Shown piece by piece: positions 1 to 37,890 of a stretch of 37,890 nucleotides of DNA. The notes under the pieces were generated by a model. That model had not been told where the DNA came from. It ran no database searches and saw nothing but the letters and a program-made list of their open reading frames with translations. Both the position numbers and the translations under genes were made by a program. Position 1 is the first letter of the stretch. The number at the start of each line of letters is the position of its first letter. The DNA is from a virus: positions 1-37,890 of IMG/VR virus record IMGVR_UViG_3300009705_001498; one strand, 5' to 3'.

Positions 1-709
1 ACAAGGAATGTTAGCACAAGAAGATACAAGTGGTGATAGTTTCTTCCAAGAACAAATAGAGCAAAGCATGGGACAAGAAAGTTTTAGTGCTACAACAAGT
101 GTAACAGAATCATTTGACACTGGTGCATTTTCAGTTGCTGAAAGTTCAGCAGATGCACAAACAGTACAACAAGAAGAGACACTACAGTTTGTAGAAAATT
201 TCGACGATGGGACTAGTGGCATAAGTGGAGCAGACATACAGTTTGAAGATGAACTAACCACAGCATTAAGTAGTGGCACAGGATTAACAGAATTCCTAAG
301 CCAGGCACCAGCAGATTACAGCAGGTTTGAAGTTGAAGCGCCTACGTTCCAAGAGCAAAGACAATCAGACGCAGTAGAAAGTTTAGCAGATACAATGGGA
401 GCAACAGTTGCCGCGGCAAACCTACAAGCAGAATTAGACACAATACAAGCAGGCAATGAGGGCTCCAGTGAATATGGTGACCAAACTATTGCAGTTGCTT
501 ATATTGGTTATACAGCAGGCTTTAGTGAGTACACTAGCCAAATACAATTAGCAGACCAACAAGCATGGTATGGTAGTTCGCAAGTGTACAAAGGACAAAA
601 GAATGTTGATAACGTACAGAGTTTTTATATGATGGCTGGAAATACTCAAGAAAAACTAAAAGCAATGATAATCAGCCAATACAAATTAAAAGAAAAACAG
701 GAGAAATAA
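1..709 (+). CDS. Unknown Gln/Ser-rich protein, 5' end outside window
   Basis: The frame is open to the left edge, and the first ATG (position 8) has a purine run directly against it rather than a spaced ribosome site, so this is probably the C-terminal part of a longer protein. About 233 residues are visible. The first half is acidic and rich in Gln, Ser and Thr with low complexity. The last 90 residues look folded, with Tyr/Gln-rich segments and a basic C-terminus. No signal peptide, membrane segment or known motif is visible. It ends one base before the next gene and is probably co-transcribed with it. I do not recognise it; a virion or membrane-associated protein is possible, but this is a guess. 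Confidence 0.6.
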   Translation, partial: QGMLAQEDTSGDSFFQEQIEQSMGQESFSATTSVTESFDTGAFSVAESSADAQTVQQEETLQFVENFDDGTSGISGADIQFEDELTTALSSGTGLTEFLSQAPADYSRFEVEAPTFQEQRQSDAVESLADTMGATVAAANLQAELDTIQAGNEGSSEYGDQTIAVAYIGYTAGFSEYTSQIQLADQQAWYGSSQVYKGQKNVDNVQSFYMMAGNTQEKLKAMIISQYKLKEKQEK

Positions 710-710
710 A

Positions 711-1142
711 ATGGCAGAAGTAGAATATGCAGGTGTAAAAATGAGTGGTTCAAAACTCATGATTATACTTCCTTTACTTGGTACTTTAATTGGTGGGCTA
801 TGGGGAGGCTTTGAACTCTACAGTAGACTACTTGATGCTGAAGAAAAATTAGCAAACTTACAACCAGAAGCAATTCAGCAAGAGTTAGCAAATATTCGTG
901 AACTTACTGATATTATCAAAACAGATTTAAGGGATGATATTACTATTGCAATGGATTTAGCAAGAGCAACAGATAAAACATCAGCTGAAACACAACGAGA
1001 AATTAGAAACGATGTGTATGCTATGGAACGTGACATGAATACACGTTTTAAAGACATGGATACAGAAACTAGAGAGCTAAGAAAAGAACTGGAAGAAAAG
1101 ATAATGACTATACTTGAAAATCCACTCAACGACACTGAATAA
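711..1142 (+). CDS. Small membrane-anchored coiled-coil protein
   Basis: This 143-residue protein has one hydrophobic segment at about residues 16-37 (Ile/Leu/Gly-rich), followed by a long charged helix from about 42 to 135 with heptad-like spacing of Leu, Ile and Met. That pattern predicts a single-pass membrane protein with a coiled-coil tail. A good ribosome site (AGGAGA) lies just before the ATG. It sits between an unknown protein and the CHASE2 cyclase gene, which starts 16 bases after its stop and has its own late promoter. The size and shape would fit a spanin-like, holin-associated or scaffold protein, but no family is recognisable. Neighbourhood suggests it could act at the membrane with the cyclase (inference). 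Confidence 0.7.
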   Translation: MAEVEYAGVKMSGSKLMIILPLLGTLIGGLWGGFELYSRLLDAEEKLANLQPEAIQQELANIRELTDIIKTDLRDDITIAMDLARATDKTSAETQREIRNDVYAMERDMNTRFKDMDTETRELRKELEEKIMTILENPLNDTE

Positions 1143-1146
1143 CAGC

Positions 1147-1152
1147 TAAATA
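1147..1152 (+). promoter_or_regulatory. T4-like late promoter (TAAATA), leaderless geometry
   Basis: TAAATA ends five bases before the ATG at 1158. If transcription starts six bases after the box, as in T4-type late promoters, the first base of the mRNA is the A of the cyclase start codon. Confidence 0.65.
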
Positions 1153-1157
1153 CTGTT

Positions 1158-3254
1158 ATGAAATTTTTATATAGTGGTTATGCAGTACTGATATCTATTG
1201 TGTTGCTACTTGCATTGCGAGTAGCAGATCCAACGGCACTACAAAGTGTTAGAGGTCAAACATTTGATGCATATCAACAGTTAGATACAATTAAGCAAAG
1301 CCAGGATGTTGTACTATTAAACATCGGCGAAAAAAGTTTAGCAGTTAATGGTCAATACCCTTGGCCCAGACAATACTATGCACAAATGGTGATAGATGTT
1401 GCAGGCGCCGGAGGCGGTGTGCTAGGCTGGACGATTATGTTTCCTGAAGCAGACAGGTTTTCTGGAGACGAAATATTTGCTAATTATTTGATGGAAAATA
1501 AGGTTAATGTGCAAGGAGCAAGACGTAATCCTATTAACTTTAATGTATTAAGTCAAGCAACTAGTACAAGAGGCATTAAAACATCAGGCCCACATATAGG
1601 AACAGGCACAATTGGCCCTGTGCCAGCAAAAGATTATTTACTAAAGTGGCCCAACTTAGTTACAAACATTCCGCTACTAGAAGCAGTAGCAAACGGCAAA
1701 GGCGTAACAGCGTCAGCACCACAGCCAGATAACCAAACACGAACATACCCATTAGCAATTACAGTTGGCGATAGACTGTATCCTAGTTTTGCTATTGAAA
1801 TGCTAAGGGTAAGTAAAGGTCAAAAAAGTTATATGGTTAAGACTAGCGAATTGGGAATACAAGAAGTTGCTGTTAAAGGATACGACCCAATAGTAACGCA
1901 GTCAGACGGTACAGCATACATTCGCTTTAACAACACATTCGAGGAAATTGAATACTTGGGAGCCGAAACTTTGGACCATCTTGCAGGCAAAATGGTTATA
2001 GTAGGTGTTACAGCAGAAGGTATTGCAAATCCTGTGCCTACGCCAAGAGGTAATTTGTATCCACAGCAAATACATGCTCATATGCTACAGAACTTTATAG
2101 ATAGCAGTAACATTACCAGGAATGAGTTAAGTGCTGTGTACGAGCTTCTGTGTGCGTTACTGGGCATGATATTAATAGGTTTAGCGATATATAAATCGCA
2201 TATATGGGTAGGATTAGTAACTACAGTTACTATTATAGGAGGAATTGTATACTACAGTATACATTCTTACACAGCAAACTTGGTATTATTTGATGCAACG
2301 TTTCCAGCAATAGCAAGTTTCTTAATATTTACCCAGGCAAGTTTTAACAACTTCTGGATACAGTTTAAACTAAGAGCAGAGATACAAAAACAATTTGCCG
2401 GTTACGCCTCTCCTACAGTAGTGCGTATGTTACAAGAAAACCCAGAACTAATTAAGCAAGGTATGAAGAAAGAAGTAAGTATTTGCTTCTCAGATTTACG
2501 TGGATTTACACCTCTAGGTGAGAGCTTTGGGGACGATGTACAAGGTTTAACAAAGATAATGAATGGGTATATGGATGCTATTACACAACCTATACTTGAT
2601 GCAGACGGCATGGTGATTAAATATATCGGCGATGCAAGTATGCACATACACAATGCTCCTATGGACGATCCAGACCATCCTAAGAGTGCGGTGCAAACAG
2701 GACTATTAATGCTTAGAGCAGTAGAGAAATTCAATGATAAAATTGTTAAAGAGGGTAGACCACCCGTTGGTATGGGTGCTGGTATTAATACTGGGCTCGG
2801 TTATATTGGGGAAATGGGCTCCACTGCAAGACACTCATATGACATACTCGGAGATGCAGTTAGTACCGCGGCAAGAATAGAAAGCAAATGTAAAGAGTAC
2901 GGATGTTTACTCCTTGTGGGCGGTGATACACATAAACATACTGCAAATGATTTCTTTTATTTAAAAGTAGATGACTTGGCAGTAAAAGGAAAAACAATTG
3001 GTATAGAAATATATACCGTACTTGATATTAAGAAAACTAAGTATGCTAAAGCAAAACAAATGCACGAAGACATGCACACACATTATCGCAATCAAGAATT
3101 TAAGAAAGCAATTAATCTATGTAACAAGTTAGCAGATGCATTTGAAGGCAAGATGTCAAACTATTATACTATGTGGATTGAACGTTGTAAATTCCAAATG
3201 ACTCAAACACTTCCTAAAGATTGGGACGGAGTATTTATTGCTACATCGAAGTAG
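1158..3254 (+). CDS. CHASE2-domain class III adenylate cyclase
   Basis: This 698-residue protein has the full bacterial CHASE2-cyclase layout: a membrane segment at about 5-22, an extracytoplasmic CHASE2 sensor region at about 30-325, three membrane segments at about 328-347, 349-368 and 375-396, and a class III nucleotide cyclase domain at about 440-625. The two metal-binding aspartates are present (Asp446 in FSDLRGFT, Asp492 in YIGDAS), as are the adenine-selecting Lys488 and Asp562 and the transition-state Arg573. The usual catalytic Asn four residues before that Arg is Ser569, which may lower activity. Expected reaction: ATP to cAMP and pyrophosphate at the inner membrane, controlled by an external signal. 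It has a leaderless late promoter and abuts the convergent gene at 3255 with no gap. Finding it intact in a T4-like phage is unusual. Confidence 0.9.
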   Translation: MKFLYSGYAVLISIVLLLALRVADPTALQSVRGQTFDAYQQLDTIKQSQDVVLLNIGEKSLAVNGQYPWPRQYYAQMVIDVAGAGGGVLGWTIMFPEADRFSGDEIFANYLMENKVNVQGARRNPINFNVLSQATSTRGIKTSGPHIGTGTIGPVPAKDYLLKWPNLVTNIPLLEAVANGKGVTASAPQPDNQTRTYPLAITVGDRLYPSFAIEMLRVSKGQKSYMVKTSELGIQEVAVKGYDPIVTQSDGTAYIRFNNTFEEIEYLGAETLDHLAGKMVIVGVTAEGIANPVPTPRGNLYPQQIHAHMLQNFIDSSNITRNELSAVYELLCALLGMILIGLAIYKSHIWVGLVTTVTIIGGIVYYSIHSYTANLVLFDATFPAIASFLIFTQASFNNFWIQFKLRAEIQKQFAGYASPTVVRMLQENPELIKQGMKKEVSICFSDLRGFTPLGESFGDDVQGLTKIMNGYMDAITQPILDADGMVIKYIGDASMHIHNAPMDDPDHPKSAVQTGLLMLRAVEKFNDKIVKEGRPPVGMGAGINTGLGYIGEMGSTARHSYDILGDAVSTAARIESKCKEYGCLLLVGGDTHKHTANDFFYLKVDDLAVKGKTIGIEIYTVLDIKKTKYAKAKQMHEDMHTHYRNQEFKKAINLCNKLADAFEGKMSNYYTMWIERCKFQMTQTLPKDWDGVFIATSK

Positions 3255-3881
3255 TTAGTCATCCGGAGTCCATTGCTTGACAGCAGTAAATAGATTTGCA
3301 TAGTCAAGCAAATCAGATCTCAGTGTTTTTAAATGTGTTAACTCAAGTGGAGCTTGTAGACCCGAAGCTTGGTATAGCGGAAGATAGAAGTTTATAATTT
3401 TATCAACACGTTGTCGGTCAGTTAAAATTGCTTTCATTACTCGTTGATGCCATTCGTTGCTAGACACAATATCAAATAGCCAACCATGATGTGGACTATG
3501 GCTGTTAAATTTCTTAACCATTTCTTTTGTTTCGTAGTACACTGCTCGAACAGGATTTATATTTACTCTGTATTTTTTCATCACGGCAGGGTATACCCAC
3601 CAGTGTTCTCTACAACGTTGGTTTTTTAAGAATCCTCTATACTCGTTCACCATGCTCTTTTCTAAACCATCTGCACTTTCCCTAATTTGCACATCGTAAA
3701 CGTCCATTAAATTGTCTGCTATTTTTTTATGTTTAGCAGAAAAGTCTTCGTAGTTCTCCTTAAGGTCAAGAATCGAGAACGTACCGTCTAAAAATGTGTT
3801 GGGGATTGTATTGTGTAGTTTGAATTTATTGAGCTCAGTAGTCAAACGTATAGAGTCAAAATTTATAATATCCTTTGACAT
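3255..3881 (-). CDS. Unknown 208-residue protein
   Basis: I choose the ATG at 3881 because a late-promoter-like box (TAAGTA, minus strand 3892-3887) lies exactly five bases before it, the same geometry as other late genes here; a longer frame runs to 3896. The product is soluble and mixed alpha-helical by composition, rich in Lys, Asn and aromatic residues, with a His/Trp-rich central part near residues 90-150 (including EHWW and SHSPHHGW). No signal peptide, membrane segment or catalytic motif is clear. Its 3' end touches the cyclase stop codon on the other strand. It lies downstream of the methyltransferase in the same direction. Function not recognised. Confidence 0.7.
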   Translation of the reverse strand: MSKDIINFDSIRLTTELNKFKLHNTIPNTFLDGTFSILDLKENYEDFSAKHKKIADNLMDVYDVQIRESADGLEKSMVNEYRGFLKNQRCREHWWVYPAVMKKYRVNINPVRAVYYETKEMVKKFNSHSPHHGWLFDIVSSNEWHQRVMKAILTDRQRVDKIINFYLPLYQASGLQAPLELTHLKTLRSDLLDYANLFTAVKQWTPDD

Positions 3882-3886
3882 GCTAT

Positions 3887-3892
3887 TACTTA
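3887..3892 (-). promoter_or_regulatory. Late-promoter variant TAAGTA
   Basis: On the minus strand TAAGTA is followed by five bases and ATG (3881). It differs from TAAATA at one base but keeps the exact spacing seen at seven other genes. Confidence 0.4.
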
Positions 3893-3906
3893 TCACATAT
3901 TGATGG

Positions 3907-4608
3907 TTAGGGAGTACCTAGCACAAATTCTACAAAAAGGATCTCACCCCAATCCTTCATCGCCGCACCTTTCCGATCTCTTGCATAATGATCCGGCCCG
4001 GACATCGCGAAGTGTTTATTTTTTACTGCAAACCCACATTCCTGTGCAACCTGAGCGATACTGTTAATGGAAGCAGAATTTTCTGTAAGCAAAATTACGC
4101 AATCTGGCGCCATCTTATTTTTTATATTTGTAAAAAACTCTCTATGTGCATTCCAGTTTTTATCTATGGCCAATCTTATCCAATCTTCTTTTGAGTTAAA
4201 CTGGACGTCTCCGGTTGGTAAATAATGGTATTGCCTGAATTGTGGAGGATTCCCAATTATTAAGTCGTAGTTGTCTTTTAAAATGGCTACGTTATCATTA
4301 TGCACAGCAGTAGCATTATCGATATTATTGTCTTTAATGGTTTTGTGCATGAGATCGCATGCCGGCTCAAATTTTTCTAATAATGTTATATGATTGCATA
4401 CATCACATGCTAACATTCCAAGCCCTAAAAAGCCTACACCTGAACACCAATCTAATGCATGATTAAAAGTTTTGTTTGGATGATATTTTTTAAAATAATC
4501 GAAGTAGGCCTGGATATATTGCGTCCCGCCACCATTAGTTTCTTTCGACCAGTAAATATGTGTGTCGTTGACTTTGTATGTCCAATTTATATCTAAAAAC
4601 TGTTTCAT
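3907..4608 (-). CDS. SAM-dependent methyltransferase, NPP-type
   Basis: This 233-residue protein has a Rossmann methyltransferase core. Motif I is DWCSGVGFLGLG at about residues 53-64, binding S-adenosylmethionine. Motif IV is IIGNPPQF at about 117-124, the NPPY/F-like loop typical of enzymes that methylate amide or ring nitrogen atoms, such as PrmC-type glutamine or N6-adenine methyltransferases. A target-recognition domain is not obvious, so a protein or small-molecule substrate is as likely as DNA. The ATG overlaps the stop of the Nudix gene (ATGA), indicating translational coupling. It lies in the gp14-gp15-Nudix operon on the minus strand. Substrate unknown. Confidence 0.8.
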   Translation of the reverse strand: MKQFLDINWTYKVNDTHIYWSKETNGGGTQYIQAYFDYFKKYHPNKTFNHALDWCSGVGFLGLGMLACDVCNHITLLEKFEPACDLMHKTIKDNNIDNATAVHNDNVAILKDNYDLIIGNPPQFRQYHYLPTGDVQFNSKEDWIRLAIDKNWNAHREFFTNIKNKMAPDCVILLTENSASINSIAQVAQECGFAVKNKHFAMSGPDHYARDRKGAAMKDWGEILFVEFVLGTP

Positions 4609-5099
4609 ATTGTATTGATGCCAAGAATAGTGTGCAGTTTATCTGTGCCCTTATTTCTGCCTAAAGTAGATCTTGCACCATCGTGTAATGGCTTAGGCCA
4701 CCTACCAATGTCGACCCATGCATAACCAGAACTCTCGTCATTTAACGTAGGAATGAACTCACTTGGTACAACAGCAACGAAACTGTAATACATAAAGTTT
4801 TTGTTTCTACTTTGATAAACATCTATAGGATTTAATTTTTGTAGTTCTGGAACGAACCCAATCTCTTCTTCTAACTCTCGTTGTATACATTCAAACGGAG
4901 TCTCACCACTATCAATCATACCACCCCAAAAACCCCAAGTATTTTTATGACGCTTGTCACTGTTCCTTAGTTGAAACAGGCATCGCCCAGTGTCTTTAGC
5001 AAGAAACAAAACTCCTGCCCCGGCAATCCCTTCGAATGTTTTTACAGGTTCAGTTTCCAATATCCTGGGTTGTACTGGCCTTCGTGTGTGCTTGTCCAT
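4605..5099 (-). CDS. Nudix hydrolase
   Basis: The 164-residue product carries a textbook Nudix box at about residues 59-81 (GX5EX7REUXEEXGU, seen as G-MIDSG-E then REL-EE-I-G). Such enzymes cleave nucleoside diphosphates linked to another group, using Mg2+ held by the REXXEE glutamates. The length is normal for a single-domain Nudix enzyme. With the start at 5099 the gene overlaps the end of gp15 by 58 bases; a TTG near codon 14 could be a later start, so the first residues are uncertain. Its stop overlaps the methyltransferase start. Possible substrates include dNTP derivatives, NAD-like caps or sugar nucleotides; the sequence does not decide. Confidence 0.9.
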   Translation of the reverse strand: MDKHTRRPVQPRILETEPVKTFEGIAGAGVLFLAKDTGRCLFQLRNSDKRHKNTWGFWGGMIDSGETPFECIQRELEEEIGFVPELQKLNPIDVYQSRNKNFMYYSFVAVVPSEFIPTLNDESSGYAWVDIGRWPKPLHDGARSTLGRNKGTDKLHTILGINTI

Positions 5100-6478
5100 G
5101 CGGCGTTCTCGTATTTGTATTGTTTGTTTGTGTATAAGTTTTTAATGTATTGTACGGTAGTTTGAGTACTAGCATCAAGCGATACAATCCATTTAGCACC
5201 ATCATATTCTATTATATCGTGAACATCTGCGTTAAAGATGCCCCAGTTGTCTCCAACAATTTCGTTAGTAAGTAAGTATCGTTGTCCAGTTGCAACTGCA
5301 CTTAATGTGCCGTCTCCTGGATAATTTTCTAGAGGATTTACAATTCTTGTTATATCAGTTTGTGTTGTACTAGGTAATGTATCATTGTCTAATGTGAACA
5401 CTAACTTAGCAGTATCAGTTACCGACCTAACAATAGTTCCTGTAATTAACGAGGCATATTCAATGTCGTTATTGATATTTAATTGTAGTGTACTTCCAGC
5501 TGTTAACGGAATGTCTGCAATGTTTACAGCATTTGAGCCAGCAGATCCACTGCTAGTTTGAGGTGCTAACACTTCTAATAAGTCATTCCAATTTGCTTTA
5601 ACTGTAGTTCCATCATCGTAAACACTTTGTGCCGGTGTACCAGTCGGAGCACTCTTAAATAGTGTTGCTTCAGCACCATCTATACTTACCCAATAGTTAT
5701 TTGGTGTGATAGTTTGAATTTCCATGTTACCGTCTATAGTTCTAAAGAAGTCGTAAATATCTGAATCGTACCCTAAATCACCAGTGCTGGCTGTCTTGTA
5801 TACATTAGCAGTAATAGAGTTAATAATTTTTTGACGTTTAACTGCCGCCGGCGGACTTAGCCATATAGGCATAACAAATGTCAGTGTAGCAACATCAAGG
5901 GTTTCATCGACACCAGCTGGAATACTTCTATTGCTCCATTGTATGTCAGTTAATTCGACTTCGAATATATTAGCCCAATCTAACGGATTTGAGTTTTGTT
6001 GTAACTGTAAACTTGGATTGAATAATATTAAAATTTGTTCTAACAACTGTAGTTTCTGGTCAGTATTACTACTCCATACATCTACTTGCATTGTTAAGTT
6101 ATAAGGTACAGGCATTATTCTATCTGTACTGTATAAGTTTCCTTTACCAGTGCCGTATGTTGAAGTATTGGAATTGTATGCCCTTTCAGCCACTTGCACT
6201 TTAGAAACTAGTGTTGGATCTTGTGTTCTGTCTCTAGCAATTAATAAACTTTGTATACTACATGCAATAAATGGAGTGCTGTTAATCATGTTCTCACCGC
6301 CTTTAGTAAGGATGTGAGCAACCATTCGACTCATGTCTGAATATCTAACAGGAGCCTTGTTGTAATATGTAACACCGCCACGTTTACCTTCTGAAACTTT
6401 AAATTCACCAAAGATCCGCATGAACTGTAGTAAGTATCTTCTTACCTGTGCGTCATAAAAATAATCCATATTTGCCAT
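5042..6478 (-). CDS. 15: Tail completion and sheath stabiliser protein, gp15-like
   Basis: Residues 1-210 match the T4 gp15 pattern: an N-terminal FYDAQVRRYL segment, a VRYSDMSRM region, a long strand with a VPYNLTMQVDVWSSN motif, LLEQIL-LFNPS, and an end at LTFVMPIWLSPP. gp15 forms a ring on the last tail tube and sheath rings and joins the tail to the neck. At 478 residues it is far longer than T4 gp15 (about 270). The extra C-terminal half contains Trp/Gly/Tyr-rich repeats resembling those in the sheath and gp14 of this phage. It starts one base after the gp14 stop, so the two are co-translated, in keeping with their joint role. The 3' end overlaps the Nudix gene. Confidence 0.88.
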   Translation of the reverse strand: MANMDYFYDAQVRRYLLQFMRIFGEFKVSEGKRGGVTYYNKAPVRYSDMSRMVAHILTKGGENMINSTPFIACSIQSLLIARDRTQDPTLVSKVQVAERAYNSNTSTYGTGKGNLYSTDRIMPVPYNLTMQVDVWSSNTDQKLQLLEQILILFNPSLQLQQNSNPLDWANIFEVELTDIQWSNRSIPAGVDETLDVATLTFVMPIWLSPPAAVKRQKIINSITANVYKTASTGDLGYDSDIYDFFRTIDGNMEIQTITPNNYWVSIDGAEATLFKSAPTGTPAQSVYDDGTTVKANWNDLLEVLAPQTSSGSAGSNAVNIADIPLTAGSTLQLNINNDIEYASLITGTIVRSVTDTAKLVFTLDNDTLPSTTQTDITRIVNPLENYPGDGTLSAVATGQRYLLTNEIVGDNWGIFNADVHDIIEYDGAKWIVSLDASTQTTVQYIKNLYTNKQYKYENAAWTSTHEGQYNPGYWKLNL

Positions 6479-6479
6479 A

Positions 6480-7502
6480 CTAGTCTGCCTTCGGTTTCAC
6501 TATTTTACTGAGATTAGTTTTAACTGCATCAGTTGTACCATCAGTATTAATTCTTTGGTCATCGTTGTTAACAAACGAAGTAAGTATCTTATTAGCCGCT
6601 GACCATGCCGCTGTCTTATCATCACTAACCTTACGCCAAACACTCAAGTTCTTTAAGAATAATCTGTGTGGAGCAAAGTCTGTTCTTAGGAAGTAATCGC
6701 CTTCGTTTGCATCTACCGGGAATGTTGTGCCACTACCAACTATAGTTGCTCCGTTCGGAGGAGTACCATCGACATTAGGAAGATAAACTCCAGGCGTGTC
6801 ACCTTCTACATACAAATGACCACCAGCTACATAGTCTGCATCATACGGTGTTTCTGACGCCGCCAATGCTTGAACTTTATCTGATATAGCAATCTCTGTG
6901 CTGTAAGTACTTAATATATTTCTTAAATCATCAGCACTTTCACCGGTGCCAAGTATGTCTCTGTACTCTGGACTATCTGTTATGTTAGTTAGTTTAACTC
7001 TCCACAAGTGGGGCCACCATCTTGCATCGTAGCCTTCTGCTGGTCTGCCTGCATCACTAACAACAAAATATCTGTTAACGGCTTCACCGCCACCAAGTAA
7101 CAAGTCATCTCGTAAATGAGGTAGCTCAACGACATCACCTGCCATTAAACGTCTACCTAATAAACTAGCACATGTATTCATATGGAAAGTCATAAACAAT
7201 GAGTCATTGTTAACAAACATACCAAATTGTGTTAAGTCAAAGTCTGGATCTCCGGGAGTATAACTGCCACGTAATTCGTAAATATCAGTATCATACTTCC
7301 TGTCTCGGTTTTCTAAAAACAGTACATCTTGTATATACAAGTCACCTGTTCCAGTACTTGCAGTGGTGTCATCAGTGTATGTTCCTATGTATTTGTGTAC
7401 ATAGACTCCTGTTCCACCCGCATTGATATTCTCGGCAATGATTCTATCTTGAAAATCATAGTCGTTTGTTTTGTTCTTGTTCCATAAACTTAATCTAGGC
7501 AT
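6480..7502 (-). CDS. 14: Neck protein, gp14-like
   Basis: The 340-residue product resembles T4-type gp14: near residues 95-135 it has the sequence FGMFVNNDSLFMTFHMNT and then RRLMAGDVVELPHLRDD, as in the gp14 core. gp14 and gp13 form the neck that closes the head and receives the tail. I place the start at 7502: a TAAATA box (7513-7508) lies exactly five bases upstream, whereas the longer frame to 7517 begins with a GTG inside the promoter. The C-terminal part has a Gly/Trp-rich stretch (GDYFLRTD and LSVWRKV) similar to repeats in gp15 and gp18. It is the first gene of a minus-strand operon with gp15, far from gp13, unlike T4. Confidence 0.8.
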   Translation of the reverse strand: MPRLSLWNKNKTNDYDFQDRIIAENINAGGTGVYVHKYIGTYTDDTTASTGTGDLYIQDVLFLENRDRKYDTDIYELRGSYTPGDPDFDLTQFGMFVNNDSLFMTFHMNTCASLLGRRLMAGDVVELPHLRDDLLLGGGEAVNRYFVVSDAGRPAEGYDARWWPHLWRVKLTNITDSPEYRDILGTGESADDLRNILSTYSTEIAISDKVQALAASETPYDADYVAGGHLYVEGDTPGVYLPNVDGTPPNGATIVGSGTTFPVDANEGDYFLRTDFAPHRLFLKNLSVWRKVSDDKTAAWSAANKILTSFVNNDDQRINTDGTTDAVKTNLSKIVKPKAD

Positions 7503-7507
7503 AGCAG

Positions 7508-7513
7508 TATTTA
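7508..7513 (-). promoter_or_regulatory. Late promoter for gp14-gp15 operon, leaderless geometry
   Basis: Minus-strand TAAATA followed by CTGCT and ATG (7502). The spacing predicts that the mRNA begins at the start codon. Confidence 0.65.
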
Positions 7514-7529
7514 TCACTTTCTAAAGTTC

Positions 7530-7558
7530 TTGACACAAGACGTGATAACTACTATAAT
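7530..7558 (+). promoter_or_regulatory. Sigma70-like promoter for tRNA-Ser
   Basis: TTGACA (7530-7535), 17-base spacer, TATAAT (7553-7558). The tRNA-Ser 5' end is at 7569, about where such a promoter would initiate. Both hexamers are perfect consensus. Confidence 0.8.
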
Positions 7559-7568
7559 GTGTACATAC

Positions 7569-7658
7569 GGAGAGTTGGCTGAGTGGTCGAAAGCGCCTCC
7601 CTGCTAAGGAGGTATATGGGTAACTGTATCGAGGGTTCGAATCCCTCACTCTCCGCCA
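7569..7658 (+). tRNA. tRNA-Ser (GCT)
   Basis: The acceptor stem is GGAGAGT (7569-7575) pairing with ACTCTCC (7648-7654), followed by a discriminator G and an encoded CCA. The anticodon stem CCTCC/GGAGG closes loop CTGCTAA with anticodon GCT at 7603-7605. A long variable arm, as expected for a class II tRNA, and a GTTCGAAT-type T loop are present. It reads AGC and AGT serine codons, and AGT is common in this phage's genes. Confidence 0.95.
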
Positions 7659-7678
7659 CAATTACTGACAAAAAAAGG

Positions 7679-7706
7679 TTGACTTACCCGTAAAATACTG
7701 TATAAT
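7679..7706 (+). promoter_or_regulatory. Early sigma70-like promoter, AAAAGG-extended
   Basis: TTGACT (7679-7684), 16-base spacer, TATAAT (7701-7706), preceded by AAAAAAGG. The leader then has an AAAGAGG ribosome site before the ATG at 7741. It belongs to the AAAAGGTTGAC family seen at four other sites. Confidence 0.8.
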
Positions 7707-7740
7707 AGTACACATATTAACGCAAAGAGGCAGTAGTAAC

Positions 7741-8019
7741 ATGGCATATTACACTCATACAGCAGATCCAATAGGCGTTTTCACTGAAAAAGAACACGGA
7801 AATTACTTTGAATTTAGTAATAATCCAGATAATTTTGCATTTTGCGAAGACCACCCACATGTTATATGGGTAGGATCTCATGGCGTTGCCGGAGACAGCG
7901 GACGCCGTTATGCTACTGTTAAGAAAACAGTTGCGTATGTGGTAGTTGATGAAGACGAGTTTGGACTTCCTGTTGTTGAGAAGTGGAATATCAAACAGCG
8001 TAAAGATTACTTCGTATAA
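7741..8019 (+). CDS. Conserved small phage protein, function unknown
   Basis: This 92-residue protein is acidic, rich in aromatic residues and His, and has a compact beta-type pattern with a central WVGSHGVAGDSGRR loop and a basic C-terminal tail (KQRKDYFV). There is no membrane segment or signal peptide. It is driven by its own early-type promoter with an AAAGAGG ribosome site 10 bases before the ATG, so it is probably made early in infection. It lies between two tRNA genes. Its style is typical of small proteins conserved in marine T4-like phages, but I cannot name a function. Confidence 0.75.
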   Translation: MAYYTHTADPIGVFTEKEHGNYFEFSNNPDNFAFCEDHPHVIWVGSHGVAGDSGRRYATVKKTVAYVVVDEDEFGLPVVEKWNIKQRKDYFV

Positions 8020-8064
8020 CAGACAAGCACATTAACCTTGTGCTAGTAGTAAGTTGTTCCTTCT

Positions 8065-8208
8065 ATGATAGAACTTAGGGTAGTTCCTGAGAATTGGAAC
8101 ACGATGACAGTAGTCCGTACACTTGGGTACGATAGTTTGAAACGGTGGAGAACTGAAGATCTCGGTTCTGAGAAGCTGTTAAGACACCAATACTATTTAA
8201 AGAGTTAG
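8065..8208 (+). CDS. Candidate 47-residue protein overlapping tRNA-Trp
   Basis: An ATG at 8065 opens a 47-codon frame ending at TAG 8206-8208, seven bases inside the tRNA-Trp acceptor stem. The peptide is basic and aromatic (it begins MIELRVVPENWNTM, with an RTLGYDSLKRW segment and an RHQYYLKS end) and would be a plausible small soluble protein. No clear ribosome site precedes the ATG. The same stretch contains several short perfect inverted repeats: 8026-8030/8040-8044, 8061-8065/8069-8073, 8083-8087/8096-8100, 8116-8120/8127-8131 and 8149-8153/8165-8169. A structured RNA is therefore an alternative reading. Both are tentative. Confidence 0.35.
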   Translation: MIELRVVPENWNTMTVVRTLGYDSLKRWRTEDLGSEKLLRHQYYLKS

Positions 8209-8276
8209 TGTTCTAATGGTAAGATGCAGGTCTCCAACACCTTGCGATTGGGGTTCGAATCCTTACTAGCTCGCCA
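8202..8276 (+). tRNA. tRNA-Trp (CCA), weak stems
   Basis: Acceptor GAGTTAG (8202-8208) pairs with CTAGCTC (8266-8272), with one G-T pair, then discriminator G and encoded CCA. The anticodon loop CTCCAAC (8232-8238) carries CCA at 8234-8236, as in bacterial tRNA-Trp. The outermost anticodon-stem pair is a C-T mismatch and the T stem has two G-T pairs, so this tRNA is less stable than the other two. The CDS downstream begins only 22 bases after it. Confidence 0.8.
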
Positions 8277-8298
8277 AATAACCAGAAGGAATCAGACA

Positions 8299-8682
8299 GT
8301 GGCAGATACTAATTATAGTATGATATGCAATGCACTACGAACACCAGACGGCACAATACTACAGAGCCGGCATAGACATGATTTTAAAACTTATAAAGAT
8401 GCTAATGGCAAAGAGTATATGATTGATGGTGGACTAGACTATGTTCGTGCTAGTGCTAATGGTGACGAAGAAATGATCGTAGTCACACTTGCAGAACCGC
8501 ATGAACAAGTTAGAGAAGCATGTGATTGGGGAACATACGGTATTAACGGAGACCAACCACTGTCATATATTACATTGAGTAATATGACTACTGATCACAT
8601 TGAAGCAGTCCTAAAAAATGTGTCGTCAATCAATCCAGCAATTAAAATTGCAATGCAAAACGAGTTGGAGCATCGCAAATGA
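8299..8682 (+). CDS. Conserved phage protein, function unknown
   Basis: I start this gene at GTG 8299, which has an AAGGA ribosome site 8 bases upstream; the longer frame from 8224 would begin inside tRNA-Trp and is not credible. The 127-residue product has the motif HDFKTYKDANGKEYMIDGG, a VRASANGDEEMIVVTL strand region, and a C-terminal helical part (TTDHIEAVLKN). It is acidic and soluble. I recall this type of protein as recurrent in marine T4-like phages, without a known role. The next gene follows 10 bases later. Confidence 0.75.
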   Translation: MADTNYSMICNALRTPDGTILQSRHRHDFKTYKDANGKEYMIDGGLDYVRASANGDEEMIVVTLAEPHEQVREACDWGTYGINGDQPLSYITLSNMTTDHIEAVLKNVSSINPAIKIAMQNELEHRK

Positions 8683-8692
8683 GTAAACTAGT

Positions 8693-8941
8693 ATGACAAT
8701 GCCTAATGAAAGAAGGAATGCTGTTAACTTTACTCGGCAGTTCCTAGTAGACTTAATGAATCCTAAGAAGACACCCAGGGTTCCGAGTGCTATAAGGAAA
8801 GAAGCATATCGTTGCCTAAAGCATTACCCAGGTGAATACTACATGGAAGAAGCCGCTGAACAGGCACCAAGTATATTCGGTGAGTGGGACTCAACTAAAC
8901 CAGTTGATTCTAGTCCATATGAACATAACCGAGGAAGATAA
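8693..8941 (+). CDS. BPSL0761-like small protein
   Basis: This 82-residue protein begins MTMPNERRNAV and continues TRQFLVDL...PRVPSAIRKEAYRCLKHYP, which matches from memory the BPSL0761 family layout (MTMP-ER-A, TR-FL, a charged helix and a RHYP/KHYP motif). That family is widespread in proteobacteria and phages and has no established function. The C-terminal 30 residues are acidic and Pro/Ser-rich. There is no strong ribosome site. It lies in a run of small co-directional genes, ending two bases before the next start. Confidence 0.65.
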   Translation: MTMPNERRNAVNFTRQFLVDLMNPKKTPRVPSAIRKEAYRCLKHYPGEYYMEEAAEQAPSIFGEWDSTKPVDSSPYEHNRGR

Positions 8942-8943
8942 CA

Positions 8944-9492
8944 ATGAGAGTAAATATTGGCCCGTATCCAGCACATCGTTGGTACCATAATTTTTTATAC
9001 CGTTTAGGAATTAAAAACGAACCTAAAATATCTGTGCATATAGATGACTTTGATACTTGGAGTATGGATCATACGTTAGTGTATATCATTGAGCCAATGC
9101 TCAAGCAACTCAAACTTACCAAGCATGGTGCTCCTTATGTGTACCCTGAAGATGTCCCGGCAGAGTTGCGTCCTACTAAGAAAGAACTAACGGCATACAC
9201 TAAAAATGGTGAGACTGATAGCAAGTTCTTTGAGAGGTGGGACTGGGTGATGGACGAAATGATCTTTGCCTTTGAGAGCAAACATACAGATTGGGAAGAA
9301 CAGTTTCAATCAGGCGAACATGACATCCATTGGATCAAACTAACTGAAGGTGAGCATAAAGGCATGAGCGAAATGGTCAAAGGTCCTAACGACACGTATG
9401 AAGTTGATTGGGAAGGGCGTAAGGCATACCAAGAGCGTATCACAAACGGATTTACAATGTTTGGCAAGTACTACGAAAATTTATGGGACTAA
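8944..9492 (+). CDS. Conserved marine T4-like phage protein
   Basis: The 182-residue product starts MRVNIGPYP and contains a DDFDTWSMDHTL segment at about residues 34-45, a helix with IEPMLKQLK, a FERWDWVMDEMI segment near 97-108, and a C-terminal FTMFGKYYENLWD. I recognise this pattern as a protein found again and again in marine T4-like phages, with the Trp/Asp-rich motifs conserved. No biochemical role is known to me. It is acidic, soluble and has no signal peptide. It follows the BPSL0761-like gene by two bases, so they probably share a transcript. Confidence 0.75.
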   Translation: MRVNIGPYPAHRWYHNFLYRLGIKNEPKISVHIDDFDTWSMDHTLVYIIEPMLKQLKLTKHGAPYVYPEDVPAELRPTKKELTAYTKNGETDSKFFERWDWVMDEMIFAFESKHTDWEEQFQSGEHDIHWIKLTEGEHKGMSEMVKGPNDTYEVDWEGRKAYQERITNGFTMFGKYYENLWD

Positions 9493-9506
9493 TCAGTATG
9501 TAAAGG

Positions 9507-9512
9507 TAAATA
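9507..9512 (+). promoter_or_regulatory. Possible late promoter box
   Basis: TAAATA 72 bases before the ATG at 9584. Unlike the leaderless set it would give a leader of about 66 bases that includes a GGAG ribosome site. Confidence 0.35.
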
Positions 9513-9583
9513 ACAGTGCTGTAATACAAAACATATATTGATAATAATATATTACACATACACAAGTATTGCACGGAGAAAAA

Positions 9584-9808
9584 ATGACAAAAGCAAAAGC
9601 AGTCGAGTCAATTAATAAATTTGGCCCGCAAAAAGATTCAAAAGGACACTACTGGTTCGAATATGTTGGTAAAAACGTACAAGCGAATGCAGAACAAATT
9701 AGTAAAAACATTAGAAAAAATGCAGAGCAAATCAGTGCTAATATCCAAGCAAACGCTCAAAGCGTTGGCAACAACATGAAAGCATACTTAAATAGAAAAC
9801 TTAAATAA
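9584..9808 (+). CDS. Small basic protein with 11-residue amphipathic repeats
   Basis: I start at ATG 9584, which has GGAG seven bases upstream; the frame also runs back to 9569. The 74-residue product has an N-terminal part with SKGHYWFEYVGKN and then about three imperfect 11-residue repeats of the form NAEQISxNIRx, from residues 30 to 65. These predict a long amphipathic helix or a helical oligomer. The C-terminus is basic (LNRKLK). A terminator-like hairpin at 9837-9861 follows. Membrane-surface or nucleic-acid association is possible, but no family is recognised. Confidence 0.75.
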   Translation: MTKAKAVESINKFGPQKDSKGHYWFEYVGKNVQANAEQISKNIRKNAEQISANIQANAQSVGNNMKAYLNRKLK

Positions 9809-9825
9809 GAATCTATATAAGTAAT

Positions 9826-9831
9826 TAAATA
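9826..9831 (+). promoter_or_regulatory. Possible late promoter upstream of tRNA-Ala
   Basis: TAAATA whose predicted start (9837) is exactly the first base of the hairpin at 9837-9861. If used, the transcript begins with a hairpin, then tRNA-Ala, then the glycosyltransferase-like gene. Confidence 0.35.
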
Positions 9832-9836
9832 TTTAC

Positions 9837-9861
9837 AAAGAGCTCATTGTATGGGCTCTTT
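9837..9861 (+). terminator. Terminator-like hairpin before tRNA-Ala
   Basis: AAAGAGCTC (9837-9845) and GGGCTCTTT (9853-9861) form a nine-pair stem (one G-T) around a seven-base loop, followed by TAATTT. It could end the 9584-9808 transcript or cap a transcript starting at 9837. Confidence 0.65.
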
Positions 9862-9869
9862 TAATTTCT

Positions 9870-9945
9870 GGGGATGTAGCTCAGTTGGGAGAGCGGTTCC
9901 CTTGCACGGAACAGGTCGTAGGTTCGATCCCTATCATCTCCACCA
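9870..9945 (+). tRNA. tRNA-Ala (TGC)
   Basis: Acceptor GGGGATG (9870-9876) pairs with CATCTCC (9935-9941), discriminator A, encoded CCA. D stem GCTC/GAGC, anticodon stem GTTCC/GGAAC around loop CTTGCAC with anticodon TGC at 9903-9905, T stem GTAGG/CCTAT around TTCGATC. All stems are sound. It reads GCA and probably other GCN codons. The next gene starts 12 bases after it. Confidence 0.95.
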
Positions 9946-9956
9946 GGATTGTATTA

Positions 9957-11255
9957 ATGAAAAACAAGTTTACTGACAACCAAAAAATTATCCATTTAGA
10001 TGCATGGGCAGACGCCCCACTTACTATGCCTAGCATATTTGATATTTGTTTAAAGAACACAGACACACATATTATAGTTGACTGCTGTAAAGAAAGTGAA
10101 CTAATTTCTGGATTTCACCATGCCCGGAACTCGACACTAGGGGTTAATGAAGACGCATTAATGCAAAAGAAAACAAAGTTGTGGAACGCAGAACACAACA
10201 ATCGATTAAGTCTAATACATGGCAACTATAAACTTATACCAGAAGATCCCATTAATGTTTATGACATATTGTGCTTTACCGGTGACACCGGTGAACGAAT
10301 AGATAATTCTGCTTTTAATTTTACATCCGGAATATCTTCTGCAATAACTACTGGCTTTTTTGATGATGTTGAAGTATGGCCCACATACTTTATAGTATGG
10401 CACGGTGCAAAGATTGCCATAACAGCATTACAGAACACTGTAAAATGGAAAGACACAAGAAGCATTGATACAATGTTTATGATTAAAAACAGAGTACCTA
10501 AGCCCCATAGAATGCTATTGCTTGATGAGTTATCAAAACGAGATGTCTTAGAAGATAATATGTACAGCCAGTACGAACAATTCCCCGGAGAAATTGCTTC
10601 TACAATGAAAGAAATAGGTGCAACACACTATCATGGAAAGACTCGCTCAATTGACGCTACACCATTACAAGATCACGAAGATTGGTATGCTACTCCGCCG
10701 GCGGCGCAAGATAACGCATTAATTGAAGTTGTTTCTGAAACCCATATTGACCGACCATTCTATACTGAAAAAACAGTTTGGCCTTTAGTATACATGAAAC
10801 CGTTTATGATACTAGGTTCTCATTTAACGAACCATAATTTAACAAAGTATGGATTTAAATTATATGACGAGTTTATTGATTACAGTTTTGATAAAATAGA
10901 AAGTCCTAAAGAACGTATAATAGCAATGGCAGACGAATTAGCGAGACTGAGCAATCTTAAATTAAGTAACAAAGAGTACCATGAACTAAATGAAAAACTA
11001 AGACCTAAGATAGAGCATAACTTAGCAGTATACTTAGAAATGGTATTCGACGACCCGTACTTACCTAAAATAATTAGAGATCTAGGAAATAACGAAAAAT
11101 TAATATCACAACAGGCGGATGACCGCAGGGCTTTAATCCATCATATGAACGGCACATGGAAAACATACACAGATAGAAGCGGCGGCAACGGAGTGCTAAT
11201 GGATATAGTTAGATGTAATCCGTACTTGCAGAAATTAATGGGTCGAGTACTATAA
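9957..11255 (+). CDS. Glycosyltransferase-like protein (GT10-type C-terminal motif)
   Basis: Start at ATG 9957; the frame extends upstream only through tRNA-Ala. The 432-residue protein has a C-terminal half with the pattern DRPFYTEKTVWPLVYMKPF, then LGSHLTNHNL and YGFKLYDEFIDYSFD, followed by a helical tail. This F-TEK-P-KPF-G-GF-DESYD-like sequence is characteristic of GT10 fucosyltransferase-type C-terminal domains found in many marine phage proteins, where a nucleotide-sugar donor binds. The N-terminal half is not recognised. It could decorate virion proteins or the host surface (inference). It lies directly after tRNA-Ala and ahead of the reductase/radical SAM group. No signal peptide, so cytoplasmic. 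Confidence 0.6.
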   Translation: MKNKFTDNQKIIHLDAWADAPLTMPSIFDICLKNTDTHIIVDCCKESELISGFHHARNSTLGVNEDALMQKKTKLWNAEHNNRLSLIHGNYKLIPEDPINVYDILCFTGDTGERIDNSAFNFTSGISSAITTGFFDDVEVWPTYFIVWHGAKIAITALQNTVKWKDTRSIDTMFMIKNRVPKPHRMLLLDELSKRDVLEDNMYSQYEQFPGEIASTMKEIGATHYHGKTRSIDATPLQDHEDWYATPPAAQDNALIEVVSETHIDRPFYTEKTVWPLVYMKPFMILGSHLTNHNLTKYGFKLYDEFIDYSFDKIESPKERIIAMADELARLSNLKLSNKEYHELNEKLRPKIEHNLAVYLEMVFDDPYLPKIIRDLGNNEKLISQQADDRRALIHHMNGTWKTYTDRSGGNGVLMDIVRCNPYLQKLMGRVL

Positions 11256-11258
11256 ATA
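11253..11258 (+). promoter_or_regulatory. Late promoter upstream of ferredoxin reductase
   Basis: TAAATA overlapping the stop codon of the preceding gene. The predicted start (11264) is one base before an ATG that opens a six-codon leader ORF (11265-11285) whose TGA overlaps the TTG start of the reductase gene. Confidence 0.5.
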
Positions 11259-11281
11259 TACATAATGAGGACGACTAAACA

Positions 11282-12007
11282 TTGAACATAGAAACAGTAA
11301 CATGGGTTCATCACTGGACAGACAAGACTTTTAGTTTTAAGACCACAAGAAGTCAAACTTTTCGTTTTATAAACGGCGAGTTTGCTATGATTGGATTAAA
11401 AGGAGAAGAGGAAGGATCACGACCTTTAATTAGAGCATACAGTATTGCAAGTGCAAACTATGAAGACGAGTTAGAGTTCCTTAGTATTAAGGTGCCAGAC
11501 GGACCTCTTACAAGCCGTCTACAGCATTTAAAAGTTGGAGACGAAATAGTAGTAATGCCTAAGACAACCGGCACACTAACGATTGATAACATAACTAAAG
11601 CAAAGAATTTAATTTTACTTTCAACTGGAACAGGAATTGCACCGTTCCTAAGTATAATTAGAGACCCTGATACATATGATAAGTTTGAAAATGTTACATT
11701 GGTACATACCACACGAACACATTCAGAGCATACTTATACTGACTTAATGAAAGAATTAGCAGAAACATTTCCACTTAAATACTACGACACTTGTACGCAA
11801 GAAGAATATGTACGTTCAGGACGCTTTTGGGAACATGTAGATAATTTTACAGACGGTGGATTTAATAAAGACACTGACAGAGTTATGGTATGCGGCGGTC
11901 CAGAAATGAATTACGAATGTAGGGACTTTCTCGAAGAGCATAATTTTCAAGAAGGAAATTTAGGCGAGCCAGGCGACTTTGTTCTAGAACGTGCATTCGT
12001 AGACTGA
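11282..12007 (+). CDS. Ferredoxin/flavodoxin-NADP+ reductase (Fpr-like)
   Basis: The 241-residue protein follows the bacterial Fpr layout. An FAD domain carries RAYSIAS at residues 51-57, the flavin-binding RxYS motif. An NADP(H) domain carries STGTGIAPF at 114-122, a HTTRT segment near 142, CGGPEM near 203, and the C-terminal end LERAFVD typical of one Fpr subclass. It moves electrons between NADPH and ferredoxin or flavodoxin. TTG at 11282 is the best start, because the first beta strand (ETVTWVHHWTD) aligns with the family start. It overlaps the stop of a tiny leader ORF. The radical SAM gene follows 11 bases later and needs just such an electron donor, so a joint role is likely (inference). 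Confidence 0.9.
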   Translation: MNIETVTWVHHWTDKTFSFKTTRSQTFRFINGEFAMIGLKGEEEGSRPLIRAYSIASANYEDELEFLSIKVPDGPLTSRLQHLKVGDEIVVMPKTTGTLTIDNITKAKNLILLSTGTGIAPFLSIIRDPDTYDKFENVTLVHTTRTHSEHTYTDLMKELAETFPLKYYDTCTQEEYVRSGRFWEHVDNFTDGGFNKDTDRVMVCGGPEMNYECRDFLEEHNFQEGNLGEPGDFVLERAFVD

Positions 12008-12013
12008 TAAATA
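12008..12013 (+). promoter_or_regulatory. Late promoter, leaderless geometry
   Basis: TAAATA, five bases, then ATG at 12019 of the radical SAM gene. It directly follows the reductase stop codon. Confidence 0.65.
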
Positions 12014-12018
12014 TACAT

Positions 12019-13992
12019 ATGACACTTTCCTACCAATCAGCACAGTTTATAAATAGTAGTATGCCAAAAGCACAAGAACATGTACCGGATCTAACTTATA
12101 AAGATTTTACATTAGAGTTGTATAAGCAATTCCATAAACAGTCTAGTTTAGTGAATCCTTTTAAAAACATTGAAGTAACACATACACCTGTACAGGTTTT
12201 ATTATTCACAGACTCACCCGGCTGGGGAAATCAACATCCATTATCCGCGATGGGCGAAACTACAGTAGACCATCACGGTATAAAACGTGATAGTTTAACT
12301 CAAGCAACAGGTGTAAATGATGTAGACAAATGGAAAGACGGTAGGTATGACCGAACAAATTTTAATACAAGTAGAGCAATGGGTGTGTATAAACTAGCAC
12401 ACGAATGCAGAGAGCATGGCTTTACAGTTCAAGTTATAGATAACATGTTTCATTTAGACATTGAAACAACAAAACGAATTATAGACAAGTTTGTAGGTAA
12501 AGAAACATTAATGCTTGGAGTTAGTAGCACCTTTAGAAGTTTTCAATTACTATCACAACGACCATCCATATCAAACTTTGATCCGTTTGAAGGATTTGAC
12601 CAAGAAGAAAAAAACGAATGGATAGCTGATTTAACAGTTACTCGCAAACATTTCTTTTCAACCGGTAAAAAGGGCGATGAGGTGTTAGGCAAGTACATAC
12701 ATGATATAAATCCTAATGTAAAATACATAATCGGCGGAGCAAATGTTACTGCACAATATTCGCATCCGGATCCTGACGAAAAAGGGTTAATGGACTATGT
12801 GAATTTAGGATTTGGCGATGTAACGTTCCCACAAATATTACAACATCTTAAAGATGGCGGCAAAGCAGACCATCTTCCCACAAATAAACATAAGGTAATG
12901 GTAACGTCTGACGGCGAAAGTAAGTTAGACATAAAACATTCAACTCAAGTGTGGCAACCAGAAGATTTAGTCCAACGTGGCGAAATATTACCCTTGGAAG
13001 TTGCTCGAGGTTGTATATTTAGGTGTAGTTTTTGTTCCTTTCCATTGAACGGAAAAGGAAAAGGTGAAGCAGTAAGAGATTTTAGTTATATTAGAGAAGA
13101 ACTAATAGAGAATTACGAAAAGTATGGCATAGAAGATTATTGGTTAACAGATGACACGTTTAATGATGACCATCAAAAAATGATTGACTGGCATGCAATG
13201 ACGCAGACACTTCCATTTAAATTAAAGTGGAGTTCGTACATTAGATTGGATTTAGTATACATAAACCGTAAACAGAATCCGCCACAAGCACAATTAATTG
13301 CAGAAAGTGGTTGCAGACTAACAAACTTAGGCATTGAAACAACTGACCCTGAATGTGCTAAAGATATTGGCAAAGGACTCCATCCTGATATACAATTTTC
13401 ATATTTAAGAGAATTAGCAGACGGGTATTGGAAAGGCATGACATTTATGAGCGGTATGATAGCCGGTCTACCGAGTGATACTAGAAAAACTCTTAACAAG
13501 ATGAGTAAGTTTTTGCTTTCAAAGGAGAATCCTTTGCATACTATTAACATGAATCCGTTATATATTAGAAAAACTGATGACGATGCTCATTATTTTACTG
13601 AACTTAGTATAAGTGAATTTAGTGCTAACTGGAAAGAGCATGGATATGAATTTACCGAGTTTGATAAAAACGGTGAAGAAATACCAGTGGATGCTAGAGG
13701 CACACTAATGAAAAGTAACGTGTCCTGGAAAAACAGAAATGGTTTAACATTTTACGATATAGTAAAGTATGCTTTGAAGTTTAACACTAGGCTAGCAGAA
13801 TCTAACAAGCATGTAGCAAGTCCATTATTTCTTGCACACGGATTACCGTATCACGATGAAAGATTAGCCGCCCCAGGCGAGCTATACGATGAAAGAAACA
13901 ACTTTTATTTCAATTATAAAGAGTATTGCAAAGTAAACGACTACTTTTACAAATTATTTACGGAAAATCACACTCACTACTCTAGGAAATAG
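12019..13992 (+). CDS. Radical SAM protein with B12-binding-like N-terminus
   Basis: The 657-residue protein has the radical SAM signature Cys332-x3-Cys336-x2-Cys339 within ARGCIFRCSFCSFP, which holds the [4Fe-4S] cluster that splits S-adenosylmethionine. Further core elements follow, such as DYWLTDDTFNDD, a LGIETTDPE strand and a GMIAGLPSDT segment. Residues about 50-300 look like the Rossmann fold of B12-binding radical SAM enzymes (KYIIGGANVT, VNLGFGDVTFPQIL), but the DxHxxG cobalamin ligand motif is not visible, so B12 may not bind. The C-terminal 150 residues are of unknown type. Substrate unknown. The ferredoxin reductase upstream could supply electrons, and the FabZ-like gene downstream suggests an acyl or surface-modification pathway (inference). 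Confidence 0.88.
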   Translation: MTLSYQSAQFINSSMPKAQEHVPDLTYKDFTLELYKQFHKQSSLVNPFKNIEVTHTPVQVLLFTDSPGWGNQHPLSAMGETTVDHHGIKRDSLTQATGVNDVDKWKDGRYDRTNFNTSRAMGVYKLAHECREHGFTVQVIDNMFHLDIETTKRIIDKFVGKETLMLGVSSTFRSFQLLSQRPSISNFDPFEGFDQEEKNEWIADLTVTRKHFFSTGKKGDEVLGKYIHDINPNVKYIIGGANVTAQYSHPDPDEKGLMDYVNLGFGDVTFPQILQHLKDGGKADHLPTNKHKVMVTSDGESKLDIKHSTQVWQPEDLVQRGEILPLEVARGCIFRCSFCSFPLNGKGKGEAVRDFSYIREELIENYEKYGIEDYWLTDDTFNDDHQKMIDWHAMTQTLPFKLKWSSYIRLDLVYINRKQNPPQAQLIAESGCRLTNLGIETTDPECAKDIGKGLHPDIQFSYLRELADGYWKGMTFMSGMIAGLPSDTRKTLNKMSKFLLSKENPLHTINMNPLYIRKTDDDAHYFTELSISEFSANWKEHGYEFTEFDKNGEEIPVDARGTLMKSNVSWKNRNGLTFYDIVKYALKFNTRLAESNKHVASPLFLAHGLPYHDERLAAPGELYDERNNFYFNYKEYCKVNDYFYKLFTENHTHYSRK

Positions 13993-13993
13993 T

Positions 13994-13999
13994 TAAATA
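13994..13999 (+). promoter_or_regulatory. Late promoter, leaderless geometry
   Basis: TAAATA immediately after the radical SAM stop codon, then CTGGT and ATG at 14005. Confidence 0.65.
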
Positions 14000-14004
14000 C
14001 TGGT

Positions 14005-14427
14005 ATGGAACTACCACATAGACACCCAATAGCATTAATAGACTCGCATGATGTACTAGATGACGAGAATATTGTTGCAACATATACTATCCAAGCAGAC
14101 CATCCGGTTCTAGAAGGACACTTCCCCCACATTAAAATATGGCCCGGGGTATATCTCATTGAAGGCATGAACCAATGTGCCGGATTACATGCATTACATT
14201 TAGCAAAAGACAAAATTAGCGAAGTTGGACATAGTGGATATGTTACTTTTGTTACCAGTGTAGATAGAGCAAAATTTAGAACTCCAGTATTCCCCGGAGA
14301 CCAATTAACACTTACTGCCAAACTTATTAAACGTAGAAGAGATCATATTTTCTACTCTTGTGAGGTCTGGAAAAACGATAAAGTGTGTGCAAGTGCCACG
14401 ATTGGGCTCACAGCCAAGCAACTTTAG
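14005..14427 (+). CDS. FabZ-like hot-dog dehydratase
   Basis: The 140-residue protein matches the FabZ/FabA hot-dog layout: LPHRHPIALID at the N-terminus, then EGHFPH with catalytic His39, then WPGVYLIEGMNQCAG with catalytic Glu53. The 14-residue His-Glu spacing is the same as in bacterial FabZ. The family dehydrates 3-hydroxyacyl-ACP to trans-2-enoyl-ACP in fatty-acid synthesis. The rest (a DRAKFRTPVFPGDQL strand pair) also fits, and the length is normal. It has its own leaderless late promoter, so it is made late, alongside the radical SAM and reductase genes. It may change membrane lipid synthesis or act on a special acyl substrate. Confidence 0.88.
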   Translation: MELPHRHPIALIDSHDVLDDENIVATYTIQADHPVLEGHFPHIKIWPGVYLIEGMNQCAGLHALHLAKDKISEVGHSGYVTFVTSVDRAKFRTPVFPGDQLTLTAKLIKRRRDHIFYSCEVWKNDKVCASATIGLTAKQL

Positions 14428-14449
14428 TAAATGACGTCAAAATAACCTA

Positions 14450-14478
14450 TTGACATTCCTTTTTTGTGGTGCTATACT
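14450..14478 (+). promoter_or_regulatory. Sigma70-like promoter
   Basis: TTGACA (14450-14455), 17-base spacer, TATACT (14473-14478); followed by an AAGGAG ribosome site and ATG at 14505. It lacks the AAAAGG extension of the other early promoters. Confidence 0.75.
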
Positions 14479-14504
14479 AACTACCAATTAAGAAGGAGAT
14501 AAAA

Positions 14505-14738
14505 ATGTCAACAGAAATGATGATTATAATTGGGTTGTTTATTGTAGCAAATTCATATTTTAGTTATAAAGCAGGATTTAAAGAAGGTCAATTCATAGGA
14601 ATTGCCGGACTTGCAATTACACTAAAAACTCACAATATTCTAAAAGACAAATCTACTATACATAACTATGAACTGTTACCGACAGCTATTAAGCAAGTGT
14701 TGGAAAATCCAGAAGCAGTATTAACAGAGAGTAAATAA
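14505..14738 (+). CDS. Small membrane protein
   Basis: The 77-residue product has a hydrophobic N-terminal segment at about residues 4-19 (MMIIIGLFIVANSYFSY), a short Gly-rich stretch with a second weakly hydrophobic segment at about 31-39, and a polar C-terminal half ending in an acidic tail. It is probably anchored in the inner membrane. A strong AAGGAG site and a sigma70-like promoter predict early or constitutive expression. It is followed within two bases by a gene with a TTG start, so the two are probably coupled. The small size and one or two membrane segments could fit a regulator of lysis or membrane function, but no family is recognised. Confidence 0.7.
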   Translation: MSTEMMIIIGLFIVANSYFSYKAGFKEGQFIGIAGLAITLKTHNILKDKSTIHNYELLPTAIKQVLENPEAVLTESK

Positions 14739-14740
14739 TT

Positions 14741-15904
14741 TTGGCAAAGAGAAAAGCAAAAAACGTATACTTTACACCTGAACCCGATTGGAAGAAATAT
14801 GCTGGCACAGTCAGTCCCGAAGAACAATTAAAATGTTTTAGAGACTGCGAGTATTTTGCTAGGACTGAAATCGCAGACAAGAAAAAAGTAGAGCTAACTC
14901 GACTTTGGATTAAAGAACAATCCGATTGGGCCGAGGCAGATATTAAAGCAATCCTTAAAAACCCAGATTGGGTATTTGGAGCTTCTGCAACTAACTTTTA
15001 TATTGCCCATAAGATAGGGTTTATGCCAGAAGCCGTGTTAGTGCATATTAATACGAGACGAGTTGATTGGATAGAAGCCGGCAACAAGATTATTGAAGAG
15101 AAAAAAGAAGCAACTGCTGAAGCAAAGCTAAAGCCTGTTATTTCTATACAACAACGAATGAGAGAGCAAGTAGAAAACTTGCAAGGTGATTGGGAAGGTA
15201 AATTAGATGACTTTATAGCCGGTACCCAAACACTACCAGACTTTGACCCTTATCAAGATATGCTAGTGTATGCTGGAGGAGTAGTTAAGCCAGCTCATGC
15301 AAAAATTATTAGAGATAGTGTTGAGCCCCAAATAGCTGAAGCACATGAAATCATTGCTTGGGATTGTGAACAAATTAAAGAAGGCTATTCATTTATGACA
15401 CCTAAGTTTCGTAAAGAATACCTCAAATGGTTTCAAAAGATTCAAACAGCATGTGATACATTAATCGAAACAGGCAAAACAACTCGCAAGCCTAGAAAGA
15501 AACGTTCAGTAAGCAAAGAAAAAATGGTTACTAAACTAAAGTTTCAGGTAAACGAAAGCACATTAGGAATTGCAAGTATATCTGCAGAAGAAGTAGTGTA
15601 TGCTAATGAAGTTTGGGTATATAATACTAAGTCTAGAAAGATAGGAGTATACAAAGCAAGTCATCCGGATCCTAAAAATATGAAAAGAGAAGGCGCTGGC
15701 TTAAAAGTTAAAGGTACTACGATCATTGACTTTGATGTAAAGACTAGCGTACAAAAAACATTACGCAAACCAGCAGACCAAATGCCTATATTTAAATCGA
15801 GTGCGAAGACTAAATGTCAAAAGTTCTTTGAGGAAATTAAAGCAGTGGAAACATCACTAACCGGACGCCTAAACGATACTACAATCATTCTTAAAGCCTT
15901 TTAA
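14741..15904 (+). CDS. Large conserved-type phage protein, function unknown
   Basis: The 387-residue product starts with TTG at 14741, two bases after the upstream stop. It is basic and soluble. The N-terminal 150 residues contain a charged helical region, with a segment resembling an EKKEATAEAKLK linker. A middle part (residues 140-240) is rich in Trp and Asp. A lysine/arginine patch at about 247-256 (KTTRKPRKKR) is followed by a beta-rich C-terminal domain with VYNTKSRKIGVYKASHPD. That last domain and the basic linker suggest nucleic-acid contact or a structural role. I recall similar proteins in marine T4-like phages without a function. It precedes gp13. Confidence 0.7.
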   Translation: MAKRKAKNVYFTPEPDWKKYAGTVSPEEQLKCFRDCEYFARTEIADKKKVELTRLWIKEQSDWAEADIKAILKNPDWVFGASATNFYIAHKIGFMPEAVLVHINTRRVDWIEAGNKIIEEKKEATAEAKLKPVISIQQRMREQVENLQGDWEGKLDDFIAGTQTLPDFDPYQDMLVYAGGVVKPAHAKIIRDSVEPQIAEAHEIIAWDCEQIKEGYSFMTPKFRKEYLKWFQKIQTACDTLIETGKTTRKPRKKRSVSKEKMVTKLKFQVNESTLGIASISAEEVVYANEVWVYNTKSRKIGVYKASHPDPKNMKREGAGLKVKGTTIIDFDVKTSVQKTLRKPADQMPIFKSSAKTKCQKFFEEIKAVETSLTGRLNDTTIILKAF

Positions 15905-15917
15905 TAGTAAAAAGTGA

Positions 15918-15923
15918 TAAATA
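15918..15923 (+). promoter_or_regulatory. Late promoter, leaderless geometry
   Basis: TAAATA, five bases (GTTGT), then ATG at 15929. This decides the gp13 start over the in-frame codon at 15914, which would lie upstream of the promoter box. Confidence 0.65.
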
Positions 15924-15928
15924 GTTGT

Positions 15929-16696
15929 ATGGCAACTAGAATCGATCAAATAGGTTACAACGACAGACAAGAAATTATTGAAGAGATATCTTTAAGACTT
16001 GCTGACGGCATGGTGGACGTTGAATTAGACAGAGCCCATTACGACATAGCAATTAATAAAGCACTTCAAAAATATCGTCAACTGAGCAGTGGTAGTGTAG
16101 AAGAAGCAGTTATTTTTATACAAACTACAGCAGGTGTAGTAGAATACACTCTTCCAGATGAAGTAATTGACGTCAAACGATTATACAGACGTGGTATAGG
16201 TACAAACAGCGGAGGCGGAACAAACTTTGATCCGTTTGATGTTGCGTTTAATAACATGTACATGCTACAAGCAGGACAAATAGGCGGACTAGCAGTGTTT
16301 GATGCCTTTGCACAGTATAAAGAAACAATTGGACGAATCTTTGGTAGCGAATATAACTTTACCTTTAATAGAAATAGTAAGCAACTTACTATATTACGAA
16401 ATGTTAACCATGCAGAAGATATTGCAGTAGGTGTAAATAATTTTATACCTGAAAGTGTGCTAATCAAAGATGTATATGCAAGTGATTGGTTAAGCAACTA
16501 TGCACTAGCACAATCTAAACTAATGTTAGGTGAAGCTAGAAGTAAGTTTACAGGCGGACTACCAGGCCCAGGCGGAGCAATACAGTTGAACGGTGATGCT
16601 CTTAAAAACGAAGCACTTTCAGAACTAGAGCAATTAGTAGCCGGCATCCATAATATGGAAGAAGGAAATTCTCCTCTAGGTTTTGTAATGGGCTAA
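15929..16696 (+). CDS. 13: Neck protein, gp13-like
   Basis: The 255-residue protein fits T4-type gp13: an N-terminal helical segment (RIDQIGYNDRQEIIEEI), AINKALQKYRQLSSGSVEEAV near residues 45-65, VVEYTLPDEVIDVKRLYRRG near 72-92, and a C-terminal region with YALAQSKLMLGEARSKF. gp13 binds the portal-side head opening after packaging and works with gp14. The MATRIDQ start is set by the leaderless late promoter. It lies on the plus strand, well away from gp14 and gp15 on the minus strand, which is a rearrangement relative to T4. The next gene has a strong AGGAGG site 31 bases after this stop. Confidence 0.8.
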   Translation: MATRIDQIGYNDRQEIIEEISLRLADGMVDVELDRAHYDIAINKALQKYRQLSSGSVEEAVIFIQTTAGVVEYTLPDEVIDVKRLYRRGIGTNSGGGTNFDPFDVAFNNMYMLQAGQIGGLAVFDAFAQYKETIGRIFGSEYNFTFNRNSKQLTILRNVNHAEDIAVGVNNFIPESVLIKDVYASDWLSNYALAQSKLMLGEARSKFTGGLPGPGGAIQLNGDALKNEALSELEQLVAGIHNMEEGNSPLGFVMG

Positions 16697-16727
16697 GCCA
16701 CAGCCGCACACCATACAGGAGGACTCC

Positions 16728-17591
16728 ATGAGCGACCACCACATTCAATTACCTTCTACAGAATTAGATCAAATTTTTACATTTGCCAAAGAATGTTTTC
16801 TTCGCAGTATGGAGCGTTTCACCGGTGATGTAACTGCATTCAATCGAAATGGAAATAACGATTTCTTTATAACCGAACATACTATGGGCTACATATATTT
16901 GTGGAAAACTGGCGTAGTAAATAAGATGATTAAAGACATTCAACAGAAGGTGACAATCCCGGTAGACGAATTCATTATTTTAAATACACCAGCACACGGA
17001 CAATATCCGTGGCATAACGAAGGAATGGAACATACAGAACATACAACAGAGCAATATAGAAAAGCTGTCCGAGAAACAAGAAGATCAGTTGCAATTAACT
17101 ACCCAATCGATAATGCAGATTTAACTAAGAGCAGACTTCAATGGGCCCAAGGCAGTGACAAAGTTACAGAATTATTAATAGACGGATACAGTAAAATAGC
17201 AAATAAAGAATTAAATCCTCTACAATCAATGGTAGAAAGTCGTGTACCACAGGCGACGATAGAAAGCCACATAAGATTACGTTCTGCCACAATGCCAGAT
17301 TCTGAGGTGGCTGACATGGCTGAAATGTTATACATATCGTACGATAGTGGTGAAGGAGTAAAAATTAAATCAGGTCACAGCATCGTATATGATAAACATG
17401 ATGAATTACTTACTAAAGTAGATGAATATTACGGAATGCCAGTACCTACACTAATAAGAACCAACCAATGGCACATGATAGATAACACCCAAGTAGAGGA
17501 AGACAGAAACATGGGATCAATAAGTTTTGATCCAGCATATTCTTACTTCGATATTAAGAAGTTAATTATGAACAACGAGTTTATAAAATGA
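16728..17591 (+). CDS. 2OG-Fe(II) oxygenase-like protein, tandem copy 1
   Basis: This 287-residue protein is the first of three tandem paralogues. The pattern suggests an aspartyl-hydroxylase-type jelly roll: a WHNEG motif with His96 and Glu98 (HxE metal ligands), an RRSVAINYPIDN strand that fits the R-x-x-x-N-x-P family pattern, then RTNQWHMIDN with His249 and Arg260 in EEDRNMGSISF. Such enzymes bind Fe(II) with two His and one acidic residue and 2-oxoglutarate with the Arg. The reading is by motif only. Start at 16728, with a strong AGGAGG site. The stop overlaps the next start by ATGA. It may hydroxylate a protein, sugar or lipid (inference). Confidence 0.6.
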   Translation: MSDHHIQLPSTELDQIFTFAKECFLRSMERFTGDVTAFNRNGNNDFFITEHTMGYIYLWKTGVVNKMIKDIQQKVTIPVDEFIILNTPAHGQYPWHNEGMEHTEHTTEQYRKAVRETRRSVAINYPIDNADLTKSRLQWAQGSDKVTELLIDGYSKIANKELNPLQSMVESRVPQATIESHIRLRSATMPDSEVADMAEMLYISYDSGEGVKIKSGHSIVYDKHDELLTKVDEYYGMPVPTLIRTNQWHMIDNTQVEEDRNMGSISFDPAYSYFDIKKLIMNNEFIK

Positions 17592-18520
17592 GTGATAGCT
17601 ACTTACAACTGCATAGCCCGGAACTAACGCCTATATTTCAATTTGCTAAAGATTGCTTTGTTCGTAGCATAGAACGTTTTACCGGAGACATCGACGAGTT
17701 TAATCGAAATGGGCACAATGATCTGTTTATAGCTAAAAGAGATTTATATAACAACACCGCCAGTGTTGGTTACATGTATGTGTGGAAAACTGGTGTAATA
17801 AACAAGATGATTAGAGATCTTGAACACAAGTTGACAGTCCCAGTACACGATATTGCAATTTTAAGTACGCCAGCACATGAACAATATCCGTGGCATTTTG
17901 AAGGAATGGAATACACCGAACATGCCCCGAAGAACTTCGGCAGAGTCATTAGACATCTCAGAAGATCAGTTGGACTTAATTACCCAGTTGATAATGCAGA
18001 CCTGTCTAAAAGTAAAATTGAATGGGCAACACCTAGTAACAAACTCACAGAATTATTAATAGACGGATACAGTGATATAATGCATGGTCACGGGAAGATT
18101 TCAGAAAATAATGCACAAACAGACGCTCATGTAAAATTACATGCACTGGCAGATAATAGTCATCATGCAGGATACCTAGCATTTAATGAGAGCCATGCCG
18201 GAACAAACATTCCCGGTACAGCTAATTATATCGGCCCTGAAGAAATTGCTGATTTAGTAAGTATTACACATGACGGTGGAGAAGGTGTAAGAATTATGCC
18301 CGGACACAATATGGTATACGATAAACATGATGAATTACTTACTAAAGTAGACGAGTATTATGGAATGCCTGTGCCTACATTAATAAGAACCAACCAATGG
18401 CATAGCATTATTAATATTGATACCCAAGAAGACAGAAACATGGGATCAATAAGTTTTGATCCAGCATATTCATACGATGATATTAAGAAACTGATTATGA
18501 ACAACGAGTTTATAAAATGA
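17588..18520 (+). CDS. 2OG-Fe(II) oxygenase-like protein, tandem copy 2
   Basis: The 310-residue second copy overlaps copy 1 by four bases (ATGA). It keeps all key positions: a WHFEG metal motif (HxE), an RRSVGLNYPVDN strand, and an RTNQWHSIIN...EDRNMGSISF end with the second His and the Arg. It is longest because of an insertion rich in His, Asn and Gly at about residues 175-215. Its N-terminus shares a 97-base perfect match (17619-17715) with copy 3 (18548-18644), while copy 1 is more diverged there. This points to recent duplication or gene conversion between copies 2 and 3. Function as for copy 1, with possibly a different substrate because the insertion may shape the pocket. Confidence 0.6.
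   Translation: MSDSYLQLHSPELTPIFQFAKDCFVRSIERFTGDIDEFNRNGHNDLFIAKRDLYNNTASVGYMYVWKTGVINKMIRDLEHKLTVPVHDIAILSTPAHEQYPWHFEGMEYTEHAPKNFGRVIRHLRRSVGLNYPVDNADLSKSKIEWATPSNKLTELLIDGYSDIMHGHGKISENNAQTDAHVKLHALADNSHHAGYLAFNESHAGTNIPGTANYIGPEEIADLVSITHDGGEGVRIMPGHNMVYDKHDELLTKVDEYYGMPVPTLIRTNQWHSIINIDTQEDRNMGSISFDPAYSYDDIKKLIMNNEFIK
17619..17715 (+). repeat. 97-base perfect direct repeat, first copy
   Basis: Identical to 18548-18644 (offset 929), ending at a single C/T difference. It lies in the 5' ends of oxygenase-like copies 2 and 3 and indicates recent duplication or gene conversion. Confidence 0.9.
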
Positions 18521-19356
18521 GTGATAATCATTACCAATTAGTATCTTCGGAACTAACGCCTATATTTCAATTTGCTAAAGATTGCTTTGTTCGTAGCATA
18601 GAACGTTTTACCGGAGACATCGACGAGTTTAATCGAAATGGGCATAATGACTTATACATAAATAAGACTAATCTAGGTTACATATATTTGTGGAAAACAG
18701 GTGTAATAAATAAGTTTAGAAACGATTTCCAAAAAAAGTTGACAATACCTATACATGACGTTATAATTTTACATACACCAGCACACGGACAATACCAGTG
18801 GCATAACGAAGGAATGGAATATACAGAACATGCAACAGAGCAATATAGAAAAGTGGTTAGATTAACAAGAAGATCAGTTGCACTTAATTATCCAGTTGAT
18901 AATGCAGACCTATCTAACAGTAAAATCGAATGGGCCCAAGGCAGTAACAGAGTGAATGAGTTGTTAATAGACGGATACAGCAATGTAATGAGTAGTGTAG
19001 GAAAGAATCCACCACAAGCAATGGTAGAAAGCCATATAAAATTACGTTCTGCCACAATGCCAGATACTATAATACCTGGCATGACGGATATACTATATAC
19101 TACACATGACAGTGGAGAAGGTGTAAGAATAAAATCAGGACACAATATGGTATATGATAAACATGATGAATTACTTACTAAAGTAGATGAATATTACGGA
19201 ATGCCAGTACCTACATTAATAAGAACTAGTCAGTGGCATAGGATAGATAACACCCAAGTAGAGGAAGATAGGAATATGGGGTCAATAAGTTTTGATCCAG
19301 ATTATTCTTACTTCGATATTAAAAAATTAATTATGAATAACGAGTTTATAAAATGA
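18517..19356 (+). CDS. 2OG-Fe(II) oxygenase-like protein, tandem copy 3
   Basis: The 279-residue third copy overlaps copy 2 by ATGA and runs into the dNMP kinase gene by the same kind of overlap. It keeps the WHNEG motif, the RRSVALNYPVDN strand, the conserved YDKHDELLTKVDEYYGM block shared by all three copies, and RTSQWHRIDN...EDRNMGSISF. It resembles copy 2 at the N-terminus and copy 1 in the middle and C-terminal parts (SHIKLRSATMPD matches copy 1), so it looks like a mosaic of the two. Catalytic residues appear intact in all three, so none is an obvious decayed copy. Confidence 0.6.
   Translation: MSDNHYQLVSSELTPIFQFAKDCFVRSIERFTGDIDEFNRNGHNDLYINKTNLGYIYLWKTGVINKFRNDFQKKLTIPIHDVIILHTPAHGQYQWHNEGMEYTEHATEQYRKVVRLTRRSVALNYPVDNADLSNSKIEWAQGSNRVNELLIDGYSNVMSSVGKNPPQAMVESHIKLRSATMPDTIIPGMTDILYTTHDSGEGVRIKSGHNMVYDKHDELLTKVDEYYGMPVPTLIRTSQWHRIDNTQVEEDRNMGSISFDPDYSYFDIKKLIMNNEFIK
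18548..18644 (+). repeat. 97-base perfect direct repeat, second copy
   Basis: Identical to 17619-17715; see that entry. Confidence 0.9.
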
Positions 19357-20006
19357 TAATCGGAATAACAGGACTAATAGGATCTGGTAAAGATACTGTT
19401 GCAAGTTGTTTTGTTAACAGAGGTTGTTTACAGGATAGTTTTGCGGCACCACTTAAAGATGTGTGTGCGTCTATATTCGGATGGAAAAGATCAGACCTAG
19501 AAGGAGACACAACCGATAGTAGAGACTTCAGGGAAACAGCTGATATGTTTTGGACTCGAAAACTAGGCATAGATAATTTTACTCCTAGATTAGCATTACA
19601 ATTAATGGGAACAGAAGTACTTCGTACTCATTTCCATAAAGATATATGGATCGATAGTTTAGAGTACAGAATGCGTAGAGCAGAAATAGACCACCCATGT
19701 GTTGTTATTAGTGATACTAGATTTACAAACGAGCTAGATTTAATTAAACGTCTAGGCGGAGTTGTAATTAATGTTGAACGTGGTGACAAACCCGAGTGGT
19801 ATGAAACGGCAACCAAAGCCAACAATGGGCATGTACCATCTCAGCACACAATGAACACAAAATTTAAACAGGTACACCTCAGCGAATGGAATTGGATAGG
19901 GTATGACTTTGACCATGTGCTTACAAACAACGATACGTTAGATGCGTTACAAACAGGTGTAGATTCCTTGCACGAACTAATCACAGAAAACGATTTAAAA
20001 AAATAA
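19353..20006 (+). CDS. 1: Deoxynucleoside monophosphate kinase, gp1-like
   Basis: The 217-residue protein matches T4 gp1: a P-loop GITGLIGSGKDT at residues 4-15, FAAPLKDVCASIFGW near 31-45, a TPRLALQLMGTEVLRTHF segment near 77-94, DIWIDSL, and VVISDTRFTNELDLI near 115-129. The enzyme phosphorylates dNMPs, including modified or uncommon ones, to dNDPs for phage DNA synthesis. The start overlaps the stop of oxygenase-like copy 3 (ATGA), so they are translated together. An inverted repeat with divergent late-promoter boxes follows the gene. Confidence 0.9.
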   Translation: MIIGITGLIGSGKDTVASCFVNRGCLQDSFAAPLKDVCASIFGWKRSDLEGDTTDSRDFRETADMFWTRKLGIDNFTPRLALQLMGTEVLRTHFHKDIWIDSLEYRMRRAEIDHPCVVISDTRFTNELDLIKRLGGVVINVERGDKPEWYETATKANNGHVPSQHTMNTKFKQVHLSEWNWIGYDFDHVLTNNDTLDALQTGVDSLHELITENDLKK

Positions 20007-20010
20007 ATCG

Positions 20011-20084
20011 TATTTATCAAAACCTTCCAGATTCCTTGCACCCCACTCCGTAATAATACCTTTTCTACGCTTTTTTGATAAATA
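20011..20084. repeat. 12-base inverted repeat with divergent TAAATA boxes
   Basis: TATTTATCAAAA (20011-20022) and its exact complement TTTTGATAAATA (20073-20084) flank a 50-base centre. The right arm contains the sheath late promoter; the left arm contains the same box facing the other way, into the kinase gene. A 13-base direct repeat (AGATTCCTTGCAC) occurs at 19961-19973 and 20029-20041. Confidence 0.7.
20079..20084 (+). promoter_or_regulatory. Late promoter of tail sheath gene, with leader
   Basis: TAAATA giving a predicted start near 20090 and a 34-base leader containing AAAGGAG 8 bases before the sheath ATG (20124). A conventional leader, unlike the leaderless set. Confidence 0.65.
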
Positions 20085-20123
20085 TTCGTATAATTAGATT
20101 CATATACCAAAGGAGAATATAAT

Positions 20124-22904
20124 ATGGCTACATTAGTATCACCAGGTGTTTCCATTAGTGTATCAGACGAATCGTTCTATGCCGCGGCAGGAACAGGATC
20201 AGTACCGTTAATAATTATAGCGACTGCACAGGACAAAAAAACTCCTGACGGTTTAAGTACTGCGTCAAATACTACTAAGTTAGGAGCTGGAAAATTAAAA
20301 CTTATTACTAGTCAACGAGAATTGCTACAAACATATGGTAACCCATTGTTTCATACAAGTGGTTCAGTTGCACTAAACGGATATGATCTCAACGAATACG
20401 GATTATTAGCCGCACACAGTTTCTTAGGACTTGCCAACAGAGCATACGTTTTAAGAGCTGACATTGACTTAGGCGACCTTAAAGCAGACAGCAAGGCACC
20501 AACTGGCGCAATCGCAGACGGTACTTACTGGCTTGACACTACAAGTTCTTTATTAGGACTTAGAGAATGGTCAGGTACAGCATGGGTTAAGAAATCAGTA
20601 TCAGTTGTAGATTCAACACAAATAGATTCCGGAACAGCAGGACCTAAAAGGTCATATGGCTTAAATGGCGATTATGCCGTTGTAGCTAATACAGCCGCTG
20701 GCGGAACAGCAACAGACGTAAAATATTACGAAAAATACAGTAATGACTGGTACCAAGTTGGTACTGCAAGTTGGGTTTCTAGTACATCTAGTGACTTCCA
20801 ATTTAAGAGTCATTTAGCTGTGCCTACATTACAGTCAGACGGAGTTACATCTCTTTCTACTGGCGATGTTTTCATTCAAACTACTACACCAAACACTGGT
20901 GCAAGTTTAAGTGTTAAGAGCTACAGCACATCAACTAAAACTTTCAGTACAGTAAGTGCTCCATTGTACGCTTCAACAGACGCGGCATATACCGATATTG
21001 GTATGGCTAACGTTGCTGTTGGAAGTCTTATAGGTATTACAGGCGGAACTGAAGCAGAAGTTGAATTAAAAAGACATAACGGAACTAAAACTGTTACTGC
21101 AACCTCAACAGCCATAGCGGCTTTAGACGTTTCAGGTAACTCTAGCTTTGATATTGTTTACAACGGCACAACTGTTGTTGTAACATTAGCTGGTACTATT
21201 TCAGGAACTCCTGCAACTTCAACAGCCGATGATGCTATTTTTGACATCAACGCGGCATTGGCGGCGGCAAGTGTATCTGAGGTAATAGCAAGTTCAGGTA
21301 CAGTTGCTAATACAGTTGTACTAACTTCAAGCACAGGTAGAGACATTGTATTAAATAGTAACCATTCAGACTTTGGACCAAGTTCAGTAGGATTTGGATC
21401 AGCGGCTGTTACTGTAAGTGCTAAATACTCAAACTTTGCGGTACTAAGTTATCAAGCAAGTAAAACTACATTAACTGGTACATTAGCAGACGGTACATAT
21501 TGGTACAATGCTACAGTTTCTAACACTTCAATTGACATGTTAGAGCATAACGGCTCAACTTGGGTAACTTTAACAAAAGACTTCCAAGCTAAAGCAACTG
21601 CTCCAACATTGCAATCAGACGCAACAGCACTAGTGGCTGGTGATGTATGGTTAGATTCAGATGATACTGAAAACTTCCCTTCCCTGAACAAATGGTCAGG
21701 AACAGCTTGGGTGGCAATAGATGGATCAGATCAAGTAACAGCAGATGGTGTTATATTTGGTGACTTCAGACAGTCAACAGCAGGTTCTTTAGATGCAGAC
21801 GCTCCGGCGGCTAGCAAATACCCAAGCGGAATTTTAGCTTGGAACAAAAGAGCTTCAGCTGGTAACGTAAAAGAGTACAAACTCAATTACACACCTGCTT
21901 CAACAAACATTGGTAATGTTTGGGTTGATGCTTCTGGAAACAAAGCAGACGGTAACATGTTAGGACTAAGAAAAGCAGTACATAACTTAGTTAAAACTAA
22001 AATGCAAGGCGCAATAGCATCTAATGATGATATTAGATCAGAAGTTAATGCGTTTAATATTATAGCGGCTCCAGGTTATCCTGAAATGCTAGACGAGATG
22101 ATTACACTAAGCACAGACAGAAGAAATACTGCCTTTGTAATTGGTGATAGTCCTTTCAGACTTAAAGCAGACGCAACTAGTACTACTAACTGGGCAACCA
22201 ACGTTGGTAAGGCAAGTGAAAACGGCGAAGACGGACTTGTTTCAAGTTCACCTTACGCGGCTATTTACTACCCTAGTGCATTAACAACTAATCTAGACGG
22301 AACTAACGTAGTTGTTCCTTCAAGTCATGTTGCTTTAAGAACTATTGCATATAACGATAACGTTTCTTATCCTTGGTTTGCACCAGCTGGCTTCCAAAGA
22401 GGACTAGTAAATAACGCAACTAGCGTTGGTTATGTAGATCCTACTTCAGGCGAGTATGTTAGTGTAACACTTAATGAAGGACAAAGAGATACTTTATATC
22501 AAAACAAAATTAACCCTATTGCTTCTTTCCCAGGAAGAGGACTTGCAGTATTTGGTCAGAAAACTCTGAACCCAAGTGCTAGTGCATTAGATAGAGTTAA
22601 CGTTGCTAGACTTATGGTTTACATCAGAGAAAGACTTGATGATATCGTTAAACCTTTCTTGTTTGAACCGAATGATTCAGTTGTAAGAGCAAATGCTAAA
22701 AATACTGTTGATAGACTATTATCACAGTTAATCACACAGCGTGGTTTAGTTGACTTTATCACAGTTTGTGATAGCTCAAACAATACAGCGGCTAGAATAG
22801 ACAGAAACGAACTTTACATTGACATTGCAGTACAGCCAATGAAAGCAGTTGAGTTTATTTACATTCCGATTAGAATCCAGAACACTTTGGGATCTACAGC
22901 GTAA
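20124..22904 (+). CDS. 18: Tail sheath protein, gp18-like
   Basis: The 926-residue protein begins MATLVSPGVSISVSDESFYA, as T4-type sheath proteins do. It ends with the conserved sheath C-terminal domain from about residue 630 (SPYAAIYYPSAL, PWFAPAGFQRGL, LYQNKINPIASFPGRG, VYIRERLDDIVKPFLFEPND). The sheath contracts to drive the tube into the host. It is about 270 residues longer than T4 gp18 (659). The extra length lies between about residues 120 and 540 and holds Trp-rich repeats, for example DGTYWLDTT...WSGTAWV near 131-155, near 452-480 and near 494-534, probably surface domains. Strong AAAGGAG site and late promoter; followed by a hairpin terminator. Confidence 0.93.
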   Translation: MATLVSPGVSISVSDESFYAAAGTGSVPLIIIATAQDKKTPDGLSTASNTTKLGAGKLKLITSQRELLQTYGNPLFHTSGSVALNGYDLNEYGLLAAHSFLGLANRAYVLRADIDLGDLKADSKAPTGAIADGTYWLDTTSSLLGLREWSGTAWVKKSVSVVDSTQIDSGTAGPKRSYGLNGDYAVVANTAAGGTATDVKYYEKYSNDWYQVGTASWVSSTSSDFQFKSHLAVPTLQSDGVTSLSTGDVFIQTTTPNTGASLSVKSYSTSTKTFSTVSAPLYASTDAAYTDIGMANVAVGSLIGITGGTEAEVELKRHNGTKTVTATSTAIAALDVSGNSSFDIVYNGTTVVVTLAGTISGTPATSTADDAIFDINAALAAASVSEVIASSGTVANTVVLTSSTGRDIVLNSNHSDFGPSSVGFGSAAVTVSAKYSNFAVLSYQASKTTLTGTLADGTYWYNATVSNTSIDMLEHNGSTWVTLTKDFQAKATAPTLQSDATALVAGDVWLDSDDTENFPSLNKWSGTAWVAIDGSDQVTADGVIFGDFRQSTAGSLDADAPAASKYPSGILAWNKRASAGNVKEYKLNYTPASTNIGNVWVDASGNKADGNMLGLRKAVHNLVKTKMQGAIASNDDIRSEVNAFNIIAAPGYPEMLDEMITLSTDRRNTAFVIGDSPFRLKADATSTTNWATNVGKASENGEDGLVSSSPYAAIYYPSALTTNLDGTNVVVPSSHVALRTIAYNDNVSYPWFAPAGFQRGLVNNATSVGYVDPTSGEYVSVTLNEGQRDTLYQNKINPIASFPGRGLAVFGQKTLNPSASALDRVNVARLMVYIRERLDDIVKPFLFEPNDSVVRANAKNTVDRLLSQLITQRGLVDFITVCDSSNNTAARIDRNELYIDIAVQPMKAVEFIYIPIRIQNTLGSTA

Positions 22905-22920
22905 GACATTAGAAATACTA

Positions 22921-22949
22921 AAGAAAGGGCTTAATTGCCCTTTCTTTTT
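22921..22949 (+). terminator. Rho-independent terminator after tail sheath
   Basis: AAGAAAGGGC (22921-22930) and GCCCTTTCTT (22937-22946) form a perfect 10-pair stem around a six-base loop, followed by TTT. Confidence 0.9.
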
Positions 22950-22992
22950 GGGCATATTAAACTACTGTTTAATATTTTTGGAACGAATATGA

Positions 22993-22998
22993 TAAATA
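22993..22998 (+). promoter_or_regulatory. Late promoter of tail tube gene
   Basis: TAAATA with a predicted start near 23004 and a leader of about 54 bases containing an AGGAG site before ATG 23058. Confidence 0.6.
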
Positions 22999-23057
22999 AG
23001 TATTAACAATAATCCTATTAATTATATTTAGGATATATGGTTTAGGAGAATAAACAA

Positions 23058-23696
23058 ATGGCAATACAAAACAAAACACTAGATAAATTTGGTGTACCAA
23101 CAACTGGATCAACCGGCACCGGCATTTTGATGCCTAAACTCAAGTTTAGATTTAGGGTGATGTTCCGTGCAGGATTTGGTAATGGCGCAGATACATTATC
23201 CATTACACAAAATGTGCAAAACGTTACTAGACCTAAAGTTGCGTATGAGGAAGTAATGATCGATAGTTACAATTCAAAAGTATATGTTCAAGGCAAACAT
23301 GCTTGGGAACCTATTACTCTTGTAATTAGAGATGACATTAGAAATACAGTAGCTAAGGCAGTCGGCGAGCAAAACAACAGACAGTTAAATCACTTTAATC
23401 AAGCGGCGGCGGTTTCCGGTGCAGATTATAAATTTGATATGGAAATCCAAGTGCTAGACGGTCAGTCAGCTGACGAAACAGAATCTTGGTCACTAGAAGG
23501 ATGCTTTATTACTCAAACAGATTACAGTGATTCAGACTACTCAACTAATGAGCCAGTACAGATTACTATGACAATCAGATTTGATAATGCAATTCATCAA
23601 GATGGTTCAGCAAATACTATTACTGATAACAGTCAGGGTATTGGCGGACTAAGTAGCGACTCGACTACATATACCAACGCTACAACTGGTATTTAA
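23058..23696 (+). CDS. 19: Tail tube protein, gp19-like
   Basis: The 212-residue protein follows directly after the sheath and has the gp19 pattern: FRFRVMFRAGFG near residue 30, a QNVTRPKV region near 55, HAWEPITLVIRDD near 81-93, and a C-terminal WSLEGCFITQTDY-SDSDYSTNEPVQITMTIRFD region. gp19 hexamers stack to form the inner tube that carries DNA. It is longer than T4 gp19 (163 residues), mostly by a C-terminal Ser/Thr/Gly-rich extension. It has its own late promoter and a terminator hairpin, which suits high expression separate from the sheath. Confidence 0.9.
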   Translation: MAIQNKTLDKFGVPTTGSTGTGILMPKLKFRFRVMFRAGFGNGADTLSITQNVQNVTRPKVAYEEVMIDSYNSKVYVQGKHAWEPITLVIRDDIRNTVAKAVGEQNNRQLNHFNQAAAVSGADYKFDMEIQVLDGQSADETESWSLEGCFITQTDYSDSDYSTNEPVQITMTIRFDNAIHQDGSANTITDNSQGIGGLSSDSTTYTNATTGI

Positions 23697-23709
23697 AATA
23701 TTTAATTTT

Positions 23710-23733
23710 GTGAGGTTAGGCAACTAGCCTCAC
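23710..23733 (+). terminator. Hairpin terminator after tail tube, GCAA tetraloop
   Basis: GTGAGGTTAG (23710-23719) pairs with CTAGCCTCAC (23724-23733), ten pairs with one G-T, around the GNRA-type loop GCAA. Only a weak T run follows. Confidence 0.75.
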
Positions 23734-23741
23734 ACATTATT

Positions 23742-23747
23742 TAAATA
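23742..23747 (+). promoter_or_regulatory. Late promoter
   Basis: TAAATA nine bases after the tube terminator; predicted start near 23753, AGAGG ribosome site, ATG 23769. Confidence 0.6.
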
Positions 23748-23768
23748 CTAGACTCAAAAGAGGATTTC

Positions 23769-24845
23769 ATGCCAACAATTAATGATTTCATAAAAGACAC
23801 TCTCGGTAACAGAGTTACCGATATTGCCCGCGACTCTCTCGGCATGAGCCAAATGTTTAATGGGTATGCAGGATTCAAAGGTTATGACCAAGATGACTCG
23901 AGACCATCACAATACTTTTTAAAAGCACCACAAGAAGCTGACCAATTTAAACCGTCGAACACTCCAGTGAGACAAAAGTTTAATGGCTATGTTAACTTTG
24001 TTTTTAACGATGCATTATATAATAAAACTGGTATAACCCAGACTTCAGATTTTACAAATAAATTAAGTAGTTTAGTAAGAACGGCTACTATGCCTACAGC
24101 AGAATTTGCCACAGCAGTACAAAACCAATATAATAGAAAACGTATAACAGTTTCAGCTGTTGACTTCAAGCCTGTACAGGTTGCCGTTTTTGACACAGTA
24201 GATAGTATGTGGGTTACTATGTTAATGAGAATGTATGCACATTTATTCACTAACCCTACTAATATGTATAACAATGATACAAAAACACCTATCAAGAATG
24301 ATATTGTTCCGGAATCAGTTGCCTCAGGTAGCACAGCAGGAACATCGGGTAGTTTTAATAGACCATTTAACAGTAACACCGCAGGTTTAAATTTACAGCC
24401 AGCAGACGAACGTAACTTTATTACTAGTATTGACATTGTACAGTATCATGGACAACGAGCAATTAAGTACACATTATTTAATCCTATAATAACATCATTT
24501 GAAATCGACGGGATAGATTATAGCGAATCATCTGCTAACCAGATTAATTTAAATATTGAATATGAAAATTTCACTATAGATCCTAATGTAAATGCATTTA
24601 TAGATCAAGACGATTTAAAGAGATTTTCAGATTTTAATAAGAACGAATGGCAAGCAGTAAGAGATGGGAATGCTCAATCATTACCTTCAGTTGGTAATAA
24701 CTATGTGTATCCATTAGATTTACAAGAACGAAAAGCTGAGTTTTTAAATGGAGCAACTAGAAGAGAACAAGTAACATTTTTAGATTCGTTTGCATCCGGT
24801 GACGATGCAAACAATACTACAGCTGGCACTGGCGGCGCAGGATAA
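23769..24845 (+). CDS. Tail-tube-related structural protein
   Basis: The 358-residue product has a core (about residues 65-170) like the gp19 tube fold: RQKFNGYVNFVFND, LSSLVRTATMPTAEFATAV, KRITVSAVDFKPVQVAVFDT and a following helix. A second beta region (about 215-290) carries FITSIDIVQYHGQRAIKYTLFNP and IDGIDYSESSANQINLNIEYE. Ends are flexible and Gly/Thr-rich. This suggests a tube-like baseplate or tail-initiator subunit such as gp54 or gp48, but I cannot choose between them. It follows the tube gene with its own late promoter, and its stop overlaps the next start. Confidence 0.65.
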   Translation: MPTINDFIKDTLGNRVTDIARDSLGMSQMFNGYAGFKGYDQDDSRPSQYFLKAPQEADQFKPSNTPVRQKFNGYVNFVFNDALYNKTGITQTSDFTNKLSSLVRTATMPTAEFATAVQNQYNRKRITVSAVDFKPVQVAVFDTVDSMWVTMLMRMYAHLFTNPTNMYNNDTKTPIKNDIVPESVASGSTAGTSGSFNRPFNSNTAGLNLQPADERNFITSIDIVQYHGQRAIKYTLFNPIITSFEIDGIDYSESSANQINLNIEYENFTIDPNVNAFIDQDDLKRFSDFNKNEWQAVRDGNAQSLPSVGNNYVYPLDLQERKAEFLNGATRREQVTFLDSFASGDDANNTTAGTGGAG

Positions 24846-25279
24846 TGTCGACTAGTTTATATGAAACATTTGGTAACGAAGTAAATTACGAAGTTCGTAA
24901 AGATAAACTTGTTAAGTTTTTAGAAAACTCTACTATAGCATTTCCAATACCAGAAGCAAGTGTGGAAATACTAACAACGATGTTAGGACAACAAACCCCT
25001 GGAATGAATGGCGATGAAATCGACTTAGTGTATAACAGACTTACTAGCATTGGCTTTAACGAAGCAACAGGTAAAACACTTGCAGTTGCACTAATACAAA
25101 TTGCTAAACAGCAAGGTGTACATCCAATGGAGTACTTTGAAATAAATGAATCTTCTATTAAGTTAGCAGAATCTACATACAAAGCCATAAATAAAATTAG
25201 ACCAAAAGGCAATCTTATTGGTTTAACAGTTTCTAAATCAAACAGACAGAGTAAACTAGCAAACGTAATCAGGCCTTAA
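24845..25279 (+). CDS. Probable virion assembly protein, unknown
   Basis: The 144-residue product begins at the ATG that overlaps the preceding TAA, so it is co-translated with the tube-related protein. It is mostly helical by composition, with an EVRKDKLVKFLENS N-terminal helix and an IALIQIAKQQGVHPMEYFEIN-like middle segment (residues about 80-100). The C-terminus is basic (SKSNRQSKLANVIRP). It lies between a tube-related gene and gp4, which suggests a structural or assembly role in tail or head completion. No family is recognised, and no membrane segment is present. Confidence 0.65.
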   Translation: MSTSLYETFGNEVNYEVRKDKLVKFLENSTIAFPIPEASVEILTTMLGQQTPGMNGDEIDLVYNRLTSIGFNEATGKTLAVALIQIAKQQGVHPMEYFEINESSIKLAESTYKAINKIRPKGNLIGLTVSKSNRQSKLANVIRP

Positions 25280-25281
25280 CA

Positions 25282-25749
25282 ATGACATCTCGTTATTCCC
25301 AAGGGCTATACACACCCCAGAATCCAGAAAAATATATAGGACCTAAAAAGCCTTTTGCACGAAGTAGTTGGGAAACTGCTTTTATGAGATTTTGTGATGG
25401 ACATCCTAACATATTAAAATGGGCTAGTGAGAATGTAAAAATTCCTTACAGGCATCCTTTAACAGGAAAGATAACAAACTATGTACCTGACTTTATGGTG
25501 CAGTACCAAGACAAGAACGGAAAAACATTAGTAGAACTTATAGAAATCAAGCCTAAGAGCCAAACAGTGATAGAAAATGCTAAAGGCAGAGGCGATAAAA
25601 TGGCGACTATAATAAATGCCGCCAAGTGGACAGCCGCACAGCAATGGTCAGAAGCAAAGGGTATACGATTTAAAGTAATAACAGAAGATCAGATATTTAG
25701 AAATAATCCTAAGAAACGAACTACTCCAAAACGCCAGCGTAGAAAATAA
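25282..25749 (+). CDS. 4: Head completion protein, gp4-like
   Basis: The 155-residue protein has the gp4 pattern: SRYSQGLYTPQNPEKYIG at the N-terminus, RSSWETAFMRFCDGHP near 28-43, WASENVKIPYRHPLTGK near 48-64, YVPDFMVQY, and LVELIEIKPKSQ near 86-97. gp4 is needed to complete the head before tail joining. Its core has an endonuclease-like E...D-x-EIKPK pattern related to TnsA/VSR-type folds (established for the family), and those residues are present here: Glu31, Asp69 (PDF) and Glu91-Ile-Lys93. The basic C-terminal tail (TPKRQRRK) could contact DNA. It lies two bases after the previous stop. Confidence 0.85.
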   Translation: MTSRYSQGLYTPQNPEKYIGPKKPFARSSWETAFMRFCDGHPNILKWASENVKIPYRHPLTGKITNYVPDFMVQYQDKNGKTLVELIEIKPKSQTVIENAKGRGDKMATIINAAKWTAAQQWSEAKGIRFKVITEDQIFRNNPKKRTTPKRQRRK

Positions 25750-25758
25750 CACAGCAGG

Positions 25759-25764
25759 TAAATA
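25759..25764 (+). promoter_or_regulatory. Late promoter, leaderless geometry
   Basis: TAAATA, five bases (GTGTT), then ATG at 25770 of the terminase small subunit gene. Confidence 0.65.
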
Positions 25765-25769
25765 GTGTT

Positions 25770-26288
25770 ATGACAAAGAAATTAGAAGAAGAATTTAACT
25801 TACCACCCATAGACGACAATTATAAAAGTATACCAGAGTCTCAACCTCAAAAAGAGATAAATGACCAGCAAATAACAGAATTTGAAACTATTGATGTGGA
25901 AGATATTCAAACAGCATTAACTACAGCAGAAAAAATTGATAATGCTTTACAAAATGTAAAGGGTCTTGAGGAGCATGATTTAGAAATGGATAGTATTGCT
26001 CAACAGGCAGTTGACAGTTACACGCAGTTAATGAACTTGGGTATGAATGTTGGAGATAGGGAAGCTGGCAGTATATTTGATAGTGCCGCAAAAATGTTAA
26101 AGACTGCCTTAGAAGCAAAAGACAGCAAAGTTAATTCAAAACTAAAACAAATCGATATGATGATTAAGAAAGCAAGACTTGATAGTAATGCTGGTAATTA
26201 TGATGATGGGTCACCGGCTACTGCTGTAATGGATCGTAACGAACTATTAAAAATAATTAATACTAAAGCAGATGACGTTATTGACTAG
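25770..26288 (+). CDS. 16: Terminase small subunit, gp16-like
   Basis: The 172-residue protein has an acidic flexible N-terminus (about 60 residues) followed by the gp16 helical core: EHDLEMDSIAQQAVDSY, LMNLGMNVGDREAGSIFDSAAKML, ALEAKDSKVNSKLKQ and MMIKKAR. This is the T4-type small terminase pattern that forms a ring to recognise DNA and control gp17. The length is close to T4 gp16 (164). It has a leaderless late promoter. The 3' end overlaps a small gene on the other strand by 11 bases. gp17 lies further downstream rather than directly adjacent, with two unknown proteins in between. Confidence 0.8.
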   Translation: MTKKLEEEFNLPPIDDNYKSIPESQPQKEINDQQITEFETIDVEDIQTALTTAEKIDNALQNVKGLEEHDLEMDSIAQQAVDSYTQLMNLGMNVGDREAGSIFDSAAKMLKTALEAKDSKVNSKLKQIDMMIKKARLDSNAGNYDDGSPATAVMDRNELLKIINTKADDVID

Positions 26289-26391
26289 GAATAGTCCACT
26301 CGCCATTTTTAAAAACTACCACAGTACCATCGTTTGCCAATGAATATTCGCCTTCTTCAGGATTTTGAGGTTCTTTAACTTTAATGGTCAT
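26278..26391 (-). CDS. 37-residue Gly/Trp mini-protein, leaderless
   Basis: This short gene is supported by a TAAATA box exactly five bases before its ATG (26391) on the minus strand, the geometry of seven other late genes. The 37-residue product begins MTIKVKEPQNPEEGEYSLAN, then DGTVVVFKNGEWTIPSQ. The GEYSL...F-NGEW pattern resembles repeats in the sheath, gp14 and gp15 of this phage, so it may be a free single-repeat unit or virion decoration. It overlaps the end of gp16 (convergent) by 11 bases, and its promoter is back to back with the tandem late promoters for the next plus-strand gene. Confidence 0.6.
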   Translation of the reverse strand: MTIKVKEPQNPEEGEYSLANDGTVVVFKNGEWTIPSQ

Positions 26392-26396
26392 GCTTA

Positions 26397-26402
26397 TATT
26401 TA
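26397..26402 (-). promoter_or_regulatory. Late promoter of mini-protein gene, leaderless geometry
   Basis: Minus-strand TAAATA, five bases (TAAGC), ATG at 26391. Confidence 0.6.
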
Positions 26403-26413
26403 TAAAAAATTGA

Positions 26414-26428
26414 TAAATATGATAAATA
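26414..26428 (+). promoter_or_regulatory. Tandem late promoter boxes
   Basis: Two TAAATA boxes (26414-26419, 26423-26428) nine bases apart, upstream of a CAGGAG site and ATG 26452, and divergent from the box at 26397-26402. Confidence 0.6.
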
Positions 26429-26451
26429 AGTGTAACAGGAGTTTATAATAA

Positions 26452-27153
26452 ATGAAAAACTTAAAAGAACTAATTAACGAATCTTTTAGCAAAGAGTACG
26501 GCTATAGAATTAAGTTAGCGAGAGATTGTAGCCCAGATGACTTATCTAAACTGGAAGGTGTCCTTGCAAAGTATAACTTAGTTAGTGCTACTCCTTGGAA
26601 AAGATTACCAATTCAAGAAAATCCAATGGAATTTCAAAGACTAAAAGGTGTAAATGTTACATCAGAAGTATGTAGTACAGATGTTGTACTTAAATACCCA
26701 GTCAACCAAAGAATACTAGAGGTATTAATTTGTGTTGAAATGAATATGGATCACGACCATGTATTATGTTACGGTGTTAACGATCCAAGAAAAGTAGAAT
26801 CAGAACAGGCAGAGCAAAGACTTGCTGATGACCTAGACAGAAGTGTTGAGACACCAGAAGCACAATTAGACGAAGTTGATTCAACTGAAGAACAAGACCA
26901 TTACACTGCACAGAACGAAGATTTAGACTTAGCAGTATTTGGTGAAGAGTATAACAGTAAGTTCTTAGCAGAGCTAGAAAGAATTAAAGCAGAGAAAGGT
27001 GCAGATTACTTTAAGAATTACCCCACAAAAGATGAACTAATGGGCGACAACTTAAGAGCAATGCACGATTCCATAACTGGATTAGCACATGGCGGACTAG
27101 CACCTGAATCTAAGATGGCAGACGTTATATCACAAAGCTCAAGAAGAAACTAA
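26452..27153 (+). CDS. Unknown protein with acidic C-terminus (structural block)
   Basis: The 233-residue product has an amphipathic N-terminal helix (MKNLKELINESF), a compact alpha/beta region (about residues 18-115, with LARDCSPDDLSKLEGVLAKY and a LEVLICVEMNMDHDHVLCYG strand), and an acidic linker (about 120-155, rich in Glu, Asp and Gln). A basic C-terminal helix and an LAHGGLAPES segment follow. The N-terminal helix style is common in T4-like marine phage assembly proteins. Tandem late promoters and an AGGAG site predict strong late expression. It could be a scaffold or virion component, but the family is not recognised. Confidence 0.6.
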   Translation: MKNLKELINESFSKEYGYRIKLARDCSPDDLSKLEGVLAKYNLVSATPWKRLPIQENPMEFQRLKGVNVTSEVCSTDVVLKYPVNQRILEVLICVEMNMDHDHVLCYGVNDPRKVESEQAEQRLADDLDRSVETPEAQLDEVDSTEEQDHYTAQNEDLDLAVFGEEYNSKFLAELERIKAEKGADYFKNYPTKDELMGDNLRAMHDSITGLAHGGLAPESKMADVISQSSRRN

Positions 27154-27154
27154 A

Positions 27155-27772
27155 ATGATAAATGACCACGACCTAAACAAAAGATTAATGGAACTGTTTG
27201 CAGAAACAGAAGAAGTAGAAGAAGCTCCAGCACAGGAATCTTATTCACCTGGTGATGAGTACGAAGAAGGCATGGTAAGCAATTGTTGTGGCGCTCCTAT
27301 TATTGGCGTTGTCGACGGCACCGGCAGATGTAGTGAATGTAAAGAAATGGCATCAGCTGAAGTTGAAACAGATGAAGCAATTGAAATAGAACCAGAAACA
27401 AGTGAAGCGCCATGTGGAATGGAGCCAGAACTTGAACTTGCTCCAGATACAGAACAAACTGGTGGTTCAGTTACATTTAGACAAGAAAAGAACACTGATA
27501 AAGGTTCAGTAAGCATAGAAGCAAGTGCTGACGATATGCAAGAACTAGCAAAAGTATTAAAACTTGCAGGAATAACACTTCCGCAAGGTATAAACCCAGA
27601 ACAACCAGAACAACCAGAAGCAGAAGTTGAAGTAGACGCTGATGACGGTAGTCACCCAACTATGAACTTCCCACATACAAACGTTGATGCTAATATGTCC
27701 ACCGACAAAGCAGTATTAACTAGTGTTATTAGAGATAAACTTAGAGATTATCTTAAAAACAGCCGTTCCTAG
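27155..27772 (+). CDS. Acidic protein with putative zinc ribbon
   Basis: The 205-residue product is strongly acidic. Near the N-terminus it has a four-cysteine cluster: Cys44-Cys45 in NCCGAPI and Cys59-x2-Cys62 in GRCSECKE, which looks like a small zinc-binding ribbon. A long Glu/Pro/Ala-rich disordered segment follows, then a short folded piece (GSVSIEASADDMQELAKVLKLAG), and a C-terminal helix (SVIRDKLRDYLKNSRS). It begins one base after the previous stop, so the two are co-translated. The acid-rich, partly disordered design would suit an internal head or scaffold protein (inference). No family is recognised. Confidence 0.6.
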   Translation: MINDHDLNKRLMELFAETEEVEEAPAQESYSPGDEYEEGMVSNCCGAPIIGVVDGTGRCSECKEMASAEVETDEAIEIEPETSEAPCGMEPELELAPDTEQTGGSVTFRQEKNTDKGSVSIEASADDMQELAKVLKLAGITLPQGINPEQPEQPEAEVEVDADDGSHPTMNFPHTNVDANMSTDKAVLTSVIRDKLRDYLKNSRS

Positions 27773-27795
27773 TAAACAATCCCTCAAAACTCACA

Positions 27796-27801
27796 TAAAT
27801 A
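27796..27801 (+). promoter_or_regulatory. Late promoter of terminase large subunit
   Basis: TAAATA, six bases, then ATG at 27808: one base off the leaderless spacing, so at most a one-base leader. Confidence 0.6.
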
Positions 27802-27807
27802 CTTACT

Positions 27808-29403
27808 ATGCCTAAAGGAACAGTAAACACCGAGCTGGTTAAACCAGCATATCAAAAACTACAGTATGACCAAGAGATGCTCAGAGAGTTTCAATTGTGT
27901 TGTGACCCGGTTGACGGGGCATTATACTTCATGGAAAAATTTGTTAAGATTCAGCATCCTACTAAGGGCGGAATTGACTTTGTTCCGTTTGATTACCAGA
28001 AAGATTTAATAGCAAACTACAACAAATTTAGATATAGTATTAACATGCTGGGCAGACAGATGGGTAAAACTACTGTAGCGGCGGCATACTTATTATGGTT
28101 TGCTATGTTTAAGCCAGATAGCACGATACTTGTAGCGGCCCACAAAGCGGCAGGCTCACAAGAAATTATGCAACGTATTAGATATGCATACGAAGGTATT
28201 CCAGATCATATTAGAGCCGGAGTTTCAGAATATAACAAGACTAGTTTAACATTTGACAATGGATCACGTATAGTAAGTAGTACAACTACCGAGAATACTG
28301 GTCGTGGTATGTCGTTAACACTAGTTTACTTAGATGAGTTTGCATTTGTTCCACCTAGAATAGCCGCAGAATTTTGGACAGCATTGTCTCCCACATTAAG
28401 TACGGGCGGTAAGTGTATTATGACCTCAACACCTAACAGTGATGAAGACACTTTCGCTAGTATTTGGAATCAAGCAACTAAAACTGTCGACGAATACGGT
28501 AATCCAAGTGTCACCGGGGTTAACGGCTTTAAAGGTTACATGGCAAAGTGGGATCAACATCCAGATAGAACGGCAGAGTGGGCAGATGAAGAACGCAGTA
28601 GAATTGGTGAAGAGAGATTTAGACGAGAACATGAATGTGAATTTATTATTTACAATGAAACACTCATTGACCCTTTAAAACTTGCCACTATGCATGCCAC
28701 AGACGCCCTGTACAAGATGGGACAAGTACGTTGGTATAAGAGGCCCAGTGCAGATAAGATGTATGTAGTGAGTTTAGACCCAAGTGCAGGTACCGGAGGC
28801 GACAATGCCGCACTACAAGTAATAGAACTACCTAGCATGAATCAAGTTGCAGAATGGTGTCATAACAAAACTCCTATTGAGGGGCAAGTTAGGACTATGA
28901 TGGAAATTCTAGAAGAAATACAAAACTATGGTGCTAAAGAAATTTACTGGTCTGTTGAAAACAATAGTATTGGTGAAGCGGCACTAGTTGTAATTAGAGA
29001 TACCGGTGAAGAAGCTTTCCCTGGAACGTTCTTACATGATCCTGTTAAAGTACAAGGGCGTAAAGGACGTAAAGGATTCCACACTAGCAGTAAAACAAAA
29101 ATTGAAGGCTGTATCCAAATTAAACGATACATAGAACAAGATAAGTTAGGTATATGTAGTAAAGCATTAATTGGAGAGCTAAAAACATTTGTAGCAAGAG
29201 GCAATAGCTTTGCTGGACAACCAGGTGAGAGTGATGATTTGGTTATGGCTATGGTTGTCGCTTGTAGAATGGTTTCATATATTGCTACATTTGAAGATGA
29301 TGTTTTCACTGTAGTAAATTCTACAATAGGAATAGAAAAATCAGATAGAGATTCCGGCCCATATGATGAATATGATGAGCCTATGCCAATTGGATTCTTG
29401 TAA
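27808..29403 (+). CDS. 17: Terminase large subunit, gp17-like
   Basis: The 531-residue protein is the packaging motor. The N-terminal ATPase has Walker A GRQMGKTT at residues 82-89 and Walker B LVYLDE with Asp176-Glu177. A coupling motif follows (TSTPNS near 208). The C-terminal RNase H-like nuclease has Asp324 in SLDPSAGTGGDN, Glu384 in WSVENNS and Asp476-Asp477 in GESDDLVMA, all expected positions. The length is a little shorter than T4 gp17 (610). gp17 cuts concatemeric DNA and pumps it into the head with gp16. The stop codon shares one base with the next start. Confidence 0.95.
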   Translation: MPKGTVNTELVKPAYQKLQYDQEMLREFQLCCDPVDGALYFMEKFVKIQHPTKGGIDFVPFDYQKDLIANYNKFRYSINMLGRQMGKTTVAAAYLLWFAMFKPDSTILVAAHKAAGSQEIMQRIRYAYEGIPDHIRAGVSEYNKTSLTFDNGSRIVSSTTTENTGRGMSLTLVYLDEFAFVPPRIAAEFWTALSPTLSTGGKCIMTSTPNSDEDTFASIWNQATKTVDEYGNPSVTGVNGFKGYMAKWDQHPDRTAEWADEERSRIGEERFRREHECEFIIYNETLIDPLKLATMHATDALYKMGQVRWYKRPSADKMYVVSLDPSAGTGGDNAALQVIELPSMNQVAEWCHNKTPIEGQVRTMMEILEEIQNYGAKEIYWSVENNSIGEAALVVIRDTGEEAFPGTFLHDPVKVQGRKGRKGFHTSSKTKIEGCIQIKRYIEQDKLGICSKALIGELKTFVARGNSFAGQPGESDDLVMAMVVACRMVSYIATFEDDVFTVVNSTIGIEKSDRDSGPYDEYDEPMPIGFL

Positions 29404-30203
29404 TGTCTAAAGAATTATTGTTGTGTGTCGGGCCAGCTCGAACAGGCACTACATGGCTTTGGGAAAACTTAAAAAAAACGCATAATTCATACGATTTAAA
29501 AGAAACATACATATGGTGTGAAAAGCCATTCCCCGATTTTCCATTACGATATAAAGGCAAGCCTTTTGAAAAAACATTAAATGAATACTACACTACTATA
29601 GAACAATCTGAAAAACCTTGGATGGACTTTTCATTAGGATGGTACCAACCTCAGCGAAGTGTATTGCCTATCAATGAATTAAACAAGCGTTTTGACTTAA
29701 CTGTTTACTTGTGGATTAGAGACCCATACGAAACATGGATTAGTATGATTAACCATACTAGTTGGTGGACACATGTTAGAACTACAATGGGCGAAGTGTT
29801 TGATAGAGAAGCAAAATTATTTAATACGCCACAAGGTGTTGACATACTTAAACGTAAAGTACAGCAACATGCAACTAGAAAAATAGAGACAGCTGATAAA
29901 TTAATGTATGCACAGAACAAATATAGCGATATAATACCAAGTTGGCAAGACACAGGTGTTAACTTAGTACTACTAGACTTTAACAAAATAGGCGATTCAG
30001 CGTACTTTAATCGTAAATTAGGCATAGAGTGTGAATGGGACCACACAACACGTTATGCTATGGGAGGATTAGATTATGCAGAGCAAAAAAAGAATGTTAT
30101 AGTTACAGATGAAACCGTTGACCCGGGCGTAAGAGACATGATTAAAGAAATGTATAAAAACGATTATGAATACTTAAACGACATAAAAGATAAATACAAG
30201 TAG
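29403..30203 (+). CDS. Sulfotransferase-like protein
   Basis: The 266-residue protein begins with a P-loop-like PAPS-binding segment, VGPARTGTTWLWENL at about residues 9-23, matching the 5'-phosphosulfate loop of sulfotransferases. A YLWIRDPYETWISM segment near residues 105-118 matches the 3'-phosphate-binding motif (R-D-P, then Ser). The rest is rich in Trp and Tyr, and a C-terminal basic helix follows. Such enzymes move a sulfate group from PAPS to sugars, proteins or small molecules. Its ATG overlaps the gp17 stop by one base, so it is co-translated with the packaging motor. It could modify a virion or surface glycan (inference). Confidence 0.75.
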   Translation: MSKELLLCVGPARTGTTWLWENLKKTHNSYDLKETYIWCEKPFPDFPLRYKGKPFEKTLNEYYTTIEQSEKPWMDFSLGWYQPQRSVLPINELNKRFDLTVYLWIRDPYETWISMINHTSWWTHVRTTMGEVFDREAKLFNTPQGVDILKRKVQQHATRKIETADKLMYAQNKYSDIIPSWQDTGVNLVLLDFNKIGDSAYFNRKLGIECEWDHTTRYAMGGLDYAEQKKNVIVTDETVDPGVRDMIKEMYKNDYEYLNDIKDKYK

Positions 30204-30215
30204 GAGATATATTAA

Positions 30216-31499
30216 ATGGCGATTTCAGTTAAAACAGTAGCAGACAAAGTATTCAACTTATTAAAAGGATATGGTTTTGCTGTTGACACTTACGATAAAG
30301 AAGGCGTTACAGTAGGCGATCCTGCAGATGCAGTACGTTTTTACGTTGAAGATCCAGACTTACTAGTTACACTTAATGTACCTCAAGAAGAAATTAAGTT
30401 TAGTGTTAGTGCAAATACAGAAGAAACTGACATTTTACGACAGCAACTCAAACAGTTATCCCAAAGTTACTTGATGAACTTAGACTTCAGAGTATTTGGG
30501 AAAACACTTAAACCAATAAGCGATGCAATAAGTGTTGCAAAAGCATCTAAAGAGACAGGTATGGAATCAGTAACAGAAGCAAATTTAGGACCGGTAAGCG
30601 GTTCAGTAAAAACTAGTTATCAACCACTAGACAACGTTAAGATTATTGTTAAGCACAGTAAAGACGTTAATGAAGAAGTACGTGGTTCGAGAAGCAGAAA
30701 CATTAATAAGATTTTTATTCAAGCGAACGAAGAACGTCATTTGTTCCCAAGTAAAAACTTACATGGTGCAAGAGCAATGGCTAGGCACATACACAATGGT
30801 GGCACAATGCACGACACAGTCGCTGAAAGCATTATTGGAATGTGTAAAGACTTTGGTTCTATCAAAGAGTTTGTTGGGTATGTTACTAAGAAAGGGTTGG
30901 TTAATGAGACCAATGGCGAGTATGTCTCACTTGCTAAAGAACATATTGAAAACATTAGAACTACATTTAAGAAACTTAGCGGTGTAAAAACTTATGCAAA
31001 TGCTGTTGAAAGTTTAGCAGAATTTAATAACGTTGAAATAGTTAATGAAGTAAACTTAGAAGATCACTTCACTGAAACACATTTTGACGAAAAAGTAGGA
31101 AATGCACATAATACATTAAGTAGATTAGTTAATAAGCAGTCCGCTTTTGAAAGTTACATAATGGATACTATCCAAACTGAAGCATTTAAGAATGCTAAAA
31201 CACTTATGCAAGAAAGTGATGTAATGCAGTTTGATACACCTAATGCACAATTAGGATATAGAGTATCACAACTAGGGCAATCTGCAACTAGCGAGAAGTT
31301 AGGCGGATACTTAAATGGTATAGGTAGCAAGTTATCTGGAGGAGGCAATATGTCTCAGTTTGAATACAGAGCGGTTAAGGCATCATTGCTTTCAGCACAG
31401 AATTCAGCACCAGTTATGGCAGAAAGTACAGACGATTTAGGTAAGTATGAATCCTTCCTAGACACGTTTACTAGTACTGATAAGCCTTTTGCTCAATAA
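30216..31499 (+). CDS. Large conserved-type phage protein, probably structural
   Basis: The 427-residue product has a short N-terminal alpha/beta part (residues 1-70) and a Ser/Lys-rich linker around residue 140. It then has a characteristic NKIFIQANEERHLFPSKNL-HGARAMARHIHNGG segment at about 165-195, and a long helical C-terminal half with low-complexity Asn/Gln/Ser parts. I recall this block from proteins of marine T4-like phages annotated as structural. The strong AGGAG site and placement after the packaging genes fit a virion or assembly role. No enzyme motif is visible. It ends before a possible late box and an early promoter for gp32. Confidence 0.65.
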   Translation: MAISVKTVADKVFNLLKGYGFAVDTYDKEGVTVGDPADAVRFYVEDPDLLVTLNVPQEEIKFSVSANTEETDILRQQLKQLSQSYLMNLDFRVFGKTLKPISDAISVAKASKETGMESVTEANLGPVSGSVKTSYQPLDNVKIIVKHSKDVNEEVRGSRSRNINKIFIQANEERHLFPSKNLHGARAMARHIHNGGTMHDTVAESIIGMCKDFGSIKEFVGYVTKKGLVNETNGEYVSLAKEHIENIRTTFKKLSGVKTYANAVESLAEFNNVEIVNEVNLEDHFTETHFDEKVGNAHNTLSRLVNKQSAFESYIMDTIQTEAFKNAKTLMQESDVMQFDTPNAQLGYRVSQLGQSATSEKLGGYLNGIGSKLSGGGNMSQFEYRAVKASLLSAQNSAPVMAESTDDLGKYESFLDTFTSTDKPFAQ

Positions 31500-31526
31500 A
31501 AAGACGGTTTAAAGTGCCGTAAGGCA

Positions 31527-31532
31527 TAAATA
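31527..31532 (+). promoter_or_regulatory. Possible late promoter upstream of gp32
   Basis: TAAATA about 45 bases upstream of the early promoter of gp32; would allow continued late synthesis. Confidence 0.4.
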
Positions 31533-31556
31533 CTATTACAATAAAGACAACGATTG

Positions 31557-31570
31557 CTATCACGTGATAG
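31557..31570. promoter_or_regulatory. 14-base palindrome CTATCACGTGATAG, possible operator
   Basis: A perfect palindrome ending eight bases before the -35 hexamer of the gp32 early promoter. The position would suit a dimeric regulator. Binding protein unknown. Confidence 0.5.
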
Positions 31571-31577
31571 AAAAAGG

Positions 31578-31606
31578 TTGACAACATGGCAAAGATATAT
31601 TATAAT
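31578..31606 (+). promoter_or_regulatory. Early promoter of gp32, AAAAGG-extended
   Basis: AAAAAGG precedes TTGACA (31578-31583), then a 17-base spacer and TATAAT (31601-31606). The expected start is near 31613. Confidence 0.85.
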
Positions 31607-31614
31607 AACCCAAG

Positions 31615-31666
31615 TTAGGACACAAACACAGAAGTCCTGACACACATGGCACATATGGAGAAATAA
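31615..31666 (+). promoter_or_regulatory. gp32 leader: hairpin plus six-codon upstream ORF
   Basis: TTAGGAC (31615-31621) pairs with GTCCTGA (31634-31640), seven pairs with one G-T. A six-codon ORF (31646-31666, MAHMEK) then ends one base before the gp32 ATG and contains the ribosome site. T4 gp32 represses its own translation through a structured leader, so this may be an analogue (inference). Confidence 0.45.
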
Positions 31667-31667
31667 C

Positions 31668-32702
31668 ATGGCATCTTTACAAGAAATTAGAGCTAAACTG
31701 GCCTCTATGGAATCTAATTCCAAACCAAACAGTTCATCAAACGGCGGCGACAACGCCATTTACCCCCACTGGAATATCGACGAGAACACTAGTACAACAC
31801 TAAGGTTTTTGCCTGATAGCGATCCTGACAACACTTTTTTCTGGGTAGAAAGACAAATGATTCGTCTTACTTTCCCTGGAGTAAAAGGTGGAGACATGAA
31901 ACCAGTAACAGTACAAGTACCTTGTGCAGAAATGTACGGCGACACTTGTCCAGTATTAACTGAAGTACGTCCTTGGTTTAAGGATGCATCTTTAGAAGAC
32001 CTAGGTCGTAAATATTGGAAAAAACGTAGTTACATCTTTAACGGATTTGTAACTGAAAATCCACTAAGCGAAACAGCACCTGAAAATCCAGTAAGGCGTT
32101 TTGTAATCTCACCACAAATCTTTAACATTATTAAATCAGCACTAATGGACCCAGATATGGAAAACATTCCAACTGACTATACTGCTGGAACAGATTTTAG
32201 AGTTACTAAAACAACTAAAGGACAGTATGCTGATTACAGTACTTCAAAATGGGCTCGTAAAGAGCGTGGCTTGGATGAAACTGAACTAGCGGCGATTGAC
32301 GCAAATGGCTTATTTACACTTTCAGACTTTTTACCTAAAAGACCTGGACAAGACGAACTTAACGCAATTAGCGAAATGTTCCAAGCATCGGTTGACGGTG
32401 AGTTGTATGATCCAGAGCGTTGGGCAATGTTCTACAAGCCTTATGGCGTAGAAACACCTAAGTCAGCAACACAACCTACTACAGCACCTGTGCAAACAGC
32501 GGCACCGGTAGCGGCTCCAGTAGCGGCTCCAGTTGCAGAAGCGACAGCAGACATTCCGTTTGATGTTACGCCAACAGCGGCACCAGTAGTAGCAACTGCA
32601 CCAGCACCAGTGGCACCAGTTGCTCCGGCGGCTCCTGCGGCAGAAAGTGATGCAAAACCTAGTGCAGATGACATTCTGAACATGATTAGAAACCGTTCTT
32701 AA
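31668..32702 (+). CDS. 32: Single-stranded DNA-binding protein, gp32-like
   Basis: The 344-residue protein has the gp32 pattern: an N-terminal basic region (LQEIRAKLASM), the core from NAIYPHWNI to FFWVERQMIRL, a VPCAEMYGDTCPVL segment, RPWFKD and RKYWKKRSYIFNGF. It coats single-stranded DNA in replication and recombination. In T4 a Zn ion is held by one His and three Cys, including a CPVC pair; here Cys86 and Cys94 remain but the second Cys of CPVC is Leu97, so the Zn site is altered or absent. The C-terminal tail is a long Ala/Pro/Val-rich linker ending ADDILNMIRNRS instead of a plain acidic tail. It has an early promoter and a structured leader. Confidence 0.92.
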   Translation: MASLQEIRAKLASMESNSKPNSSSNGGDNAIYPHWNIDENTSTTLRFLPDSDPDNTFFWVERQMIRLTFPGVKGGDMKPVTVQVPCAEMYGDTCPVLTEVRPWFKDASLEDLGRKYWKKRSYIFNGFVTENPLSETAPENPVRRFVISPQIFNIIKSALMDPDMENIPTDYTAGTDFRVTKTTKGQYADYSTSKWARKERGLDETELAAIDANGLFTLSDFLPKRPGQDELNAISEMFQASVDGELYDPERWAMFYKPYGVETPKSATQPTTAPVQTAAPVAAPVAAPVAEATADIPFDVTPTAAPVVATAPAPVAPVAPAAPAAESDAKPSADDILNMIRNRS

Positions 32703-32712
32703 GGAGTACAAC

Positions 32713-33831
32713 ATGCAGAAACCATTTGACTTAACAAAGTTCCGAACAGGAATCACGAAAAGTATCGCTGGCATCAGTGCTGGCTTTCATGATCCACAGG
32801 ATTGGATATCAACTGGTAACTACACTCTTAACTACCTAATTAGTGGGGACTTCCAAAAGGGAGTTCCTCTAGGTAAAGTAAGTGTATTTGCAGGAGAGTC
32901 TGGTTCAGGTAAATCGTTTATCTGTTCAGGTAACTTAGTGCGTAATGCACAACAACAAGGCTGTCAAGTAGTATTATTTGATAGTGAGAATGCACTAGAT
33001 GAAGATTGGCTACAAGCATTAGGCGTTGATACAACACCTGAGAAATTATTGAAGATTGGCGTCTCAATGATTGATGATGTAGCAAAAACAATTAGTGACT
33101 TTGTAAAAGACTATAAGTCTAACTATGGTGACCTACCATATGCAGAGCAACCTAAATTACTATTCGTAGTGGATAGTTTAGGAATGTTGCTTACACCTAC
33201 CGATGTTGCACAGTTTGAAAAAGGCGACATGAAAGGTGATATGGGTAGAAAGCCTAAGGCATTAACAGCCCTAGTTAGAAATACAGTTAACCAACTAGCA
33301 CCACATCCAATCGGACTTGTTGCAACTAACCATACATACGCATCGCAAGATATGTTTGACCCTGATGATAAGATATCAGGTGGACAAGGATTTGTATATG
33401 CTTCAAGTATTGTAGTAGCAATGAAGAAGTTGAAACTTAAAGAAGACGAAGACGGAAATAAAGTATCGACAGTACAAGGTATTAGAGCGGCATGTAAAGT
33501 AGTGAAAACACGTTACAGCAAACCGTTTGAAAGTGTACAGATTAAAATTCCGTATGAATCAGGCATGAATCCTTACTCAGGTATTTTAGAATTACTTGAG
33601 CAAAAAGGAATCGTTGTAAAAACTGGTAATAAACTAGAATATACATCACCTGTTACAGGCGAAGTTATTAAAGAGTTTAGAAAGCAGTGGACTGAAGAGA
33701 GACTTCAAATAGTAATGGATGAATGGAATCAAATACCTGATGCAAACTATCATGATGATTTTAGTGATTTAGTTGACGATGAGACTTTAGTAGATGAACC
33801 TACTGTAGAGGAGTTGGCAAATGAATCCTGA
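32713..33831 (+). CDS. uvsX: UvsX RecA-like recombinase
   Basis: The 372-residue protein is the T4-type recombinase. Walker A is GESGSGKS at residues 61-68, Walker B is LLFVVDS near 152-158, and the core includes SGGQGFVYASS near 228-238 and the C-terminal VKTRYSKPFESVQIKIPY. It forms filaments on single-stranded DNA and drives strand exchange for recombination-dependent replication. Length is close to T4 UvsX (391). The C-terminus is acidic, as usual. It follows gp32 by ten bases, and the next gene overlaps its end. UvsY lies two genes downstream, so the recombination set is together. Confidence 0.94.
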   Translation: MQKPFDLTKFRTGITKSIAGISAGFHDPQDWISTGNYTLNYLISGDFQKGVPLGKVSVFAGESGSGKSFICSGNLVRNAQQQGCQVVLFDSENALDEDWLQALGVDTTPEKLLKIGVSMIDDVAKTISDFVKDYKSNYGDLPYAEQPKLLFVVDSLGMLLTPTDVAQFEKGDMKGDMGRKPKALTALVRNTVNQLAPHPIGLVATNHTYASQDMFDPDDKISGGQGFVYASSIVVAMKKLKLKEDEDGNKVSTVQGIRAACKVVKTRYSKPFESVQIKIPYESGMNPYSGILELLEQKGIVVKTGNKLEYTSPVTGEVIKEFRKQWTEERLQIVMDEWNQIPDANYHDDFSDLVDDETLVDEPTVEELANES

Positions 33832-34051
33832 TTTAGATTTTCTAGTAGAAATTTGGGACGGTATGAAAAATTACATTACCAAGAAAGACAGGCTACAGGC
33901 GGCAGAACAAATCATTACTATTTTTGATGAGAATGCCGACCTTGCTGATATTCAAGCAAATATCAACATGTTTGACTCGGCTATGAAAAATGCAATTATT
34001 GGGCATTTTGGTCTAGACGAAGATGAAGATGACGCAGACTGGGAAGAATAG
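33821..34051 (+). CDS. Small acidic phage protein next to uvsX
   Basis: The 76-residue product is acidic, with a helical N-terminal part (LDFLVEIWDGMKNYITKKDRLQAAEQIITIF) in two turns of charged and hydrophobic residues, and an extremely acidic tail of Asp and Glu. The start overlaps the end of uvsX by 11 bases, which indicates translational coupling. Similar tiny acidic genes occur beside uvsX in marine T4-like phages in my memory. A partner of the recombinase or of the gp32 set is plausible, but there is no direct evidence. No membrane or enzyme motif. Confidence 0.75.
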   Translation: MNPDLDFLVEIWDGMKNYITKKDRLQAAEQIITIFDENADLADIQANINMFDSAMKNAIIGHFGLDEDEDDADWEE

Positions 34052-34053
34052 AC

Positions 34054-34515
34054 ATGGCAGGGTGGTTTAATTCAGTTGTCGAGGATCTAAGCAAAATTGT
34101 AGGATCCATAGACTATTTTGAGAAAGAACTCCAAGAAGCAAAATACGAATGTACCATTAAAGGGAGCCTCGAGAAATTGAGTGCCTCCCTCCCTGGTATT
34201 ACTGAGCATCGCTTTAATCAGTTACAAGAGATTGAAGCAATTCTCGAACACTTAAATATAGAACTTCGTAGAGAACGTTCTAAAGTATTCCGCAAGTACT
34301 TTGAAAGTTATAACAGAACACTTACTAGTAGAGATGCTGAAAAGTTTGTTGATGGTGAGGAAAGTGTAATTAACTTACAGCACCTTTGCAACCAATACAG
34401 TCTTTTACGCAATAAGTACCTAGGCATTATGAAAGGCTTAGATACAAAGCAATGGCAAATCGGACATATTACACGGTTAAGAACTGCTGGTATGGAAGAT
34501 ATTTCAATAGGTTAG
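34054..34515 (+). CDS. uvsY: UvsY-like recombination mediator
   Basis: The 153-residue protein has the UvsY arrangement: an N-terminal charged helical region, a central RRERSKVFRKYFESYNRTL helix at about residues 72-90, and the family signature at the C-terminus, LLRNKYLGIMKGLDTKQWQIGHITRLRTAGM, aligning with the T4 UvsY end (short LLDFC-like helix, then IKHIQDMR). UvsY loads UvsX onto gp32-coated DNA. It is slightly longer than T4 UvsY (137). Its place after uvsX and gp32 in the same operon supports the assignment, which rests on the C-terminal pattern and context. Confidence 0.72.
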   Translation: MAGWFNSVVEDLSKIVGSIDYFEKELQEAKYECTIKGSLEKLSASLPGITEHRFNQLQEIEAILEHLNIELRRERSKVFRKYFESYNRTLTSRDAEKFVDGEESVINLQHLCNQYSLLRNKYLGIMKGLDTKQWQIGHITRLRTAGMEDISIG

Positions 34516-34549
34516 CGAAATGCAAGATGCTGGATGTAGGAACCAGGAT

Positions 34550-34981
34550 ATGATCCACGTCCAAGTTATAGGACAAATCAGAAACAAACAATTAATAGAA
34601 CGAGTCAGTGAATTATTACTCGAGAATATTATCACTACAAAATTAAGACGCCCAATAGATATTACAGTCAATATATTAACCGTTTGCGATGAACAAGCTG
34701 GCGGCTATTGTTGGGGCGATAGATCAACAGTTGAAATAGAAATAGCTAGAACGTCAAACGAACATAATTACTCACGTGAAAAAATGCTAACTAATTTAAC
34801 ACACGAATTAATCCATGCAAAACAGTTTATAATGGGAGAGATTACTCCTACTATGAACATGTGGAAACAGCAGGAAATAAATCGTGCTAAAGTTCCTTAC
34901 AGTCATCAACCCTGGGAGCGAGAAGCATATCGTTGGGAAAAACGTTTATATGAAAATTACTTCCAAAAATTAAGGGTATAA
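34550..34981 (+). CDS. HELIH-type zinc metallopeptidase-like protein
   Basis: The frame extends to 34520, but I choose ATG 34550, which has AGGA nine bases upstream. The 143-residue product has a clear zinc-metalloprotease motif, THELIHAKQF with His85, Glu86 and His89, and a downstream WEREAYRWE segment at about 125-133 whose Glu residues could give the third zinc ligand. It looks like a compact SprT/ImmA-style domain. Phage enzymes of this shape cleave regulators or process structural proteins, but the target here is unknown. It sits between UvsY and small early genes, so it may act on replication or host proteins. The uvsY stop is 34 bases upstream. Confidence 0.8.
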   Translation: MIHVQVIGQIRNKQLIERVSELLLENIITTKLRRPIDITVNILTVCDEQAGGYCWGDRSTVEIEIARTSNEHNYSREKMLTNLTHELIHAKQFIMGEITPTMNMWKQQEINRAKVPYSHQPWEREAYRWEKRLYENYFQKLRV

Positions 34982-34987
34982 AAAAGG

Positions 34988-35016
34988 TTGACATAAGGTA
35001 CCCTTTTTAGTATAAT
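34988..35016 (+). promoter_or_regulatory. Early promoter, AAAAGG-extended
   Basis: AAAAAGG then TTGACA (34988-34993), 17-base spacer, TATAAT (35011-35016), ahead of the gene at 35048. Confidence 0.85.
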
Positions 35017-35047
35017 AGTTAGTACAAAGCAAAACTAGGTGCATAAT

Positions 35048-35242
35048 ATGAGTAATGAAAAAGTAACTATCCAGACTGAATCGGGATTTGAGTTTAAATA
35101 TGACAGGGAATTAAGTTACCTGCAAAACTACCAAAAGTGGCGTGTTCTTAATCAACAAGAACGTAGTGCGTATAATGAGACACATTTGTCCGCTGAAGAA
35201 GCCGAGCAATCATTTTCACAACAATATGGAAACTTTAAATAA
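35048..35242 (+). CDS. Small acidic phage protein, unknown
   Basis: I choose ATG 35048 (MSNEKVTIQ), with AGGTG nine bases upstream; an in-frame ATG at 35039 lies at that site. The 64-residue product is acidic and hydrophilic, with a short beta start (KVTIQTESGFEFKYDREL), a helical middle (YLQNYQKWRVLNQQERSAY) and an E/S/Q-rich end. It has its own early promoter and ends directly at the start of the exonuclease gene, so the two are coupled. No recognised family; size and context fit an early regulator or accessory factor. Confidence 0.7.
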   Translation: MSNEKVTIQTESGFEFKYDRELSYLQNYQKWRVLNQQERSAYNETHLSAEEAEQSFSQQYGNFK

Positions 35243-35791
35243 ATGACAACTCATGCAATGATTGATATTGAAACATTGGCTACTAAGCCTAATGCTGTAG
35301 TATTAACTGTTGGCGGAGTTAAGTTTAATCCGTATAGTGCAGAAGAGCCACATACCCCATTTAGTGTAAGATTAGACATCGATGAACAAACTGCTAAAGG
35401 CAGAGTTATTGATCCTAATACTATTGACTGGTGGGGAAAGCAAGATAAAGCAATCCAGGCTGAAGCGTTCTCAGATGAGGACAGAGTTTCAGTAACGGAC
35501 TTTATTGCAGACCTTAACAAATGGCTAAATGGCACTGAACTTAAATGGGCTCAAGGATCTAGGTTTGATTATGGTATCCTTGAAGACCTAATTGAGAATA
35601 GTTTTGAACAACACAAAAATTGGTTCTTTTGGCAAGAAGCTGATAGTAGAACACTAGGACAACTGGTTCCAAAGGATCTGCGTAAAGACGATTCGGGCAA
35701 TCAAAAAGACCTTCACTCAGCACTCGCTGACGCATACAACCAAGCAAAAGCAGTACAGAAAGCATATTTGCACTTAAATATCACTGAATAA
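35243..35791 (+). CDS. dexA: DexA-like 3'-5' exonuclease (DEDDh)
   Basis: The 182-residue protein has the DEDDh exonuclease signature: Asp8 and Glu10 in MIDIETLATKPNAVVLTVGG, a third acid in RFDYGIL near residue 110, and a His-x4-Asp pair in LHSALADA near 163-170. The first motif and the VGGVKFNPY continuation match the T4 DexA / Rv2179c-like group, which degrades single-stranded DNA (or RNA in some relatives) from the 3' end. It is shorter than T4 DexA (227). It probably recycles or trims DNA in recombination. It begins right at the previous stop, and a perfect hairpin (35792-35812) follows the stop. Confidence 0.82.
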   Translation: MTTHAMIDIETLATKPNAVVLTVGGVKFNPYSAEEPHTPFSVRLDIDEQTAKGRVIDPNTIDWWGKQDKAIQAEAFSDEDRVSVTDFIADLNKWLNGTELKWAQGSRFDYGILEDLIENSFEQHKNWFFWQEADSRTLGQLVPKDLRKDDSGNQKDLHSALADAYNQAKAVQKAYLHLNITE

Positions 35792-35812
35792 TTTACCACT
35801 ATTTGTGGTAAA
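35792..35812 (+). terminator. Perfect hairpin after dexA
   Basis: TTTACCAC (35792-35799) and GTGGTAAA (35805-35812) form eight perfect pairs around a five-base loop, starting at the base after the stop codon. Its 3' arm merges with the promoter that follows, and no T run comes after, so termination is uncertain. Confidence 0.5.
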
Positions 35813-35815
35813 AGG

Positions 35816-35844
35816 TTGACATCACCCCTAAAAGGTAGTATAAT
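35816..35844 (+). promoter_or_regulatory. Early promoter, AAAAGG-extended, followed by ribosome site without ORF
   Basis: AAAAGG then TTGACA (35816-35821), 17-base spacer, TATAAT (35839-35844). The AAAGGAAAGGAAG run that follows (about 35864-35876) has no start codon behind it. Confidence 0.85.
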
Positions 35845-35901
35845 ATATACTTATTAGACAATAAAGGAAAGGAAGAAAAAGCCAATAAAAGCGGTAAAAG
35901 G

Positions 35902-35930
35902 TTGACATTGGTCCTAGAATTTAGTATAAT
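35902..35930 (+). promoter_or_regulatory. Early promoter of the AAA+ ATPase gene
   Basis: AAAAGG then TTGACA (35902-35907), 17-base spacer, TATAAT (35925-35930). The leader has a perfect seven-pair hairpin (35941-35947/35953-35959) with AAGGG in its loop. Confidence 0.85.
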
Positions 35931-35989
35931 ATACATAAGTTAATAAGAAGGGCTTATTAATAATAATCATAATGTCGGGGATGACTAAT

Positions 35990-37039
35990 ATGACAAACAT
36001 GAAGAAAAATAAACTAAACTATGTAAAGATTAAGGCTGGTACTTACCGTAAAAACGATATCGTTGATACAGTATTTCCGATTATTAAGCCACTTAACATA
36101 GGTAAGAAAGGTGCGTTTATTACTGTAGACGGTAGTGAAGTAATGGGAGACCTGTTCGCTAGTATTAGAGTACTTATAGAAGATCCAACACAGGATCTAG
36201 AATATGTAACTCCTAGCGTTTATGCAGAGCAACCAAAAATTGACCTGAAGCCTAAGAAAGAAGAGAATGACGAAGAAGCTATTGAGCGTATCAGAGAACG
36301 TTTTGATATCCTTGATAGAATGACACATGCTGTAGCAGAAGGTACAGTACGTGGTATGATTGTTAGTGGTCCTCCAGGAGTTGGTAAATCTTATGGTGTA
36401 GAAACTGTACTAGAAGATTACGATATGCTTACTGAGGTTGCTGGCAAGCCTGCAAGAACTGAAGTTGTAAAAGGTTCAGTTACCCCAATTGGTTTATTCC
36501 AAACACTATATAACAATTCAGAAGCAGGTAACATACTTGTATTTGATGACTGTGATAGTGTGTTGTTTGATGAAGTATGTTTGAACATGCTTAAAGCAAC
36601 TTTGGACTCAGGTAAGAAAAGAACTATTACTTGGAAGTCAGAATCACAAGCACTTCGTAGAGAAGGTATCCCAGATAGATTTGAATTCAAAGGTGGTTGT
36701 ATCTTTATTACTAACGTAGACTTTGAAAACGTTCGTTCTAAAAAGATTAAGGATCACTTAGCGGCACTTATGTCAAGATGTCACTACTTGGATCTTACAA
36801 TGAACTCTATTAGAGATAAGTTCCTTAGGATTAACCAGATTGTTAAAGATGGTATGCTTGAAGAATACAAGTTTGGTGTAGATGGTGACCAAGAAATAAT
36901 TAACTTTATGACCACTAACCAAGAAGCTCTTAGAGAGATATCGTTGAGAATGGTTTTGAAGATATCGGATCTTAGAAAAATGGATCCTGCTAATTGGGAA
37001 AAACTTGCAAGAACTACTTGCATGAAAGGAACAATTTAA
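35990..37039 (+). CDS. AAA+ ATPase
   Basis: The frame opens at 35972, with further ATGs at 35981, 35990 and 35999. I favour 35990 because GGGGA lies eight bases before it. The 349-residue product has an N-terminal beta-type domain of about 100 residues and an AAA+ core: Walker A SGPPGVGKS near residues 125-133, Walker B ILVFDDCDSVL near 182-192, then KRTITWKSE, a sensor-type GGCIFITNVDF near 235-245 and a helical lid. Marine T4-like phages often carry such an ATPase in the replication region; its client is unknown to me. It is driven by tandem early promoters and ends with a structured 3' region. Confidence 0.85.
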   Translation: MTNMKKNKLNYVKIKAGTYRKNDIVDTVFPIIKPLNIGKKGAFITVDGSEVMGDLFASIRVLIEDPTQDLEYVTPSVYAEQPKIDLKPKKEENDEEAIERIRERFDILDRMTHAVAEGTVRGMIVSGPPGVGKSYGVETVLEDYDMLTEVAGKPARTEVVKGSVTPIGLFQTLYNNSEAGNILVFDDCDSVLFDEVCLNMLKATLDSGKKRTITWKSESQALRREGIPDRFEFKGGCIFITNVDFENVRSKKIKDHLAALMSRCHYLDLTMNSIRDKFLRINQIVKDGMLEEYKFGVDGDQEIINFMTTNQEALREISLRMVLKISDLRKMDPANWEKLARTTCMKGTI

Positions 37040-37050
37040 TAAGAAAAGAA

Positions 37051-37101
37051 CTAACAGTTCCCCCGGTGCTCGATTGTTAGTCATCCCCTAAATGGAGCAC
37101 C
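37051..37101 (+). ncRNA. Possible H-type pseudoknot in the 3' untranslated region
   Basis: CTAACA (37051-37056) pairs with TGTTAG (37075-37080), and GGTGCTC (37065-37071), inside that loop, pairs with GAGCACC (37095-37101). The interlocked stems allow a pseudoknot 12 bases after the ATPase stop. A hairpin (37104-37128) follows directly. Confidence 0.4.
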
Positions 37102-37103
37102 AC

Positions 37104-37128
37104 GAAGCCCGGATCCCCTCCGGGCTTC
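37104..37128 (+). terminator. Strong GC-rich hairpin terminator
   Basis: GAAGCCCGG (37104-37112) and CCGGGCTTC (37120-37128) form nine perfect pairs around a seven-base loop. No long T run follows, but the stability and position fit a terminator between the ATPase and receptor genes. Confidence 0.7.
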
Positions 37129-37159
37129 ACCTTATGTGTAATTAAGTACTAGAAATTAC

Positions 37160-37187
37160 TTGACTTTGGCACAGTAAAGTGTATAAT
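37160..37187 (+). promoter_or_regulatory. Sigma70-like promoter of TonB-dependent receptor gene
   Basis: TTGACT (37160-37165), 16-base spacer, TATAAT (37182-37187), followed by AAAGGAG and ATG 37236. It lies after the terminator, so the receptor is transcribed on its own, probably early. Confidence 0.75.
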
Positions 37188-37235
37188 TACTTATTGTTGA
37201 AAGACAAAAATAATAACATTTAAAAAAGGAGAAGT

Positions 37236-37890
37236 ATGAACAAGATGTTTACTTTTGCCGCCATAATGCTATTTGCATTCCAGGCCCAGGCAGAGAATAT
37301 AGAAGAAGTCGTAGTATATGCCCAAGAGGTTAAAACTACAAAAGCAAGTCCATTAACAAGTACAACTTTATTTGAGGCAATAATGCCTGAGAAGACTTGG
37401 ATGGCAGGTGGTTACGGAGCAAGTGCAATGTTCAGAGAACGTGGTGCTCAATCTGTGCATACTACAGTATATAAAAATGGCGTTCCAGCAAACAACCCGG
37501 GCAGTGGTTGGTACGATTTTGGACACGACATTACTAGTGGCGAAACAGTAAAAGTTATTAGTGGTGCAAACGGAGTTATGTATGGTTCAGGCAGTATAGC
37601 TGGAACAGTACTAATTCAAGACACTATTGATACTAGTGTAACTGCAAGACTCGGTTCAGACCGTCAGCAGTATATTAGTGTTGCCCCTACAAGCTGGTTC
37701 CAGTATTCAGACTTTAGCATAGAGCAACAAGCAAGGAATGATAACACTGAAACAGACAAGTACAAAAACACGAGTGCTAAAATTATAGCAGATGCAGGAG
37801 ACTTTAAGTTTATAGTTAATGCAGTAGATTATGCTTACGATTATGACAACTGTTATACACCGGCGTTCTCTCAATCAAACGATTGTTTAC
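37236..37890 (+). CDS. TonB-dependent outer-membrane receptor, 3' end outside window
   Basis: The first 218 residues are visible; the frame is open at the right edge. Residues 1-19 form a signal peptide ending AQA, so export to the periplasm is expected. Residues 22-27 (IEEVVV) look like a TonB box. A plug domain follows (about 45-120): FRERGAQSVHTTVYKNGVP, then GETVKVISGANGVMYGSGSIAGTVLI, the typical RG...V-x-DGVP and IEVL-GP-x-YGSGAIGG pattern with some changes. Beta-barrel strands begin after about residue 120. Such receptors import siderophores, cobalamin or sugars using TonB energy. An AAAGGAG site and a sigma70-like promoter precede it. A phage copy could feed the host or block phage entry (inference). 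Confidence 0.88.
   Translation, partial: MNKMFTFAAIMLFAFQAQAENIEEVVVYAQEVKTTKASPLTSTTLFEAIMPEKTWMAGGYGASAMFRERGAQSVHTTVYKNGVPANNPGSGWYDFGHDITSGETVKVISGANGVMYGSGSIAGTVLIQDTIDTSVTARLGSDRQQYISVAPTSWFQYSDFSIEQQARNDNTETDKYKNTSAKIIADAGDFKFIVNAVDYAYDYDNCYTPAFSQSNDCL

Follow-up and report, generated by a model that had tools for sequence, protein, structure and literature searches.

A stretch of viral DNA of 37,890 nucleotides (the window) ends within an open reading frame that resembles a TonB-dependent receptor (TBDR) of the outer membrane. Does such a gene truly belong to a phage and, if it does, what would the phage import with it? A first-pass annotation, made from sequence alone, had read the frame as a phage-encoded receptor with a visible signal peptide, TonB box and plug domain, under its own promoter in a 'T4-like' genome. 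It had left a list of roles open: iron, vitamin or sugar uptake, replacement of host receptors, or exclusion of other phages. Two results were named that would refute the reading: a chimeric join near the receptor, or a stop soon after position 37890 that would leave only a plug fragment.

A full-length receptor gene resident in phage genomes

The receptor frame meets no stop before the window end. The window corresponds to a complete IMG/VR record, and the gene is therefore truncated where the contig stops (Table 1). A scan of viral records with the window receptor returned 62 relatives, identical contigs included. The complete receptor, found in a colinear record (L002, 10001-11662), comprises 554 amino acids and terminates in an aromatic residue, as is seen in outer-membrane barrels. 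Two separately assembled contigs, G001 and G016, match the window gene for gene at 98-100% identity across the join, and G001 carries the receptor gene on to a stop at 554 amino acids. Neither refuting result is met: independent contigs are colinear through the supposed join, and the frame stays open for 554 codons.

Table 1 Features of the receptor gene and of the genes discussed with it (window positions)
Feature	Position	Strand	Basis or remark
Radical SAM enzyme, possible cobalamin or SAM consumer	12019..13992	+	Radical_SAM 47.1 bits; B12-binding 16.4 bits, below the 32.1 cut-off
UvsX/RecA-like recombinase, in the same conserved module as the receptor	32713..33831	+	Profile match and synteny
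AAA ATPase, phrog_1250, unknown function; upstream syntenic partner of the receptor	35972..37039	+	Profile match and synteny
9-bp G+C-rich hairpin (GAAGCCCGG/CCGGGCTTC) between AAA gene and receptor gene, without trailing T-run	37104..37128	+	Sequence
Sigma70-like promoter, TTGACT (37160-37165), 16 bp, TATAAT (37182-37187)	37160..37187	+	Sequence
Ribosome-binding site AAGGAGA, 5' of the receptor ATG	37226..37232	+	Sequence
BtuB-like TonB-dependent receptor gene, 5' part (218 codons)	37236..37889	+	ORF, Pfam, colinear records
Signal-peptide-like N-terminus, MNKMFTFAAIMLFAFQAQAE	37236..37295	+	Alignment and eye; ends AQA
Ton box IEEVVVYAQ (aa 22-30)	37299..37325	+	Sequence and alignment
Shortened plug domain, Pfam match aa 50-124	37326..37634	+	About 17 residues present behind the Ton box of bacterial BtuB-like receptors are missing
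Loop L2 region; invariant R167, D169, N170, E172, D174, Y176	37728..37763	+	Alignment
Loop L3 region; near-invariant Y203, invariant D204, C206, C217	37836..37889	+	Alignment

The N-terminal features that had been claimed hold on Pfam and alignment evidence. The Plug model (PF07715) matches the window receptor with 31.7 bits and its relatives with 28.8-39.2 bits, all above the Pfam cut-off of 23.9. In an alignment of 51 relatives, Ala19 of the receptor is conserved to at least 90%, and Glu23, Glu24 and Val27 of the Ton box are invariant; signal peptide and Ton box were judged by alignment and eye, without a signal-peptide predictor. The promoter holds as well, with equivalents within one base of TTGACA-16/17-TATAAT in 33 of the 59 phage loci examined. 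An AlphaFold2 model computed from an alignment of 51 full-length relatives (pLDDT 85.6, pTM 0.84) predicts a plug within a complete barrel of 22 membrane strands with 11 outer loops, counted from the secondary structure of the model after merging two hairpin extensions. Pfam barrel models gave no match to the receptor proteins.

The gene occupies a fixed place in related phages. Among 80 contigs carrying the neighbouring UvsW-type helicase, 70 have the receptor just upstream of the helicase, eight have the AAA gene directly beside the helicase and no receptor, and two are truncated, giving 70 of 78 when the latter are left out. At this site (site i), the receptor gene has a promoter of its own and lies inside a replication module. 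At a second site (site ii), it adjoins baseplate genes but faces the opposite direction; in each of the 12 loci where its upstream side is visible, the adjacent gene there encodes an MTA/SAH nucleosidase (family PNP_UDP_1). In the contig G009, the receptor is at site i and other genes occupy site ii. All phage copies form one clade in the receptor tree, within which site-ii receptors appear in three places (L009; L010/L012/L013/L019/L031; L049), and therefore repeated relocation of the gene is probable. Values of dN/dS between 0.04 and 0.18 among close receptor pairs reveal purifying selection. Two further myophage types carry divergent receptors beside gp32-type and gp46/47-type genes. In all, three or more lineages of marine myophages possess the family.

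Long residence in the phage had also been inferred from a lack of GCWGC sites. Residence is borne out by the shared location; the absence of GCWGC is correct too, but the 655 bp of receptor sequence in the window say little alone. More telling is the count across 97 TBDR genes, 4 sites against about 101 expected. The motif is missing from the window (0 versus 45 expected from dinucleotide shuffles), from the 250-kb G009 (0 versus about 130) and from nine phage contigs altogether (the window, G001, G004, G006-G009, G014 and G016). In three SAR11 loci, GCWGC is commoner than expected. The label 'T4-like' is only partly upheld: the terminase is of the T4 type, but among isolates it is jumbo myophages from the PA5oct group that come closest (57% identity). 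The GC content of the phages is 32-40%. We conclude that the frame in the window is a genuine, full-length, phage-resident TonB-dependent receptor gene and not a chimera or stray host gene. Being a gene of host type that has become fixed in phages and is kept under selection, it fulfils the criterion for auxiliary metabolic genes; that the protein carries out TonB-energised transport is inferred.

Kinship to BtuB and a shortened plug

To place the receptor among known TBDRs, we compared it by structure, profile and loop sequence. The ten best Foldseek matches of the model in the PDB are all structures of E. coli BtuB, the vitamin B12 receptor (E 3.8e-21, TM 0.75), while a PDB sequence search with the single receptor sequence found nothing. 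A 28-row phage profile run against eight E. coli TBDRs scored 51.0 bits with BtuB and 16.7 bits with CirA; FepA, Fiu, FhuA, FhuE, FecA and PqqU each remained below 8 bits. A receptor of the iron or siderophore type is less likely on the scores of FepA, FhuA, FecA, Fiu and FhuE. Profile-profile alignment to BtuB-like proteins covers the full length (probability 100, E 2.2e-41).

Several loop residues match functional positions of BtuB. Glu172, Asp174 and Asp204 (51 of 51 sequences) and Tyr203 and Tyr539 (50 of 51) align with BtuB residues Asp193, Asp195, Asp230, Tyr229 and Tyr579, respectively. In BtuB, Tyr229, Asp230 and Tyr579 contact cobalamin, and a cage of aspartates holds calcium (PMC7360065); the exact list of its calcium-binding residues, and part of the numbering, is general knowledge. 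BtuB Asp179 and Asp241 have no clear acidic counterpart in the phage alignment. Conservation in loops L2, L3, L6, L7, L9, L10 and L11 exceeds that in the membrane strands (mean entropy 0.95-1.2 versus 1.53), whereas L1, L4, L5 and L8 are variable; taken together, all loops except L8 are more conserved than the strands (p=0.0017). As far as sequence conservation can tell, this pattern fits a fixed ligand and speaks against a decoy that is being driven to diversify.

Bacterial relatives point the same way. The best match in 399 Pseudomonadota genomes (L110, 72.8 bits) shares the L2 and L3 motifs (NTEDDGYEN; YDNC...TNDC). For this protein, for L111 and for the SAR11 homologues, the best NCBIfam family is TIGR01779 (TonB-B12). 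A Cobalamin riboswitch lies directly upstream of L110 and L111, and an AdoCbl-II riboswitch directly upstream in five of the six SAR11 loci (L064-L069), whereas no cobalamin riboswitch was detected in the promoter region of the window or in the six phage loci scanned. Such a riboswitch is common, though not universal, in front of BtuB genes. Several SAR11 BtuB-like genes (L064, L066, L067 and L068) lie near radical-SAM genes with B12-binding matches.

The phage receptor is only about 22% identical to BtuB and does not reach the TIGR01779 equivalog cut-off (best phage member 56.6 versus 599.7 bits); the riboswitch-linked bacterial relatives likewise fall short of it, at 133-318 bits. The evidence nevertheless points to the BtuB branch in particular, because BtuB is the top Foldseek match of the phage receptor and its best-scoring E. 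coli TBDR, and because several of the calcium- and cobalamin-associated loop residues are conserved. Cobalamin binding and uptake remain inferred. The evidence thus favours the vitamin entry on the initially open list of roles, and the choice between uptake and exclusion still rests on inference.

The plug differs from that of bacterial relatives. The distance from the Ton box to the RG motif is 43 residues in 97 phage copies and 39 in three (n=100), against mostly 58-61 (about 60) in bacterial BtuB-like proteins. Every one of the 100 phage copies is missing a plug segment of about 17 residues that bacterial copies keep; two bacterial entries with apparently short plugs (L134 and L135) were set aside, as they look like a truncated and an over-long frame. 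The gap falls at about residues 30-46 of mature BtuB (numbering counted by hand). The mechanically weak subdomain of BtuB, whose extraction by TonB opens the channel, comprises residues 23-73 (Hickman et al., PMC5413942). As the gap lies inside this range, the phage clade lacks about one-third of the weak subdomain. With a shorter plug, the gate on which TonB pulls would probably be smaller or open more easily, which is an inference.

A putative corrinoid importer and its rivals

We propose that the receptor is a BtuB-like transporter that imports cobalamin or a close corrinoid for the SAM and radical-SAM metabolism of the phage, a reading we favour with a probability of roughly 0.6. The receptor would be made in the infected cell from the strong host-type promoter. 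Cobalamin or a related corrinoid would be taken up via the calcium-organised loops L2 and L3 and loop L11, energised by the host TonB-ExbBD system through the conserved Ton box. Because the phage copies lack the riboswitch control of their bacterial relatives, uptake should continue in the presence of cobalamin, when it would normally stop. The imported cofactor would support the supply of methionine and SAM, as well as radical-SAM enzymes of the cobalamin type. Family, fold, synteny, promoter, loop conservation, plug deletion and, in the scanned records, riboswitch absence are shown. The substrate, the timing of expression, the metabolic benefit and the effect of the plug deletion are inferred; the host is unidentified, and its TonB and its need for B12 are unproven.

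The gene content of the phages is coherent with this mechanism, although the connection is inferred. SAM synthetase, MTA/SAH nucleosidase and APRT are encoded near the receptor in these phages. MTA/SAH nucleosidase is known to remove 5'-deoxyadenosine, while APRT and MetK recycle adenine and methionine. Radical-SAM enzymes are present, some with B12-binding matches that stay below the Pfam cut-off. A B12-dependent ribonucleotide reductase was considered as a source of cobalamin need in G009 and is unsupported, as NrdA adjoins a probable NrdB with the look of a class I small subunit. The AAA gene next to the receptor has generic AAA matches only, and we do not claim it as CobS. Several points speak against cobalamin: the low identity to BtuB, the TIGR01779 shortfall, the unmatched Asp179 and Asp241, the class I-like reductase and the sub-threshold B12-binding matches. 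A bolder version, in which the phage receptors form a TBDR class of their own that is riboswitch-free, near-core and shortened in the plug for easier import of cobalamin for SAM and radical-SAM enzymes, is tentative, and we consider it clearly less likely than not.

The most serious rival is a working importer of the BtuB branch with another scarce, large ligand, which is possible. It could draw on the low identity, the missing aspartate counterparts and residues invariant only in the phage proteins, for example Arg167 and Asn170, and TBDR specificities are known to change readily. Against it, few parts of the protein are as conserved as the calcium and cobalamin residues of the loops, and the nearest bacterial homologue combines the NTExDxYxN and YDNC...NDC loops with a cobalamin riboswitch. 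We regard it as unlikely that the main role is a change of the cell surface, either replacing a host receptor blocked by the phage or excluding other phages or colicin-like toxins. Phages commonly use BtuB and other TBDRs as receptors, and a strong host-type promoter would suit early exclusion; a decoy, however, needs neither an invariant Ton box nor ligand loops, most surface loops, far from diversifying, show unusual conservation, and the neighbour at site ii is a gene of the SAM cycle.

Even less probable is a virion part or adsorption factor, as proposed for the TBDR of pelagiphage Skadi. That receptor is encoded among structural genes (PMC10504331), and our site-ii receptors lie beside baseplate genes. 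The protein has, however, an outer-membrane signal peptide and barrel; its orientation at site ii, where it accompanies the nucleosidase, is opposite to that of the baseplate genes, and at site i it sits in a replication module under its own promoter. Misassembly of a host gene onto a phage contig is all but excluded. Its sole support is the truncated gene end of the window, whereas independent records are colinear through the receptor, its position is shared by 70 of 78 related contigs, and the phage-wide avoidance of GCWGC extends into the gene. Of all these readings, corrinoid import remains the one we prefer.

Known systems and genomic surroundings

Phage-encoded TBDRs are already known, but a BtuB-type family with a short plug appears to be new within the literature we searched, where we found no report of such a family or of its near-core status; most subscription papers and preprints lay outside that search. 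BtuB of E. coli and its riboswitch-controlled relatives share with the phage receptor the fold, the 22-strand barrel, the Ton box and the C-terminal motif, and BtuB has the five loop counterparts (Asp193, Asp195, Tyr229, Asp230 and Tyr579). They differ in that the phage protein is only distantly identical, lacks the plug segment and any detected cobalamin riboswitch, and is encoded by a phage. The annotated TBDR of Polarivirus skadi, a pelagiphage, is read as an adsorption receptor (PMC10504331); it too comes from a marine phage, but one of a different type. Marine megaphage Mar_Mega_1 encodes a SusC-type TBDR with a suggested role in carbohydrate uptake (PMC9723777). This is likewise a phage-encoded TBDR, but of the SusC branch. 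Among viral structure models, the only clear TBDR is a marine-phage SusC, with 805 amino acids and about 10% identity to our receptor. The SAR11 BtuB-like TBDRs also belong to the BtuB branch and neighbour radical-SAM genes; unlike the phage copies, they have a full plug and, mostly, a riboswitch, and they form a separate clade. A weak plug-region match (E 1e-5 to 5e-9) connects the phage receptor with phrog_5687, a longer family (760 amino acids) of unknown function.

The phage receptor family has no match among 50,697 phage records. Matches to bacterial BtuB do occur in phage records, in bacterial-looking contigs or unannotated faecal records. SAR11 as host is suggested by shared genes, among them a gene beside SAR11's own BtuB with a 50% identical homologue in the phages, but none of 397 genomes of that family holds a phage-type receptor, and the matter is not settled. 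Two receptor-bearing phage contigs (L224 and L226, IMG records 2786546798 and 2788500184) have record numbers unlike those of metagenomes; they may derive from isolates or single cells and might point to a host.

As a rule, the products of phage genes that enhance the metabolism of the host are enzymes or periplasmic proteins. If our reading is true and phages keep an outer-membrane vitamin receptor as a near-core gene, infection would redistribute the uptake of a vitamin that is scarce in the ocean. The family would also serve as a natural experiment on how TonB gates its channels, evolution having removed part of the mechanically weak plug from a BtuB relative, and it lends itself to asking whether such phages exploit the receptors used by other phages or defend them.

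Several further features of these genomes were noted. The baseplate-side site appears to hold exchangeable cargo: comparison of G009 (127855-128678) with G007 (65488-68308) reveals differing genes beside a conserved small gene, either a 208-residue hydrolase-like gene or the nucleosidase and receptor. By sequence look, G009 also carries an array of about eight radical-SAM/SPASM-like genes (162631-177076), followed by a carbamoyltransferase-like gene (177901-179415). Giant single frames of 7091 and 6236 amino acids lie beside baseplate-like genes in G007 (38880-60155) and G009 (133638-152348), respectively. Finally, the window itself encodes, at 1158-3254 on the + strand, a 698-residue protein that joins a CHASE2 sensor to a class III nucleotidyl cyclase (114.9 and 56.6 bits), and this gene is kept in G014 (73%), G008 (56%) and G009 (55%).
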